Source of the DNA: an uncultured Prevotella sp.
GTDB lineage: Bacteria; Bacteroidota; Bacteroidia; Bacteroidales; Bacteroidaceae
NCBI GenBank assembly: GCA_905234265.1
Contig: CAJOHJ010000004.1
Coordinates: 297,893 to 361,892, forward strand
DNA length: 64,000 nt
Direction: 5' to 3'
Shown here: positions 1-64,000 of the stretch, one piece after another
Numbering within the stretch: the first letter of the stretch is position 1
How the letters are laid out: each line of letters starts with the position of its first letter
Translations under genes and position numbers: made by a program
Notes under the pieces: generated by a model
Databases searched by the model: none
What the model saw: only the letters and a program-made list of their open reading frames with translations
Told to the model about the DNA's origin: nothing

Positions 1-90
1 ATCTGGAGCATGAAGGTCATCGAGCAACAGCAGCTGCCGGCTGCCGAATTCGAGGAAAGCCTCCAGCAGCTCATGGCAGGCGAAATCTAA
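1..90 (+). CDS. mraZ: MraZ C-terminal fragment (5' truncated by window)
   Basis: Open frame from base 1 (IWSMKVIEQQQLPAAEFEESLQQLMAGEI*) directly upstream of rsmH in a dcw cluster; identity mainly from synteny. Confidence 0.7.
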   Translation: MWSMKVIEQQQLPAAEFEESLQQLMAGEI

Positions 91-104
91 CACGACGAGA
101 TAAT

Positions 105-1001
105 ATGGCAGAGGTGTATCACGTTCCTGTCCTTCTGAAGGAGAGCGTCGACGGGCTGGATATCCAGCCCGGCGGTATTTACGTGGATGTCACCTTCGGC
201 GGAGGAGGGCACTCCAAGGAGATACTCGCAAGGCTCGGCAGCGACGGACGCCTGTTCAGCTTCGACCAGGACGCCGACGCTGAGCGCAACATCGTCGACG
301 ACCACAGGCTGACGTTCGTACGCAGCAACTTCCGCTATCTCGGACAGTGGATGCGATACTACGGAGTGGAACAAATCGACGGCCTGATAGCCGACCTGGG
401 CGTCTCCAGCCATCATTTCGACGAGTCATCGCGAGGCTTCTCCTTCCGCTACGATGCGCCAATAGACATGCGCATGAACCAGAGGGCGGCAAAGACTGCC
501 GCCGACGTGCTCAACGACTATAGCGAGGAAAGGCTGTCCGACGTGTTCTACGTCTACGGAGAGCTGCGGCAGGCACGCAAGATTGCCCGGCAGGTGGCGG
601 CCTTCCGCACCGCCAGTCACAGGATAGCCACTACCGGCGACCTGCTGGAGGCCGTCGGACAGACGGCGGCGGACAAGAAAGACCTTGCACGCCTCTTCCA
701 GGCACTGCGCATAGAGGTGAACCACGAGATGGACGCACTGCGCGACATGCTCAGGAGTGCCACCATGCTGCTCAGGACCGGCGGCAGGCTCTCGGTGCTG
801 ACATACCACTCGCTGGAAGACCGCATCGTGAAGAACGTCATGAAGGCCGGCAATCCGGAGGGACGCATGGAGCAGGACTTCTACGGCCGCGTGGCATCGC
901 CGCTGAAGGCACTGGGAAAGGTCGTCGTGCCGTCGGCCGACGAACAGGCGGCAAACCCAAGGAGCCGCAGCGCCAAGCTGCGCATAGCAGAGAAAATATA
1001 G
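105..1001 (+). CDS. rsmH: 16S rRNA (cytosine(1402)-N(4))-methyltransferase
   Basis: HVPVLLKESVDGL, VDVTFGGGGHSKEIL, SYHSLEDRIVKN motifs; dcw position. Confidence 0.97.
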   Translation: MAEVYHVPVLLKESVDGLDIQPGGIYVDVTFGGGGHSKEILARLGSDGRLFSFDQDADAERNIVDDHRLTFVRSNFRYLGQWMRYYGVEQIDGLIADLGVSSHHFDESSRGFSFRYDAPIDMRMNQRAAKTAADVLNDYSEERLSDVFYVYGELRQARKIARQVAAFRTASHRIATTGDLLEAVGQTAADKKDLARLFQALRIEVNHEMDALRDMLRSATMLLRTGGRLSVLTYHSLEDRIVKNVMKAGNPEGRMEQDFYGRVASPLKALGKVVVPSADEQAANPRSRSAKLRIAEKI

Positions 1002-1007
1002 AAAGAC

Positions 1008-1556
1008 ATGGCAGAAGAGAACATAAATACCACAGAAGCCCTGGAGGCTGAGGAGAGCATGGAAGTGGCCGCAGAGGCAGACGCCCGGGACGCTGACAGC
1101 CGCGACGATGCTGTCGCTGCTGAGGCCGCCGCCGCCGCCGCAGAGGCTGCCGCCGAAAAGGAGGTGCTCAACGAGGCCATCAAGAAGATAAAGGCAACGG
1201 CCACGGAGGAAGACCCGAAGCCCTCGCAGCAGCTGTCGCTGCGCACCATACTCGGCGGCGACCTGCTGACGACGAATCTGGTGCGCTCGCAGATATGGCT
1301 CGTGCTGCTTGTGGTGGCCTTCTCGATAATATACGTGGCCTTCCGCTACCAGTGCCAGCAGGACCTGATAGCCATCGACCGCCTGGAAGGCGAGCTGAAG
1401 CATGCCAAGTTCCAGGCACTGTCGGCAACGAGTACGCTGACGGAGAAATGCCGCGAGAGCCATGTCCTCGACGTGCTGAAGCAGAACAGCGACTCGCTGC
1501 TGCACCAGGCCGACCAGCCGCCGTTCATCATTGAGGTGCCGGAGGGAGACAACTAA
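1008..1556 (+). CDS. FtsL-like division protein with long Ala/Glu-rich cytoplasmic N-terminus
   Basis: One TM helix (IWLVLLVVAFSIIYVAF) followed by short periplasmic coiled-coil, located between rsmH and ftsI. Confidence 0.75.
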   Translation: MAEENINTTEALEAEESMEVAAEADARDADSRDDAVAAEAAAAAAEAAAEKEVLNEAIKKIKATATEEDPKPSQQLSLRTILGGDLLTTNLVRSQIWLVLLVVAFSIIYVAFRYQCQQDLIAIDRLEGELKHAKFQALSATSTLTEKCRESHVLDVLKQNSDSLLHQADQPPFIIEVPEGDN

Positions 1557-1586
1557 GTGTAGGAAATAAAGAAAGAAACAGAAAAC

Positions 1587-3791
1587 GTGAGCAAGTTCAG
1601 TAATAAAAAGGTGATGCCGCGCTACATGCTGATAGCCGTAGTGCTGACGTTCCTCGGAATTGCCGTCGTGGGCAAGGCCTTCTACATCATGACTGCCAAG
1701 AAGCAGTATTGGACGCAGGTGGCCGACAGGCTGAAGCGCGACTCCGTGAGCGTGAAGCCGAACCGCGGCAACATCCTTAGCTGCGACGGCCAGCTCATGG
1801 CAAGCTCTATACCTGAATACAAGATTTTCCTGGACTTCCAGGCTGCCGCCTTCGAAAAGGGTGACTCGATATGGCTCAGCAAGGTCGACTCGCTGTGCGA
1901 AGGACTCAGCCGCATATTCCCGCAGAAGACTGCCGACGAGTTCAAGAAGCATCTCGAGGAGGGACGCCACAAGGTGCAGAAGAACGGAAAGGTTGGCTCC
2001 CGCTGGTGGAACATCTGGCCAAGGCGCATCGACTACAACACCTTCGTGCAGGTCAGCGAGCTGCCGTTCCTGAATATGCCGCGCTATAAGAGTGGATTTA
2101 CGTACGAAGAGTACAACTCGCGGCGCCGTCCGTTCGGCACGCTCGCACAGCGCACGGTGGGAGGCATGTACGGTGCAAAGGACTCGGCATACTTCGGACT
2201 GGAGCTCTCCTACGACTCTGTGCTGCGCGGAACGCCGGGCATCACCGGGCGCAGAAAGATTCTTAACAAGTACATGAACGTGCCGGTGACGCTGCCTGTC
2301 GACGGCTGCGACATCATCACCACTATCGACGTAAACATGCAGGACCTCGCCGAGCGCGCACTGCTCGACATGCTCAAGAGTCCGCAGGTGCACGGCGAAC
2401 TGGGCGTGGCTATACTCATGGAGGTGAAGACCGGCGACGTGAAGGCTATCGTCAACATGATGCGCAACGAAGAGGGCAACTACATCGAGGCTGTCAACTC
2501 GGCAATAAGCTACCGCTGCGAGCCGGGGTCGGTGTTCAAGACGGCATCTTTCCTCGTGGCTCTCGACGATGGGGTGGTGGACACCTCATACGTCATTCAC
2601 ACCGGAAACGGAGTGATGCCCATGTACGGCCGTGAAATGAAGGACCACAACTGGCGCCATGGCGGCTACGGCGACATTAACGTGGCGCGGACATTGGAGG
2701 TAAGCTCTAACATAGGCGTGAGCCACGTCATCGACAAGAACTATCACGACAACGCAGAGCGCTACGTCAAGGGACTCTACCGCATAGGCATCAACGAGGA
2801 CCTCAAGCTGCCGCTCGTCGGTTACCAGCCGCCGATAATACGCATGCCGCAGCGCAAGAAGAACGGGCGCTACGATGACAACTGGTATGCTACCACGCTG
2901 CCCTGGATGTCGATAGGCTACGAGACACAGATAGCCCCCATCAACACCGTGGCATTCTATAACGCCATCGCCAACGACGGCAAGATGATGCGCCCGCGCT
3001 TCGTCAAGAAGGTGGTGAAGAACGGCGAGACCATCATGGAGTTCGAGCCGGAAGTCATCAAGGAGCGCATAGCAAAGCCACAGGCCATCAAGACCATGCA
3101 GACCATTCTGCAGCATGTCGTAAGCCAGGGACTGGGACGCAAGGCCGGCTCGCCATTGTTCAAGGTGGCCGGAAAAACAGGCACGGCGCAGGTGTCGCAA
3201 GGCAAGGCCGGATACAAGACTGGCCTCACGCAGTACTGGCTGTCGTTTGCCGGCTACTTCCCTGCAGACAATCCGCGATACTCCTGCATCGTCTGCATAA
3301 AGAAGTCGGGACTGCCGGCATCGGGTGGCGGCATGTCGGGCGTGGTGTTCCATCATATTGCGGAGGGTGTCATGGCGCGGCACCTGAAGATGAGCGTCGA
3401 GGACGCACACGACGAGAACACCATCGTGATTCCTGACGTGAAGGACGGCGACATTGCTGCTGCCCACTTCGCACTCGACGAAATCGGCATCAAGACCAGC
3501 AACCAGTGGCAGAACGGCTCAAGTGCGCTGACGCCTGTGTGGGGTACAGCCCAGAGACGCGACGCCGACGTGCAGCTGACGGGAGTTACGCCGCCGACGC
3601 ATGTTGCCGCCGGAAGGAGCGACGAACTGGCTCCGAACGTTGTGGGCATGGGCGCCAAGGATGCCGTATTCCTGCTTGAAGAAGCAGGACTGAAGGTCAG
3701 AATAAGCGGCCGCGGCCGCGTGGTGCGGCAGAGCTTCCCGGCAGGAAAGCCTGTCAAGGAGGGCAACGAATGCCTCATAGTCCTGGAATAA
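1587..3791 (+). CDS. ftsI: Penicillin-binding protein, FtsI-type transpeptidase with C-terminal PASTA domain
   Basis: CEPGSVFKTASF (SxxK), SSN, KTGTAQVS (KTG) motifs, terminal PASTA-like segment; GTG start. Confidence 0.95.
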   Translation: MSKFSNKKVMPRYMLIAVVLTFLGIAVVGKAFYIMTAKKQYWTQVADRLKRDSVSVKPNRGNILSCDGQLMASSIPEYKIFLDFQAAAFEKGDSIWLSKVDSLCEGLSRIFPQKTADEFKKHLEEGRHKVQKNGKVGSRWWNIWPRRIDYNTFVQVSELPFLNMPRYKSGFTYEEYNSRRRPFGTLAQRTVGGMYGAKDSAYFGLELSYDSVLRGTPGITGRRKILNKYMNVPVTLPVDGCDIITTIDVNMQDLAERALLDMLKSPQVHGELGVAILMEVKTGDVKAIVNMMRNEEGNYIEAVNSAISYRCEPGSVFKTASFLVALDDGVVDTSYVIHTGNGVMPMYGREMKDHNWRHGGYGDINVARTLEVSSNIGVSHVIDKNYHDNAERYVKGLYRIGINEDLKLPLVGYQPPIIRMPQRKKNGRYDDNWYATTLPWMSIGYETQIAPINTVAFYNAIANDGKMMRPRFVKKVVKNGETIMEFEPEVIKERIAKPQAIKTMQTILQHVVSQGLGRKAGSPLFKVAGKTGTAQVSQGKAGYKTGLTQYWLSFAGYFPADNPRYSCIVCIKKSGLPASGGGMSGVVFHHIAEGVMARHLKMSVEDAHDENTIVIPDVKDGDIAAAHFALDEIGIKTSNQWQNGSSALTPVWGTAQRRDADVQLTGVTPPTHVAAGRSDELAPNVVGMGAKDAVFLLEEAGLKVRISGRGRVVRQSFPAGKPVKEGNECLIVLE

Positions 3792-3926
3792 TAGAAGAAA
3801 GCCCCGCAATCATAGAAGAAAGTCCTGGAATAGTCACACCCCCCATTAACCCCATCACCCCCATCCACCCCACCCACCCCCAGATAAACAAAACAGAAAC
3901 TCTCAACAATTAAATAACAACAGACA

Positions 3927-5405
3927 ATGAAACTCTCCGAACTGCTGAAAAATCTGAAGCCTGTCAGCATCATAGGCAACACCGACGTGGAAATAACCGG
4001 TGTAGACATAGACTCAAGGAAGGCTGACAGCGGCCACTTGTTCGTTGCTGTCAGAGGCACTCAGACTGATGGCCACAAATTCATCGGAAAGGCTGTCGAG
4101 CAGGGCGCGGCTGCCATTCTCTGTGAAGACATCCCCGACGGCGCCGACGCACAGGCAGCGACCTACGTGCAGGTGGAATCCACCGAAGAGGCCGTGGGCC
4201 CCGTGGCACACACTTTCTACGGCGAGCCGTCGCTGAAGCTGAAGCTCGTAGGCGTTACCGGCACGAACGGAAAGACTACCATTGCCACATTATTATATAA
4301 TATGTTCCGCAAGTTCGGACATAAGTGCGGCTTGCTGTCGACGGTGTGCAACTACATCGAAGGCGAGGAAATACCTGCCGACCACACTACTCCCGACCCC
4401 ATAGAGCTGAACCGCCTGCTGCACCTCATGGTGGAGGCTGGCTGTGAGTATGCATTCATGGAGTGCTCAAGCCACGCCATCGTGCAGCGGCGCATCGGCG
4501 GACTGAAGTTTGCCGGCGGCATGTTCACCAATCTGACGCGCGACCACTTGGACTATCACAAGACCTTCGAGAATTACCGCGACGCCAAGAAGCTTTTCTT
4601 CGACACTCTGCCGAAGGATGCCTTCGCCATTACGAATGCCGACGACAAGAACGGCATGTTCATGGTGCAGAACACGAAGGCTGCGGTGAAGACATACAGC
4701 ACTCAGCGCATGGCCGACTTCAAGGCGCGCATCATCGAGTGCCATTTCGAGGGAATGTATCTCGACATCGACGGCCGCGAAGTCGGCGTGCAGTTCATTG
4801 GCAAGTTCAACGTCTCCAACCTGCTGTGCGTCTACGGTGCGGCAGTGATGCTCGGCAAGCAGCCCGACGACATTCTCGTGGTGATGAGTACGCTGAAGAG
4901 CGTGGCTGGCCGCCTGGAGCCTATACGTTCGAAGGAGGGCGTAACGGCAATCGTCGACTACGCACACACTCCAGATGCGCTGGACAACGTGCTGCGTGCC
5001 ATACATGAAGTACTCTCCACCAACACCCAACACCCATCACCCACCATCCCACAGGTCATCACCGTCTGCGGTGCCGGCGGCAACCGCGACAAGGGCAAGC
5101 GCCCTCTGATGGCGCAGGAGGCTGTCCGCCAGAGCGACCGCGTGATTATCACCAGCGACAATCCACGCTTCGAGGAGCCGCAGGACATCATCAACGACAT
5201 GCTGGCCGGCCTTGACCAGAAGCAGATGAAGAAGGTGCTGTCGATTGCCGACCGCCGTGAGGCAATAAAGACTGCCTGCATGCTGGCACAGCCCGGCGAC
5301 GTGATACTGATTGCCGGCAAGGGCCACGAAGACTATCAGGAGATAAAGGGTGTGAAGCATCACTTCGACGACCGCGAAGTCGTGCGTGAGATTTTCGGAG
5401 CCTGA
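3927..5405 (+). CDS. murE: UDP-N-acetylmuramoyl-tripeptide synthetase MurE
   Basis: [11 protein letters not shown]-loop, [24 protein letters not shown] motifs; dcw order. Confidence 0.97.
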
Positions 5406-5476
5406 CGGCAACGGTAAACCGTAAACAGCATATCAGCAAATCGTAAACAGTAAACCAGTAAATAGTAAATAACAAG

Positions 5477-6748
5477 ATGTTATACTATATCTTCCGTTTC
5501 TTAGAGCAGTTCGACATTCCAGGGGCGCACATCTGGTCGTATATTTCGTTCCGTTCGCTGCTGGCACTCATCATGTCGCTGATTATCTCAGCGTGGTTCG
5601 GCGAGTACTTCATAAAATGGATGAAGCGCCGCAACATCAGCGAGACGGCCCGCGACCCAAGCATCGACCCCTTCGGAGTTGAGAAGAAGGGCGTGCCGAC
5701 GATGGGCGGCGTCATCATCATCGTGTCCATCCTGGTGCCGGTGCTGCTGCTGGGACGCATGCGCAACATCTACCTGCTGCTGATGATAGGCACCACGCTG
5801 TGGCTTGGCTTCCTGGGCTTCATGGACGACTACATAAAGATTTTCCGCAAGAACAAGGAGGGACTGAAGGGCATCTACAAGATTATCGGTCAGGTGTCGA
5901 TAGGCTTCATCGTTGCGCTGACGCTGTGGCTCAGCCCTGACGCCGTAGTCCGCGAGAATGTCTCCGAGGCGCGGCAGAACCAGGAGGTGGTGGTGAAGCA
6001 CAAGGCCGAGGCCGTAAAGTCGCTGCAGACGACGATACCCTTCATCAAGAACCACAACCTCAACTATTCCAGCGTGCTGTCGTTCCTTGGCGAGTACAAG
6101 GTGGCTGCCGGCTGGGTGCTGTTCATTCTGATGACGATCATCGTGGTGACGGCGGTCTCTAACGGTGCAAACCTCAACGACGGCATGGACGGCATGTGCG
6201 CGGGCAACTCGGCCATCATCGGCGTGGCGCTGCTGATATTTGCCTATGTGTCGTCGCACATCGTGTATGCTGCATATTTCGACATCATGTATATTCCCGG
6301 CTCGCAGGAGCTGGTGGTTTTCCTGTCGGCATTCATAGGCGCCATGATAGGCTTCTTGTGGTACAACGCCTATCCTGCACAGGTGTTCATGGGCGACACT
6401 GGCTCGCTGACCATCGGCGGCATCATCGGCGTCTGCGCAGTCATCATCCACAAGGAGCTGATGCTGCCGCTGCTCTGTGGCATCTTCTTCATAGAGAGCC
6501 TTAGCGTCATCATCCAGACGCAGTGGTTCAAGTTCCAGAAGAAGAAGGGCCGCCGCGTGCGTGTGTTTCGTGCCACTCCGATTCACGACACTTTCCGCCG
6601 CCTTGACTCACAGCTCGACGCCACCAGCGAGTACATCCTTCGCGGATGGCCTCACAGGCCCTTCCACGAGTCGAAGATAACCATCCGCTTCTGGATAACG
6701 ACCATCATCCTTGCAGCGCTGACGATAATCACGCTGAAGATAAGATAA
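5477..6748 (+). CDS. mraY: Phospho-N-acetylmuramoyl-pentapeptide transferase
   Basis: GFMDDYIKI, NLNDGMDGM, multi-TM; dcw order. Confidence 0.97.
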   Translation: MLYYIFRFLEQFDIPGAHIWSYISFRSLLALIMSLIISAWFGEYFIKWMKRRNISETARDPSIDPFGVEKKGVPTMGGVIIIVSILVPVLLLGRMRNIYLLLMIGTTLWLGFLGFMDDYIKIFRKNKEGLKGIYKIIGQVSIGFIVALTLWLSPDAVVRENVSEARQNQEVVVKHKAEAVKSLQTTIPFIKNHNLNYSSVLSFLGEYKVAAGWVLFILMTIIVVTAVSNGANLNDGMDGMCAGNSAIIGVALLIFAYVSSHIVYAAYFDIMYIPGSQELVVFLSAFIGAMIGFLWYNAYPAQVFMGDTGSLTIGGIIGVCAVIIHKELMLPLLCGIFFIESLSVIIQTQWFKFQKKKGRRVRVFRATPIHDTFRRLDSQLDATSEYILRGWPHRPFHESKITIRFWITTIILAALTIITLKIR

Positions 6749-6787
6749 AATGTAGTAAAGAGTGAAACGACAATAATTGCCACCGCA

Positions 6788-8119
6788 ATGAAAAGAATAG
6801 TGATATTAGGCGCCGGCGAGAGCGGAGCGGGAGCTGCCGTGCTGGCAAAGAAAGAGGGCTTCGACGTGTTCGTCAGTGACATGTCGAAGATCAGCGACAA
6901 GTACAAGAAGATGCTCGACGAGCGGCACATCCAGTGGGAAGAGGGACAGCACACGGAGGAAAGCATTCTGAATGCCGACGAAGTGATAAAGAGTCCCGGC
7001 ATTCCCGACACGGCTCCGATGATAGTGAAGATCCGCGAGAAGGGCATCCACATCATCAGCGAGATAGAGTTTGCAGGACGCTACACAACGTCGAAGATGG
7101 TGTGCATCACTGGCTCCAACGGCAAGACCACCACGACGAGCCTTATATACCACATCTTCAAGGCTGCCGGCTACGACGCCGGGCTGGCCGGCAACATTGG
7201 CAACTCGCTGGCCCTGCAGGTGGCCGAAGACCCACACGAGTATTACATCATAGAGCTAAGCTCCTTCCAGCTGGACAACATGTACGACTTCCGCGCCGAC
7301 ATTGCCATCCTGCTGAACATCACGCCCGACCATCTGGACCGCTACGACTTCAAGATGCAGAACTATGTGGACTCGAAGATGCGCATCATCCAGAACCAGC
7401 GTCCGCAGGATGCTTTCATCTACTGGAACGACGACCCGGTGGTGAAGCGTGAGCTGGAGAAATATGACATCAAGGCCATCCAGTATCCGTTCTCTGAACT
7501 CAAGGAAAAGGGAAGCATCGGCTACATTGAGGAAGGCCGCTACGTCATCGAGAAGCCTGTGCCGTTCAACATGGAGCAGGAGTCGCTGTCGCTCACAGGC
7601 AAGCACAACATCTACAACTCGCTGGCCGCCGGCATCGCAACCGACATTGCCGGCATCAAGAAGGAGGTGATACGCCAGTCGCTCAGCGACTTCCCCGGCG
7701 TGGAGCATCGTCTGGAAAAGGTGTGTACCGTGCGCGGCGTGCAATACGTCAACGACTCTAAGGCTACCAACGTCGACGCATGCTGGTATGCGCTGGAGTC
7801 GATGAAGACGAAGACGATATTGATTATAGGCGGCAAGGACAAGGGCAACGACTACTCGCCGCTGATGCCACTTGTCAGGGAGAAGTGCGCAGGCCTCGTC
7901 TACCTTGGCGCAGACAACCAGAAGCTGCACGACAATTTCGACGCCCTCGGCCTGCCCGTGCGCGACACTCACTCCATGAAGGAGTGCATCGACGCTTGCT
8001 ACGAGATGGCTGAGCCGGGCATGACGGTGCTGCTGTCGCCCTGCTGCGCGTCGTTCGACCTCTTCAAAAACATGGAGGACCGCGGCGAGCAGTTCAAGAC
8101 GCTGGCGCGAAGCCTGTAG
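6788..8119 (+). CDS. murD: UDP-N-acetylmuramoylalanine--D-glutamate ligase
   Basis: CITGSNGKTTTT, ELSSFQL, HRLE, NDSKATN motifs. Confidence 0.97.
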   Translation: MKRIVILGAGESGAGAAVLAKKEGFDVFVSDMSKISDKYKKMLDERHIQWEEGQHTEESILNADEVIKSPGIPDTAPMIVKIREKGIHIISEIEFAGRYTTSKMVCITGSNGKTTTTSLIYHIFKAAGYDAGLAGNIGNSLALQVAEDPHEYYIIELSSFQLDNMYDFRADIAILLNITPDHLDRYDFKMQNYVDSKMRIIQNQRPQDAFIYWNDDPVVKRELEKYDIKAIQYPFSELKEKGSIGYIEEGRYVIEKPVPFNMEQESLSLTGKHNIYNSLAAGIATDIAGIKKEVIRQSLSDFPGVEHRLEKVCTVRGVQYVNDSKATNVDACWYALESMKTKTILIIGGKDKGNDYSPLMPLVREKCAGLVYLGADNQKLHDNFDALGLPVRDTHSMKECIDACYEMAEPGMTVLLSPCCASFDLFKNMEDRGEQFKTLARSL

Positions 8120-8131
8120 GCAGTGGCGCCA

Positions 8132-8190
8132 GTAACACGCAGAGACAATTTCGTAACACGCAGAGACAATTTCGTAACACGCAGAGACAA
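8132..8190 (+). repeat. 21-bp tandem repeat array, GTAACACGCAGAGACAATTTC x ~2.8 (family array A)
   Basis: Exact copies start at 8132, 8153 and 8174; lies between murD stop and ftsW ATG. Confidence 0.95.
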
Positions 8191-8230
8191 GCAACAGACA
8201 AAGGGCTACGGAAAAGCATATAACACAGCA

Positions 8231-9553
8231 ATGAACTACAAAATCGGCAATATCTTCAAGGGCGACAAGGTCATCTGGATGGTCTTCTTCTTCCTGTGCA
8301 TGATAAGCATAGTGGAAGTGTTCTCGGCCAGCAGCGGACTGACATACAAGAGCCAGAACTACGTGGGACCCATAGCCTACCACACCGGCACCATCCTGGC
8401 CGGCGTCGTCGTGGCCATAGTGACGCTGAACATCCCATGCAGGTATTTCAAGCTGATGACGCCCTTCCTGATGCTCGTCACGGGCATCATGCTGCTGATA
8501 GTCCTGCTGGGCGGCGGCAAGAGCGCCAACGACGCCAACCGCTGGATAAGCATCATGGGCTTCACCATACAGCCATCTGAGATTGCCAAGGGTACCATCG
8601 TGCTTGCCGTGGCGCAGATTCTGGCGGCCATGCAAGGCGATAGCGGTGCCGACCGACAGGCTTTCAAGTGGATAATGTGGATTACGGTGCCTACGTGCAT
8701 GCTCATTGGCGTGGAGAACCTCTCGACGGCAGCCATGCTCTTTGCCGTGGTGTTCCTGATGATGTTCATCGGACTGGTGCCGCTGCGGCAGCTTGGCCGT
8801 CTGGCAGCACTGCTGCTGGCCGGCGTCGTGTTTGCACTGTCCATGATTATGCTGGTGGGCAAGGACACCGATGCTGAGGCCGACGCCGTCGCTGAGCAGG
8901 CCCTGGTGGCGCAGAACGGAGGCAGCAGCCTGAGGACAGGCGACATCCAGCTGCAGGCCGCCGACGGTCAGGCTGCCGGCGAGAAGAAGGAAAAGAAGAG
9001 TACGCTGGAGAAGATGCTGCACCGTGCCGGAACGTGGAAGGCCAGAATTCTGAAGTTCAATGCCGAAGACCCCACTCCGCAGCAGTACGACCTCGACAAG
9101 GACGCACAGGTGGCCCACGCCAACATTGCCATCACCTCCAGCGGCATCATTGGCAAAGGCCCCGGCAAGTCTACCGAGCGCGACTTCCTGGCACAGGCGT
9201 TCTCCGACTTCATATACGCCATCGTCATCGAGGAACTGGGCATTCTGGGAGCCGCTGCAGTGGTGTTCCTATACATTATATTATTATATAGGTGCGCGCG
9301 CATAGCAGCACGCTGCGAGAACAACTTCCCGGCATTCCTCGCCATGGGACTGGGACTGCTGCTGGTCATACAGGCCACGTTCAACATGATGGTGGCCGTT
9401 GGGCTGGCACCCGTCACCGGACAACCGCTGCCGCTGATTTCCAAAGGCGGCACGTCAACCATCATCAACTGCGCCTACATCGGTGCTATCCTGAGCGTCT
9501 CGCGCTCTGCAAAGATGAAGAAAGAAAAGACTAAAGAAAATAACGAAGAGTAA
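8231..9553 (+). CDS. ftsW: FtsW/RodA/SpoVE-family peptidoglycan polymerase
   Basis: Multi-TM SEDS protein (PSEIAKGTIVL, DFIYAIVIEELG, GQPLPLISKGGTS). ORF extends upstream to a GTG at 8123 through the repeat array, but the plausible start is ATG at 8231 (MNYKIGNIFKGDK). Confidence 0.93.
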   Translation: MNYKIGNIFKGDKVIWMVFFFLCMISIVEVFSASSGLTYKSQNYVGPIAYHTGTILAGVVVAIVTLNIPCRYFKLMTPFLMLVTGIMLLIVLLGGGKSANDANRWISIMGFTIQPSEIAKGTIVLAVAQILAAMQGDSGADRQAFKWIMWITVPTCMLIGVENLSTAAMLFAVVFLMMFIGLVPLRQLGRLAALLLAGVVFALSMIMLVGKDTDAEADAVAEQALVAQNGGSSLRTGDIQLQAADGQAAGEKKEKKSTLEKMLHRAGTWKARILKFNAEDPTPQQYDLDKDAQVAHANIAITSSGIIGKGPGKSTERDFLAQAFSDFIYAIVIEELGILGAAAVVFLYIILLYRCARIAARCENNFPAFLAMGLGLLLVIQATFNMMVAVGLAPVTGQPLPLISKGGTSTIINCAYIGAILSVSRSAKMKKEKTKENNEE

Positions 9554-9554
9554 T

Positions 9555-10670
9555 ATGAACAGCGAGTTAAGAGTCATTATAAGCGGAGGCGGCACGGGAG
9601 GCCACATCTTCCCTGCTGTGTCAATAGCCAACGCCGTCAAGCGGCTGGAGCCTGATGCGAAGATTTTATTCATCGGTGCCGAGGGGCGCATGGAGATGCA
9701 GCGCGTGCCGGCAGCAGGATATGAGATAAAGGGTCTGCCGATACGTGGATTTCTAAGGCCTCTCTGGAAGCCGGGCAACATTGGCGTGGCCGTCGACTAC
9801 CTGAAGAGCAAGATGATGGCAAAGAAAATTCTCCGCCAGTTCAAGCCGCAGGTGGCCGTCGGCGTCGGCGGATATGCCAGCAGTGCTGCCCTCGGAGCAG
9901 CCAACAGCCTGGGCATCCCCACACTGCTGCAGGAGCAGAACAGCTACGCGGGCCTTGCCAACAAGACGCTTGCCTCCAAGGCATCTAAGATATGCGTGGC
10001 CTACGAAGGCATGGAGAGATTTTTCCCGGCAGCAAAAATCATGCTCACTGGCAATCCCGTCCGCCAGCAGCTGCTGGAGACCACCGTCAGCCACGATGAG
10101 GCCGTCAGGTCTTTCGGACTCGACCCTGCCAAGAAGCTTGTCCTGATAGTAGGAGGCTCACTGGGTGCCAGGACGCTCAACGAGAGCGTGCTGGGACACC
10201 TCGACGAGATACGCAACAGCAGAGTCCAGTTCCTCTGGCAGACGGGCAAGTACTACAGCAGCGAAATCAGCAGCCGCATGAAGGGCAAGGAAATGCCAAA
10301 CCTCGTCATCACCGACTTCATCAGCGACATGGGTACAGCCTACAAGGCTGCCGACCTCGTGGTCAGCCGTGCCGGAGCAGGCAGCATATCGGAGTTCTGC
10401 CTGTTGGGCAAGCCCGTAATACTGGTGCCAAGCCCCAATGTTGCCGAAGACCACCAGACGAAGAACGCCATGGCTCTGGTGCGCAAGGATGCCGCACTGC
10501 TGGTCAGGGATGCCGATGCGCCGCAGTCGCTGCTGCCGCTGGCCGTCAGCACTGTGGCCGATGCCGGCAGGCTGAAGTCGCTCAGCGACAACATTCTCAC
10601 CATGGCACTGCCCGACTCGGCAGACATCATTGCCAGAGAGGTCATCAAGCTGGCAAGACAAGGTAAATAA
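9555..10670 (+). CDS. murG: UDP-N-acetylglucosamine--N-acetylmuramyl-(pentapeptide) pyrophosphoryl-undecaprenol N-acetylglucosamine transferase
   Basis: GGGTGGHIFPA, GVGGYASSAA, QEQNSYAGLANK, VVSRAGAGSISE. Confidence 0.97.
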   Translation: MNSELRVIISGGGTGGHIFPAVSIANAVKRLEPDAKILFIGAEGRMEMQRVPAAGYEIKGLPIRGFLRPLWKPGNIGVAVDYLKSKMMAKKILRQFKPQVAVGVGGYASSAALGAANSLGIPTLLQEQNSYAGLANKTLASKASKICVAYEGMERFFPAAKIMLTGNPVRQQLLETTVSHDEAVRSFGLDPAKKLVLIVGGSLGARTLNESVLGHLDEIRNSRVQFLWQTGKYYSSEISSRMKGKEMPNLVITDFISDMGTAYKAADLVVSRAGAGSISEFCLLGKPVILVPSPNVAEDHQTKNAMALVRKDAALLVRDADAPQSLLPLAVSTVADAGRLKSLSDNILTMALPDSADIIAREVIKLARQGK

Positions 10671-10688
10671 CACATCATCAGACACAAT

Positions 10689-12062
10689 ATGACAATAAAA
10701 GATATCAAAGCCGTCTACTTTGTAGGCGCTGGCGGCATAGGCATGAGTGCCATTGCGCGCTACTTCATCAAGAAAGGACTCGTCGTGGGAGGCTACGACA
10801 AGACTCCCACACCGCTGACACGTCAGCTGGAGCGCGAGGGGATGATTATACACTACGAGGAAAACGTCGACGAGATTCCGCACGTCTGCCGCAAGCCGGA
10901 GTCGTGCCTCGTGATATATACGCCGGCCATTCCTGAAGACCACAAGGAATTGCAGTACTTCCGCCAGAACGGTTTCGAAATCCAGAAGCGCGCACAGGTA
11001 CTCGGCGCGCTGACACGCCAGATGAAGGGCCTCTGCGTGGCCGGCACGCACGGCAAGACCACTACCAGCACCATGTGTGCGCACATCATGCACCAGAGTC
11101 ATCTTGACTGCAACGCATTCCTCGGAGGCATCTCAAAGAACTACGGCACAAACTACATACTCAGCGACAGTGAATTCGTGGTCATCGAGGCCGACGAGTT
11201 CGACCGCTCATTCCACTGGCTGTCGCCATACATGACCGTCATAACATCGACAGACCCCGACCACTTGGACATCTACGGCACAAAGGAAGCATATCTGGAA
11301 AGCTTCCGCCACTACACGGAGCTGCTGCAGCCAAATGGCGCGCTCATCATTCACCGCGGCCTGGAGATGAAAGAGTCGCTGCCCGACGGCGTGCGGCGCT
11401 ACGACTACGCGCTCAGCGAAGGCGATTTCCACGCTGAGAACATCCGCATCGACAATGGCGAGATAACCTTCGACTTCGTGTCGCCCATCGAAAGCATCGC
11501 CAACATCCAGCTCGGCCAGCCAGTACCTATCAACATCGAAAACGGCGTTGCCGCAATGGCTATGGCACAGCTGGCAGGCTGCACGGCTGAGGAGCTGCGC
11601 ATTGGCATGCTTACCTACGGCGGTGTGGAGCGCCGCTTCGACTTCAAGATAAAGACCGACCGCCTTGTGATGCTCAGCGACTACGCTCACCACCCGAAGG
11701 AAATATGGCAGAGCGCCACCAGCATACGACAGCTTTACAAGAACCGCAGAATAACGGCCATCTTCCAGCCGCACCTGTATACCAGGACGCGTGACTTCTA
11801 CAAGGACTTCGCCGATGCTCTCAGCCTGCTCGACGAAGTGGTGCTGACAGAAATCTATCCGGCCCGCGAGCAGCCTATTGAAGGCGTGACGTCGAAGCTG
11901 ATATTCGACAACCTGCGTCCGGGCATCGACAAGAAGATGATTAACAAGGCCGACGTGCTTGACTTCATCAAGGAAAACACGTTCGACGTGCTGGTGATAT
12001 TAGGCGCAGGCGATCTGGACAGCATGGTTCCGAAAATGGTGGAAATACTGAATAAAAACTGA
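10689..12062 (+). CDS. murC: UDP-N-acetylmuramate--L-alanine ligase
   Basis: GAGGIGMSAIARYF, AGTHGKTTTSTM, EADEFDRSF, DYAHHPKEI. Confidence 0.97.
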   Translation: MTIKDIKAVYFVGAGGIGMSAIARYFIKKGLVVGGYDKTPTPLTRQLEREGMIIHYEENVDEIPHVCRKPESCLVIYTPAIPEDHKELQYFRQNGFEIQKRAQVLGALTRQMKGLCVAGTHGKTTTSTMCAHIMHQSHLDCNAFLGGISKNYGTNYILSDSEFVVIEADEFDRSFHWLSPYMTVITSTDPDHLDIYGTKEAYLESFRHYTELLQPNGALIIHRGLEMKESLPDGVRRYDYALSEGDFHAENIRIDNGEITFDFVSPIESIANIQLGQPVPINIENGVAAMAMAQLAGCTAEELRIGMLTYGGVERRFDFKIKTDRLVMLSDYAHHPKEIWQSATSIRQLYKNRRITAIFQPHLYTRTRDFYKDFADALSLLDEVVLTEIYPAREQPIEGVTSKLIFDNLRPGIDKKMINKADVLDFIKENTFDVLVILGAGDLDSMVPKMVEILNKN

Positions 12063-12104
12063 TTTCTGTCTGTCACGACACTGACATAACCACTTCCAAA
12101 AATT

Positions 12105-12848
12105 ATGAGCATAGACTGGAAGAAATACTCGCTGATTGCGGCCGACATACTGCTTGGCGGCTACCTGCTGATGGCAGTCACGGCGTTCAACACGCCCGAC
12201 GACGAGGGCATGACGTGCCAGCGCGTCGACATCAATGTGGAGGATGGCGCGGTAAGGGGATTTCTTGACGCCAAGGCCGTCAAGAACCAGCTGCAGCGTG
12301 CAGGGCTTTATCCCGAAGGCGACGTCATGAGCCAGATCAGCGTGCGGCGCATCGAGGATGCACTGCGCAAGAATCCGCTTGTGGCAAGCGCTGAATGCTA
12401 TAAGACGTCTACGGGCCGCATAGAGATAGTTATCAGCCAGCGTCTGCCGGTCATCCGCGTGCTGGCCAATAATGGCGACGACTACTACATAGACAGCGAG
12501 GGCAACATCATGCCCTCCACGCAGTATGCCAGCAATCTGCTGGTGGCTACAGGCAATATTTCGAAGTCGTATGCAAAGAAAATGCTCACTCCCATTGGCA
12601 AGCTCGTCTTGGACAGTCCTTTCTGGAACAGTCAGATAGAACAGGTGAACGTTCTTGCCGACGGTTCTGTGGAGATGGTGCCTCGTGTTGGCAACCATGT
12701 CATCTACCTCGGCAAGCCTGCAGGAGTCTCCCGCAAGCTTGAGCGTCTCAAGAAATTCTACCGCTATGGGCTGTCGCATGCAGGGTGGAACAAATACAAG
12801 TACATCAGTCTTGAGTTTGACAATCAGATTATCTGCAGGAAGCGGTAG
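12105..12848 (+). CDS. ftsQ: Cell division protein FtsQ
   Basis: N-terminal TM, POTRA-like region, position between murC and ftsA. Confidence 0.85.
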   Translation: MSIDWKKYSLIAADILLGGYLLMAVTAFNTPDDEGMTCQRVDINVEDGAVRGFLDAKAVKNQLQRAGLYPEGDVMSQISVRRIEDALRKNPLVASAECYKTSTGRIEIVISQRLPVIRVLANNGDDYYIDSEGNIMPSTQYASNLLVATGNISKSYAKKMLTPIGKLVLDSPFWNSQIEQVNVLADGSVEMVPRVGNHVIYLGKPAGVSRKLERLKKFYRYGLSHAGWNKYKYISLEFDNQIICRKR

Positions 12849-12891
12849 TGCAATCGTAAGAATAACAAATAATAGTAATATAATAAAGTAA

Positions 12892-14346
12892 ATGGCAAAA
12901 GAGTTTATTGTAGCAATCGAATTAGGGTCATCGAAGGTGATCGGCGTTGCTGGACGGAAAAATCTTGATGGTAGCATACAGGTGTTGGCCTGTGCTAAGG
13001 AGAACTCGTCGTCGTTTATCCGCAAGGGCTATGTGTATAACATCGACAAGACTGCACAGTGCCTGTCGAACATTGTGAGCCGCCTTGAAAAGCAGCTTAA
13101 GACGCGGATAACGGCAGTCTATGTGGGAGTCGGCGGACAGTCAATCCGCTCGGTACGTAACGTCATTACCAAGGAATTGCCCAACGAGACGAAAGTCAGC
13201 CAGGACATGATCATCGAGCTGATGGACGCTAACCGCAACATGAAGTATCCTGACCAGGAAATCCTGGATGCCGCAGTGCAGGAATACAAGATAGACTCTC
13301 AGTTGCAGCTGGAGCCGGTTGGCGTTCAGTGTTCGCGCATTGAGGGCAACTTCCTGAACATCTTGCAGCGCAAGACTTTCTACAAGAACCTTAACAAGTG
13401 CCTTGAGACTGCCGACGTCAACGTGGCCGAGATGTATCTTGCCCCTCTGGCACTGGCCGACAGCGTGCTTACCGAGGTTGAGCGCCGCTCGGGCTGTGCA
13501 CTTGTTGACCTGGGTGCAGAGACCACCACGGTCAGTGTCTACTCGAAGAACATTCTCCGCCATCTGGCAGTGATACCCCTTGGCATGTCGAACATCGTCA
13601 AGGACATTGCCTCGCTGCAGATGGAAGAGAGCGACGCCGAGCGCATGATGCTGAAATACGCTTCGGCATGGACCGACAACAACGACATCGACAACAACAT
13701 GAAGTACTCCATCGACAACGAGCGTCAGGTGGAGACGCGCAAGTTCATTGAGATTGTCGAGGGCCGTCTGGAGGAAATCATCGCCAACGTGTGGTGTCAG
13801 GTGCCAGACGAGTATTGCGACAAGCTACTTGGCGGCATCATCATCACCGGCGGCGGCTCGAACATGAAGAACATCGAGCAGGCTTTCCAGAACTACACGC
13901 ACATCGACAAGATACGCATTGCCAAGTATGTCACCGGCACCGTCACCTCGCAGCTGCAGGAGCTTAACGTCCGCGACGGCCGCATGAACACCGTCCTCGG
14001 CCTGCTGGCGAAGGGCGAAATCAACTGTGCCGGCGACGAGTTCGACCCTAACGGCAATCTCTTTGAGCAGCCCAAGGCCGCCGCAGGCACTGCCACTCCC
14101 GAGGCGCGCCGTGTGCGCTCTGCCGGTGAGATTCCCGCCGGTGTGGTACGCACTGCCGACGAGCAGCGCCGCGCCGAAGAGGAGGCCCAGCGCAAGAAGG
14201 ACGAGGAGGAGCGCATTGCACGCGAGCAGGCTGAGGAAGAAGAGCGCGAGCGTCAGCGCCTGCGTAAGGAGAACAGCTTCTGGAACAAGGCGTTCAAGGG
14301 GCTGAAGGAGTTTGGTAAGAAGATGGTCGACGAAGACGAAGAATAG
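12892..14346 (+). CDS. ftsA: Cell division protein FtsA with extended charged linker and C-terminal amphipathic helix
   Basis: AIELGSSKVIGVAGRK, ALVDLGAETTTVSVY, GGIIITGGGSNM; dcw order. Confidence 0.96.
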   Translation: MAKEFIVAIELGSSKVIGVAGRKNLDGSIQVLACAKENSSSFIRKGYVYNIDKTAQCLSNIVSRLEKQLKTRITAVYVGVGGQSIRSVRNVITKELPNETKVSQDMIIELMDANRNMKYPDQEILDAAVQEYKIDSQLQLEPVGVQCSRIEGNFLNILQRKTFYKNLNKCLETADVNVAEMYLAPLALADSVLTEVERRSGCALVDLGAETTTVSVYSKNILRHLAVIPLGMSNIVKDIASLQMEESDAERMMLKYASAWTDNNDIDNNMKYSIDNERQVETRKFIEIVEGRLEEIIANVWCQVPDEYCDKLLGGIIITGGGSNMKNIEQAFQNYTHIDKIRIAKYVTGTVTSQLQELNVRDGRMNTVLGLLAKGEINCAGDEFDPNGNLFEQPKAAAGTATPEARRVRSAGEIPAGVVRTADEQRRAEEEAQRKKDEEERIAREQAEEEERERQRLRKENSFWNKAFKGLKEFGKKMVDEDEE

Positions 14347-14409
14347 CCGCCTTTTCCCAACGAGTGTTGTAACAATGTAATCATGTAATAACGAAAAACA
14401 GCAAAGACA

Positions 14410-15738
14410 ATGGCAGACAACAACATATTGCTCGACTTCGGTGAACCCGAGAGAGAGAACAGCATCATCAAGGTTATAGGCGTCGGCGGCGGTGGCGGCA
14501 ACGCTGTCAACCACATGTACCGCGAAGGCATTCACGATGTGACCTTCGTGCTTTGTAACACCGACAATCAGGCCCTCAACGACTCGCCAGTGCCTGTCCA
14601 CCTGCAGTTGGGCAAGGAGGGTCTCGGCGCCGGCAACCGCCCGGAAAAGGCACGTGCTGCCGCCGAGGAGAGTCTGGAAGACATCAAGAACGTGCTTAAC
14701 GACGGCACGCGCATGGCCTTCATCACTGCCGGCATGGGCGGCGGCACCGGCACGGGTGCAGCACCCGTCGTGGCGCGTGTGTCGAAGGAGATGGGCATCC
14801 TGACCGTCGGCATCGTCACCATTCCCTTCCGCTTCGAGGGCGACCGCAAGATTGACCAGGCTCTCGACGGTGTTGAGGAAATGTCGAAGCATGTCGACGC
14901 ACTGCTGGTAATCAACAACGAGCGTCTGCGCGAGATTTATCCCGAGCTGACGGTTCTCGACGCCTTCGGCAAGGCCGACGACACCCTGTCGGTGGCTGCA
15001 CGCTCGATAGCCGAGATTATCACCGTCCACGGCATCATCAATCTCGACTTCAACGATGTGAAGACCGTACTGAAGGACGGCGGCGTGGCCATCATGTCCA
15101 CCGGCTACGGCGAAGGCGAGGGCCGCGTGCGCAAGGCCATCGAGGATGCGCTGAACTCGCCGCTGCTCAACGAGAACGACGTCTTCAACTCCAAGAAGAT
15201 ACTGCTGAGCATCAACTTTGCAGGCACCAAGGACGGCAAGGACTCGCTGATGATGGAGGAAATGAACGACATCAACGACTTCATGAGCAAGTTCGGCAAC
15301 GACTTCGAGATTAAGTGGGGCTTAGCCACAGACCCGGAGCTGGGCAAGAAGGTAAAGGTCACCATTCTGGCTACGGGCTTCGGCATCGACCGCGTGGACG
15401 GAATGTCTAACCACCGCCAGCGCCACAACACGCAGGAAGAGGCCACCCGCATAGCCGCTGAGCAGGAAAAGGAGGCTCAGCGCCAGGACCGCCGCAACCG
15501 TTTCTACGGCGACGCAGGCCAGTCGAAGCGCTACAAGCGCCGTCCGCACATCTATCTGTTCCGTCCCGAGGACCTGGACAACGACGACGTGATTTCCGCC
15601 GTTGAGCAGATGCCTACCTATAAGCGTACCCGCGAGGTCCTTGACAGTATTTACTCGCAGACGTCGGGTGACGACATTGATAATGCTGCCGCGGAGGCTC
15701 CTGCTGAGCCTGTCCAGGGTACGATACGCTTTGCTTAG
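14410..15738 (+). CDS. ftsZ: Cell division protein FtsZ
   Basis: GVGGGGGNAVNHM, GMGGGTGTGAAPVVA tubulin signature, T7 loop NLDFNDVKTVL. Confidence 0.98.
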   Translation: MADNNILLDFGEPERENSIIKVIGVGGGGGNAVNHMYREGIHDVTFVLCNTDNQALNDSPVPVHLQLGKEGLGAGNRPEKARAAAEESLEDIKNVLNDGTRMAFITAGMGGGTGTGAAPVVARVSKEMGILTVGIVTIPFRFEGDRKIDQALDGVEEMSKHVDALLVINNERLREIYPELTVLDAFGKADDTLSVAARSIAEIITVHGIINLDFNDVKTVLKDGGVAIMSTGYGEGEGRVRKAIEDALNSPLLNENDVFNSKKILLSINFAGTKDGKDSLMMEEMNDINDFMSKFGNDFEIKWGLATDPELGKKVKVTILATGFGIDRVDGMSNHRQRHNTQEEATRIAAEQEKEAQRQDRRNRFYGDAGQSKRYKRRPHIYLFRPEDLDNDDVISAVEQMPTYKRTREVLDSIYSQTSGDDIDNAAAEAPAEPVQGTIRFA

Positions 15739-15773
15739 GCAAATCATGACAGTTATTATAAAAGGGGAAAAAG

Positions 15774-15801
15774 CTGCGGACTCTGTTCCGCAGTTTTTTT
15801 T
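15774..15801 (+). terminator. Rho-independent terminator after ftsZ
   Basis: CTGCGGA-CTCTGT-TCCGCAG followed by T8. Confidence 0.9.
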
Positions 15802-15804
15802 GCT

Positions 15805-15903
15805 GTCTCTGCAAGTTACGAAATTATCTCTGCGAGTTACGAAATTATCTCAATGAGTTACGAAATTATCTTACGGAGATAATTTTTTATCTCACAGGGT
15901 TAC
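15805..15903 (-). repeat. 21-bp repeat family array B (reverse orientation), GTTACGAAATTATCTCTGCGA x ~3 plus palindromic head
   Basis: GTTACGAAATTATCT recurs at ~21-bp spacing; 23-nt inverted repeat AAATTATCT-TACGG-AGATAATTT at 15863-15885. Confidence 0.92.
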
Positions 15904-16797
15904 GTATGGCCTGAGCCTTTGCAGGTCGCGCTCTGTGAATTCGCGCGCCAGCCGCAGCTGCCCCAGGCTGTCGATGCGTCCGTGCAGGCGGCGGAAGCTC
16001 TCGATGGCTCGTGCCTGCTGGAAGCTGACGTAGGGGTGGCGGTGCATCTGCTGCAGGGTTGCGCTGTTCAGGTTGAGCTTGCTGACGCTGGCCGTGCTTA
16101 CGATGAAGAACTTCTTGGCCTCCGTGGGGAAGCCCTCAATCTCGTCGAGCTGGTCGACGGTGGCAAAGCCGCCAAGCCGCTGGCGGTAGGCAGTTATGCG
16201 TCGGGCATAGTAAGAACCTATGCCCGGCACGGTCATGAGCTGCGTGGTGTCGGCAGTGTTCAGTGCCACGTGCTGTCCCTCGCTGATTTTCCTGGGGTAG
16301 GGCAGCGAGTCGGCGGCAGTGCCGGCAGTCTTGCCTGCAAACAGCGACGCCGCAGGGCGGTAGTCGGCAGAAATCCTGATGAACGGCTCCAGGCGGCGAT
16401 ATTCCTTGACCGTCAGTCCGTAGAGGCGTGCAAAGTCTTTCTTAGTGCGGAAGATGCCGCCTTTGGCGCGGTAGCGGTAGATGCTCCTTACCTGCCAGGG
16501 ACTCAGTCCCAGTCGCAGCAGCTGTGTGCTGTCGGCAGTGTTTGGGTCGAAGACGAACGTCTCTGCCTGCCGCTCTTCCGGCTGTGCATAGCGGATGCCG
16601 TCGGCACTGCTGCTGCGGAAGTTGCGGCCACCAGTCTTGCCGCCATTTTCCTTGCCGGCGGGCGTCTCTGCCTGCAGGCTGTCGCTGGTGTTGTGCCTGC
16701 CGCCGAAGGTGCTGTGGCTGCCTGTCAGGTAGAAGGCAGTCAGTGCTGTGAGTGCAATGAGAGCGGCAAAGATGGCTATTCGGCGGTCGCTGTGCAT
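15892..16797 (-). CDS. Helix-hairpin-helix (ComEA-like) domain protein
   Basis: Repeated HhH-type segments (FDPNTADSTQLLRLGL, ALNTADTTQLMTVPGIGSYYARRI, LNLNSATLQQMHRHPYVSFQQARAI), N-terminal TM. Confidence 0.85.
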   Translation of the reverse strand: MHSDRRIAIFAALIALTALTAFYLTGSHSTFGGRHNTSDSLQAETPAGKENGGKTGGRNFRSSSADGIRYAQPEERQAETFVFDPNTADSTQLLRLGLSPWQVRSIYRYRAKGGIFRTKKDFARLYGLTVKEYRRLEPFIRISADYRPAASLFAGKTAGTAADSLPYPRKISEGQHVALNTADTTQLMTVPGIGSYYARRITAYRQRLGGFATVDQLDEIEGFPTEAKKFFIVSTASVSKLNLNSATLQQMHRHPYVSFQQARAIESFRRLHGRIDSLGQLRLAREFTERDLQRLRPYVTL

Positions 16798-16819
16798 GAG
16801 GGAAGAAAGATTCTTAGTG

Positions 16820-18169
16820 TTAGACGATGCCCAGCTGGTGGAGGAAAATCAGCAGAATGACTGGCGGACAGACGTAGCGCACGGCAAAGAGGAACGTGCT
16901 GTAGAGCCGCGTGTTGTGGCTGCCGTTGTTGGTGAACTCGTCGTGTGTGATGCGCCTCGGAATATACCATCCTACAAAGAGGCATGTCAGCATGGCTCCC
17001 GTGGGCAGCATGATGTTTGCCGTCAGCTGGTCGCAGAAGTCCATCACCGATAGTCCCATCACGGTGAACTGAGGCACGGCGCCCATGGACAGCGAGCAGA
17101 CTATGCAGATGGCCGATGCTATGGCGGTGATGACGGTTGCCGCGCGCTGCCGCGACATGTGCAGCTCTTCGCTGATGAATGCCGTGCCTATCTCGTGCAT
17201 GGAGATGGTGCTGGTGAGTGCGGCAAACACCAGCAGGGCGTAGAACAGCAGGCTCACCACATAGCCCATCATCGGCGAGAAGGCCTGCTGGAAGACGTTT
17301 GGCAGGGTGATGAAGATGAGCGACGGCCCGGAGTCGGGGCTTATGCCTACCGACGCAGCGGCAGGGAAGATTACCAGCCCGGCCAGCAGGGCTATCAGCG
17401 TGTCGAGCAGGGCTATCTGTCCGGCGGAGCGCACCAGGTTGGTGTCCTGCGTGAAGTAGCTGGCGTATGTGCATAGGCAGGCCGTGCCGAGCGACAATGA
17501 GAAGAAGGCTTGCCCGAGGGCTTCGAGCATTACGCTGCTGGAGATTTTCGAGAAGTCGGGCAGCAGCAGGAAGCGCACGCCCTCGATGGCTCCCGGCAGC
17601 GAGCATGCTGCCACCACCAGGATGAGCAGAATGACGAACAGCACCGGCATCAGTATGCGCGATGCCCTCTCGATGCCTTTCTGAATGCCGCGCACCACTA
17701 CCAGATGGGTGATAAGCACAAACGAGATGCCGCAGAGCAGCGGCGTCCAGAGTGCTGAGGAGAAGCTGCTGAAGTAGTTCTTTATGCTCTCGCTGCTGCC
17801 GCCTGTGTGGCCTGCCAGCGAGGCATACAGATAGAAGAGGCACCAGCCTGCAACGACGGCGTAGAAGCCAAGGATGATGATGGACGTTATGATGCCCAGA
17901 TGGCCCACCAGCCGCCACGGCTTGCCTGCCGACAGCTTGTCGTAGGCGCGTGCGGCATTGGACTGCGCATGGCGGCCGACGATGAACTCGCTGATCATGC
18001 CCGGCAGGCCGAGCATCAGAATGCATCCGACGTATATGAGAAGGAAGGCGCCGCCACCGTTCTGGCCGGTCATGTATGGAAAGCGCCACACATTGCCAAG
18101 GCCTACTGCCGAGCCGGCCGTCGCAAGGACGATGCCAAGCTTGCTGCCGAAATTGCCGCGGTCTGTCAT
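16820..18169 (-). CDS. Neurotransmitter:sodium symporter (NSS/SNF) family transporter, copy 1
   Basis: GSKLGIVLATAGSAVGLGNVWRFPY signature, multi-TM. Confidence 0.93.
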   Translation of the reverse strand: MTDRGNFGSKLGIVLATAGSAVGLGNVWRFPYMTGQNGGGAFLLIYVGCILMLGLPGMISEFIVGRHAQSNAARAYDKLSAGKPWRLVGHLGIITSIIILGFYAVVAGWCLFYLYASLAGHTGGSSESIKNYFSSFSSALWTPLLCGISFVLITHLVVVRGIQKGIERASRILMPVLFVILLILVVAACSLPGAIEGVRFLLLPDFSKISSSVMLEALGQAFFSLSLGTACLCTYASYFTQDTNLVRSAGQIALLDTLIALLAGLVIFPAAASVGISPDSGPSLIFITLPNVFQQAFSPMMGYVVSLLFYALLVFAALTSTISMHEIGTAFISEELHMSRQRAATVITAIASAICIVCSLSMGAVPQFTVMGLSVMDFCDQLTANIMLPTGAMLTCLFVGWYIPRRITHDEFTNNGSHNTRLYSTFLFAVRYVCPPVILLIFLHQLGIV

Positions 18170-18196
18170 TGCTTTGTTTATTGGTGTTGTTTTTAT

Positions 18197-19555
18197 TTAG
18201 CTAAGCAGTCCCAGCTGGTGGAGGAATATGAAGAGGATGGCCAGTGGGCATACGTACTTCACAAGGAACAGGTAGGTGTGGAACCATGAGCCTCGCAGCG
18301 TGCCGTAGTTGGTAAATTCGTCGCGCACTGTCTTGTGCGGCACAAACCAGCCGATGAATATGCACGTCAGGAAGCCTACCACAGGCAGGAATATCTGACC
18401 GGTGACGAAGTCGAACCAGTCGAACAGCGGCTTTCCGAAGAGCACCAGCTTGTCGGTGGCACCTAACGACAGCGAGCAGAAGACGCCGATGACGCACGTG
18501 CTGACTGTTACCAACATGGCGGCACGCTTGCGCGTGGTGTGCAGCTCTTCCTGGAAGAATGCGGTGCTGACCTCGTGGAGCGACATCAGCGATGTCAGCG
18601 CTGCCAGCGACAGCAGCACGAAGAACAGCAGCGACACCACATATCCCACAACGGGCATGGCGGCAAAGGCCTGCTGGAAGACGTTCGGCAGGGTGATGAA
18701 GATGAGCGACGGACCGGAGTCGGGATTGACGCCTACGGAGAATGCAGCAGGGAATATCATCAGTCCGGCCAGTATGGCTACCAGGCAGTCGATGACGGCT
18801 ATCTGAGTGGCCGACTTAGTGAGATTGGTGTATTTCGAAAAATAGCTGGCGTAGGTGCACAGACAGCCCATGGCTATCGACAGTGAATAGAACGACTGGC
18901 CCAGAGCGCTCAGAAACACGTCGCCGCTGATTTTTCCGAAGTCGGGTTTGAAGAGGAACTCTATGCCTTTCTCAGCTCCCGGCAGCATGCACGCTGCCAC
19001 TACTATCACCAGCAGCAGCAGGAACAGCGTGGGCATGAGCAGCTTAGAGGCCCGTTCGATGCCGTCGCGCACTCCGTGTTCTATGATGATGTATGTGATG
19101 AGCAGGATGATGACCGTCCAGAATATCGGCTTTATCGGGTCGGTCGACAGCTCAGTAAAATATGTTTTGTAATACTCCGGGTCGCCCTGCAGATGGCCTA
19201 TGAGCGACGCCCACATGTACTGGAGGCACCATCCGCTGACGACAGCATAGTAGCCGGTGATGAGAAATCCGGTAAGCACGCCCATGTAGCCGATGAGTGC
19301 CCACGGGGAGCCTCCGGCAAGCTTGGAGAATGCGCGCGCTGTGTTTGACTGCCCGTGGCGGCCCACGATGAATTCGCTGACCATGCATGGAATGCCCAGC
19401 ATCACTACACATATTATATATATAAGAATGAAGACGGCTCCGCCATTCTCACCGGCCATGTAGGGAAAGCGCCACACGTTGCCAAGTCCTACTGCCGAGC
19501 CTGCTGTGGCGAGAATGACGCCAAGCTTGCTGCCAAAGTTTGCTCTTTCTGACAT
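18197..19555 (-). CDS. Neurotransmitter:sodium symporter (NSS/SNF) family transporter, copy 2
   Basis: GSKLGVILATAGSAVGLGNVWRFPY signature, multi-TM; close paralogue of neighbour. Confidence 0.93.
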   Translation of the reverse strand: MSERANFGSKLGVILATAGSAVGLGNVWRFPYMAGENGGAVFILIYIICVVMLGIPCMVSEFIVGRHGQSNTARAFSKLAGGSPWALIGYMGVLTGFLITGYYAVVSGWCLQYMWASLIGHLQGDPEYYKTYFTELSTDPIKPIFWTVIILLITYIIIEHGVRDGIERASKLLMPTLFLLLLVIVVAACMLPGAEKGIEFLFKPDFGKISGDVFLSALGQSFYSLSIAMGCLCTYASYFSKYTNLTKSATQIAVIDCLVAILAGLMIFPAAFSVGVNPDSGPSLIFITLPNVFQQAFAAMPVVGYVVSLLFFVLLSLAALTSLMSLHEVSTAFFQEELHTTRKRAAMLVTVSTCVIGVFCSLSLGATDKLVLFGKPLFDWFDFVTGQIFLPVVGFLTCIFIGWFVPHKTVRDEFTNYGTLRGSWFHTYLFLVKYVCPLAILFIFLHQLGLLS

Positions 19556-19598
19556 GATTTCTTATATTTCTGTCATGTTGAACGGTAAAAAATCGCTG

Positions 19599-19606
19599 CA
19601 AAAGTA
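19599..19606 (-). promoter_or_regulatory. Candidate -7 element (TACTTTTG on minus strand) upstream of NSS copy 2
   Basis: Match to Bacteroidetes TAnnTTTG; no clear -33 TTG. Confidence 0.5.
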
Positions 19607-19647
19607 GTTAAAAATACGATAAATGTAAAGAAAAACCGCATTTTTTA

Positions 19648-22600
19648 CTACAAATTGACAGAATATTGATTTATCAGCTGGCAGAAAAGGCGATTCTGGC
19701 GCAGAATTTGTGTGTTGCCTGTCATCAGCAGCTGGCGGCGTGCGCGTGTCATGGCTACGTTTAGCTTGCGGTCGATGGTGTGGCCGTCTTCCTCGAAGCA
19801 GTTGGCTGTCAGAAAGTCGAGCTGATAGCTGTGGCTGATGGTAAACGAATAGATGATGACGTCGCGCTGCGACCCTTGGTAGCGTTCTACGGTGTCGATG
19901 CTGATAGCCTGCAGGCGGTCGATGCCAAGCCGCTCTATTTCCTGCCGGATCATGGTTATCTGGTTGCGATAAGGCACGATGACACCCACAGTCTTGTCGG
20001 CATCGAAGCGTTCGGCACCAATCTGTCGGTAGATGCGCCGCAGCAGGTCGGCAACGATGCGCGCCTCGGCCTGCGACACTTTGTCGGAAAGCGGCAGCGG
20101 CGTCTCAGCAGATTCTTTTCCCTGCCTGACAATCTTTTTTTCTTCCTCGGCAGGCAGGAACATCACGCGGCGCTCCTTGAGCAGCTGGTCCAGATGGTCT
20201 TCGGCAGGCAGGGGATAGCCGATGGCGGTCTCCTGCTGGTGGGGCAGGGGAACGGCGGACAGAGGCTGGCGGCTGTAGAAATGGGCGTTGGGAAAAGCGG
20301 CAATTTCCGGATGCATGCGCCCCTGATGCTGCAGCATGGCCGTGAAATCGGTGCGCAGGGCTGCCTGTTCCTGAGCGAGAAGGCGTTCGAAGAGCGAACG
20401 GCGGCAGTCGTGCAGCCCGGGGATGTCGTCGGGTTGCTGTATGACGGCCGGCAGTTGCTTGTGGTCGCCGATAAGTATGAAGCGGCCAATGCTGTCGCTC
20501 GACAACAGTCCGACGATGCTTGGCTCCAGAATTTGCGATGCCTCGTCGGCGATGCACAGTGAGAAGCTCCGCAGCTGCAGCAGCTGTGGCAGCGACTGCA
20601 GTGTGGCTGTCGTGGCGGTAATCACTGGAGTGCGCAGAATTTTCTCTTTCAGTTCTGCCATGATAGGATGGACGACGGCCTGGTGTTCCAGCAAGCGGTC
20701 GGCAAATCGTGGGTCGCACGTCGTCTCGCTGCCGATGCGCAGATAGTCGATGTCGGCCGTGGAAAGCATTTCGCAGATTTCGTCGATGGCACGGTTGGTA
20801 TAGGCCGTCAGCAGCACGGCGCCACTATTTTTTCCTTCAAGCCCTCCGCTTTGTCTGTCTACTCCACCGTTTTCCCCAGCCAATTCTTCCTCGACAAGGA
20901 ACCTGAGGGCCATGGATGTCTTGCCCGTTCCCGGCGGTCCTTGCAGCAGGAAGTAGTCGCTGGCTCTCATGGCTTTCAGCACTATGTCATCGTAGTTGGG
21001 ATGGTAGCTGCGCGTCAGCAGTCGGCTGTTGTCGCGTCTCGGTGAGCGTCGGCCCATGAGCAGTGCGCGACGGTCGTCGCTGGCAGCGGCAAAGGCTTGC
21101 AGGCTGCGCAGGGCTGCGTTGGTGATGGTGTCGGAGGCGGCATGCTCTATGGCGTATGGGCGGCAGTGTCGCAGCAAGACGCTCAGCGGCAGTGGGTTGA
21201 GCAGCCTGACGCTGACGGTGGTGTTCGTCAGCGAGGCAATGACGCCTTTGTAGAGAATGCTTGAGCAGACATTTGGCTCTTGCCCGTCGGTGTAGGCATA
21301 CAGGAAGATGCCGTCGCCACGCCTGAAGTTCAGCGTCTGCAGGTCGGCCTCCGGCATGTTGAGCATTATGTCTGCCACCGTGCCGATGCCGTAGTCCATG
21401 GTGCCGCCGAAGCCTTTGTCGGTGGCGTTGCTGTCTTTAATAGTGGCGTTGCTGTCTTTAATAGTGGCGTTGCTGCCTTTAATGGTAGCGTTTATTAGCT
21501 CCGCAGGCTTAATGCCCAGTCCGGTTATGATGTCGCCGGCCGCCTGCTTGTCGGCGGTGGGCATGTTCCACAGGTGTGCGGCAGCGTGGCTGTTGCCCTC
21601 CTCGATGCCTACCTTTTGCACCAGCATTTCCCTGAACACGAAGGTCGTCATGCGCTCAACGTATTGCCTGTCCTGTGGCGGCAACTGCTGCAGTGGCCTG
21701 ATGGAGTCGTCGATGCGCTGGCGTATGTAGCGGTTGAAGAAGGTGGCCTTGTCCTGGTTCTCCAATAGCGCGTCGGCAGTGATAGTCGGCAGCATGCGTG
21801 GGAAGCTGCCGCCGGCGATGCTCATTTCCATGGCCACGATGCTGTTGCGCACGCTCACAGCCTGCCGGAAGAGTTGCTGGTAGTAGCTTACCACCATAAG
21901 CCCTTGGCTTGCGGGATATTTGGAATACAGCAAGCGGATGTCCAGGCGGTCGGGCGACAGGTTGAAGTTGTGGCGCAGCACTCCGTAGTACAGCAATAGC
22001 TGCACATAGTGGCTTTCCTGATATTGCAATGGCGTGTTTCCCGGTCCTGCCATTGCCGAATACGGTCCTGCCATTGCCTGTGACGGCAGCAGGCGGCCTT
22101 TTCCCGACTTTTGCTCAACGAGCAGGCGCATGTCGTCGGTCATCAGGTCCACGCGACCTTGCAGCCCGAGGCGCTCGCATACGAAGGAAGGTTCAAGAAT
22201 GGCACGCTCGCGGTCGTAGGTGCTGAACAGCACGTCGACAGCCTGCAGGATGTTGGCAGTCTGTGCGGCAGCGTCGGTCTTGAACTGCTGAGCGTTGAAC
22301 TCCGGGCATGTGCAGAATGCCAGCGGCTGTCGCTGGAAAGTCTGGCAGAGGCTTTTGGCGGCAGTGTTTCTGCCGCTGCCGTGGATGGCGTTGTCGAGGG
22401 CTGTTCCGGCAAAGTTTCCCAAGAGAATCTGCTGGCTGTTGGCGCGCGGCTTTAGCTTGTCGATGAGGCTGGCAAGTGCATTGTGTCCCCACTCTTGGAA
22501 GCAGGCGGCAACGGCTGATATGTCTACCAGATAGTCAGGCTCAACGACGACGGTGCCTGCCGTGATGGTGTCGCCGTCTCTGTGACTGTCCAGGATGTTC

Positions 22601-23115
22601 AGCTGCATGCCTTCTTTGAGGATGGCGTGCAGCGAGGCGTCGCTGTAGCAGATGGTGACGGGCATGCCGTCGGTGGTGGCCATGATGTGGCTGTCGTCGA
22701 AGGCTTCCACTGTGCAGCGCATGTACTTCATGTTGACGTGCAGCAGTGGCTTCTGCGCTGCCGGCCTGTGTGGCAGGAGCGTCAGCAGTCTGTATGGTAT
22801 GCCTGTGGAGAAGACGGTGGAGACGAAATAGCTGACACTTCTGACGTCGGCCAGCCATTCGGCTGTTGTCAGCAGCTCCTTGCCGGCGGTGTGCCTGCGT
22901 GCCGTCTGTATGTCTATGCGCTCGGGAGTTGCTATGCCGTGCTTCTTGCAGATGAAGTCAATCTGTGCCATCAGATTGCCGTATGCCTGCCGGCTGTTGC
23001 TGAGAGCCAGCTTGCACGCCAGCACGATGGTCTGCCGCATGTAGTGGAGGCTGACGGCCGACGGCTCTGTTGTTGCCATCTGCTCGCAGCGTGTGAAAAG
23101 CTCGCTGACGTTCAC
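19648..23115 (-). CDS. Dna2/UPF1-like SF1B helicase with N-terminal Cas4/RecB-type PD-(D/E)XK nuclease-like region
   Basis: LLQGPPGTGKTSMAL, LCIADEASQI, GDHKQLPAV, GRMHPEIA, VERYQGSQRDVIIYSF, LNVAMTRARRQL helicase motifs; upstream GRVDLM...LLVEQKSGKG...YVQLLLYYGVL resembles a PD-(D/E)XK core. Confidence 0.85.
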   Translation of the reverse strand: MNVSELFTRCEQMATTEPSAVSLHYMRQTIVLACKLALSNSRQAYGNLMAQIDFICKKHGIATPERIDIQTARRHTAGKELLTTAEWLADVRSVSYFVSTVFSTGIPYRLLTLLPHRPAAQKPLLHVNMKYMRCTVEAFDDSHIMATTDGMPVTICYSDASLHAILKEGMQLNILDSHRDGDTITAGTVVVEPDYLVDISAVAACFQEWGHNALASLIDKLKPRANSQQILLGNFAGTALDNAIHGSGRNTAAKSLCQTFQRQPLAFCTCPEFNAQQFKTDAAAQTANILQAVDVLFSTYDRERAILEPSFVCERLGLQGRVDLMTDDMRLLVEQKSGKGRLLPSQAMAGPYSAMAGPGNTPLQYQESHYVQLLLYYGVLRHNFNLSPDRLDIRLLYSKYPASQGLMVVSYYQQLFRQAVSVRNSIVAMEMSIAGGSFPRMLPTITADALLENQDKATFFNRYIRQRIDDSIRPLQQLPPQDRQYVERMTTFVFREMLVQKVGIEEGNSHAAAHLWNMPTADKQAAGDIITGLGIKPAELINATIKGSNATIKDSNATIKDSNATDKGFGGTMDYGIGTVADIMLNMPEADLQTLNFRRGDGIFLYAYTDGQEPNVCSSILYKGVIASLTNTTVSVRLLNPLPLSVLLRHCRPYAIEHAASDTITNAALRSLQAFAAASDDRRALLMGRRSPRRDNSRLLTRSYHPNYDDIVLKAMRASDYFLLQGPPGTGKTSMALRFLVEEELAGENGGVDRQSGGLEGKNSGAVLLTAYTNRAIDEICEMLSTADIDYLRIGSETTCDPRFADRLLEHQAVVHPIMAELKEKILRTPVITATTATLQSLPQLLQLRSFSLCIADEASQILEPSIVGLLSSDSIGRFILIGDHKQLPAVIQQPDDIPGLHDCRRSLFERLLAQEQAALRTDFTAMLQHQGRMHPEIAAFPNAHFYSRQPLSAVPLPHQQETAIGYPLPAEDHLDQLLKERRVMFLPAEEEKKIVRQGKESAETPLPLSDKVSQAEARIVADLLRRIYRQIGAERFDADKTVGVIVPYRNQITMIRQEIERLGIDRLQAISIDTVERYQGSQRDVIIYSFTISHSYQLDFLTANCFEEDGHTIDRKLNVAMTRARRQLLMTGNTQILRQNRLFCQLINQYSVNL
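21422..21492 (-). repeat. 21-bp tandem repeat inside helicase CDS encoding (NATIKDS)n
   Basis: GTGGCGTTGCTGTCTTTAATA starts at 21422, 21443, 21464 with a partial copy at 21485. Confidence 0.95.
22043..22078 (-). repeat. Short 21-bp-spaced duplication inside helicase CDS (AMAGPYS/AMAGPGN)
   Basis: GGTCCTGCCATTGCC at 22043 and 22064. Confidence 0.85.
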
Positions 23116-23128
23116 GCAAGTAATGGTT

Positions 23129-24715
23129 TTATCGGCCGAGCCAAGTCTCTGGGTTCAGCTTGGCTTTCTCTTTTCTGAGCTGGAACTGCATGATGTTGCC
23201 TGGTGCAATGCGTCCGAGGGCCTGGCGTGTGGTCACCTTCTGTCCCTGCCTGACACTGACGCTGGCCAGGTTGCAATAGACGGAAATGTAGCTTCCGTGG
23301 CGGACCATGACAACCATCATGTCGGCGAAGCCGAATATACGGCTGACCTCGCCGTCGAAGATGCTGCGTGCCTGAGCGCCGTCTTCGCACCGTATATTGA
23401 TGCCCTTGTTGTCGAGTGTTACGCCGTTGAGTCCTTCAACGTTGTACTGTCCGAAGTGGCTCACAATCCTATACGGCCCGGTGATGGGTACAGGCAGCCG
23501 TCCGCGGTTGCTTTCGAAGTTTCCGCTGATGCGCATGTCCTCAGTGGGTGCGTTGAGCAGTTCGTCGGCTTCGCGCTGTGCGGTAGCCACGTCGCGGGCC
23601 CGCTCCTGAGCGTCTTTCTTGGCGCGCTGCTCAGCGGCGAGTCGGGCTTCCTCGGCCTCGCGGGCCTGTCGTTCAGCCTCTTCGCGTGCTTTCTGGTTTC
23701 TGGCGGCCTGAGCGGCAGCCTTGGCCTTTTCCTCCCGTGCGCGGGCTTCGGCAATGCGCCGTTCGTTTTCCCGTGCGGCGGCTTCAGCCTCGGCTTTCTT
23801 TCTGGCCAGCTCGGCGGCACGCTTCTTGGCAGCCTCGGCCTCTGCGCGGCGTCGCGCTTCGGCGGCGGCACGGGCTTTCTGGCGCTCTATCTCCTCGGCA
23901 ATCAGCCGGTCGATCTGCGCATTGAGGTCGGCATCTTTTTTCTTCTGCTGTGCGATGATGCCCTGAATGGTCTTTTGCTGCCGTTGCAGGCTGCTGACCA
24001 CGTTCTGCTGCTCGTTCTGCTTGCCTTCTAACGAGCGCTGCTCCTCCTCGCCTTGGCTGAGCAGGCGGCTCTTATGTTCCTTGGCGGCAGCAATGGCCTC
24101 CACCTTGCGGGTCACCTCAGCCTGGCGGCGCTTCACCTCTTCGCCCTGCGTACGCTGATAGGCAGCATATTCACGCACGAAGCGCATGCGCCGGTACATC
24201 TGCGTAAAGTTGTCGGCGCTGAAGATAAACATCAGCTGGCTTTGCGCAGAGCGGTTGCGGTGCATGTAGCGTATGGAGCGCACATAGTTCTTCTTGTGAG
24301 TGTCGAGCTGGCGCCGGAGAGTGTCGAGCTGCTGCCCGAGCAGTTCTATCTGGCTGTCGAGGGTGCTGATGTCGCGGCGGATAGTGTCGATGGTGCGTCG
24401 CTTGTCGGCAATCTCGGTGTTGATGATCATGAGGTTCTGCAGGCGCTTGCGCACGTCGCGCTCGTTGTTGCGCAGCCGCTGTTCCTGTTCGCGGATGTTG
24501 CGCTTCACCTGCTGCTGTTGCTGTCGGAGATTGTCTACGGTGACGGCTTCTTTCTTTTTCTTCTGTGTGGCAGCGGCCTGTCCCTGGCTTTTCTTGCGTG
24601 TGACTGCCGCCGGCTTGCGTGCATTGCCGGTGGCAGTGCGCCGCTGCTGGGCGTAAGACGGCAGCATGATGGCTGCCAGCAGTGTGCAAGTTATGGCGAG
24701 GTGTTTGACAGACAT
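23129..24715 (-). CDS. EnvC-like murein hydrolase activator: coiled-coil plus degenerate LytM/M23 domain
   Basis: Signal peptide, long coiled coil with Ala/Glu/Arg-rich region, C-terminal M23 fold segment KGINIRCEDGAQARSIFDGEV...VRHGSYISVYCNL. Confidence 0.88.
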   Translation of the reverse strand: MSVKHLAITCTLLAAIMLPSYAQQRRTATGNARKPAAVTRKKSQGQAAATQKKKKEAVTVDNLRQQQQQVKRNIREQEQRLRNNERDVRKRLQNLMIINTEIADKRRTIDTIRRDISTLDSQIELLGQQLDTLRRQLDTHKKNYVRSIRYMHRNRSAQSQLMFIFSADNFTQMYRRMRFVREYAAYQRTQGEEVKRRQAEVTRKVEAIAAAKEHKSRLLSQGEEEQRSLEGKQNEQQNVVSSLQRQQKTIQGIIAQQKKKDADLNAQIDRLIAEEIERQKARAAAEARRRAEAEAAKKRAAELARKKAEAEAAARENERRIAEARAREEKAKAAAQAARNQKAREEAERQAREAEEARLAAEQRAKKDAQERARDVATAQREADELLNAPTEDMRISGNFESNRGRLPVPITGPYRIVSHFGQYNVEGLNGVTLDNKGINIRCEDGAQARSIFDGEVSRIFGFADMMVVMVRHGSYISVYCNLASVSVRQGQKVTTRQALGRIAPGNIMQFQLRKEKAKLNPETWLGR

Positions 24716-24728
24716 TTCTGCAGTGTGG

Positions 24729-25592
24729 TTACAGTGACATGAAGCGGCGCAGGATTTCGTCTACCTGTACCTGGCGGTATTTCGACGACACCTGTGTGCG
24801 TGTCTCCCAGTCTTCGTCGGCTCCGACGTAGTTGAGAGTCATGCCGAGGTGTATTTCCTTCTCGGGAGTCGAGAAGAGGATTTTGTGAGTCATGGGGAAC
24901 AGCTTGCGGTTGGCCTGCTTGAAGTCCTGATAGTCCCAGTTGAGGACGTAGTTGCCGCGGAATTTGTTCTTGAGCATGATGTTGGCCATCTTCACCTGTG
25001 CGTTGGCGGCACTGGCGAGCCACCTGTACGACAGCTGGTCGGCTTCCATGGAGATTACCACGTCTTCGCCTTCCATGGCGGTGTTGAAGTTTGCCGCCGA
25101 GAGCTTGCCGCTCTTCTTGCCCGGCTGGAAGATTTCGTTCCAGAACAGCGACTGCATGACGTTGAAGTCGATGCCGTTGTTGCGCAGGAAGTCGAGGTGG
25201 GAATATGGCACTTTCAGGTACTGCTTGTTGATGCGGTCCATGATGAGTACGTAGTCCTTGGTGAATTCCAGTCGTCCGGCCTCCACGAATCCGAAAGCCA
25301 TCAGCTGCAGGCGGATGACGTCGTCGCGCTTCATGCGGAGGTTTCCGGTGAGCGTCATGTTGTGGTTGCCCATTTCCACGGAGAATTTGATTTTCGACGT
25401 CAGGAAGCGTGCCTGCTGCTGGTTGGCGCTGACGCGTGTGAGGATGTCTTCCTTCGATACGGCAGGAGTCTGGTTAACCGTCTGGTTGTCCTGCTTCTTG
25501 TCTTTCTCCAGTCCGCGCTGTGAGCTGCATGCCAGTGTAATGACGAGAGGCATTGCCATGAGGGCAGTCTTTAACAGTCTTGGTGAATTCAT
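24729..25592 (-). CDS. DUF4292 domain lipoprotein
   Basis: Lipobox-like LVITLACSS; DUF4292-like sequence. Start set at MNSPRLLK, ATGA-overlapping the upstream TPR gene stop. Confidence 0.75.
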   Translation of the reverse strand: MNSPRLLKTALMAMPLVITLACSSQRGLEKDKKQDNQTVNQTPAVSKEDILTRVSANQQQARFLTSKIKFSVEMGNHNMTLTGNLRMKRDDVIRLQLMAFGFVEAGRLEFTKDYVLIMDRINKQYLKVPYSHLDFLRNNGIDFNVMQSLFWNEIFQPGKKSGKLSAANFNTAMEGEDVVISMEADQLSYRWLASAANAQVKMANIMLKNKFRGNYVLNWDYQDFKQANRKLFPMTHKILFSTPEKEIHLGMTLNYVGADEDWETRTQVSSKYRQVQVDEILRRFMSL

Positions 25593-27346
25593 AGCTTTAA
25601 GTATTTTCTCTGTTTTATTTTTCTTGCCAGCAGCTGGCGCCGCTCTTCGGCATCGGCGTCGTCGCTGTTGATTTTGTCTGCTGCCTGTTGCCACTTGGCG
25701 ACGGCTGCTTCCACGTCGCCGGTGTGGTAGTATATGTCGCCGGCATGCTCAAGAAGCACCGACGAGCTGTCGTTGTCGTATTTCAGTGTCTGGTCGATGT
25801 ATATCTTGGCCTCCGCATAGCGTTCCTGCATGAAGAGTATCCAGGCGTAGGTGTCCAGATAAGTTGCGTTCTTTGGCTGTGCCTTTATGGTGGTGTACGA
25901 CATGCGCTCGGCCTTGTCGAGCTGTTCGCCGCGCAGGCTGAGGTAGTAGGCGTAGTTGTTCAGGCATCCTATGTTGTCGCTCTTCCACACCAGGCAGGAG
26001 TCGTAGGCTGCGAAGGCTTCGCTGACCATGCCTTTCTGGTGCATGATGTCGCCCATCATGGAGTAGAAGTCGCTGACCATTTCCGGGTCGCTGTGGTCGC
26101 CGATGACGCTGATGCCGTTCTGGAAGGCGTCGAGTGCGGCGTCGTTGTCGCCCTGCTGGTAGAGAGCAATGCCCTGGTAATAGTAGAACGTCATCTCCGT
26201 AGGCGTGTAGCTGCGTGCGTCCTGGCAGAGCTTTATCACCTCATTGCGGTCGCCCTTGTCCCATGCGTAGCCGACGAGCTGCAGGCGTGCGTTGACATTG
26301 TCGGGCGACAGCTCGATGGCTTTGTAGAGCATGGCGGTGACGCTGTCGGCGGGCATTTCCTTCATGCGCATGTATGCGGCGCACAAGATTGCCATGTCGC
26401 CGTTCTTCTGCGGCTGTGCAAGGATTTTGTGGAACAGCGACAGCACTCTCACGGAGTCGCCTCCGGCAGCCTCGCTCTCGTTGACGATCTGCCGCAGCAT
26501 CTGCAGGCGGTCTTCGATGCCTATATTGGGGTTGACGACTATTCCCTCGGCGATGGCTGCTGCCTGTGCGCTGTCGCCGGTGGCGGAGCAGTGCGACATC
26601 ATGGCCAGCAGGGCGTTGATGTTGTCCGGCTCAGCCTTCAGTATTCCGTTCAGCAGCTTGAGGGCCTTCTTCTTCTGTCCGTTGCTGTAGAGCGTGGTGG
26701 CGTAGAGCGTGCGGTAGTTCTGGTCGTTGGGGAACTGGTCGGTGAGCAGCTTTATCTCGCGGATGGCAGATTTCTGGTCGCCTTTCTTGTTGTATAGCTG
26801 GCTCTTGGCGATTGACGTGCGCTCGCTGACGCCCTCGATGGCCTCCAGCCGCGACAGGGCGCCGATGGCCTTGTCGTAGTCGTCGGTGCGCTCATAGAGC
26901 TGCACGAGCAGTGCCAGCAGCTCGCTGCGGCTGTGGCTGAACTCGTAGAGCTGCTCGATGGTCTGGGCGGCACTCGCATATTCGCGGTTGTTGATGTATC
27001 CGTTGGCAAGGGTTTCAAGATACGTCGGATTCTCCGGCTCCAGGTCGGCGGCGCGGCGCACCATCAGCAGGGCCTTTTCCTTCTTCTTGAGCCTCTCAAA
27101 GTATTGCGACAGGAAGAAGTAGGCCTCTGAGCGCGTGGAGTCCAGCTCGGTGCAGTGGTTGAGCAGGTCGAAGGCAGCGTCGTCGTTGCCCTTCTGGTGC
27201 TGGCACATGGCCTCGAGGAACAGCTCGTCGTAGAGACGGCGGTCGCCCTGTGCCGCCGACGTGAGAGGCGACAGCAGACAGGCGGCGAGTACTGTCAGCA
27301 CCCTTACCGTCCACAGACGTTTTCCGTTGTTCCTGCTTCCTCTCAT
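25589..27346 (-). CDS. Tetratricopeptide repeat protein
   Basis: Multiple TPR-like repeats (EAYFFLSQYFERLKKKEKALLMVRRAADLEPENPTYLETLANGYI...), signal peptide. Confidence 0.88.
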   Translation of the reverse strand: MRGSRNNGKRLWTVRVLTVLAACLLSPLTSAAQGDRRLYDELFLEAMCQHQKGNDDAAFDLLNHCTELDSTRSEAYFFLSQYFERLKKKEKALLMVRRAADLEPENPTYLETLANGYINNREYASAAQTIEQLYEFSHSRSELLALLVQLYERTDDYDKAIGALSRLEAIEGVSERTSIAKSQLYNKKGDQKSAIREIKLLTDQFPNDQNYRTLYATTLYSNGQKKKALKLLNGILKAEPDNINALLAMMSHCSATGDSAQAAAIAEGIVVNPNIGIEDRLQMLRQIVNESEAAGGDSVRVLSLFHKILAQPQKNGDMAILCAAYMRMKEMPADSVTAMLYKAIELSPDNVNARLQLVGYAWDKGDRNEVIKLCQDARSYTPTEMTFYYYQGIALYQQGDNDAALDAFQNGISVIGDHSDPEMVSDFYSMMGDIMHQKGMVSEAFAAYDSCLVWKSDNIGCLNNYAYYLSLRGEQLDKAERMSYTTIKAQPKNATYLDTYAWILFMQERYAEAKIYIDQTLKYDNDSSSVLLEHAGDIYYHTGDVEAAVAKWQQAADKINSDDADAEERRQLLARKIKQRKYLKL

Positions 27347-27347
27347 G

Positions 27348-27785
27348 TCACTTCACTCCCGTGTGTCCGTATCCGCCGGCGCCGCGCTCGGTGTCGTCAA
27401 GCACGTCGACGCTCACCAGCTCGGCCTGCTCGCAGCGTGCAATGACCATCTGCGCAATGCGCTCGCCGTCGGCAATGGTGAACTCCTGGTCTGAAAGGTT
27501 CACCAGCACCACTCCCAGCTCGCCGCGGTAGTCGGCGTCTATCGTGCCGGGCGTGTTCAGCACGGTGATGCCGTGCTTCAGTGCCAGTCCGCTGCGTGGG
27601 CGCACCTGTGCCTCGTAGCCCTCTGGCAGCGCCATGAAGAGGCCTGTGGGAATGAGCCTGCGCTCAAGCGGCCTGAGCGTTATGCTTTCTGTGAGATTGG
27701 CGCGCAGGTCCATGCCTGCGCTCTGGCTTGTGGCGTATGCCGGCAGCGCGTGGTGGCTCCGGTTAATGATGTTTATCTTTATCAT
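27348..27785 (-). CDS. dut: dUTP diphosphatase
   Basis: [53 protein letters not shown]. Confidence 0.97.
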
Positions 27786-27837
27786 GCGTTTGACAGCCCC
27801 TGCTGGTTATCAGTCTGCGTCAGGGTAAAATACATTG

Positions 27838-27845
27838 CAAAGGTA
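27838..27845 (-). promoter_or_regulatory. Candidate -7 element (TACCTTTG on minus strand) upstream of dut operon
   Basis: CAAAGGTA on plus strand about 50 nt upstream of dut ATG. Confidence 0.55.
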
Positions 27846-28133
27846 GCGTAAAACTGCAGAAACACCAAACATTTAGCAAAAATTATGGTTTATCCAGAAG
27901 ATAGTTCTTAAAGGCTTCCTCTTTTCTTGCCGAGGCCGCGATGGCTCTCCGCGTGAAAAGAAAAAAATTTACAATTTTTCGTTTTAAAGCCCCTGAGATT
28001 TGCATGGCGGTCAGCAAGCCCACTCTCGGCTGCAAATTCGCGAGTTTTGCGGTGTTTGAATTATTCTATTGATTTTCAGCCGTTTATCACGCGCTCCCCG
28101 ATTTTTTACCGCATCTGAGCAGTTTTTCCAAGC

Positions 28134-28209
28134 CACTTACGGAATTATCTCTGCATGTTACAAAATTATCTCTGCATGTTACGGATTTTTCTCCGTAAGA
28201 AAATTCCGT
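28134..28209 (-). repeat. 21-bp repeat family array C (reverse orientation) with imperfect hairpin head
   Basis: TTACGGAATTATCTCTGCATG / TTACAAAATTATCTCTGCATG / TTACGGATTTTTCTCCGTAAG; hairpin CGGATTTTTCT-CCGTA-AGAAAATTCCG. Confidence 0.9.
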
Positions 28210-28430
28210 GAGTGCCTTTCTCTCCATCGCTAAATGACATGAAATCTTCAAAAGAGAATAGGAAAAATCTCCGAAAACCGCACAAAACCACATAGAATGT
28301 GCAAAAAACAATCGTTTTCAGGCACTCGCTTTTCCAAATTATGGGTCTGAAAAATCCAGCATCTTTATCTCCCCCGATTTTTTAGCCCAGAAATTGCCGA
28401 CACGAAATCACGGTAATTTTTCTTGACAAC

Positions 28431-28775
28431 GTGACATTCGCAATCATTAGGAAGGCGCTGAAAATGACGGAAAAAGTCTGTCAGATGAGAAAAAAGAACT
28501 TCTTGGCTTGGTGGTATAAAAATTTATACCTATATTTGCACTGTTACTTTTTAGATGAACATGAGCCTATCCATGTGCATATTAATGCTAACGGGAAGTT
28601 GGCAAAGATTGCACTTGATCCGGAGATAGAACTGATTTACAATCACGGACTTAAGGAGCAGGAACTGAAAAAAGGCCATCGAAACATCTATGGTATCTCC
28701 AAACCCAGCGAACAGCGACTTAAGCAAATCAGGGAGGCGTTTCACTTTTTTGGCCGCGAACTGCTGACAGCATGA
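28431..28775 (+). CDS. DUF4160-like protein, N-terminus possibly degenerate
   Basis: YFLDEHEPIHVHINANGKLAKIALDPEIELIYNHGLKEQELK resembles DUF4160; the upstream part of the ORF overlaps a promoter-like element. Confidence 0.5.
   Translation: MTFAIIRKALKMTEKVCQMRKKNFLAWWYKNLYLYLHCYFLDEHEPIHVHINANGKLAKIALDPEIELIYNHGLKEQELKKGHRNIYGISKPSEQRLKQIREAFHFFGRELLTA
28508..28538 (+). promoter_or_regulatory. Promoter-like TTG-N20-TATATTTG
   Basis: TTG at 28508-28510, TATATTTG at 28531-28538, inside the 5' part of the DUF4160 ORF. Confidence 0.5.
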
Positions 28776-28802
28776 GAAGATAAAGCTGTCCGGGCGGTTC
28801 CC

Positions 28803-29567
28803 TTACGGCTGGCTTTCGCCCTCAACGTACTCTTCGAGGAACATGTGCTCACCGTCGTAGACGGCATAGGTGAACTGCGAAATCCAGTCGCCGATAATCA
28901 GCAGGCGTGTGTTGCGCCCTATCTTCTGGTCAAGCTCAATGTGGCGGTGGCCGAAGATGAAGTAGTCGATGTTGGGATGCTTCTCGATGTAGCTGCGCGC
29001 GAAAATGAGCAGCGGCTCACGGTCTTCGCCCATGTAGGCAACGTCGTTCAGCTCCTTGTGTTTCATGTAGCTGTGCTTGGCCCATGCCAGCCCGAAGCCC
29101 ATGCCCCACCGCGGATGAAGCGCAGAGAAGAGCCACTGGCACGTGCGATTGTGGAATATGCTGCGTATTATCTTAAATCCGCGGCCTTCGTCGCCCAGCC
29201 CGTCGCCATGAGCCAGAAAGAACTCGTGGCCGTAGATTTCTACAGTCTGCGGCTGACGGTGCAGAATGACGCCACACTCCTTTTCCAGATATTCATAGGC
29301 CCAGATGTCGTGGTTGCCGATGAAGTAATGCACTTCCACGCCGGCGTCGGTAAGCTCCGAGAGTTTGCCGAGAAAGCGCGTGAAGCCCTTAGGCACTACG
29401 TAGCGGTATTCATACCAGAAGTCGAACATGTCGCCAAGCAGATAGATGGCGGCAGCCTTCTCCTTGATGTTGTCGAGGAAACGGACAAGACGGCGCTCCT
29501 GCATGCGCTGATGAGGAACGGCAAGCGAACCCAGGTGGGCGTCGGAAAGAAAATAAACGTTCTTCAT
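28803..29567 (-). CDS. lpxH: UDP-2,3-diacylglucosamine hydrolase-like metallophosphoesterase
   Basis: FLSDAHLGS, LLGDMFDFW, GNHDIWAYEY, HGDGLGD, FGHRHIE motifs. Confidence 0.85.
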   Translation of the reverse strand: MKNVYFLSDAHLGSLAVPHQRMQERRLVRFLDNIKEKAAAIYLLGDMFDFWYEYRYVVPKGFTRFLGKLSELTDAGVEVHYFIGNHDIWAYEYLEKECGVILHRQPQTVEIYGHEFFLAHGDGLGDEGRGFKIIRSIFHNRTCQWLFSALHPRWGMGFGLAWAKHSYMKHKELNDVAYMGEDREPLLIFARSYIEKHPNIDYFIFGHRHIELDQKIGRNTRLLIIGDWISQFTYAVYDGEHMFLEEYVEGESQP

Positions 29568-29581
29568 CCTAAAACAGTGAA

Positions 29582-29902
29582 TTAGTCAAACCCCAGCTCG
29601 ACACGCGCCTCCTCAGACATCATCGACTGGTCCCACGCAGGCTCGAACACAAGGTTGACGGTGCATGCGCTGATGCCGTCGACGCTTTCCACCTTGGTGC
29701 GGACATCCTCAAGGATGAAGTCGGCAGCAGGGCAGTTGGGGGCTGTGAAAGTCATGTCCAGCTCGGCGTTGCCGTCGTCCTGGACGTCTATCTTGTAAAT
29801 CATGCCAAGGTCGTAGACGTTGACAGGAATTTCAGGATCGTAGACGGTTTTCAGCACGTCTACGATCCTTTCTTCTATAAGTGTCTTCTCTTCTTGTGTC
29901 AC
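29582..29902 (-). CDS. DUF59 / MIP18-like (SufT-type) iron-sulfur assembly protein
   Basis: VYDPEIPVNVYDLGMIY, TAPNCPAADFILEDV. Confidence 0.9.
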   Translation of the reverse strand: MTQEEKTLIEERIVDVLKTVYDPEIPVNVYDLGMIYKIDVQDDGNAELDMTFTAPNCPAADFILEDVRTKVESVDGISACTVNLVFEPAWDQSMMSEEARVELGFD

Positions 29903-29958
29903 AGGCAGTGTCTTCTGTTCGTTGAAAGGATGGTCAGCAGGCCATCGGGCCTGACGGA

Positions 29959-31452
29959 CTACTTTGAAGCATTGATAATGTCAAGCACCACCGTCACGTC
30001 TGTGATGTTTATCTCACCGTCGCTGTTGGCGTCGGCAGCCGTCTCCACTAAGTCTGCGGAGGGTTTGCCGTTAATCTTGTCAAGAATGTAGGTGACGTCG
30101 GTGATGTTCACCTCGCCGTCGCCGTTGGCATCGCCGGCAATGGCATTGCTGCCGACGAGGTCGAGCCACACTATGTCGGAGCGCTGCTCCACGCCGCCGC
30201 CGCGGTATATCACCTGCACGCCGATGCGCTGGAACTCCTTGGAGTCTTCATAGAAGGCTATCTGCTCGCCGTAGGCAAAGAAGTCGTAGTTGTCGGCAAA
30301 CGTGTAGGGAATTTCTGTCATTGTTGCCTCCGGCAGTTCAAGATAGACAGACTTCTTGAACTCGTAAGGCGCTACGGTGCCGTTGATGTCGGTATAAATC
30401 TGGTACGACATCTTGTCGGCAACCATGGGAGTGCCGTCGGTGTCGTTGATGTCGATGCTCACCTTCAGCATGGCGTATCCGTAGCTGTCGTCGTAGGGCT
30501 GCCAGCCAATGATGGTCGGGTTGGCGGGCGTGGCGACTTTCTCCGTGGGCTTGCTGATGGTTATGCCGGCATACACCTCGTAGGGAGCCATCGTCGTCTT
30601 GGAGCTGTTGAACACCAGATAGCGGCTGCCGCCCTTGATGGTCTTCGACGTGGCGTCGTAGTCGCAGACAAAATCACTCAGTTCGCCGAAGTACTGTCCT
30701 GCCATGTAGACTTTTGCCGGATAGCTAAGCACAAGCTGTCCCTGCGTGAATGTAATCTCGCCCTCCTGCAGCTGGCCCTTTATCCATGCTGTGGGCATGA
30801 GGCTGAAGAGTCCCTGGATGTACACCTCGTTGGAACTGGTGAAGCCTACCTTCACGCTGCGCGTGACGCTTTCCATGCCGGCAACGCTGCCGTCGCTTTC
30901 ATAAAGTATGTTTGAGGCCTTGAAGACCCAGTCTTCGGTCTGAAGGTCGCTGGGAGCGGTGACAACCTCTTCCACTACCGGCTCGTCCTTCGTGATGACT
31001 ACCGGGTAGAAATAGCAGTAGGGGGCGAAAGTGTCCACGGTGCTGTTCATCAGCACATAGCAGGTTGCGGTAAATGCCTTTGTGTCGCTGTTGTAGCTGA
31101 AGGTGACGTCGGTGATAGCCTCACCGTCGGATGTGCCGCAGAAGTAGAACGGATTGTTGCCGTAGTTGCCCTGGAACTGTCCGTTGGCGAAGACGTAGGA
31201 GTCGCCGCTCTTTGTGCCTTTTACCCAGGCGCCGCCATTCATGGGGTTGGGGAATTTGAAGTATACGTCGTTGCCGTCGAAGACCACGTCCATGGCTTCT
31301 GCCACTTCCTCGTTGCCGCCGCTGTATGTCATTCTGGAGGTGATGAACCACGACTCCACGGCAGCAGTGCTGGGAGGTGTCACTAAGGACTGTGCAAAAC
31401 TCATGGCAGTCGACAGGGCTGCCATGAGTAGTATTAATGTGCGTTTTGTCAT
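29959..31452 (-). CDS. Secreted protein with C-terminal dockerin type I-like repeat pair
   Basis: Signal peptide; GDANGDGEVNITDVTYILDKINGK...ADANSDGEINITDVTVVLDIIN. Confidence 0.85.
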   Translation of the reverse strand: MTKRTLILLMAALSTAMSFAQSLVTPPSTAAVESWFITSRMTYSGGNEEVAEAMDVVFDGNDVYFKFPNPMNGGAWVKGTKSGDSYVFANGQFQGNYGNNPFYFCGTSDGEAITDVTFSYNSDTKAFTATCYVLMNSTVDTFAPYCYFYPVVITKDEPVVEEVVTAPSDLQTEDWVFKASNILYESDGSVAGMESVTRSVKVGFTSSNEVYIQGLFSLMPTAWIKGQLQEGEITFTQGQLVLSYPAKVYMAGQYFGELSDFVCDYDATSKTIKGGSRYLVFNSSKTTMAPYEVYAGITISKPTEKVATPANPTIIGWQPYDDSYGYAMLKVSIDINDTDGTPMVADKMSYQIYTDINGTVAPYEFKKSVYLELPEATMTEIPYTFADNYDFFAYGEQIAFYEDSKEFQRIGVQVIYRGGGVEQRSDIVWLDLVGSNAIAGDANGDGEVNITDVTYILDKINGKPSADLVETAADANSDGEINITDVTVVLDIINASK

Positions 31453-31474
31453 TGCAATAGTGATTATGCTTTCT

Positions 31475-33919
31475 TTACTTGATGACGACCTTACGGGCCT
31501 TGTTGCCCTGGCGGACTACGTAGATGCCCGGCGTGAGCTGTCCGCTGACGCGGCGGCCGCGCAGGTCGTAGATGGCTGTCACGTTGTTGTCGGAGGCAAT
31601 GCTGACGATGTCGATGCCGGCAATGATGTCAAGGCTCATAGCGTTGGAGGCTGCCGACTCTTTGCCGTCGTAGAGGGCGGTAACGGTGTAGACGTCGGTG
31701 TTGCGTGCACGGGCGTCGGTGTATGTCAGCTCGCTGGCTCCAACAGTCTTCACGAGAGTGCCGTTACGGTAGATGTTGTAGCCGCTGACGGTCTGTGCCT
31801 TGCCCTGGAACTCAATGTCGTCGACCATAAGCACGAAGCCGGCCTTGCTGCAGCACTGCAGGGCGAAGTGCTTGGCACCTGCAGGCAGCTGAGCGGTATA
31901 CTTGGTCCACTGTGTGCTGCTGACCTTGATGGTATCCACGGCAACAGTGTAGCCAGTTGTCGGGTCGACGCCGTCGCCGGTGGTGTAAAGAACGCGCATC
32001 AGTTCCTGATAGTTGGCTTCTGTCTCGTAGCCGGTGGCAGTGCTGCCCTTGTAGCCGCGGGCCCAGAAGCTGATGGTCTGAGCCTCACCGTTCAGCTCGG
32101 GAGAAATCATGTAGTCGTCGTTGGCAACCTGATGGCCTCCGGCTTCGGTGTTGTCGGGCACTGCTGTCCACCATGCAGCGAAGTATTGCTCTCCGCTGTG
32201 AGGCTTGAACATGTCGGCGCTGCCGGTAAGATTGATGCCGGCCTTCTCAGGGTTGAAGACGATGAAGGCTTTCGGTGTGTTCCAGTTGGGATAGTCGGTG
32301 GCGTCGTTCCAAGAGTTAGGACGCTGGGTGTAGCCCTTGTCGCCGTCGTACATTGTCCAGTCGCCAAGTCCGTCGTATGTGAAGGCGGCATAGCCTTCAG
32401 CACCGTCGGTGATGTGGCCGTTGGGGTTGCTCCATGAAAGCTGTATGCCATTGCCGCTGACGGCACCGTTGAGAACGACGGTGGGCAGCTGCTCGGCAGG
32501 AAGCACGATGAGGGTTTCCTCTTCGCTGGTGTTGTTGCGCAGTTCCTCGTCATTGGCATTCACCACTTCGGCATATATGGCCAGCTGTCCGGCAGCTGTG
32601 GGAGCGGTGAACGGAATGGTGAGGGTCTGCAGTGCGCTCGGGTCAAGATTGTCCACGGGGTCGTCGCTGTCGCGGTCGATGGTGGCTGCCAGCTGTCCGC
32701 CGACGTAGAGGTTCACCTTATAGTCGCGGGCCAGCACCTTGGTGAGGCCGATGTTCTTGATGCGCACCTGTACGGACGACTGCTGGCCGGCCTTCAGCTG
32801 TGCCGGGGCGCTGATGAGTTCGCAGGTCTGGTCGATGTTCTTCTTTGTGAAGGCATCGTTCACGAAGATGCCAGTGAGCTGCATCTTTCCGTAGCGGTTG
32901 ACAACGGGGTTCAGCGGGTCGGAGTAGTCAACGTCGACAAAGTCTGTCTGGCTGATGAGCGTAGCCTCGCCGGTCTGTGTGTTTATCTCGTAGAGGCCGG
33001 TGTCGCGTCCGCCGTCGGCAACGCTCAGGGTGTTGTTGGTGCCGTCGGTGGCTGCAGAGGCCTTGCCGTTGTTCATGAAGCCTATCCAGTAGAGCTTGTC
33101 GGTGCGATAGTCAAACGTTGCAGACATGGGGCGCTGCTGGCTGGTGAAGCCTACGTTGCCGATGGTGGTCATTTGGCCGTTCTTCTTGTTGATGGTGTAC
33201 ACGTTGCCGCTGGCGTCGATGGCATAGACTTCGCCCTTGGAGTTGATGGCTATGCAGCGCGGTGCACCGTAGATGATGCCTTCCTGCGAGATGTTCTTTA
33301 CCTTCAGAGTGGCAAGGTCCAGTTCGCCGAACTTGTAGGTGGAGCCTGTATAGAAAATGCCATATATCTTATCGTACAACGGGTCGTACGTCAAGTCGAT
33401 GGGCTGTGTGGTCATGGTGCCTATCTCTTTGTACTGCACGTTGGTGTATTTGCCCTGTGCGTCCAGGTCCCACGTCCATTTGCGAACCTTCACGACGTAT
33501 GTCTCCGAGCCATACTCGCTGTCCATATTGTCTTCCCATCCGGATTCGCTGATGAAGAAAGAGTAGTATGCGTCGCCAGTGTATACTCCGGCGGCATTGC
33601 TGAAGAGGATGTGGTTGCGGATGGGGAAGTCGTTGACCCACAGTTTCTTGTCGGTGGCTGTGCCAGCTGCCGTCGGGTTGACGCCGAATTCCATGAGGCC
33701 GTAGTTGTAGGGATTTTCTTGTGTGCCAAGGCCTACGATCTGTTGCGTCCAGCCGGTGGTGCCGTCGTGGATGTCGCGGCCGTAGTAGTACCAGTTGATG
33801 ATGGAGCCGCTGATGAATATCGGATATTCAGCGGTCTGGGCAGTTGCCTGCTGTGGTACAGCGAGGAGGCTTACCAATGCTCCTGCGAGAAGCTGTCTGT
33901 AGTGAGTAAAGATTTTCAT
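31475..33919 (-). CDS. Large secreted choice-of-anchor J-like protein with C-terminal sorting (T9SS-type A-like) domain
   Basis: Signal peptide; fibronectin/choice-of-anchor-like modules; C-term AIYDLRGRRVSGQLTPGIYVVRQGNKARKVVIK. Confidence 0.75.
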   Translation of the reverse strand: MKIFTHYRQLLAGALVSLLAVPQQATAQTAEYPIFISGSIINWYYYGRDIHDGTTGWTQQIVGLGTQENPYNYGLMEFGVNPTAAGTATDKKLWVNDFPIRNHILFSNAAGVYTGDAYYSFFISESGWEDNMDSEYGSETYVVKVRKWTWDLDAQGKYTNVQYKEIGTMTTQPIDLTYDPLYDKIYGIFYTGSTYKFGELDLATLKVKNISQEGIIYGAPRCIAINSKGEVYAIDASGNVYTINKKNGQMTTIGNVGFTSQQRPMSATFDYRTDKLYWIGFMNNGKASAATDGTNNTLSVADGGRDTGLYEINTQTGEATLISQTDFVDVDYSDPLNPVVNRYGKMQLTGIFVNDAFTKKNIDQTCELISAPAQLKAGQQSSVQVRIKNIGLTKVLARDYKVNLYVGGQLAATIDRDSDDPVDNLDPSALQTLTIPFTAPTAAGQLAIYAEVVNANDEELRNNTSEEETLIVLPAEQLPTVVLNGAVSGNGIQLSWSNPNGHITDGAEGYAAFTYDGLGDWTMYDGDKGYTQRPNSWNDATDYPNWNTPKAFIVFNPEKAGINLTGSADMFKPHSGEQYFAAWWTAVPDNTEAGGHQVANDDYMISPELNGEAQTISFWARGYKGSTATGYETEANYQELMRVLYTTGDGVDPTTGYTVAVDTIKVSSTQWTKYTAQLPAGAKHFALQCCSKAGFVLMVDDIEFQGKAQTVSGYNIYRNGTLVKTVGASELTYTDARARNTDVYTVTALYDGKESAASNAMSLDIIAGIDIVSIASDNNVTAIYDLRGRRVSGQLTPGIYVVRQGNKARKVVIK

Positions 33920-34107
33920 ATTAGTTTCCTTTTTGTTTTTCTTACATTTGTTTAGTTAGTTTTTTGTGATGTTGTGGCATAAAATATTGCCAAAGTGGGG
34001 CAAAATTACAACATCTTTTAAAAACTATGCAAATTTTTGGTAAGAAAATGCAGAAAATGTAAGTTTTTTAACAGAAAAACCTCTAAATTGTAATTTTTGT
34101 CGGCAAG

Positions 34108-34788
34108 TTACTCTTCCGAATAGACGGTTGTGTCCTCTATGCCTGCTTCGGCAAGAGCCTCGCGGCGTTCTACGCAGGTTCCGCAGCGTCCGCAGTGATG
34201 CTCGCCGCCCTTGTAGCACGACCAAGTCTCGGCGTAGTCGATGCCCAGCAGCTTGCCGCGGCGTGCAATGTCGCCCTTGGTGATGTTGGTGTATGGCGCA
34301 CGCAGGCGCACCTTGACGAAAGTTCCAGCAGCGGCAGCAGCGTCGAAGGCACTGACGAACTGCGGCGTGCAGTCGGGATAGATGGTGTGGTCGCCGCCGT
34401 GATTGGCCATCATGACATACTGCAGGCCGTTGCTTTCTGCAATGCCCACGGCCACGCTGAGCATGATGCCGTTGCGGAAAGGCACCACCGTGGAGCGCAT
34501 GTTCTCGTCGGCATAGTGGCCTTCAGGGATTTCCTCGCCGCTCTGCAGCAGCGAGCTGCTGAAATACTGGTCCATGAAGCTGAGCGGAATGACGATGTGG
34601 CGGATGCCCAGCCTCTGGCAGTGCTTCTGTGCAAAGGGAATTTCGCGTGCGTTATGCTTCGAGCCGTAGTCGAAGGAGACGGCCAGGGCTATGCGCTCCT
34701 GCTCGTCGTAGAGCAGCGTTACGGAGTCCATGCCGCCGCTGAGTATGAGTACTGTATCTTTCATTGTTGTGTCTGATATGTTAAGCAT
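34108..34788 (-). CDS. queC: 7-cyano-7-deazaguanine synthase
   Basis: LILSGGMDSVTLLY PP-loop, SFDYGSKHNARE, CGRCGTCVERREAL zinc site. True start may be MKDTVL. Confidence 0.95.
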   Translation of the reverse strand: MLNISDTTMKDTVLILSGGMDSVTLLYDEQERIALAVSFDYGSKHNAREIPFAQKHCQRLGIRHIVIPLSFMDQYFSSSLLQSGEEIPEGHYADENMRSTVVPFRNGIMLSVAVGIAESNGLQYVMMANHGGDHTIYPDCTPQFVSAFDAAAAAGTFVKVRLRAPYTNITKGDIARRGKLLGIDYAETWSCYKGGEHHCGRCGTCVERREALAEAGIEDTTVYSEE

Positions 34789-34811
34789 TGTATCAGGTGT
34801 AGCCTGCGCAT

Positions 34812-34874
34812 TGTCTGCTATATATATAATAATGTCTGCTATATATGTAATATTGTCTGCTATATATATAATAA
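34812..34874 (+). repeat. 3 x 21-bp tandem repeat TGTCTGCTATATATATAATAA
   Basis: Units at 34812, 34833, 34854; units 1 and 3 identical, unit 2 differs slightly. Confidence 0.97.
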
Positions 34875-34969
34875 GGTGTATGCGTTAAATGTTAAAAACC
34901 GTTTTTAGCCAGTTGCTTTCAGTGTTTATGATTACCTTTGCTGAGAAAAGAAAAAGTTTTTGCAACATA

Positions 34970-35371
34970 ATGGTAACTATAATAGCTGCTCATGTCAGGC
35001 AATATCCCTTTTCCGTGCTGTGCATCGTTGCAGTGTGGATGTTGTCGCTGACGCCCTTCTTTCCGGAGACGCCGCTCGACGATGTCAAGTTCATCGACAA
35101 GTGGACGCACCTGCTGATGTACGGCGGCACGTGCAGCGTCATCTGGTGGGAATACATCAAGAACCATCAGTCGCTCGACTTCGAGAAGCTGCTTTTCTAT
35201 GCCGTCCTTGCGCCGATGGCGATGGGCGGACTGCTGGAGCTGCTGCAGGCCTACTGCACCACTACGCGCAACGGCGACTGGCTCGACTTCGCGGCCAACA
35301 GCTGTGGCGTGCTGCTGGCAGTGGCTGTCGGCAGGGTCAGCTACAGGCTCGTCCGCAAGCGGTGGAAGTAG
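34970..35371 (+). CDS. VanZ-like membrane protein
   Basis: DKWTHLLMYGGTCSVIWWEY, GGLLELLQ..R.GDWLDFAANSCGVLL; likely start MVTIIAAHV. Confidence 0.8.
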   Translation: MVTIIAAHVRQYPFSVLCIVAVWMLSLTPFFPETPLDDVKFIDKWTHLLMYGGTCSVIWWEYIKNHQSLDFEKLLFYAVLAPMAMGGLLELLQAYCTTTRNGDWLDFAANSCGVLLAVAVGRVSYRLVRKRWK

Positions 35372-35385
35372 CCGCCGGCCGGTAG

Positions 35386-35856
35386 TTACCAGTCCTTGTA
35401 GGGTCTTTGCCTGAGCTGCGCATTGTAGTAGCGGCGGTCGCCGGTAACCTCTGTGCCTACGAAGGCGGGCTTTGTGAACTCTTCGTCGCTGCTCTTCAGC
35501 TCCACCTCTGCTATCACCAGCCCGTCGTTGTCGCCATGGAACTCGTCGACTTCGAACGTGTGGCTGCCGCTTCTCACGAGCCATCGCGTCTTGTCGATGA
35601 TGCCCGGCTGGCAGAGCGTCATCAGGTGGCGTGCATCGTCGATGGGAATTTCCTGTTCGAACTCGTAGCGCGACAGTCCGCCGTCGGCGCTGGGGCCTTT
35701 GATGGTCAGGAAGCCCTTGTCGTCGCGTATGCGGATGCGCACCGTGCGGCCGCGGTCGCTGCAGATGTAGCCCTGGCTAATGCTGTGCTTACAAAAAGCC
35801 TCGCGCTTGTACGAGTCGTCAAGCACGAGGAATTTCCGTTCTATTTCAGTAGCCAT
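35386..35856 (-). CDS. CYTH domain protein
   Basis: MATEIERKFLV, YICSDRGRTVRIRIRDDKGFLTIKGP. Confidence 0.93.
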   Translation of the reverse strand: MATEIERKFLVLDDSYKREAFCKHSISQGYICSDRGRTVRIRIRDDKGFLTIKGPSADGGLSRYEFEQEIPIDDARHLMTLCQPGIIDKTRWLVRSGSHTFEVDEFHGDNDGLVIAEVELKSSDEEFTKPAFVGTEVTGDRRYYNAQLRQRPYKDW

Positions 35857-35863
35857 AGTATTG

Positions 35864-36010
35864 TCATGCCATCATGGAGAATGCCCAGATAACATAGATG
35901 ATGGCCAGCACTATCAGGCCGCCGAAAATCCATGTAACTACTTTCTTGCCTTGTTCTTCCTGTTTGCGGGCGTAGGCTTCGCGCTTCGCATTGTGTTTCT
36001 TGTTTGCCAT
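35864..36010 (-). CDS. 48-aa small single-pass membrane protein (not in ORF track)
   Basis: MANKKHNAKREAYARKQEEQGKKVVTWIFGGLIVLAIIYVIWAFSMMA*; basic N-terminus plus one TM, fits between CYTH and prfB. Confidence 0.75.
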   Translation of the reverse strand: MANKKHNAKREAYARKQEEQGKKVVTWIFGGLIVLAIIYVIWAFSMMA

Positions 36011-36049
36011 AATATTTTTGTTGTTTTGTTATTTGTTTTTCATGTCTTG

Positions 36050-37177
36050 CTATTGGTTGTTGCTGTCCTCAGAAGCAAACTCCATGAGGTATGCTTTTAT
36101 GAACTCGTCGATTTTTCCGTCCATCACTCCGTCGACATCGCTTGTCTGGTAGTTGGTGCGATGGTCCTTTACGCGGCGGTCGTCGAACACGTAGCTGCGG
36201 ATCTGGCTTCCCCACTCGATTTTCTTCTTGCCGGCTTCAATTTTCGCCTGTGCCTCCAGGCGCTTCTGCATGGCGCGGTCGTAGAGTTGCGAGCGCAGCA
36301 GCGCCATGGCACGCTCCTTGTTCTTGGGCTGGTCGCGCGTCTCGGTGTTCTCTATCAGGATTTCCTCCTCTTCGCCAGTGTCGGGGTCGGTATACCAATA
36401 GCGCAGGCGCACTCCAGACTCCACCTTGTTGACATTCTGTCCGCCGGCGCCGCTTGAGCGGAAGGTGTCCCACGACAGCTTGGCGGGGTCGACATACACT
36501 TCGATGGTGTCGTCGACCAGCGGAGTCACGAACACCGATGCAAAGCTGGTCATGCGCTTGCCTTGAGCGTTGTATGGCGACACGCGCACCAGGCGATGCA
36601 CGCCGTTCTCCGATTTCAGATATCCGTAGGCGAACTCGCCGCCTTCTATCTGCATTGTCACGCTCTTGATGCCTGCTTCGTCGCCGTCCTGCAAGTTTGC
36701 AATACTCACCTTATAGCCGTGAGCCTCTGCCCATCGCATGTACATGCGCATAAGCATTTCTGCCCAGTCCTGTGCTTCCGTGCCGCCGGCGCCGCTGTTG
36801 ATTTTCAGCACTGCGTCCATGGGGTCTTCCTCCTGACGTAGCATGTTCTTCAGTTCCAGAGCCTCGATGGCAGTGATGGCACTGCGGTAGTCGTCGTCCA
36901 CTTCCTGCTCGCTGACCATTTCTTCCTTGAAAAAATCAAAGGCCAACTGCAGCTCGTCGGCGGCAGTGCGCACTTCCTGGTAGCCGTCAATCCATTTCTT
37001 GATGCCGCGCACCTTCTTCATCTGCTCCTCGGCGCGCTTCTGGTCCTGCCAGAAGTCGGGAGCCTGCGTACGAAGCTCTTCCTCTTCGTACTCCATTTTC
37101 TTTTCGTCTATCTTGAGGTACTTGTAGAGTGCGTCGGCACGGTCAAGTACGTCCTTCAACTGGTCTTGTGTTATCAT
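36050..37177 (-). CDS. prfB: Peptide chain release factor 2
   Basis: GAGGTEAQDW, RSSGAGGQNVNKVESGVRL (GGQ). Confidence 0.96.
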   Translation of the reverse strand: MITQDQLKDVLDRADALYKYLKIDEKKMEYEEEELRTQAPDFWQDQKRAEEQMKKVRGIKKWIDGYQEVRTAADELQLAFDFFKEEMVSEQEVDDDYRSAITAIEALELKNMLRQEEDPMDAVLKINSGAGGTEAQDWAEMLMRMYMRWAEAHGYKVSIANLQDGDEAGIKSVTMQIEGGEFAYGYLKSENGVHRLVRVSPYNAQGKRMTSFASVFVTPLVDDTIEVYVDPAKLSWDTFRSSGAGGQNVNKVESGVRLRYWYTDPDTGEEEEILIENTETRDQPKNKERAMALLRSQLYDRAMQKRLEAQAKIEAGKKKIEWGSQIRSYVFDDRRVKDHRTNYQTSDVDGVMDGKIDEFIKAYLMEFASEDSNNQ

Positions 37178-37187
37178 TGCTTAAATA

Positions 37188-38996
37188 CTATTCAGCGTAC
37201 ATGGCCTCTATTTCCGCCTTATAGTTCTCGTTGAGTACCCGGCGGCGAATTTTCAGCGTGTTGGTCAGCTCGCCCTTCTCCATGGAGAGGTGGTGTGGCA
37301 GCAGGGTGAAGCGCTTCACCTGCTCGTAGTGGGCCAGCTGCTGCTGGAGAGTGTCAATGCGCTCGTGCATCATCTGCAGAATGCGCGGCTCCTTGCAGAG
37401 CTGCTCGCGGCTCTCGACGCTGATGCCGTTGGCGCGGGCATACTCCTCAAGCAGCGAGTAGACTGGCACGATGAGTGCCGAGACGAACTTCCTTTCGTCG
37501 GCAATGATGCATATCTGGTCGATATACTTGTCGACGAGCAGCTTCGACTCTATCATTTGCGGAGCTATGTACTTGCCATTGCTGGTTTTGAAGAGGTCTT
37601 TTATTCTTTCTTTTAGGAACAGCTCACCGTTTTTGATGTATCCGGCGTCGCCGGTGCGGAAGAAGCCGTCGCTGGTGAATGCCGCAGCGGTGAGGTCGTC
37701 GCGGTTGTAGTAGCCTTTGGTGATGGTAGGTCCTTTGAGCAGTATCTCGTCGTTCTCTCCTATTCGGATTTCGATGCCTTCGATGGGATGGCCCACGCTG
37801 CCTACGGTGTAAGGCTCGCCAAGATGGTCGCAGCTCACCGTGGCCAGGCTTTCCGTCAGTCCGTAGCCCACCACCATGTTTATGCCTATGGAGTGTACGA
37901 ACTCCTCAACGTGGTTGGACACTGCAGCTCCTGCCGTGGGGAAGAAGTGTGCGTTTTCCAGTCCCAGCTCCTTGCGCACCAGCGAGAACACCGTGCGGTT
38001 CAGCATTTCGTATTCCAGATGCAGTGCCACGGGCGGCTTCTTGCCGAGCGAGAGATATTCGATGTTGTGCTTGCGTCCCACGGCCAGTGAGTGCTTGAAG
38101 AGCTTGCGCTGAACGGCCGACGAGTGGTCTATCTTGTCCATGACGCCCATGTAAACCTTTTCCCAGAAGCGCGGCACTGCCGACATGCACGTGGGATGCG
38201 TCTCGCGCATTGACTGCTGCACCTGCTGCGGGTGGGTGTTGACTATCATTGTTGCGCCGGCATACATGCACAATATTGCCCATCCGCGCTCAAAGATGTG
38301 CGTATAAGGCAGGAAGTTCATGATGCGGTCATTGTCGGTCACCGGCACGCACTTGCTGTTGGCAATCATGGCTGCCTGGAACTGTCCGTGCGTCAGGATG
38401 ACGCCCTTGGAGTCGCCGGTGGTTCCGCTGGTATACAGAATGTTGGCAATGTCGTCGAACGATGCTTCCTGCCAGAGCCTTTCCACCTCCGGCTGTCGCG
38501 GCAGCCCCTCGCCCAGTGCCAGGAAGTCGGCAAACGACAGGCTGTTGGGGTCGTGCGACGATATGTGTACGGCCGGGTCGAAGACTATTATGCGCTCCAG
38601 GGTGGGGCATAGCGAGAAGACGCGGCGTGCCTTGTCGTACTGTTCCTGCTCGCCGACGAAGAGGAAGCGCACCTTGGCATCGTTCACCATGAACTGTATC
38701 TGCTGTTCCGACGATGTTGCATAGAATGGTATCGTCGTTGCGCGGATGCCCCATGCGCCGAAGTCGCATTCTATGTACTGCACCGAGTTCTGCGAGAAGA
38801 TGCCGATGTTCTCCTGTGGCTTGACGCCCATGTTCAGCATGGCGTTGCTGACTTTCATCACCGTCTGCGACACCTGTTGCCACGACAGCGCCTTCCATTC
38901 TGTTCCGCCAAAGTCCTGGTAGATCAGCATTTCCCTGTTGCCATACTTCTTTGCTTGTTTGTGTACAAGCACTGACATGTGATAGTTGGTTTGCAT
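37188..38996 (-). CDS. AMP-forming long-chain fatty acid--CoA ligase
   Basis: ILYTSGTTGDSKGVILTH, VGYGLTESLA, FFRTGDAGYIKNGELFLKERIKDLFKTSNGKYIAP. Confidence 0.94.
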   Translation of the reverse strand: MQTNYHMSVLVHKQAKKYGNREMLIYQDFGGTEWKALSWQQVSQTVMKVSNAMLNMGVKPQENIGIFSQNSVQYIECDFGAWGIRATTIPFYATSSEQQIQFMVNDAKVRFLFVGEQEQYDKARRVFSLCPTLERIIVFDPAVHISSHDPNSLSFADFLALGEGLPRQPEVERLWQEASFDDIANILYTSGTTGDSKGVILTHGQFQAAMIANSKCVPVTDNDRIMNFLPYTHIFERGWAILCMYAGATMIVNTHPQQVQQSMRETHPTCMSAVPRFWEKVYMGVMDKIDHSSAVQRKLFKHSLAVGRKHNIEYLSLGKKPPVALHLEYEMLNRTVFSLVRKELGLENAHFFPTAGAAVSNHVEEFVHSIGINMVVGYGLTESLATVSCDHLGEPYTVGSVGHPIEGIEIRIGENDEILLKGPTITKGYYNRDDLTAAAFTSDGFFRTGDAGYIKNGELFLKERIKDLFKTSNGKYIAPQMIESKLLVDKYIDQICIIADERKFVSALIVPVYSLLEEYARANGISVESREQLCKEPRILQMMHERIDTLQQQLAHYEQVKRFTLLPHHLSMEKGELTNTLKIRRRVLNENYKAEIEAMYAE

Positions 38997-39094
38997 AGCC
39001 CCTTATTTAAATAATGTGCAAAGGTAAGAAAATGCTGTGAGTAAATGAAATAAAAAGCCGTTTTTATTTCATTTGCCAAGAAAAAAGCAGTTTC

Positions 39095-39230
39095 CGCAGA
39101 GATAATCGTCAGGAAAAATTTCGTAACATGCAGAGATAATTTCGTAAGTCATTGAGATAATTTCGTAACATGCAGAGATAAATTTTTTTCTTACGGAGAT
39201 AATTTCGTAACTCGCAGAGATAATTTTATC
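39095..39230 (+). repeat. 21-bp repeat family array D, GAGATAATTTCGTAACATGCA x ~5
   Basis: Repeated (GAGATAA)TTTCGTAAC(ATGCA) units including CTTACGGAGATAATTTCGTAAC. Confidence 0.92.
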
Positions 39231-39243
39231 AGAAACTTTTTCT

Positions 39244-39251
39244 TACATTTG
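39244..39251 (+). promoter_or_regulatory. Candidate -7 element TACATTTG immediately upstream of the M20 gene ATG
   Basis: TAnnTTTG match about 10 nt before ATG 39261. Confidence 0.5.
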
Positions 39252-39260
39252 CAGGCAGTT

Positions 39261-40325
39261 ATGAATACAGAGAAATGCACTCAGGAGGCCGTCGCCTTGT
39301 TGCAGCGGCTGATAGCCACTCCGTCGGTGAGCCGCGACGAGGCTGCCGCTGCCGGCGTCATGGAGGAATTCATGAAGGGCTGCGGACTGCCCGTCAGCCG
39401 TGTTGGCAACAATCTGATGGTGCTGCCGGCAATCGACCCGGAGCTGCCTACGGTGCTGCTGAACGCACACATAGACACCGTGAAGCCCGTCAGCTCATGG
39501 ACGCGCAACCCGTTTGCACCAGCCATCGAGGGCGACAGGCTCTACGGGCTTGGCAGCAACGACTGCGGCGGCGGACTGGTGAGCCTCTTGCAGGCGTTCC
39601 GCATGCTGACCTCCGGCGTCACCGGCAGGCATGTGCCTTACAATCTGGTGTATGTGGCTTCCTGCGAGGAAGAAGTCAGCGGTAGCGGCGGCATAGCGAT
39701 GGTGCTGCCGCGGTTGCCGAAGATTGACGTGGCCATCGTCGGCGAGCCTACCGGCCTGCAGCCGGCCATTGCCGAGAAGGGGCTGATGGTCATCGACGGC
39801 GTGGCTCGCGGCAAGAGCGGACATGCTGCGCGCAACGGGGGTGTCAACGCCATCTACGAGGCTTTGGACGATTTGGTGTTCCTGCGCGACTACCGCTTCC
39901 AGAGGGTCAGCCCCCTGCTCGGCCCTGCGAAGATGACGGTCACCGTGCTGAACAGCGGCACGCAGCATAACGTGGTGCCTGACGAGTGCAGCTTCGTCGT
40001 CGACGTGCGCACCAACGAGCTGTACACCAATGAAGAAGTCTTCCAGTTCCTTGCCGCGAGCATGAAGAAATGTGAGCTGAAGGCGCGTTCCTTCCGCCTT
40101 AGCTCGTCGCACATCGACGCTGCCCACCCTCTGGTGCAGCGGCTGGTGGCCATGGGCAAGCAGCCCTTCGGCTCGCCGACGCTCTCCGACCAGGCCCTGA
40201 TGCGGTTCCCGTCGTTCAAGCTCGGCCCCGGCGAGAGCAGTCGCAGCCACTCTGCCGACGAGTTCATCTGCAGGAGCGAAATACAGAGCGCCATCGAATT
40301 GTACTGCACGCTGCTCAGCGACTGA
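39261..40325 (+). CDS. argE: M20 family metallopeptidase, acetylornithine deacetylase-like
   Basis: LLNAHIDTVKPV, GLGSNDCGGGLVSLL, SCEEEVSGSGGIA, GEPTGLQPAIAEKG. Confidence 0.75.
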   Translation: MNTEKCTQEAVALLQRLIATPSVSRDEAAAAGVMEEFMKGCGLPVSRVGNNLMVLPAIDPELPTVLLNAHIDTVKPVSSWTRNPFAPAIEGDRLYGLGSNDCGGGLVSLLQAFRMLTSGVTGRHVPYNLVYVASCEEEVSGSGGIAMVLPRLPKIDVAIVGEPTGLQPAIAEKGLMVIDGVARGKSGHAARNGGVNAIYEALDDLVFLRDYRFQRVSPLLGPAKMTVTVLNSGTQHNVVPDECSFVVDVRTNELYTNEEVFQFLAASMKKCELKARSFRLSSSHIDAAHPLVQRLVAMGKQPFGSPTLSDQALMRFPSFKLGPGESSRSHSADEFICRSEIQSAIELYCTLLSD

Positions 40326-40369
40326 CTCACAGTGAGTGCCGCCGACAGCAGGCACACAAGCACATAAAA

Positions 40370-40408
40370 AAGGACTGCACGGATTATGATTGTCCGTGCA
40401 GTCCTTTG
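40370..40408. terminator. Bidirectional terminator between convergent M20 and LruC genes
   Basis: Perfect 15-bp stem AAAGGACTGCACGGA-TTATGATTG-TCCGTGCAGTCCTTT. Confidence 0.9.
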
Positions 40409-40435
40409 TCTTATGTCTGTGGTCGTCGGCAGCTG

Positions 40436-42937
40436 TTATTTGAACACGAGCGACGACGTTGGATAGTTGTACCAGTCGGTGGCCGTAGCGCTGTTCTCAG
40501 CCCATTCGCCGAACGAGTGGCCTGCATTCTTGTATGCTCCAGAGAGTGCGCCGCCTTCCTTAGTGCCTATCACCTGCCATTCCACCGGATACTGGAATGC
40601 GCTTGGCACCTGGATGGCCCATGGCATGTTGCTGCCGTAAGCCTCTTCGTAGGTCTTGCCGGCGCTGTTGGCGGGCTTCGGCGATGTTATCACCTGTGCC
40701 GTCTTGAAGCCGTTCTGCACGGTGTGTACTTCCCAGTAGCTGCTGCCGTAAGGCTCAACGATGAACACGTCATAGAGGTTTTCCTTAAGCATGGTCTTGG
40801 CCTTCTCCTCGTCGTTGAACACCAGCGTGTAGGTGGCCTCCTTCGGCTCTACATACTTCTTGTTGCCGGCAGTGTTGCGCTCGACGGTATTGAAGAAGAC
40901 GTTCTCAATGCTGCCGTCGTTGGCCAGCGTCGGGTTGATGGCCCAGTGTGCGTCCTTGAACATCACGAGCACGAGGCTGCTGGTGTTGTTGGGCGACTGG
41001 TTCTCGGCCAGGAAGCCTGTGGAAGCCTCGATGTTGTGGTAGTTGGCCTCCAGATTGCCTGGCAGCGAGGTGAAGCCCTTGGTGACAGTGTACGATGCCA
41101 GGTCGGAGGTCTTCACGCCGATGAAGCGGATGGCAGCGCCGATGGTCTTCGTGGCACCGACGGCATCGATGCTTACTTTCAGCGTGAGCGTCTTGCCGGT
41201 GAGCGACGGGCTGACGGTCAGCACAACGTCGTTGAAGTCGTAGTCGCCAGCCTCGGGGAAGTTGTCCTCGAAGCAGTAGCGGCGCGAGAACGTCACGGTC
41301 TCGGGCTTGCCGCCGCCGTCGTTGCCGCCGTCGTTATATCCGTCGCCGGTGCATTCGCCGGCAGGGATGGTGAACTGCGACAGCACGGTAGCCTCGTCGA
41401 TGTATTTCGTCACCTGGTAGTTGATGGCCCAGTAACCTTCGCTGCTGGTGTTGGTGAATGCATCGTCGAACTTCACGTTCTGCTTATTGTAAATCTCAGC
41501 CTTGTCCCAGTCGAAGTAGGTGTTGCCAGTGGCGCCGATGTCGCCGGAGCGGCCAATCAGAATCTTGTTGGTCTTCACGATGGCAAACTCATTGCTTGCC
41601 GTCGGGCCGTTGAAGCTGGTGTTCGTCACGTACAGCGAGCCGGCATTGACGACACTGTTCTTGTAGAGTGTCTGTGTGCCGGCAAACTCTGCCTGTCCGC
41701 CAACGTCGAGGCGGCTGTTGTCGAGCATGGTCAGCGTGCCTATGCCGGCATTCTCGGTGAATGCCATGTGGCAGCCGTTGATGACGGTAGAATTATACGT
41801 GTCGCCGGCAATGGTGTTGGTGCGCGCCTTGATGCTTCCGAAGTTGGTGAACTTGCCGCCGCTGGTGTTGCGCAGCAGGTCGACGTCGATGCTCGCGCCG
41901 CCGGCATTGTAGAAGTCGGAGCCGTTGACGTTCAGCTCGCCGTTGAACTTGATGCTGCCGCCGTTGTAGTTGATGCCGCCGTTGTTGACACGGAACACAG
42001 CGTCTTCAGCACCGGTTATCTTGCCGCCGGCCATCACGAGGATGCGGCCGGCATTGCTCATGTTCGTCTCACCGTCTACAATCATCTCGCCGCCGTTGCC
42101 GATGATGATCGTCGGGCCGTTCAGCGTGTTGCCGTTGACGTGCATCGTGCCTTCAACATAGATGACGACGTCGTTCACAACGCCCCATGTGGCATTCACA
42201 TGGAACGTTTTCGTGATGGTGGTGCCGGCAGCCACGCGGAAGTGCTTGCCGTCGCCGCCGCCAAGGAATTCTTGAATCGACTGGTTCAAATCTGCATGCC
42301 ACACCCAGCTGCCGTTAGTCAGCGTAGAGTTGGCCTCGATGTCGCTGTCGGTGAAGGGGATGTATGATGCAAAGTCGCTGGTGCTGACGGTGGTCGTGTT
42401 CAGCTGGTTGCCCCACAGGTCCTTCTGGGGGTTCAGATAGTCGGCAAAGGTCTTCACATAGTCAGGATATGTTGCCGCGTTTTCAGCAGCACGTCGCGGA
42501 GCGTTGGATGCAGAGCCGCCGATGGTGGCACTGATCTGGCCGTTGACAACCTTCACTGCCTGAGCCATGCCGCGCCCTTGCTGGTCGAAGACGCCCACAT
42601 AGACGACGCCCTGCGACAGAGGCAGCGACAGCGGAGCGCTGACCGTTCCGGCGCCGTTCACCTTCTCCTCGTAGAGCAGCGTGGCCTGCTGGCTCTTGAT
42701 GGGGTTGTCGAGATAGATGCCCACATCGTAGACGGTACCGTATTCGCCGTTGAAAGTTATGCTGGCATCGGCCGTACCAACGGTGGCCCACTGGTGGTTG
42801 GGGTCGACATTCTTTACAACGAACGAATTAGCTATTGAGCGGTCGTAGCCTTCCTGGTCGAAGGCTATTTCCTTGCTGCACGACATTACTACTCCCGTAG
42901 CTATCAGTGCCAATGCGAATAATGATTTTCCTTTCAT
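40436..42937 (-). CDS. LruC domain-containing lipoprotein
   Basis: Lipobox VVMSCSKE; RYCFEDNFPEAGDYDFNDVVLTVSPSLTGKTLTLKV. Confidence 0.85.
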   Translation of the reverse strand: MKGKSLFALALIATGVVMSCSKEIAFDQEGYDRSIANSFVVKNVDPNHQWATVGTADASITFNGEYGTVYDVGIYLDNPIKSQQATLLYEEKVNGAGTVSAPLSLPLSQGVVYVGVFDQQGRGMAQAVKVVNGQISATIGGSASNAPRRAAENAATYPDYVKTFADYLNPQKDLWGNQLNTTTVSTSDFASYIPFTDSDIEANSTLTNGSWVWHADLNQSIQEFLGGGDGKHFRVAAGTTITKTFHVNATWGVVNDVVIYVEGTMHVNGNTLNGPTIIIGNGGEMIVDGETNMSNAGRILVMAGGKITGAEDAVFRVNNGGINYNGGSIKFNGELNVNGSDFYNAGGASIDVDLLRNTSGGKFTNFGSIKARTNTIAGDTYNSTVINGCHMAFTENAGIGTLTMLDNSRLDVGGQAEFAGTQTLYKNSVVNAGSLYVTNTSFNGPTASNEFAIVKTNKILIGRSGDIGATGNTYFDWDKAEIYNKQNVKFDDAFTNTSSEGYWAINYQVTKYIDEATVLSQFTIPAGECTGDGYNDGGNDGGGKPETVTFSRRYCFEDNFPEAGDYDFNDVVLTVSPSLTGKTLTLKVSIDAVGATKTIGAAIRFIGVKTSDLASYTVTKGFTSLPGNLEANYHNIEASTGFLAENQSPNNTSSLVLVMFKDAHWAINPTLANDGSIENVFFNTVERNTAGNKKYVEPKEATYTLVFNDEEKAKTMLKENLYDVFIVEPYGSSYWEVHTVQNGFKTAQVITSPKPANSAGKTYEEAYGSNMPWAIQVPSAFQYPVEWQVIGTKEGGALSGAYKNAGHSFGEWAENSATATDWYNYPTSSLVFK

Positions 42938-43093
42938 AAAAAGTAATTACTTGTGTGATTTTTAATCAAAAATAGCGATATCTGCCGCAAAGATAAGGCT
43001 TTTCGGCTTCACATTAATAAATATAAAAGAAAATTTAACAATAATTATCCACAGAAAATGTTAAAAAACTATTACCATTCAGCAGAAAATTGC

Positions 43094-43101
43094 TAACTTT
43101 G
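43094..43101 (+). promoter_or_regulatory. Candidate -7 element TAACTTTG upstream of LruC gene 2
   Basis: TAnnTTTG match 40 nt before ATG 43141. Confidence 0.55.
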
Positions 43102-43140
43102 CACCGAAAATTAAAGAATTCTTTTTATATTTTTTCAGTT

Positions 43141-45435
43141 ATGACAAAAAAGTATTTGATGAAGAGCCTGTCACTGGCAGCTTTTGCAGTGCTGGCAGCA
43201 TCCTGTAACCACGACGCGTGGTATCAGCAGGCAGATCAGACGGCACAGAAAGCCCAGGAGTACGAATCGAACTTTAAGAACGTAGTGATGGGTGGCGCAG
43301 AGATTGACGCCAACCAGAAGTGGACAACAGCCGCCAATTCTAAGGTAACTGTTGCTGTCGACCTGAATTATGGCGAACAGTACACAGCCTACATCACAGA
43401 GACAAACCCCTTGACCGACAGCAATGCAGCCAGTCTGGCAACAGGCAAGGTTACTTCAGGCAGCAGCCTGACGATGACCGTTGTGCGCCCGTCGGGAATA
43501 GGAGGCTACTTCGTTTCTTTATACGACAAGAACGGCCATGCCATCGTGAAGCCGTTCAGCATGGAAGCCGGCGAGACGGTTGTGACCTTTGGCGAGACCA
43601 CTGCAAGGCGCGCCATCACGCGCTCGGCATCTGAGGGCAACCGCTGGAGCATTACCAAGAAGGCTATGCCGTCGCTGACAGCATATACCGAAGGCACTAC
43701 GCCCATAAGCAGCAGCAACAACAACACGCTGCCAGACAACCCCGTGTCTAAGTACGTCATTCCCGCAGGCACCATCTGGAGCGAGAACATTCCACGCATC
43801 CAGGCCTACGGAGGCCAGTCGGTCTACGTGCAAGGCACATGGAACGTTTCTGAAGACCAGCGCTGCAACGGCGGAAGCGTAATCGTCGTCGGCGACGGTG
43901 GCGTCATCAACGTTCCTGCAGGACACATGCTCAGCACCAACGCAAACAACGAGACAGGTACTACAGGCATGATCTACGTAATGGCTGGCGGCAAGATAAC
44001 TGGCGACGGCCAGCTGCAGTTCTCTAACGGCACTGAGACATACAGCTACAATGCCGGCGTCATCACCGTCAAGGAAATCAACATCAACGGCGGCACGCTC
44101 TACAATGCAGGAAAGATCGGCGGCGTTGACGGCGAGAACAATCCCGCACTGACAGGCCCTGCCGGCACTCCCGATGCCCCCAGCAAGTTCATCAACATGG
44201 GCAATGCCAAGCTGGCATCTGTCGGCGGAGCAGGCATCTCTGTTGAAAACGCATGTAACCTGACAGTCGTCGGACTGATGCAGCTCGGCGAAAGTTCGAA
44301 GATGGATAACGGCTCTTACGTGGAGTGCGGCGCCCTGGAGCTGGCAGGAAGCAACGACGGCGACATAACGATGTATATGGGCCAGTCTGCCTACGTAAAG
44401 GTGCTGGGCGACCTGAACGTCAACAACTATGGCGTCTGGGGCCCGACCACCAGCGGACATAATGCCATCTTTGAAATCAGCAAGCAGGTGTCTTACTGCA
44501 ACTTCACGCAGAATGCCCCTGGCACACAGATGCTTGACCACGTGGAACTCATAATTCCCGAAGACTTTGACGAGGCTGTGGAAATCTACAACGGCGGCTA
44601 CCAGACCAACGAAGCTGGCCACGTCATCTACGGCTGGTTCAACGGCCTTAACTATACCACTATCAATCCTGATGCATTCCAATGGCTGCAGGACGAGAAC
44701 TGGCAGTGGTACCAGAGCACCGTTGCCAACAAGAGCAACTGGACTTGGGCAAACAACACCAACGTCACCGACGACCGCCGCACATGTCTGATGGGTACGT
44801 CGCCATCATACACTGTTGAGCAGGACGAAGACGGCTGCGGAACAGGCTTCTCGTCAGGCGGCAACAAGACTCCTGAGAAGAACTACGTATACTTCGCATT
44901 CGAAGACCTTGGAACCAGCGACGACTTCGACTTCAACGACGTTGTTGTGCGCATCAGCACTCCCGACGCTAACGGCAGTGCCGACGTAGAGCTTTGCGCC
45001 GTCGGCGGCACGCTGGAAACCTACGTCTACAACGGCAGCCAGCAGATTGGCAATGAGGTTCACGCAGAGTTCGGATGGAACTACGGAACCTACGGCGTTG
45101 ACGACAAGGGCAACACCAACCACGACGGACTGGTGACGCCGATCAAGAAGATTGGCACCGTGACAGTGACCTCCGGCTCTTCCGTTGCCGACCTGAACAT
45201 CAACATCCACGTCACCCAGGACGGTGTTGGGCGCGTTATTTCCGGTCCTTCGCAGGCTCAGGAAACTCCTTTCCGCGTCATCGTCACAGGCGACGAGCAG
45301 GGCAAGTGGTTCTGGGCAAAGGAGCGCATCAATATCAGCGATGCCTACACGCAGTTTGGAAAATGGGGTGCTAATATGAACAGCAACCCCGAATGGTACA
45401 AGTATCCGGCTGACAAGAAAGTCGTGAAGTGGTAA
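43141..45435 (+). CDS. LruC domain-containing lipoprotein, divergent paralogue of the neighbour
   Basis: Lipobox LAASCNHD; YFAFEDLGTSDDFDFNDVVVRISTP; shared VMAGGKITG block. Confidence 0.85.
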   Translation: MTKKYLMKSLSLAAFAVLAASCNHDAWYQQADQTAQKAQEYESNFKNVVMGGAEIDANQKWTTAANSKVTVAVDLNYGEQYTAYITETNPLTDSNAASLATGKVTSGSSLTMTVVRPSGIGGYFVSLYDKNGHAIVKPFSMEAGETVVTFGETTARRAITRSASEGNRWSITKKAMPSLTAYTEGTTPISSSNNNTLPDNPVSKYVIPAGTIWSENIPRIQAYGGQSVYVQGTWNVSEDQRCNGGSVIVVGDGGVINVPAGHMLSTNANNETGTTGMIYVMAGGKITGDGQLQFSNGTETYSYNAGVITVKEININGGTLYNAGKIGGVDGENNPALTGPAGTPDAPSKFINMGNAKLASVGGAGISVENACNLTVVGLMQLGESSKMDNGSYVECGALELAGSNDGDITMYMGQSAYVKVLGDLNVNNYGVWGPTTSGHNAIFEISKQVSYCNFTQNAPGTQMLDHVELIIPEDFDEAVEIYNGGYQTNEAGHVIYGWFNGLNYTTINPDAFQWLQDENWQWYQSTVANKSNWTWANNTNVTDDRRTCLMGTSPSYTVEQDEDGCGTGFSSGGNKTPEKNYVYFAFEDLGTSDDFDFNDVVVRISTPDANGSADVELCAVGGTLETYVYNGSQQIGNEVHAEFGWNYGTYGVDDKGNTNHDGLVTPIKKIGTVTVTSGSSVADLNINIHVTQDGVGRVISGPSQAQETPFRVIVTGDEQGKWFWAKERINISDAYTQFGKWGANMNSNPEWYKYPADKKVVKW

Positions 45436-45472
45436 GGAAAAAGCATCAAATACTATATTAATTTGTTTCAAA

Positions 45473-45507
45473 AGTGGTGTCTGCGTGAGCAGGCACCGCT
45501 TTTTTTT
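45473..45507 (+). terminator. Rho-independent terminator after LruC gene 2
   Basis: AGTGGTGTCTGC-GTGA-GCAGGCACCGCT (12 pairs, 2 wobbles) plus T-run. Confidence 0.9.
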
Positions 45508-45591
45508 GTTTCCTGTTGTCAGTTGACAGTTACTTCTCAATGGAAAACTGTGAAAAAACGTTTATTTATTTCGTATCTCCTTATTATTTAG

Positions 45592-45599
45592 TACTTTTG
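45592..45599 (+). promoter_or_regulatory. Candidate -7 element TACTTTTG upstream of dapB
   Basis: TAnnTTTG match about 30 nt before dapB ATG. Confidence 0.55.
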
Positions 45600-45629
45600 C
45601 AGAGTATTAATACATTATTTTATATTTCT

Positions 45630-46343
45630 ATGAAGATAGCTCTTATAGGCTACGGCAAGATGGGCAAGATGATTGAGCAGATAGCCATCAGCCGTGGTCA
45701 CGAAATCGTAAGCATTATAGACATTGACAATCAGGAAGACTTCGGCAGCGACGCTTTCCGCTCTGCCGACGTAGCCATTGAGTTCACAGCACCGCAGGCA
45801 GCCTACGGCAACTATCTGAAGGCATGGGCAGCAGGCGTGAAGGTGGTGAGCGGCTCCACGGGCTGGATGAAGGAGCATGGCGACGACGTGTGCCGTGCAT
45901 GCAGCGAGGGGAAGACACTCTTCTGGGCGTCCAACTTCTCAGTGGGCGTGGCCATCTTCTCGGCGGTGAACAAATATCTGGCGAAGATTATGAACCAGTT
46001 CCCACAGTACGACGTGGAAATGGAAGAAACCCACCACGTTCACAAGCTCGACCATCCCAGCGGCACAGCCATCACGCTGGCCGAGGGAATTCTGGAAAAC
46101 ATCGACCGCAAGACGGAGTGGGCTGAAGACACTACCGACCCCGCAAAGCTCCGCATCGACCACATCCGCCGCGGCGAGGTGCCGGGCATACACACCATCC
46201 GCTACGACAGCGAAGCCGACATCATAACCATCACCCACGATGCCCACTCGCGCAAGGGCTTTGCGCTGGGTGCCGTGCTGGCAGCAGAATACACCAAGGA
46301 GCATGAGGGCCTGCTGACCATCAGCGACATGTTTAACTTCTGA
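45630..46343 (+). CDS. dapB: 4-hydroxy-tetrahydrodipicolinate reductase
   Basis: MKIALIGYGKMGKMIE, GSTGWMKE, ETHHVHKLDHPSGTAITLAE. Confidence 0.96.
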   Translation: MKIALIGYGKMGKMIEQIAISRGHEIVSIIDIDNQEDFGSDAFRSADVAIEFTAPQAAYGNYLKAWAAGVKVVSGSTGWMKEHGDDVCRACSEGKTLFWASNFSVGVAIFSAVNKYLAKIMNQFPQYDVEMEETHHVHKLDHPSGTAITLAEGILENIDRKTEWAEDTTDPAKLRIDHIRRGEVPGIHTIRYDSEADIITITHDAHSRKGFALGAVLAAEYTKEHEGLLTISDMFNF

Positions 46344-46362
46344 AATCAAGACACTGACAGAG

Positions 46363-47799
46363 ATGACTGACAAGGATAGGAAAGGACTGAATATGAAGGT
46401 GCAGTGGCTGAAGTTCTGTGCTGTGCTGGTTTGCTACCTGCTGTTCCTGCTGTGGGTAAAGTCGTGGTGGGGCCTGCTGGTAGTTCCGTTTATATATGAT
46501 GTCTACATCACAAAGAAGATAAAGTGGCAGTGGTGGAAAGACTCCGAAGGCCCGGTGCGCTGGGTGATGTCGTGGGTCGACGCACTGGTGTTTGCGCTGG
46601 TGGCAGTCTACTTCATAAACCTCTTTTTCTTCCAGAACTACGTCATTCCCTCGTCGTCGCTGGAGAAATCGCTGCTCACGGGCGACTATCTCTTCGTCTC
46701 GAAGGTGAGCTATGGCCCCCGCATTCCGCAGACGCCGCTCACCATGCCGCTCACTCAGCACACGCTGCCACTCTTTGAGTGCAAGTCGTACATAGAGTGG
46801 CCACATTGGGACTACCGCCGCGTCAAAGGCCTCGGCAAGGTGCAGCTGAACGACATTGTGGTGTTCAACTATCCTGCCGGCGACACCCTTTGCTCAGCTC
46901 CGCAGTATGCTCCGCAGGATTTTTACCGCCTCTGCTACGAAATAGGCTACAGCCAGTATCCGCAACGTCCTAATCCGGACTCGCTGACGCTGGCCCAGCA
47001 GCAGCTGTACTTCTACACCATCTATCAGACCGGCCGCATGATTGTCGAGCAGAACAAGCAGGAGTTCGGCAGCATCATCACCCGTCCGGCCGACCGCCGC
47101 GAGAACTACGTCAAGCGCTGCGTGGGACTGCCCGGGCAGACGCTGCAGATCAAGAACCGCATAGTCTACCTCGACGGCAAGCCCAACAAGGAGCCGGACA
47201 ACGTGCAGTATACCTACCGTCTGAAGCTGCGCCAGCGCTTCACCGACGATATGATGGCCGAGCTTGGCATTTCCATGGAAGACCTCACAAGCCTGAACAC
47301 CCTTGGCTACATGCCGCTGACCAACCGTGCCGCCGCCGAGCTGCGCAAGCGCACGGACATCGTGGAGAGCATCACGCTGAACGAGGATGCCGAGGACTGG
47401 GACATCTATCCGCTGAACGGCAACATGCACTGGACACGCGACAACTACGGTCCCGTCTGGATTCCAGCAAAAGGCAAGAGCGTCAAGCTCACCCTTGAGA
47501 ACCTGCCCGTCTACGAGCGTCCCATCCGCACCTATGAGGGCAACCAGCTCGAGGTGCGCGACGGCAAGATCTACATCAACGGCAAGCTTGCCGACAGCTA
47601 CACGTTCAAGATGGACTACTACTGGATGCAGGGCGACAACCGCCACAACTCGCTCGACTCTCGCTACTGGGGCTTCGTGCCTGAAGACCATATCGTCGGC
47701 AAGCCCATCTTCATCTGGTGGAGCAGCGACCCCGACCGCCACGGACTGTCAGGCATCCGCTGGAACAGGCTGTTCAGAATTGTAGACAACATAAAATAA
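46363..47799 (+). CDS. lepB: Signal peptidase I (active site intact)
   Basis: VIPSSSLEKSLLTGDYLFVSK (Ser), NYVKRCVGLPG (Lys), GDNRHNSLDSRYWGFV. Confidence 0.94.
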   Translation: MTDKDRKGLNMKVQWLKFCAVLVCYLLFLLWVKSWWGLLVVPFIYDVYITKKIKWQWWKDSEGPVRWVMSWVDALVFALVAVYFINLFFFQNYVIPSSSLEKSLLTGDYLFVSKVSYGPRIPQTPLTMPLTQHTLPLFECKSYIEWPHWDYRRVKGLGKVQLNDIVVFNYPAGDTLCSAPQYAPQDFYRLCYEIGYSQYPQRPNPDSLTLAQQQLYFYTIYQTGRMIVEQNKQEFGSIITRPADRRENYVKRCVGLPGQTLQIKNRIVYLDGKPNKEPDNVQYTYRLKLRQRFTDDMMAELGISMEDLTSLNTLGYMPLTNRAAAELRKRTDIVESITLNEDAEDWDIYPLNGNMHWTRDNYGPVWIPAKGKSVKLTLENLPVYERPIRTYEGNQLEVRDGKIYINGKLADSYTFKMDYYWMQGDNRHNSLDSRYWGFVPEDHIVGKPIFIWWSSDPDRHGLSGIRWNRLFRIVDNIK

Positions 47800-47802
47800 G
47801 TG

Positions 47803-48315
47803 ATGAGGAAGGCAGCGGCAAACGTTTTGCTTTTCACCCTTACCTGTGTCTTTATCATGGCACTGATGCTGGCGCTTCGCACGCTGGTAGTATCGGTGCA
47901 TAGAGTCGACGGCAACGGACTGCTGCCGCTATATGCCAACGGCGACCGCCTGCTGATAAACCGCTGCAGCTACGGCCTGCGCATTGCCGGCGGCAGACTG
48001 CTGCCCTACAGCCGCCTGATGCGACAGCCCGTGCGGCGCGGCGACATCGTGGCCTTCCTGCTGCCCGACGGCACCATGAGCGGCCTCATGATAGCCCGCT
48101 GCAAGGCAGTCCCCGGCGACACCATCAGCACCACCGCAGGCTCGCTGATAGTGCCTGGCACGGCCGACTGTGCCGACAGCGACTACTACTGGCTGGAGGC
48201 CGTCAATGCCGACAATCCCGCCGACTCGCGCCACATAGGGCTGGTGGCCGAGAAGTTCATCGTGGGGCGCGTGGTGAAGGTACTCTACAGCCGCAACGTC
48301 AGTAGCAAACCATGA
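47803..48315 (+). CDS. S26 signal peptidase-like paralogue lacking the Ser/Lys catalytic dyad
   Basis: VDGNGLLPLYANGDRLLINR and MIARCKAVPGDTI align to S26 boxes with Ser->Gly and Lys->Ala; DSRHIGLV and EKFIVGRVVKVLYS retained. Confidence 0.8.
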   Translation: MRKAAANVLLFTLTCVFIMALMLALRTLVVSVHRVDGNGLLPLYANGDRLLINRCSYGLRIAGGRLLPYSRLMRQPVRRGDIVAFLLPDGTMSGLMIARCKAVPGDTISTTAGSLIVPGTADCADSDYYWLEAVNADNPADSRHIGLVAEKFIVGRVVKVLYSRNVSSKP

Positions 48316-49061
48316 AGACAGCCCTGCTCACCACAACATATTTCGGCCCCGTCCAGTGGTATCAGAAGCTGGTGCGCTACGACCGCTGCATCATCGAGCA
48401 GCACGACACCTTCCAGAAACAGACCTACCGCAACCGCTGCGTGATAGCCACCGCCAACGGCCTGCAGGCGCTCACCGTGCCTGTGGAACACCAACTGCCG
48501 GCAGCCGACGACGGCACCCGGAGAGCTGCCTGCGTCAAGGACGTGCGCATCAGCGACCACGCGCAGTGGCGCCGCGTACACTGGAACGCACTCTCGTCGG
48601 CCTACAGTGAGAGTCCGTTCTTCGATTACTATGCCGACGACCTCCACGACTTCTTCTCCCGGCGCTACGACTACCTGATAGACCTGAACGAGGCCATCCG
48701 CCAGACCGTATGCTCGCTGATAGACCTCCATCCGGCAGTCTCGCTGTCGTCAGAGTTCACGGCCGTCGCCCCCGGCAGCCGGTCCGCCGACGTAACTCAG
48801 CAAGAAAAAAAAATATCTCACAGAGATAATTCCGTAACATGCAGAGAAAAAAAATTATCTTACGGAGATAATTTCGTAACATGCAGAGATACTGTTGCAG
48901 ACTTCCGGCAGACCATCAGTGCCAAGCATCCCGGCGACGACCCGGAGTTCGAGGCGCGCCCCTACTGGCAAGTCTTCGGCCGCCGCTACGGTTTCCAGCC
49001 CAATCTCTCTATTCTCGACCTCCTGTTCTGCATGGGTCCGGAAGCCATCTTCTATCTCTAA
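48312..49061 (+). CDS. WbqC family protein with in-frame repeat insertion
   Basis: TTYFGPVQWYQKLVRYD, TYRNRCVIATANGLQALTVPV, PYWQVFGRRYGFQPNLSILDLLFCMGPEA. Confidence 0.92.
   Translation: MKTALLTTTYFGPVQWYQKLVRYDRCIIEQHDTFQKQTYRNRCVIATANGLQALTVPVEHQLPAADDGTRRAACVKDVRISDHAQWRRVHWNALSSAYSESPFFDYYADDLHDFFSRRYDYLIDLNEAIRQTVCSLIDLHPAVSLSSEFTAVAPGSRSADVTQQEKKISHRDNSVTCREKKLSYGDNFVTCRDTVADFRQTISAKHPGDDPEFEARPYWQVFGRRYGFQPNLSILDLLFCMGPEAIFYL
48791..48890 (+). repeat. 21-bp repeat family array E inserted in frame within the wbqC-like CDS
   Basis: GAGATAATTCCGTAACATGCAGAG and TTACGGAGATAATTTCGTAACATGCAGAG; palindrome AAATTATCT-TACGG-AGATAATTT at 48852-48874. Confidence 0.93.
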
Positions 49062-49171
49062 GCCGCAGTCTCTGCATCCGTTTTTCCCACGAAACGGCAA
49101 GAAAAACAGCGCCATCTTGTTGTTTTGTATTAATAAAATTGACGTTTTTTGGAAAAAATTATAAAAAATAT

Positions 49172-49201
49172 TTGTGTTTTGATAACAATTTGTTACTTTT
49201 G
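49172..49201 (+). promoter_or_regulatory. Bacteroidetes-type promoter TTG-N19-TACTTTTG upstream of susC-like gene
   Basis: TTG 49172-49174, TACTTTTG 49194-49201, 19-nt spacer. Confidence 0.75.
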
Positions 49202-49348
49202 CACCTGGTGTTGCTTATAATTGTTAACAAGCAGCCACAGGCACTGGCCATCAGTGCGACAAACTAAACAGACTTGGCGGCAGACCTTAACCGACACATT
49301 ATTTATATATATATACACATTATTTATTATTAATAAGAGAGAATAAGT

Positions 49349-52300
49349 ATGAAACAAAGATTAACTATGCTTCTGGCTGCTCTCTTCCTCGTAGTGGGGG
49401 GGGCAATTTCCCAGACTAAAGTTAACGGTACCGTAGTCTCACAGGACGACAACCAGCCCGTAGTCGGCGTGTCAGTACTTGTGATTGGTACCAACATTGG
49501 CACGACTACCGATGCCAGTGGCCATTTCTCGCTGACCGTGCCTGCCGGCAAGTCTCAGCTTCGCTTTTCCTACATCGGCATGGAGACCCTCGAGGTCAGC
49601 GCACGTCCGCAGATGCGCATCGTGCTGCGCTCCGGCGACACCAACCTCGACGAAATCGTGGTGACAGCCATGGGCATATCCCGACAGCAGAAAACACTGG
49701 GCTACTCAGCCCAGACGCTTGACAACGACGACCTTACCGTCGGACGCATGACCGACGTCACCAGTTCGCTGGCAGGCAAGGTGGCCGGTGTGCAGGTGAA
49801 CACAACATCCAGCGACCCGGGTCAGGCCAATTCAGTCATTATCCGCGGCATAAGCTCCATTAACAACAACAACCAGCCGCTCTACGTCGTCGACGGAGTG
49901 CCCTTGCAGCAGACAACATTCACCGGCACGCAGAAAGGCCAGGACGAGTTTGCCAATGCTGTCGGCGGCATCTCCAGCGTCAATCCCAACGACATTGAGA
50001 GCATGACGGTCCTGAAGGGTGCCGCAGCTACCGCTCTTTACGGCAGCCGCGCAGCCAACGGCGTAATCATGATTACCACCAAGGCTGGCAAGAAGAACGG
50101 CGAACGCAACTTCTCCATCACCTATGACGGCAGCGTCCAGTGGCGCAGCGTAAGCACGCTGCCTGAGTTCCAGAACAAGTACGGACAGGGATGGAACGGT
50201 CAGCAGACATTCATTGAGAACGGCTCGTGGGGTCCTGAAATGGACGGCACCATGCAAGTCTACGGTCCGGTGTGGAACCACCAGCAGCTGCTCCACAAAT
50301 ACACCGCTGCCGAAGACAATATCAAGGACTTCTACGACACAGGCGTCAGCACCAGCCACAGCGTTGCCATCAACGGTGTCAGCGGCGACGCAAAGATGAC
50401 CTATTACCTGTCTTACTCGCACACTTCCGACAACGGCATCATACCTGGCGACAAGGACACATACAAGCGCAACACTATTGCCTATCGCGGCTCTTACGAC
50501 GCTGCCGACTGGCTGAAGCTTTCGTCGAGCGTAAACTTGTCGACATCGAAGACAAACACCGTAGGAACATATCAGGGTACGTCAATGATTGACGGTATTC
50601 TGGAATTCCCACGCGACCTGTCGCTCGTCGACCGTCAGGACCTCTCCAGTCCGTTCAATACCCCCGAGGCATGGTATACGCCTTACGGCATCACCAACCC
50701 CTACTGGGCCATTGAGAACAACTACAACCAGAACAACGCAAAGCAGGTCTTCGGCAAGATACAGGCCGACATCAAGCCATTGCGCCAGCTCACGCTGACA
50801 TATCGTTTCGGCTTCGACTATACCGACTACGACCATAAGCTCGGCGTTCCCGAAATCAACCTCGACGACGCACTCATCAACGAGGACTATGGCTACGCTC
50901 CGTCTAACATGAACCAGGCCGGATACGTGTCAACCACCTATCTGCGCAAGTATGAGCTGAACCACGACTTCCTTGCCAACTGGCAGGACAAGTATCTCGG
51001 CGGCAAGCTTGACGTTAACCTCATGGCAGGTGTGAACATGATGGAGCGCTATCAGACTTACAGCCGCAATCAGACCGACGGACTCACTTTTGAGACTGGC
51101 TTCTGGGATCTTTCCAATGGCTCCACGAAGACAGAAATCTACGAAAATCAGTACAAGCGTCGCGCAGTAGGCCTCTTCGGCGACCTGACGCTCGGATGGG
51201 ACGAGATGCTCTTCCTCGACATTACGGCACGTAACGATTGGTCGTCGACACTGCCTTTAGAGAAGAACAGCTACTTCTATTCCGGTGCAACGCTGAGCTG
51301 GATCTTCACACGACTGATACCGAAGAACGACATACTGGAATTCGGTAAGGTGCGCATGGCCTACGGTAAGACAGGTAACGACGCCGACGTCTATCAGGTT
51401 TATCCCAGATTCATACAGGGCTACAGCAACGGCTACTACGCCAGCGACTTGTCGAAGTTCCCCCTCAACGGCATCAATGCCTTCCAGTACAACGCCACTG
51501 CCGGCAGCAGCTCGCTGAAGCCGGAGATGACTACAGAGTTCGAGATTGGTATCAACCTTGCATTCTTGCACAACCGCATCAATATCGACTTCTCCTACTA
51601 TAACCGCAACACCGACGACCAGATATTCACGCTGCCCGTCGACCCGTCTACTGGCTACCAGTACATGGTCACCAACTTCGGTAAGGTGCGCAACCGCGGT
51701 ATCGAGCTGTTGGTCAACACCACTCCCATCCGCACGAAGCACTTCCGCTGGGACTTGGGCTTCAACTTCGCAAAGAACAACAACAAGGTCATATCCATGC
51801 CTGAAAGCCTTGAAGGCGGCATGGTCAACATCAACAGTTTTGCTGCCGGCAACGATGCCATCTACATGCGCGCTGTAGAAGGCCTGCCAATGGGCGAGCT
51901 CTTCACCTACATGCCGCAGTATAACAAAGACGGCAAGATGATTGTCGGAGCCTCTGGCCAGCCTCTGCTCACCGACGAAGTGGTTGACACCGGCAAGAAC
52001 GTGAATCCCGACTGGACAGGCGGTGTCAACACATCGCTCTCAGCCTATGGCTTCACCCTCAGCGCAGCACTCGACATCCGCAAGGGCGGATACATGTTCT
52101 CGCGCACCAGAAACCTGATGCAGTTCACGGGTAACGGCGACATCACGCTCTACAACGACCGCCGTCCGTTCGTTATCCCCAACTCTGTATATGCTGACGA
52201 CACCGAGAACACCACTCCAATCTATCTTAACGACAACAGCTTCCAGACCTACTTCAATGACTACGGCTATGGAATGGGTGGCGAGGCTTATCTCGTAGAC

Positions 52301-52552
52301 CGTTCTTACGTGAAGCTGCGCAACATCACTCTGGCATACACTCTCCCGAAGAGCATCGTCAGCAAGATTTACCTGAGCGACATTACGCTCTCTCTGTTTG
52401 CCAACAATGTCTTCACATGGACGCATAAGTCGAACCGCTACATCGATCCTGAGGTCAGCTCATTCGGCAACGACCTCGAGGGACTCTTCGGCGAACTTTA
52501 CTCTAACCCTGCCTGCCGCACATTCGGCTTCAACGTAGGTATTAAATTCTAA
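49349..52552 (+). CDS. SusC/RagA-family TonB-linked outer membrane protein
   Basis: Carboxypeptidase-like N-domain, plug GVQVNTTSSDPGQANSVIIRGISSINNNNQPLYVVDGVPL, beta-barrel end FGFNVGIKF. Confidence 0.97.
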   Translation: MKQRLTMLLAALFLVVGGAISQTKVNGTVVSQDDNQPVVGVSVLVIGTNIGTTTDASGHFSLTVPAGKSQLRFSYIGMETLEVSARPQMRIVLRSGDTNLDEIVVTAMGISRQQKTLGYSAQTLDNDDLTVGRMTDVTSSLAGKVAGVQVNTTSSDPGQANSVIIRGISSINNNNQPLYVVDGVPLQQTTFTGTQKGQDEFANAVGGISSVNPNDIESMTVLKGAAATALYGSRAANGVIMITTKAGKKNGERNFSITYDGSVQWRSVSTLPEFQNKYGQGWNGQQTFIENGSWGPEMDGTMQVYGPVWNHQQLLHKYTAAEDNIKDFYDTGVSTSHSVAINGVSGDAKMTYYLSYSHTSDNGIIPGDKDTYKRNTIAYRGSYDAADWLKLSSSVNLSTSKTNTVGTYQGTSMIDGILEFPRDLSLVDRQDLSSPFNTPEAWYTPYGITNPYWAIENNYNQNNAKQVFGKIQADIKPLRQLTLTYRFGFDYTDYDHKLGVPEINLDDALINEDYGYAPSNMNQAGYVSTTYLRKYELNHDFLANWQDKYLGGKLDVNLMAGVNMMERYQTYSRNQTDGLTFETGFWDLSNGSTKTEIYENQYKRRAVGLFGDLTLGWDEMLFLDITARNDWSSTLPLEKNSYFYSGATLSWIFTRLIPKNDILEFGKVRMAYGKTGNDADVYQVYPRFIQGYSNGYYASDLSKFPLNGINAFQYNATAGSSSLKPEMTTEFEIGINLAFLHNRINIDFSYYNRNTDDQIFTLPVDPSTGYQYMVTNFGKVRNRGIELLVNTTPIRTKHFRWDLGFNFAKNNNKVISMPESLEGGMVNINSFAAGNDAIYMRAVEGLPMGELFTYMPQYNKDGKMIVGASGQPLLTDEVVDTGKNVNPDWTGGVNTSLSAYGFTLSAALDIRKGGYMFSRTRNLMQFTGNGDITLYNDRRPFVIPNSVYADDTENTTPIYLNDNSFQTYFNDYGYGMGGEAYLVDRSYVKLRNITLAYTLPKSIVSKIYLSDITLSLFANNVFTWTHKSNRYIDPEVSSFGNDLEGLFGELYSNPACRTFGFNVGIKF

Positions 52553-52571
52553 CGAAAGGAGGAAACGCACT

Positions 52572-54086
52572 ATGAAGAAAATAGCATTAATTTCTACATT
52601 ACTGATGGGGCTTGCCGTAGCATCCTGCGACAGCTACCTCGACATAAACCAAGACCCCAACTCGCCGTCGGAAGGCAGCATGTCGCCAAGCATCATACTG
52701 CCTGCAGCCGAAATGAACCTGGCAGGCAGCTACGGCAACTTCCTGCGCATCACCGGCGGATATTATGCACAGCATTATGGACAGCTGTTCGGCACTTCCA
52801 ACTATCTTGACTATTCTCAGTTCAAGATGTCGGCAACACGCTCCAGCGGCACTTACACTCAGCTGAACCAGCGCACGCTGAAGAACCTGAAGTTCGTGAG
52901 CGAAATGGCCAAGGAGAAGGCCGACTGGGGCAGCTACCTGGCTGCCGCAACGCTGCGCGCATTCACCTACCAGGCATTGGTCGACTGCTATGGCGAAGTG
53001 CCATATTCAGAAGCCTTTGTCGACGGTGTGACAACGCCGAAGTACGATGACGGCAAGGACATCTACGCCGGCATACTGGCCGAGTTGGACGAAGCTCTCA
53101 GCAAGGTTGACGGCTCAGAGACCGTAGCCACCAACTTCCTCTTCCCCGGCGAGGACGCTTCTGCCTGGATACAGTTTGCAAACGCACTGAAGCTGAAGAT
53201 AATGATGCGTGAAATCGACGCAGTCCCTGAAGTGCAGGCAGCTCTTGACGTCCTGGTGGCTGAAGGCAACTTCCCCGAAGACGACATCGCCTATGCCGGA
53301 TGCTGGAAGAACGAAAGCGGACAGATGAGCCCGTTCTTCGCTGAGGAATTCTCGACGGCCTGGGGCAGCAACCAGATAAACGTTGTGGCAAACGTGGCCA
53401 TCATCAACACGATGTATCAGATGGATGGCAACGGCAATGTCACCTATGAGGATCCGCGCCTGGCAGCATACTTCGACAAGAACGGCTCCGGCGAATACAC
53501 CGGCACTATTTCAGGCAGCAACTTCTCTACCTCCGATGCATACAAGGCAGCCTACTGGTGCCGCCCGAAGGCCAGCTACGACATGCCTGTCTACCTGCTG
53601 ACCGTCGCCGAGACCGACTTCTTCCTGTCAGAATACTATGCCCGCAAGGGCGACGCAGCCACTGCAGAGCAGTACTATAAAGACGCTATTGACGCCTCCT
53701 GTGCTACTGCCGGCGTGACAGCCTCTGCTGCCATTGCCACTCAGTTCCCCTACAGCCAGGCCAACTACAAGCAGTCGATAGGTGTGCAGAAGTGGATAGC
53801 ACTGGCAGGCATCAACAACTTCGAAGCATGGTGCGAGATGCGCCGTCTTGACTATCCTACATTCGGAAGTGTCAGCGGCGACCAGCTATACGACAACTCC
53901 AACGACAAGTCGTACAAGCCCGAGATGCTTCCGCCGGCAACGCTCTACACTCCAATACAGGTTGAGGACAAAGTTGGCAGCAACAAGCTGCTTGAGCGCT
54001 GGCCGTATGCCGAAAGTTCTTCGTCGCGCAACAGCAACACGCCGGAGTTCAAGGGCTATACAACTCCAATTTTCTGGGGCAATTAA
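52572..54086 (+). CDS. SusD/RagB-like (SusD_2 type) outer membrane lipoprotein
   Basis: Lipobox AVASCDSYLDINQDPNSPSE, follows SusC, C-term typical. Confidence 0.93.
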   Translation: MKKIALISTLLMGLAVASCDSYLDINQDPNSPSEGSMSPSIILPAAEMNLAGSYGNFLRITGGYYAQHYGQLFGTSNYLDYSQFKMSATRSSGTYTQLNQRTLKNLKFVSEMAKEKADWGSYLAAATLRAFTYQALVDCYGEVPYSEAFVDGVTTPKYDDGKDIYAGILAELDEALSKVDGSETVATNFLFPGEDASAWIQFANALKLKIMMREIDAVPEVQAALDVLVAEGNFPEDDIAYAGCWKNESGQMSPFFAEEFSTAWGSNQINVVANVAIINTMYQMDGNGNVTYEDPRLAAYFDKNGSGEYTGTISGSNFSTSDAYKAAYWCRPKASYDMPVYLLTVAETDFFLSEYYARKGDAATAEQYYKDAIDASCATAGVTASAAIATQFPYSQANYKQSIGVQKWIALAGINNFEAWCEMRRLDYPTFGSVSGDQLYDNSNDKSYKPEMLPPATLYTPIQVEDKVGSNKLLERWPYAESSSSRNSNTPEFKGYTTPIFWGN

Positions 54087-54137
54087 GACACTCTTGTTGC
54101 CTATTAGAAAACAGATATTATTAAACATGCAACAACA

Positions 54138-54848
54138 ATGAAAAGGAATAGTATATTAGCAATGCTTTTGGCAGCCGTCGGCTTTGTGATGACAGGCTGC
54201 AGCGACGACGAGACCGGTGGGCTGTCGAAGATTACCTACTACCCCACGATAGAATTGCTGGGCGACAACCCGATGGCAGTCGCCAAGGGCTCTGTCTTTA
54301 CAGAGCCAGGCTTTGTCTCGAAAATGAATGGTGCTGATGTCTCTGACCAGGTGGTGGTCAGCGGCAGCGTCGACACAGGTAACACAGGCTATTACACTCT
54401 TAAATACACCACTGCCAAGAATGAGGACGGCTTCGGTGCTTCCACGACTCGCCGCATAGCAGTTGTCGACACGTCAAGCCCATACGAGGGACTTTACCTC
54501 ACCTCTGCCGAAGGCTATCGCATCCGTGAGGGCAATGAAGTGAAGTACGGAGCTTCCTATCCGGTGCTGATAATCGACAATGGCGATGGAACAGTGGAGG
54601 TTGATGACCTGCTGGGCGGCTGGTATCGCGACCGCGCCGGCTACGGCAGCGACTATGCACTGGCAGGCACGCTGGCCATTGCCGACGACGGCACGGTGAC
54701 CTGCGTGGAAAGCTATCTCGAAGGCTGGGGCGACTCACATCAGGACTTTACCGGCACTTACGATGCCGAGACAGGCACACTGACTGTCAAGACAACCTAT
54801 GCCGACATGGAGTTTATACAGACTTGGGTTAAAAAAGTAATTGAGTAA
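54138..54848 (+). CDS. Lipoprotein with DUF5011/5012-like (BT_2262-like) domain
   Basis: Lipobox FVMTGCSDDE; YYPTIELLGDNPMAVAKGSVFTEPGF...GYYTLKYTTAKNEDGF. Confidence 0.75.
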   Translation: MKRNSILAMLLAAVGFVMTGCSDDETGGLSKITYYPTIELLGDNPMAVAKGSVFTEPGFVSKMNGADVSDQVVVSGSVDTGNTGYYTLKYTTAKNEDGFGASTTRRIAVVDTSSPYEGLYLTSAEGYRIREGNEVKYGASYPVLIIDNGDGTVEVDDLLGGWYRDRAGYGSDYALAGTLAIADDGTVTCVESYLEGWGDSHQDFTGTYDAETGTLTVKTTYADMEFIQTWVKKVIE

Positions 54849-54855
54849 AATTGTT

Positions 54856-55560
54856 ATGAAGAAGATATTTTATTTAGCAGCACTGCTCCTTACCGCGTCG
54901 TTCGTGGGCTGCGAAAAGGAAGATATTGAAGGCACTGCCACTGAAAGCATGGCTGGAGAGTGGTATGTCCAGATTGACGCCGTCGACGAAAACGGCGACC
55001 CCATTACTGAAACGCTCGACGGCTCTCCAAATTCCGGCGAAGACTACTTCGGACTTGGCAGAACCATACTGCTTACCTACAACACGTCGGCCAATACTCC
55101 CGACGAGATGTGGATTGACGACCGCAACGAGTGGAACATGGCCGAGGTTGGCAGCGCTTATTACGAGGAATACGGCTTTACCTATCCCACATACGCAGTG
55201 AAAACCAAGGTTAAGATTAATCTTAACGACCTTACGTTCTCGTCTACCGAGTCGGAGAATTTTGGAGCCGGCTACCAGTGGTGGGACGTGACTTCTAAGA
55301 AGGACGAGAACTGGAACGTTGTCTACGACGAGTACGGCGACACCATCTGGGTGGACACCCTGCTCACCGAGGAGACGGTTATGCCTGTAAGCATCGAGGG
55401 CAAGATACTGAAGAACGCCGGCCACCAAAACAACGGCTCTGTCTGTGACAGCATTGTGTTCTTTATTACCTACAAGGACGACCCCTGGTATCCGGACGAC
55501 GGCTACAAGAGGTATAAAGTCAGCGGCGTAAGATACTCCGGACTTGAAGAGAACGACTAA
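54856..55560 (+). CDS. Lipid-binding hydrolase-like lipoprotein
   Basis: Lipobox ASFVGCEKED; MAGEWYVQIDAVDENGD...; SusCD-linked. Confidence 0.7.
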   Translation: MKKIFYLAALLLTASFVGCEKEDIEGTATESMAGEWYVQIDAVDENGDPITETLDGSPNSGEDYFGLGRTILLTYNTSANTPDEMWIDDRNEWNMAEVGSAYYEEYGFTYPTYAVKTKVKINLNDLTFSSTESENFGAGYQWWDVTSKKDENWNVVYDEYGDTIWVDTLLTEETVMPVSIEGKILKNAGHQNNGSVCDSIVFFITYKDDPWYPDDGYKRYKVSGVRYSGLEEND

Positions 55561-55582
55561 TACGCTCTCCACAGAAGATTCT

Positions 55583-55620
55583 AAGAAGCAGCCTCCACTC
55601 TTTTGGGGGCTGCTTCTTTT
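55583..55620 (+). terminator. Rho-independent terminator after the SusCD locus
   Basis: AAGAAGCAGCCTCC-ACTCTTTTG-GGGGCTGCTTCTT plus T-run. Confidence 0.88.
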
Positions 55621-55775
55621 TGGCTGGGAAATTATCTCACAGCAATATTCTCGTCAGTCGTTCTATGGCCGTTTTCAGCCCTCCTCCTGGCAGACCACCG
55701 CTGCAACTATTGCCAAAATGGAATAAAGATTGTTAAATGTTATGTATGGGCGCGAAAACGTAATAAAATAATGTG

Positions 55776-55783
55776 TAACTTTG
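55776..55783 (+). promoter_or_regulatory. Candidate -7 element TAACTTTG for RND efflux operon
   Basis: TAnnTTTG match about 170 nt upstream of the MFP gene. Confidence 0.5.
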
Positions 55784-55955
55784 CAAGCTGAAAACTTTAG
55801 AGACTCTTTTAAGTTTTTCCGCAACAAGGAGGAAAATCTGCGCGATGCAGGAGAACACTGGCGCGAGAGACGATAGCCGCCGCGCATGGCAGGAGAAACC
55901 GGCGAAGAGCAGGAGAGAGACAGAAAAAGATTTAACAATAATATAACAAGAGGTT

Positions 55956-57116
55956 ATGAAAATGAAGAAGATGTTGATGCTTACGGCACTGACCGTGGCA
56001 TTGGTTTCGTGTGGCGGCGGTGGCGGCCGCCCGCAGTTTGGCGACAATGAATATCCTGTCGTAGCAGCAGGAGTCAGCAGTGCCGACATGCAGACAACTT
56101 ACCCGGCCACCATCAAGGGCGTGCAGGATGTGGAGATACGCCCGAAAGCCAGTGGCTTTATTACTCAGATTAATGTCAAGGAAGGCCAGACGGTGGGTGC
56201 CGGACAGGTACTCTTCGTGCTGGACAATGAAACCTATCAGGCCCAGGTGCGCCAGGCTCAGGCAGCTGTGAACACTGCTCAGCAGCAGGTGAACACTGCC
56301 AAGCTGACTTACGAGAACACCAAGCAGTTGCACGAGGCGCGCGTCATCGGCGACTACGAGCTGCAGACATCGCAGAACACCTACGAGGCCGCCCAGGCTC
56401 AGCTTGCGCAGGCTCAGGCAGCCCTGGCTTCCGCTAAGGAGGCGCTGAGCTTCTGCTATGTGAAGAGTCCGGCATCGGGCGTCGTGGGTACCATCCCCTT
56501 GAAGAAGGGCGCACTGGTGAGCGCTTCCAACGTGCTTACAACTGTCAGCAACATCTCGTCGATGGAAGTCTACTTCAGCGTCACAGAGAAGGCTGCCATG
56601 CAGCTTCAGCAGAGCGGACTGGCCTCGCTGCCTAACGTCAAGCTGCAGCTTGCCGACGGCTCCATCTACGGACATGAGGGCAAGGTGACGAAGATGAGCG
56701 GCATCATCGACGCCGCCACCGGCACCGTGCAGCTCATCGCCCTGTTCCAGAACCCGCAGCGGCTGCTGAAGAGCGGCGGCAGCGGCACCATCATCATTCC
56801 GCGCGTAGAGACTTCGGCAATCATCATCCCGCAGTCGTGCGTCATGGAGGTGCAGAACAAGAAGTTCGTCTACACCGTAGGCAAGGACAACAAGGTTAAG
56901 TACACCGAGATAACCGTTGACCCGCAGAACGACGGCAACAACTACATCGTCACCGGCGGACTGAATGCCGGCGACCGCTATGTCACCAACGGCATCACCA
57001 AGCTGAGCGACCAGATGGAGATAGTGCCTATCACCCCTGAGCGCTACCAGGAGAAGATCAACGAGCAGGCCAAGGCCATGACGGCCGGCGACATCGTGGG
57101 AGCGATGAAAAAATGA
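55956..57116 (+). CDS. RND efflux periplasmic adaptor (MFP) lipoprotein
   Basis: Lipobox ALVSCGGGG; VEIRPKASGFITQINVKEGQTVGAGQVLF; long coiled coil. Confidence 0.96.
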   Translation: MKMKKMLMLTALTVALVSCGGGGGRPQFGDNEYPVVAAGVSSADMQTTYPATIKGVQDVEIRPKASGFITQINVKEGQTVGAGQVLFVLDNETYQAQVRQAQAAVNTAQQQVNTAKLTYENTKQLHEARVIGDYELQTSQNTYEAAQAQLAQAQAALASAKEALSFCYVKSPASGVVGTIPLKKGALVSASNVLTTVSNISSMEVYFSVTEKAAMQLQQSGLASLPNVKLQLADGSIYGHEGKVTKMSGIIDAATGTVQLIALFQNPQRLLKSGGSGTIIIPRVETSAIIIPQSCVMEVQNKKFVYTVGKDNKVKYTEITVDPQNDGNNYIVTGGLNAGDRYVTNGITKLSDQMEIVPITPERYQEKINEQAKAMTAGDIVGAMKK

Positions 57117-57137
57117 GAAATGAGAAAATAGAAGACT

Positions 57138-60100
57138 ATGACTTTTACAACATTCATAAAACGCCCAGTGCTGTCGACGGTGATTTCAATACTCATCGTC
57201 ATCCTGGGCTTCATCGGACTGGTTTCGCTGCCTATCGAGCAGTACCCAGATATTGCACCGCCTACCGTCGTCGTGTGGACCAGCTATCCCGGCGCTGACG
57301 CCGAGACGGTGAAGAACTCCGTCATCGTGCCGCTCGAGGAGAGCATCAACGGTGTGGAGGGCATGGACTATATAACATCTACGGCATCGTCCGGCTCTGC
57401 CCAGCTGTCCATCCTTTTCCGTCAGGGCATGAACCCAGACATGTGTGCCGTCAACGTGCAGAACCGCGTGTCGCAGGCCCAGGCACTGCTGCCGGCCGAG
57501 GTGACGCAGATTGGTGTGACGGTCATGAAGCGCCAGACTTCGCAGGTGCTTATGTTCACGCTGACCAGTGACGGCCGCTACGACGACGAGTTCCTTACCA
57601 ACTACAACAACATCAACATCGTTCCGGCCATCAAGCGTATCCAGGGCGTGGGTGACGTGCAGTCGCCTGGCGTGAAGACATATTCTATGCGCATCTGGCT
57701 GAAGCCGGACATCATGAAGCAGTACAACCTGATGCCAAGCGACATCAGCGGCGTGCTGGCCGAGCAGAACATCGAGGCCGCACCAGGCACCTTCGGCGAG
57801 CAGTCGGACGTGCAGTACGAGTATGCCATGCGCTACACAGGCCGCCTGAAGACTCCCGAGGAGTTCGGCAACATCATCATCTCCAGCGATGCCAACGGCC
57901 AGACGCTGAAGCTGAAGGACGTGGCCAAGATAGAGCTTGGAGGCCTGCAGTACTCGGTGTCGATGAAGAACAACAACATCCCGTCGGTGATGGGCATGGT
58001 GCAGCAGATTGCAGGCTCCAACGCCAACGAGATTGCCAAGAACGTGAAGGCTGAGCTGGAGGAACAGCAGAAGCTGATGCCCCCGGGCATGTTCTACAAG
58101 ATTAACTACGACGTCACGGAGTTCCTCTACGCCAGTATCGAGGAGGTGGTCTTTACTCTTGTGTTCACCCTCATCCTGGTGTTCATCGTCATCTACATCT
58201 TCCTGCAGGACTGGCGCTCTACGCTCATCCCGCTGATTGCCGTGCCGGTGTCGCTGGTGGGTACGTTCTTCTTCCTCGAGATATTCGGATTCTCCATCAA
58301 CCTGCTGACACTGTCGGCCCTGCTGCTGGCCATTGCCATCGTGGTTGACGACGCCATCGTCGTCGTTGAGGCTGTGCATGCAAAGCTTGACCAAGGCTAC
58401 AAATCGGCACTGACGGCCTCCATCGACGCCATGAACGAGATTTCCGGCGCCATCATATCCATTACGCTGGTGATGGCATCGGTGTTCATCCCCGTGTCAT
58501 TCATCGGCGGCACCAGCGGTACGTTCTACCGCGAGTTCGGCGTTACGATGGCCGTCAGCATCTTCATTTCGGCCCTTAACGCCCTGACGCTGTCGCCAGC
58601 ACTCTGCGCCATCTTCCTGAAGCCACACGACAAGGAGGGACACGAGAAGAAGATGTCGATGATTGACCGTTTCCACGCTTCGTTCAACGTGGCATTCGGA
58701 AAGGTCACCGAGAAATATAAGAACAGCGTCGAGAAACTGGTGCGCAAGCCCATAGTGCTGATAGCTTCCGTGATTGTGGGCATCGTGGCCATGGTTCTCA
58801 CCATGTCGGTCACGAAGTCCGGACTGGTGCCTGACGAGGATACTGGCACTGTGTTCTGCACTGTCTCCATGCCGCCGGCAACGTCGGTGGCTCGCACACG
58901 CGAGATCATCAATCAGGTGGACAGCATCCTCGGTGCAGACCCCGCCATCCAGAGCCGTGAGCAGATTCAGGGCTATAACTTCATTGCCGGTGCAGGCTCC
59001 GACCAGGCTACGTTCATCATCAAGCTGAAGCCGTTTGCAGAGCGCCAGAAGGGATTCTTCTGGAAACTCAGCGGTCTCTGGCAGGGCGACGGCATCTACC
59101 GCTTCTTCCTTAATCCGTGGGAGTCTACTGGTGTGCTGGCTCAGATATATCTTAAGACTGCCCACATCAAGGACGCACAGATTCTTGCCTTTGCTCCGCC
59201 AATGATTCCAGGCTTCTCAGCCAACTCTGGTGTGTCACTGGTGATGCAGGACCGCACGGGCGGCGACCTCACCAAGTTCTTCAGCATCGTGAAGGACTAT
59301 TTGGCCGAGCTGAACAAGCGTCCCGAGATACAGACTGCGCAGACTTCTTACAATCCTAACTATCCGCAGTACATGATTTCTGTGGATGTGGCAAAATGTA
59401 AGCAGGCCGGCATCTCGCCTCGCGTGGTTCTCACCACTCTGCAGGGTTACTATGGTGGTCTGTATGCATCAAACTTCAACGCCTACGGCAAACTCTACCG
59501 TGTCATGGTGCAAGGCTCGCCCGAGACGCGCATGACCGAGGAGTCGCTTAATAATATATATGTACGCACGAGTGCAGGAATGTCGCCTGTCAAGGAGTTC
59601 TGCAATCTGACGCGTGTCTACGGTCCGTCAAACATCAACCGCTTCAACCTGTTCACCTCGATAAACGTCACGGCCACTGTGGCAGACGGCTATTCTACGG
59701 GTGAGGCCATCAATGCTGTGCAGGAGGTTGCTGCCGACGTGCTGCCCACGGGTTACTCCTACGACTATACAGGTCTGACACGTGAGGAGGCCAAGGCCAC
59801 CAACTCTACGGCCATCATCTTCGTGCTGTGCTTCCTGTTCATCTACCTCATCCTGTCGGCCCAGTACGAGTCGTACATCCTGCCGCTGGCTGTTGTGCTG
59901 TCCGTTCCGTTCGGTCTGGCAGGCTGCTTCCTGTTCACGATGATGTTCGGCCACTCCAATGACATCTACATGCAGATCTCGCTCATCATGCTGATAGGCC
60001 TGCTGGCAAAGAACGCCATCCTTATCGTGCAGTTCGCACTGGAGCGCCGCCAGACGGGTATGGCCATATCGTGGTCGGCAGTGCTTGGCGCAGCAGCACG

Positions 60101-60395
60101 TCTGCGTCCTATCTTGATGACATCGTTCGCAATGGTCATCGGTCTGCTGCCAATGATGTTCGCATCGGGCGTCGGCAAGAACGGTAACCAGACGCTGGGT
60201 GCAGCAGCCGTCGGCGGCATGCTCATAGGCACGCTGCTGCAGGTGCTGATAGTACCGGGACTGTTCGTCATTTTCCAGTCTCTGCAGGAGAGAATTTCGC
60301 CTATGAAGTTCGAAGGCGATGACGAGAACCCCGATGTTGCCACCGAGATAGCTCAGTACGCTCACCGTCCTGTTGACTATGAGTTAGAGAAATGA
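57138..60395 (+). CDS. RND (HAE1-type) efflux permease
   Basis: FIKRPVLSTVISILIVILGFI, AIVVDDAIVVVEAV, LLAKNAILIVQFALE; 1085 aa. Confidence 0.97.
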   Translation: MTFTTFIKRPVLSTVISILIVILGFIGLVSLPIEQYPDIAPPTVVVWTSYPGADAETVKNSVIVPLEESINGVEGMDYITSTASSGSAQLSILFRQGMNPDMCAVNVQNRVSQAQALLPAEVTQIGVTVMKRQTSQVLMFTLTSDGRYDDEFLTNYNNINIVPAIKRIQGVGDVQSPGVKTYSMRIWLKPDIMKQYNLMPSDISGVLAEQNIEAAPGTFGEQSDVQYEYAMRYTGRLKTPEEFGNIIISSDANGQTLKLKDVAKIELGGLQYSVSMKNNNIPSVMGMVQQIAGSNANEIAKNVKAELEEQQKLMPPGMFYKINYDVTEFLYASIEEVVFTLVFTLILVFIVIYIFLQDWRSTLIPLIAVPVSLVGTFFFLEIFGFSINLLTLSALLLAIAIVVDDAIVVVEAVHAKLDQGYKSALTASIDAMNEISGAIISITLVMASVFIPVSFIGGTSGTFYREFGVTMAVSIFISALNALTLSPALCAIFLKPHDKEGHEKKMSMIDRFHASFNVAFGKVTEKYKNSVEKLVRKPIVLIASVIVGIVAMVLTMSVTKSGLVPDEDTGTVFCTVSMPPATSVARTREIINQVDSILGADPAIQSREQIQGYNFIAGAGSDQATFIIKLKPFAERQKGFFWKLSGLWQGDGIYRFFLNPWESTGVLAQIYLKTAHIKDAQILAFAPPMIPGFSANSGVSLVMQDRTGGDLTKFFSIVKDYLAELNKRPEIQTAQTSYNPNYPQYMISVDVAKCKQAGISPRVVLTTLQGYYGGLYASNFNAYGKLYRVMVQGSPETRMTEESLNNIYVRTSAGMSPVKEFCNLTRVYGPSNINRFNLFTSINVTATVADGYSTGEAINAVQEVAADVLPTGYSYDYTGLTREEAKATNSTAIIFVLCFLFIYLILSAQYESYILPLAVVLSVPFGLAGCFLFTMMFGHSNDIYMQISLIMLIGLLAKNAILIVQFALERRQTGMAISWSAVLGAAARLRPILMTSFAMVIGLLPMMFASGVGKNGNQTLGAAAVGGMLIGTLLQVLIVPGLFVIFQSLQERISPMKFEGDDENPDVATEIAQYAHRPVDYELEK

Positions 60396-60567
60396 CTATA
60401 AATTATAGAAAAAGTTATAGACAATAGAAATCGGCAGACCACAGAGAGAATTCTCAAAGAGTAAACGATAAATGAATTATAGACGGCGGCATGCTCATCA
60501 ATTTCGGCTCTGAGCGTATTGAGATACGTCATCGGACGCGTCTCTACAAAGCAAAATCCTCTGTCAA

Positions 60568-60655
60568 AAGTCTATAGTCTACAGTCTATAGTCATAATTC
60601 TACAGTCTATAGTCAAATCCAACAGGCTACAGTCAAAAAATACAGTCGAAAACAC
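60568..60655 (+). repeat. Imperfect ~20-21-bp tandem repeats (ACAGTCTATAGTCA-type)
   Basis: ACAGTCTATAGTCA at 60581 and 60602 (21 bp apart); degenerate copies near 60622 and 60642. Confidence 0.75.
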
Positions 60656-60663
60656 TACAAGAT

Positions 60664-62055
60664 ATGAAGAAAATATTAACAATGTTATCCGCCGTCATGC
60701 TACTGTCAAGCTGCGGCCTGTATAACAAGTACGAACGCCCTGACGACGTGAAGACCGCCGGACTGGTGCGCGACACTCAGAGCGACCGCGACACGCTTGT
60801 CGTGCAGGACACGGCCAGCTTCGGCAACATGCCGTGGCGTGAAGTGTTCACCGACCCTCAGCTGCAGTCGCTCATCGAGCAGGGTCTGGAAAAGAATGCC
60901 AACATGCTCAATGCAGCCCTGAATGTCCAGATGTATGAGGCCATGCTGAAGGCTGCCAAGCTGGCGTTCCTGCCCAGTGTGGCCGTCGGCGGCCAGACGC
61001 CTATGGGTACCATCGCTACGACGCACGCCGACCCGTCGGTGACCACCAAGTCATACTCTCTGCCGGTGACTGCCTCCTGGACGGTCGACTTGTTCGGCAA
61101 TGTCCTGTCGCAGAAGCGCAGCACCCAGATGAAGCTGCTGGCCATGAAGGACTACCAGATGGCTGTCCGCGCGCAGCTCATCAGCGGCATTGCCAACAGC
61201 TACTATACGCTGCTCATGCTTGACCGCCAGCTGGAGATTGTCACACAGATGAGCCAGATGGCAAAGGAAACGTGGGACATGATGCAGCTGCAGTACGGCC
61301 TTGGCCGCGTGCGCTCCACCAGTGTGCAGAGCGCCCAGGCTGCATACATCAGTACTCAGACGCAGGCCAACGATTTCCGCCGCCAGATACGTGCTACGGA
61401 GAACGCTCTGTCACTGCTCGTCGGCGATGCAGGTCACCAGATCGGGCGTTCCACTCTCGAAACCCAGTCGCTGCCGCAGGAATTCAAGACCGGCGTTGGC
61501 GTAGCCCTGTTGCAGAACCGCCCCGACGTGCATAATGCAGAGATGACGCTGGCCTCCTGCTTCTACGACATCCAGACGGCCCGCTCGCAGTTCTATCCCA
61601 GCATCGCCATCGGCGCTTCGGCACAGTTCAGCAACATGAACGGAGCCATGAACCCCGGCAAGTGGATAACGTCGCTCTTCGGCTCGCTGACGGCTCCCAT
61701 CTTCATGCGTGGCGCACTGACGGCCAACCTTAAGGTCTCGAAGCTGCAGTATGAGCAGGCCTTCAACAACTGGCAGAACGCCATCCTGCAGGCTGGCAAC
61801 GAGGTCAGCAACGCCCTTGTCAACTACAATGCCTACGACGCCAACTCTCAGCTGGAAGCCCAGCGCATAGAGGTGCTCACCAAGACCGTTGACGACACGC
61901 AGGCTCTCTATAAGAGCAGTGGCAGCAGCTATCTGGAAGTGCTTACGGCCCAGACGCAGCTGCTGTCGGCCCAGCTGTCGAAAGTCACCGATGACTTCTA
62001 CAAGATGCAGGCCGTTGTAAGCCTTTACACAGCCCTCGGTGGCGGCGGAAAGTAA
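60664..62055 (+). CDS. TolC/NodT-family outer membrane efflux lipoprotein
   Basis: Lipobox MLLSSCGLYNKY; FTDPQLQSLIEQGLEKN, SWTVDLFGNV, LLQNRPDVHNAEMTL. Confidence 0.95.
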   Translation: MKKILTMLSAVMLLSSCGLYNKYERPDDVKTAGLVRDTQSDRDTLVVQDTASFGNMPWREVFTDPQLQSLIEQGLEKNANMLNAALNVQMYEAMLKAAKLAFLPSVAVGGQTPMGTIATTHADPSVTTKSYSLPVTASWTVDLFGNVLSQKRSTQMKLLAMKDYQMAVRAQLISGIANSYYTLLMLDRQLEIVTQMSQMAKETWDMMQLQYGLGRVRSTSVQSAQAAYISTQTQANDFRRQIRATENALSLLVGDAGHQIGRSTLETQSLPQEFKTGVGVALLQNRPDVHNAEMTLASCFYDIQTARSQFYPSIAIGASAQFSNMNGAMNPGKWITSLFGSLTAPIFMRGALTANLKVSKLQYEQAFNNWQNAILQAGNEVSNALVNYNAYDANSQLEAQRIEVLTKTVDDTQALYKSSGSSYLEVLTAQTQLLSAQLSKVTDDFYKMQAVVSLYTALGGGGK

Positions 62056-62088
62056 GTTTTGAAGCATTAAGAATTAAGCATTAAAGAT

Positions 62089-62862
62089 ATGAGTGACATC
62101 AGTCCCAAGGCCGAAATCAGCCCGAAGGCAAAAATCGGCAACAACTGCAAGATATTCCCCTTTGCATATATAGAAGACGACGTCGTGATAGGCGACAACT
62201 GCATCATCTTCCCCTTTACCAGCATCTGCAGCGGCACGCGCATGGGCAATGGCAACAAGGTCCATCAGGGCAGCGTCATAGGCGCACTGCCGCAGGACTT
62301 CGAGTTCCGTGGCGAGAAGACGGAGTGCATCGTCGGCGACGGCAACATCTTCCGTGAGAACGTAGTTGTCAACCGTGCCACCCACAGCGGCGGCCAGACG
62401 GTCATCGGCAACGACAATGTGCTGATGGAGGGCGCGCACATCTCGCACGACACCAAGGTGGGCAACCGCTGTGTGTTCGGCTACGGCACCAAGATTGCCG
62501 GCGACTGCGAGATAGAAGACGGCGTAATCTTCTCCTCGTCGGTCATCGAGAACGCCAAGACGCGCGTGGGCCGCGGCTCCATGATTCAGGCTGGCACCTC
62601 GTTCTCCAAGGACGTGCCTCCCTACATCGTCTGCTCGCGCCACGTGGAATACGGCGGCGTCAACTATCAGGTGGCACGCCAGCACGGCGTAGACGAGAAG
62701 ACGCTGAAGCACATTGCCAACGCCTACCGTCTGCTGTTCCACGGCAAGACATCGGTGTTCGACGCCGTCAACCAGATAGAGCAGCAGGTGCCGGACGGCC
62801 CGTTCATCCGCCACATCATCGAGTTCATCCGCGCCACCAGTATCGGCATCATCACCAAGTAA
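62089..62862 (+). CDS. lpxA: UDP-N-acetylglucosamine acyltransferase (LpxA-like)
   Basis: Hexapeptide repeats, HQGSVIGALPQDFEFRGEKTECIVGDGNIFREN, LMEGAHISHDTKVGN, VEYGGVNYQVARQHG. Confidence 0.88.
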   Translation: MSDISPKAEISPKAKIGNNCKIFPFAYIEDDVVIGDNCIIFPFTSICSGTRMGNGNKVHQGSVIGALPQDFEFRGEKTECIVGDGNIFRENVVVNRATHSGGQTVIGNDNVLMEGAHISHDTKVGNRCVFGYGTKIAGDCEIEDGVIFSSSVIENAKTRVGRGSMIQAGTSFSKDVPPYIVCSRHVEYGGVNYQVARQHGVDEKTLKHIANAYRLLFHGKTSVFDAVNQIEQQVPDGPFIRHIIEFIRATSIGIITK

Positions 62863-62897
62863 TTTTGACCTACGTCAAATAAAGTGGCGAAAGCGAT

Positions 62898-62936
62898 AAA
62901 TTCCGGCCCCGGCATGCTTGTCAGGGGCCGGAATTT
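62898..62936 (+). terminator. Strong hairpin after lpxA
   Basis: Perfect 13-bp stem AAATTCCGGCCCC-(13)-GGGGCCGGAATTT. Confidence 0.8.
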
Positions 62937-62947
62937 CCTTACCTTTG
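62918..62947 (+). promoter_or_regulatory. Promoter TTG-N19-TACCTTTG for the 31-aa ORF unit
   Basis: TTG 62918-62920, TACCTTTG 62940-62947; -33 lies in the loop of the lpxA hairpin. Confidence 0.7.
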
Positions 62948-63034
62948 CATCAGAGTTGCAGCCGTGACGGCTGTAAATTAGAAATACTAATGTCATCATT
63001 AGGTTAGTAGTTTTTAAGTTTTTAGGTAAAGATT

Positions 63035-63130
63035 ATGTTATTAGATTTTCAAACAACTGTAATGTTGGTGTGTATGGCAGTGGCCATGATACTAAGCGTG
63101 ATAACGCTGACACACACAACAGTTAGTTGA
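63035..63130 (+). CDS. 31-aa single-TM small protein
   Basis: MLLDFQTTVMLVCMAVAMILSVITLTHTTVS*; preceded by promoter and structured leader, followed by terminator. Confidence 0.65.
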   Translation: MLLDFQTTVMLVCMAVAMILSVITLTHTTVS

Positions 63131-63133
63131 AGG

Positions 63134-63175
63134 AAGTGCGCGGAGTGAGTGATTCATACCGCGCACTTTTCTTTT
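63134..63175 (+). terminator. Terminator after 31-aa ORF
   Basis: AAGTGCGCGG-(15)-CCGCGCACTT followed by T-rich run. Confidence 0.85.
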
Positions 63176-63290
63176 AAAGGGCGATTAATTAATTAACGTA
63201 ATAAAAACCTAAAAAATAAACAAAAAATGCATGTAATTGGGGAAATGTACTTAAATTTGCAGCCTAAAAGTGCAGAAACACAAGCGTAAC

Positions 63291-64000
63291 ATGAGATTAC
63301 TGACAACAATAAGCCTTATGGCCACGGCTTCGTTGGTGCTGCTTACATCGTGCCTTAACAGCAACGATGCAGAAGTGACGCTCTACGACGACGCCGTGAT
63401 AACAGCCTTCACGCTGGGGACTCTCACACAGACCGTCACCACAACGGAGAACGGCACCGCCACCACAACCAGCAAGCAGTTCAGCGGCAGCAACTATGCC
63501 TTCAGCATCGACCAGCTGAACCGCCGCATTTTCAATCAGGACTCCCTGCCGAAAGGCACCGACGTCAGCAACCTGCTGTGTACCATCACCACACGCAACA
63601 ACGGTTACGTGCTTCTGCGCGACACACTGACTACCGACCTGTATGTCTATTCATCATCGGCAGGCATCAACTTCAACCAGCCGCGCATCTTCGAAGTCTA
63701 TTCCACCGACAATACCACGCGCAGCATCTACGAGATTTCAGTGAACGTGCATCAGCAGGACGGCGACGAATTCCGCTGGCAGCTGGTCAGCACGTCGTGG
63801 ACAGAGCCTGCAACGGGCGCGCTGCCAGCAGGCATCAGCAAGCTGATAGGCAGTAGCACCAACGAACAGTATGGACTCGACGCCAGCGGCCGTCTCATGG
63901 TGCTTTACAAGGACAGCACCGAGTGGCGAGCAGATCCCTTTGACGAGGCTGCCGACATGCTGCCGGCAGAAGACATCTCCATAGTCAGCTATCCGATGGC
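63291..64000 (+). CDS. Lipoprotein, DUF6242-like (3' truncated by window, not in ORF track)
   Basis: Open frame to window end; MRLLTTISLMATASLVLLTSCLNSNDAEVTLYDDAVITAFTLGTLTQTV; lipobox LTSC. Confidence 0.65.
   Translation, partial: MRLLTTISLMATASLVLLTSCLNSNDAEVTLYDDAVITAFTLGTLTQTVTTTENGTATTTSKQFSGSNYAFSIDQLNRRIFNQDSLPKGTDVSNLLCTITTRNNGYVLLRDTLTTDLYVYSSSAGINFNQPRIFEVYSTDNTTRSIYEISVNVHQQDGDEFRWQLVSTSWTEPATGALPAGISKLIGSSTNEQYGLDASGRLMVLYKDSTEWRADPFDEAADMLPAEDISIVSYPM

Follow-up and report, generated by a model that had tools for sequence, protein, structure and literature searches.

Evenly spaced tandem dyad arrays in the genome of an uncultured Prevotella, one of them translated within a wbqC-like gene

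Repeats translated in frame within bacterial genes are already known. Rickettsia palindromic elements (RPEs; PMC10969869) are dispersed and lie in frame in unrelated genes, where they are translated; they measure about 150 bp and are reported mainly in ORFs. The BrickBuilt minisatellite-MITE of Porphyromonas gingivalis, another member of the Bacteroidales, is a species-restricted, dispersed element whose 23-bp tandem unit is about two helical turns long; its 19 copies carry a leader and a tail with inverted ends and are always intergenic (PMC4596501). The uptake sequences of Neisseria and Haemophilus (DUS/USS; PMC1939737, PMC7811141) are species-specific, over-represented and evenly spaced short single motifs, found about every 1 kb; they also occur in genes, with a preferred orientation and frame (PMC2346458). 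Direct repeats of the TAACTGA heptamer in Bacteroidetes form intergenic tandems, some of them translated in ORFs, with 7-bp units near start codons, and are not reported to be evenly spaced (PMC4679880).

The repeat considered here was found in a 64,000-nucleotide stretch of an uncultured Prevotella (the window), as an array within a wbqC-like gene. Its family satisfies none of these descriptions entirely. Like the RPEs, it is inserted in frame in unrelated genes, encoding WbqC, a GH2 enzyme and a PG_1098-like protein; unlike them, it consists of evenly spaced arrays of 21-bp dyads, of which 62/67 are intergenic and only 3/67 truly gene-internal. The copy number, the leader and tail and the strictly intergenic location of BrickBuilt are all absent: 35 arrays inspected by eye have no leader or tail with terminal inverted repeats in common, and three arrays are in genes. 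Over-representation and even spacing are shared with uptake sequences, but multi-unit arrays every 13 kb replace a short motif at about 1/kb, and an uptake role would be hypothetical. From the heptamer repeats, as far as these are described, the arrays differ in unit length, position and spacing. A species-private family that is rarely found within genes, locked to two helical turns and placed about 13 kb apart with a hard minimum, is undescribed in the open-access literature as far as this can be searched. The surprise lies in the even spacing and the two-turn geometry rather than in the insertion in wbqC. The initial annotation, which described that insertion, missed the main phenomenon, a chromosome-wide, evenly spaced family with three of 67 arrays inside genes.

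The wbqC array and the loop that carries it

The array consists of dyads of 17 bp each, with starts 21 bp apart (Table 1); TRF detects 42-bp and 21-bp periods at 48803-48891. The initial annotation had placed it at 48791-48890, within 2 bp of the limits given by the dyad scan, and had correctly named the peptide it contributes, VTQQEKKISHRDNSVTCREKKLSYGDNFVTCRD. Chance is excluded as an origin because the core AGATAATTNCGTAAC, with at most one mismatch, has 488 matches in the 2.69-Mb genome and its reversed control has 0. An RNA-family origin was rejected, as Rfam recognizes no known RNA at the array, its one sub-threshold match being elsewhere in the window.

Table 1. Positions of the wbqC-like gene, its array and other arrays and array-bearing genes (window coordinates, or contig C4 where prefixed)
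Feature	Position	Strand	Basis and remarks
wbqC-like gene, 249 aa	48312-49061	+	ORF; Pfam WbqC; intact, array held in frame
Array of five dyads at 21-bp spacing, 101 bp, translated frame DNSVTCREKKLSYGDNFVTCRD	48792-48892	+	Dyad scan, TRF, unit register
Dyad 1, GTAACTCAGCAAGAAAA	48792-48808	+	Dyad scan
Dyad 2, ATATCTCACAGAGATAA	48813-48829	+	Dyad scan
Dyad 3, GTAACATGCAGAGAAAA	48834-48850	+	Dyad scan
Dyad 4, TTATCTTACGGAGATAA, perfect 6-5-6 inverted repeat	48855-48871	+	Dyad scan
Dyad 5, GTAACATGCAGAGATAC	48876-48892	+	Dyad scan
Family array, 5' of FtsW/RodA-like gene	8132-8190	+	TRF, core matches; gene call: at ORF start
Family array, convergent intergenic	15806-15871	-	TRF, core matches, gene calls
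Family array, tandem intergenic	28137-28193	-	TRF, core matches, gene calls
Family array, divergent intergenic	39117-39226	+	TRF, core matches, gene calls
PG_1098/THUMP-like protein gene with in-frame array	C4:70279-71682		Own gene calls
GH2 enzyme gene with in-frame array	C4:88034-90799		Own gene calls

The gene, flanked by a signal-peptidase-like pair on one side and a SusC-like gene on the other, scores positively as coding with a simple dicodon gene finder trained on the same genome, and, as the initial annotation held, no stop codon interrupts its reading frame across the array. The product belongs to the WbqC family, scoring 119.5 bits against a cut-off of 21.3 for the Pfam profile (PF08889). 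Removal of the repeat hardly changes the score (121.5 bits), since the C-terminal part of the protein scores poorly anyway. The protein retains 69/70 near-invariant columns (at least 95% identical across 69 homologues), and the death of the gene, which had been named as a result that would count against the insertion, finds no support. Judged from its sequence, wbqC is a living gene, intact despite the array. The predicted structure of the protein alone has a pLDDT of 37, and a search for a solved structure of a WbqC-like protein found none. The array also places A9 and A8 runs in the coding sequence (48803-48856), where slippage could toggle the gene off and on.

The loop between a conserved helix and the D-F/Y-R block measures 57 aa here, against a median of 22 aa (16-53 aa between the 5% and 95% limits) in 57 homologues, so that about 35 aa are extra, corresponding to the length of the array, and the array is an in-frame insertion. 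That the repeat, a member of a dispersed family, entered the gene with its frame kept thus agrees with the earlier proposal. The accompanying expectation, that the flanks are nearly contiguous in other WbqC proteins and that alignment leaves a gap at the insertion, stands only in part. Homologues commonly have some 16-53 aa between the flanks. Among the nearest of them (69-76% identity across the N-terminal 155 aa), most have shorter loops of 16-23 aa; the exception is the close homologue L022, whose loop is expanded to 53 aa by 19.7 copies of GTTCAGG, translated as VQGSGFM repeats. Equally long unrelated sequence in homologues, proposed as evidence against an insertion, does exist in some: L209 (54 aa) and L034 (51 aa) have non-repetitive loops, and L022 and L241 have other repeats. 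Heptanucleotide repeats fill the loops of L022, L241, L035, L033 and L238, with 7-aa repeats in some of the products. In total, other tandem repeats, mostly of 7 nt, occupy the loop in 13/57 homologues, against 3/228 equal-sized control windows taken upstream within the same genes (P 8e-8). The loop is thus a genus-wide hypervariable site, prone to repeats, and the dispersed repeat sits in frame in a loop that tolerates almost anything. Length variation and proneness to repeats across the genus might also suggest that the array is nothing but low-complexity wbqC coding sequence, whose likeness to other repeats is incidental. Such an account is highly improbable: the same units lie elsewhere by the hundred, mostly outside genes, and the dispersed family refutes it as a full explanation.

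A species-restricted family and its spacing along the chromosome

Exact copies of the core 15-mer AGATAATTTCGTAAC number 255 in this genome, against 0-7 in each of 398 other genomes of the genus, among which diverged relatives of the family occur only in G192 and G096. A pattern search of contigs gave no match for the tighter pattern, and the looser one matched only RUG107 (the same genome as G192) and one other MAG. The family, established as such and as species-restricted, is nearly private to this species. A viral origin was rejected, the paired units being absent from viral contigs. The units are modular: AGATAA is followed by TTTCG, AAAAA or TTTTT, then by TAAC or TATC, and then by a six-base linker such as ATGCAG, TCGCAG, TCATTG or TTACGG. 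Most of the information resides in two conserved blocks, at positions 1-6 and about 12-17, which can be read as a pair of half-sites separated by roughly one helical turn. A strict rule that arrays contain a whole number of dyads was rejected; 24/64 arrays end with an additional half-site, and the rule is only approximate.

The analysis of spacing and gene context covered 851 kb (32% of the genome), made up of contigs C4 and C1 together with the initial 140 kb of C2. The assembly, in 30 contigs, has a completeness of 93.8%; genes were called with a simple model of our own, and the limits given for arrays are approximate. Genes occupy 87% of this region, yet 62/67 arrays (~93%) lie outside gene bodies. 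At this density the whole genome would hold about 200 arrays. The array 5' of the FtsW/RodA-like gene is located in a cell-wall cluster, with a mur-type gene on its other side; the longest ORF there opens upstream of the array with GTG, and the downstream ATG is the likely start.

The other truly gene-internal arrays, by the same gene calls, are those of the PG_1098-like and GH2 genes. The GH2 enzyme is the cleanest sister case, with a protein-level empty site in its homologues: it has about 50 aa at the array site, against 0-8 aa in homologues of ~76% identity. Homologues of both proteins are without the 21-bp family at the site. All three genes read the units in one forward frame, RDNFVTC/SYGDN; on inspection of the sequence, no other forward frame of the common AGATAATTTCGTAAC unit stays open. 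The insertion of arrays, in frame, in three variable loops is established. The neighbours of these three arrays are unusually distant (P 0.009; n=3, post hoc).

Arrays are over-dispersed along the chromosome. The 35 arrays of C4 (452 kb) are 12.9 +/- 4.9 kb apart, with a minimum of 6.6 kb, and the coefficient of variation (CV) of spacing is 0.38 in C4, 0.42 in C1 and 0.46 in C2, against ~1.1 for random intergenic placement (P 0/20000, 5e-5 and 1e-3, respectively). A few single-match 'arrays' such as C2:31423 are probably due to chance; under a stricter definition, chains of at least two dyads, the 851 kb contain 65 arrays. These leave 62 gaps, 13.1 kb long on average (sd 5.6 kb), and not one is shorter than 5 kb, against 19.6 expected. 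The distance between arrays has a hard minimum at about 5-6 kb.

Even spacing is what is reported for Haemophilus and Neisseria uptake sequences, and it counts among the expected outcomes of uptake-biased drive (PMC1939737, PMC7811141). Arrays might likewise bias DNA uptake or recombination in natural transformation, accumulate neutrally and come to be spaced at about the length of transferred fragments, with in-gene copies persisting only at tolerant sites. The species-specificity of the family and a ComEC homologue in the genome favour this, but the presence of ComEC says little, since it is also matched in 10/14 control genomes. Arrays occur once per ~13 kb, against once per ~1 kb for the short uptake motifs, and tandem arrays are not expected under such a drive because two close uptake sites give no gain in uptake in Haemophilus (PMC7811141). 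We consider it unlikely.

The hard minimum would also suit a target-immune mobile element of MITE or BrickBuilt type, inserting anywhere except near an existing copy; the 23-bp minisatellite within the Porphyromonas MITE (PMC4596501) provides a precedent. The lack of common ends among the 35 arrays and the variable number and type of units argue against it, and so do the arrays that other species have in the same loop with unrelated sequences. No Y1 (REP/RAYT-type) transposase was matched (PF01797) in the 93.8%-complete genome, for which reason REPIN mobility driven by a RAYT was rejected. An immune element is somewhat less likely still than uptake drive.

Two-turn geometry in relatives

Arrays of the own genome have periods of 21 bp (80), 22 bp (4) and 20 bp (2), with none at 19 or 23 bp. 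In a 1.48-Mb sample of relatives, once 7-nt-based arrays are removed, arrays with 2.4 or more tandem copies and a period between 19 and 23 bp fall at 21 bp (16) or 22 bp (27), with none at 19, 20 or 23 bp. Dyads matching at 6/6 positions account for 16% of the 21/22-bp units in these relatives; among shuffled units the share is 1.8%, and among units of other periods 3.6%. Further 21/22-bp arrays of unrelated sequence in the window (21422-21492, 34812-34874, 5416-5469 and 36015-36067) fit this genus-wide preference.

In the PG_1098-like gene (L178-L192), 8/15 relatives have a 22-bp array in the same loop, made of unrelated dyads such as GGAAACTGACAGTTTCC, TCCGCACGGAGCGGA, TTCCCTGCCTGGGAA and GAGAAACGGCCTTTCTC. 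As 22 is not a multiple of 3, the encoded peptide does not repeat between units, and the repetition is therefore kept or generated at the nucleic-acid level. G055 has an unrelated family, AATACARTAACTATTG, in 22-bp units (74 matches, against 0-1 in three other genomes). On a 439-kb contig its arrays are evenly spaced, on average 38.7 kb apart (CV 0.33, P 7e-4; CV 0.43, P 0.003 with a second unit type added). Contig C12 of that genome (L059-L063, L248-L264) displays elaborate 22-bp modular arrays, CTAAAGTGGCACTATTGGAGTG / CAATACAATAACTATTGATGTC / ...AGCTATCTCAGCGCTGAGATAGCT..., about every 39 kb. In G192 the palindrome AAATTCTCTAGAGAATTT (194 matches genome-wide) accompanies 21-bp arrays in inverted orientation (L158-L177); spacing on the two contigs tested is suggestive of evenness without being significant (CV 0.68 and 0.62, P 0.10 and 0.19).

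Two other dispersed elements were encountered. G083:C13 (L088-L090) carries a promoter-adjacent element of ~150 bp, in five copies per 60 kb, with GTTTCAAAATTAGCAAAA direct repeats; the dispersed TTTCAAAATTAGC element of G083 was rejected as a family member, being a longer promoter-adjacent repeat. G037:C31 (L095-L096) has many copies of CCCCTAAACAGGGG in a common AGACCCCTC context, in both orientations.

A period locked to 21/22 bp, enriched dyads and a sequence that is arbitrary for each locus in many relatives could all be products of mutation: synthesis involving hairpins or slippage, with two helical turns as its ruler, would make dyad arrays at tolerant places, and one type would be spread, functionless, by gene conversion. 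The gathering of 7-nt repeats in the wbqC loop points the same way. Such an origin predicts neither the even ~13-kb spacing of one family nor the repeated appearance of 22-bp arrays in the loop of one gene, and is about as improbable as the target-immune element.

We lean towards a DNA-level element bound cooperatively by a protein, the translated segment in wbqC being a passenger, and would give this a little less than an even chance. The wbqC array would be one copy of a species-amplified element of tandem ~17-bp dyads every 21 bp. Such repetition brings a half-site round to the same face of the DNA at about every helical turn, a geometry that would fit a dimeric protein binding cooperatively on that face. 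The elements may act in cis as sites for a putative protein that organizes or marks the chromosome, their ~13-kb spacing being held by selection or biased conversion. Spacing of this order is also that of bacterial supercoil domains. Copies that land in genes would survive only in length-tolerant loops, in the forward frame open for both common unit types, and would be translated as a hydrophilic, presumably neutral passenger of a protein that still works.

The even spacing and the geometry are established; the main difficulty for the binding-site explanation is that unit sequence varies among species and, outside the own genome, G055 and G192, among loci; a single sequence-specific protein would not account for this. 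A broader reading, possible and somewhat more doubtful than the binding-site explanation, is that the genus harbours a class of chromosomal elements set by geometry rather than sequence: arrays of tandem dyads every two helical turns, placed at even distances on the chromosome, whose unit sequence is replaced between species and which persist at a fixed in-gene site despite this turnover, in spirit like eukaryotic satellite DNA. If true, this would imply a binding protein that evolves fast or reads structure. The in-gene copies show how much added sequence the loop of a conserved protein tolerates, and the spacing of the arrays makes chromosome-scale organization or transfer-driven evolution in Prevotella directly testable.
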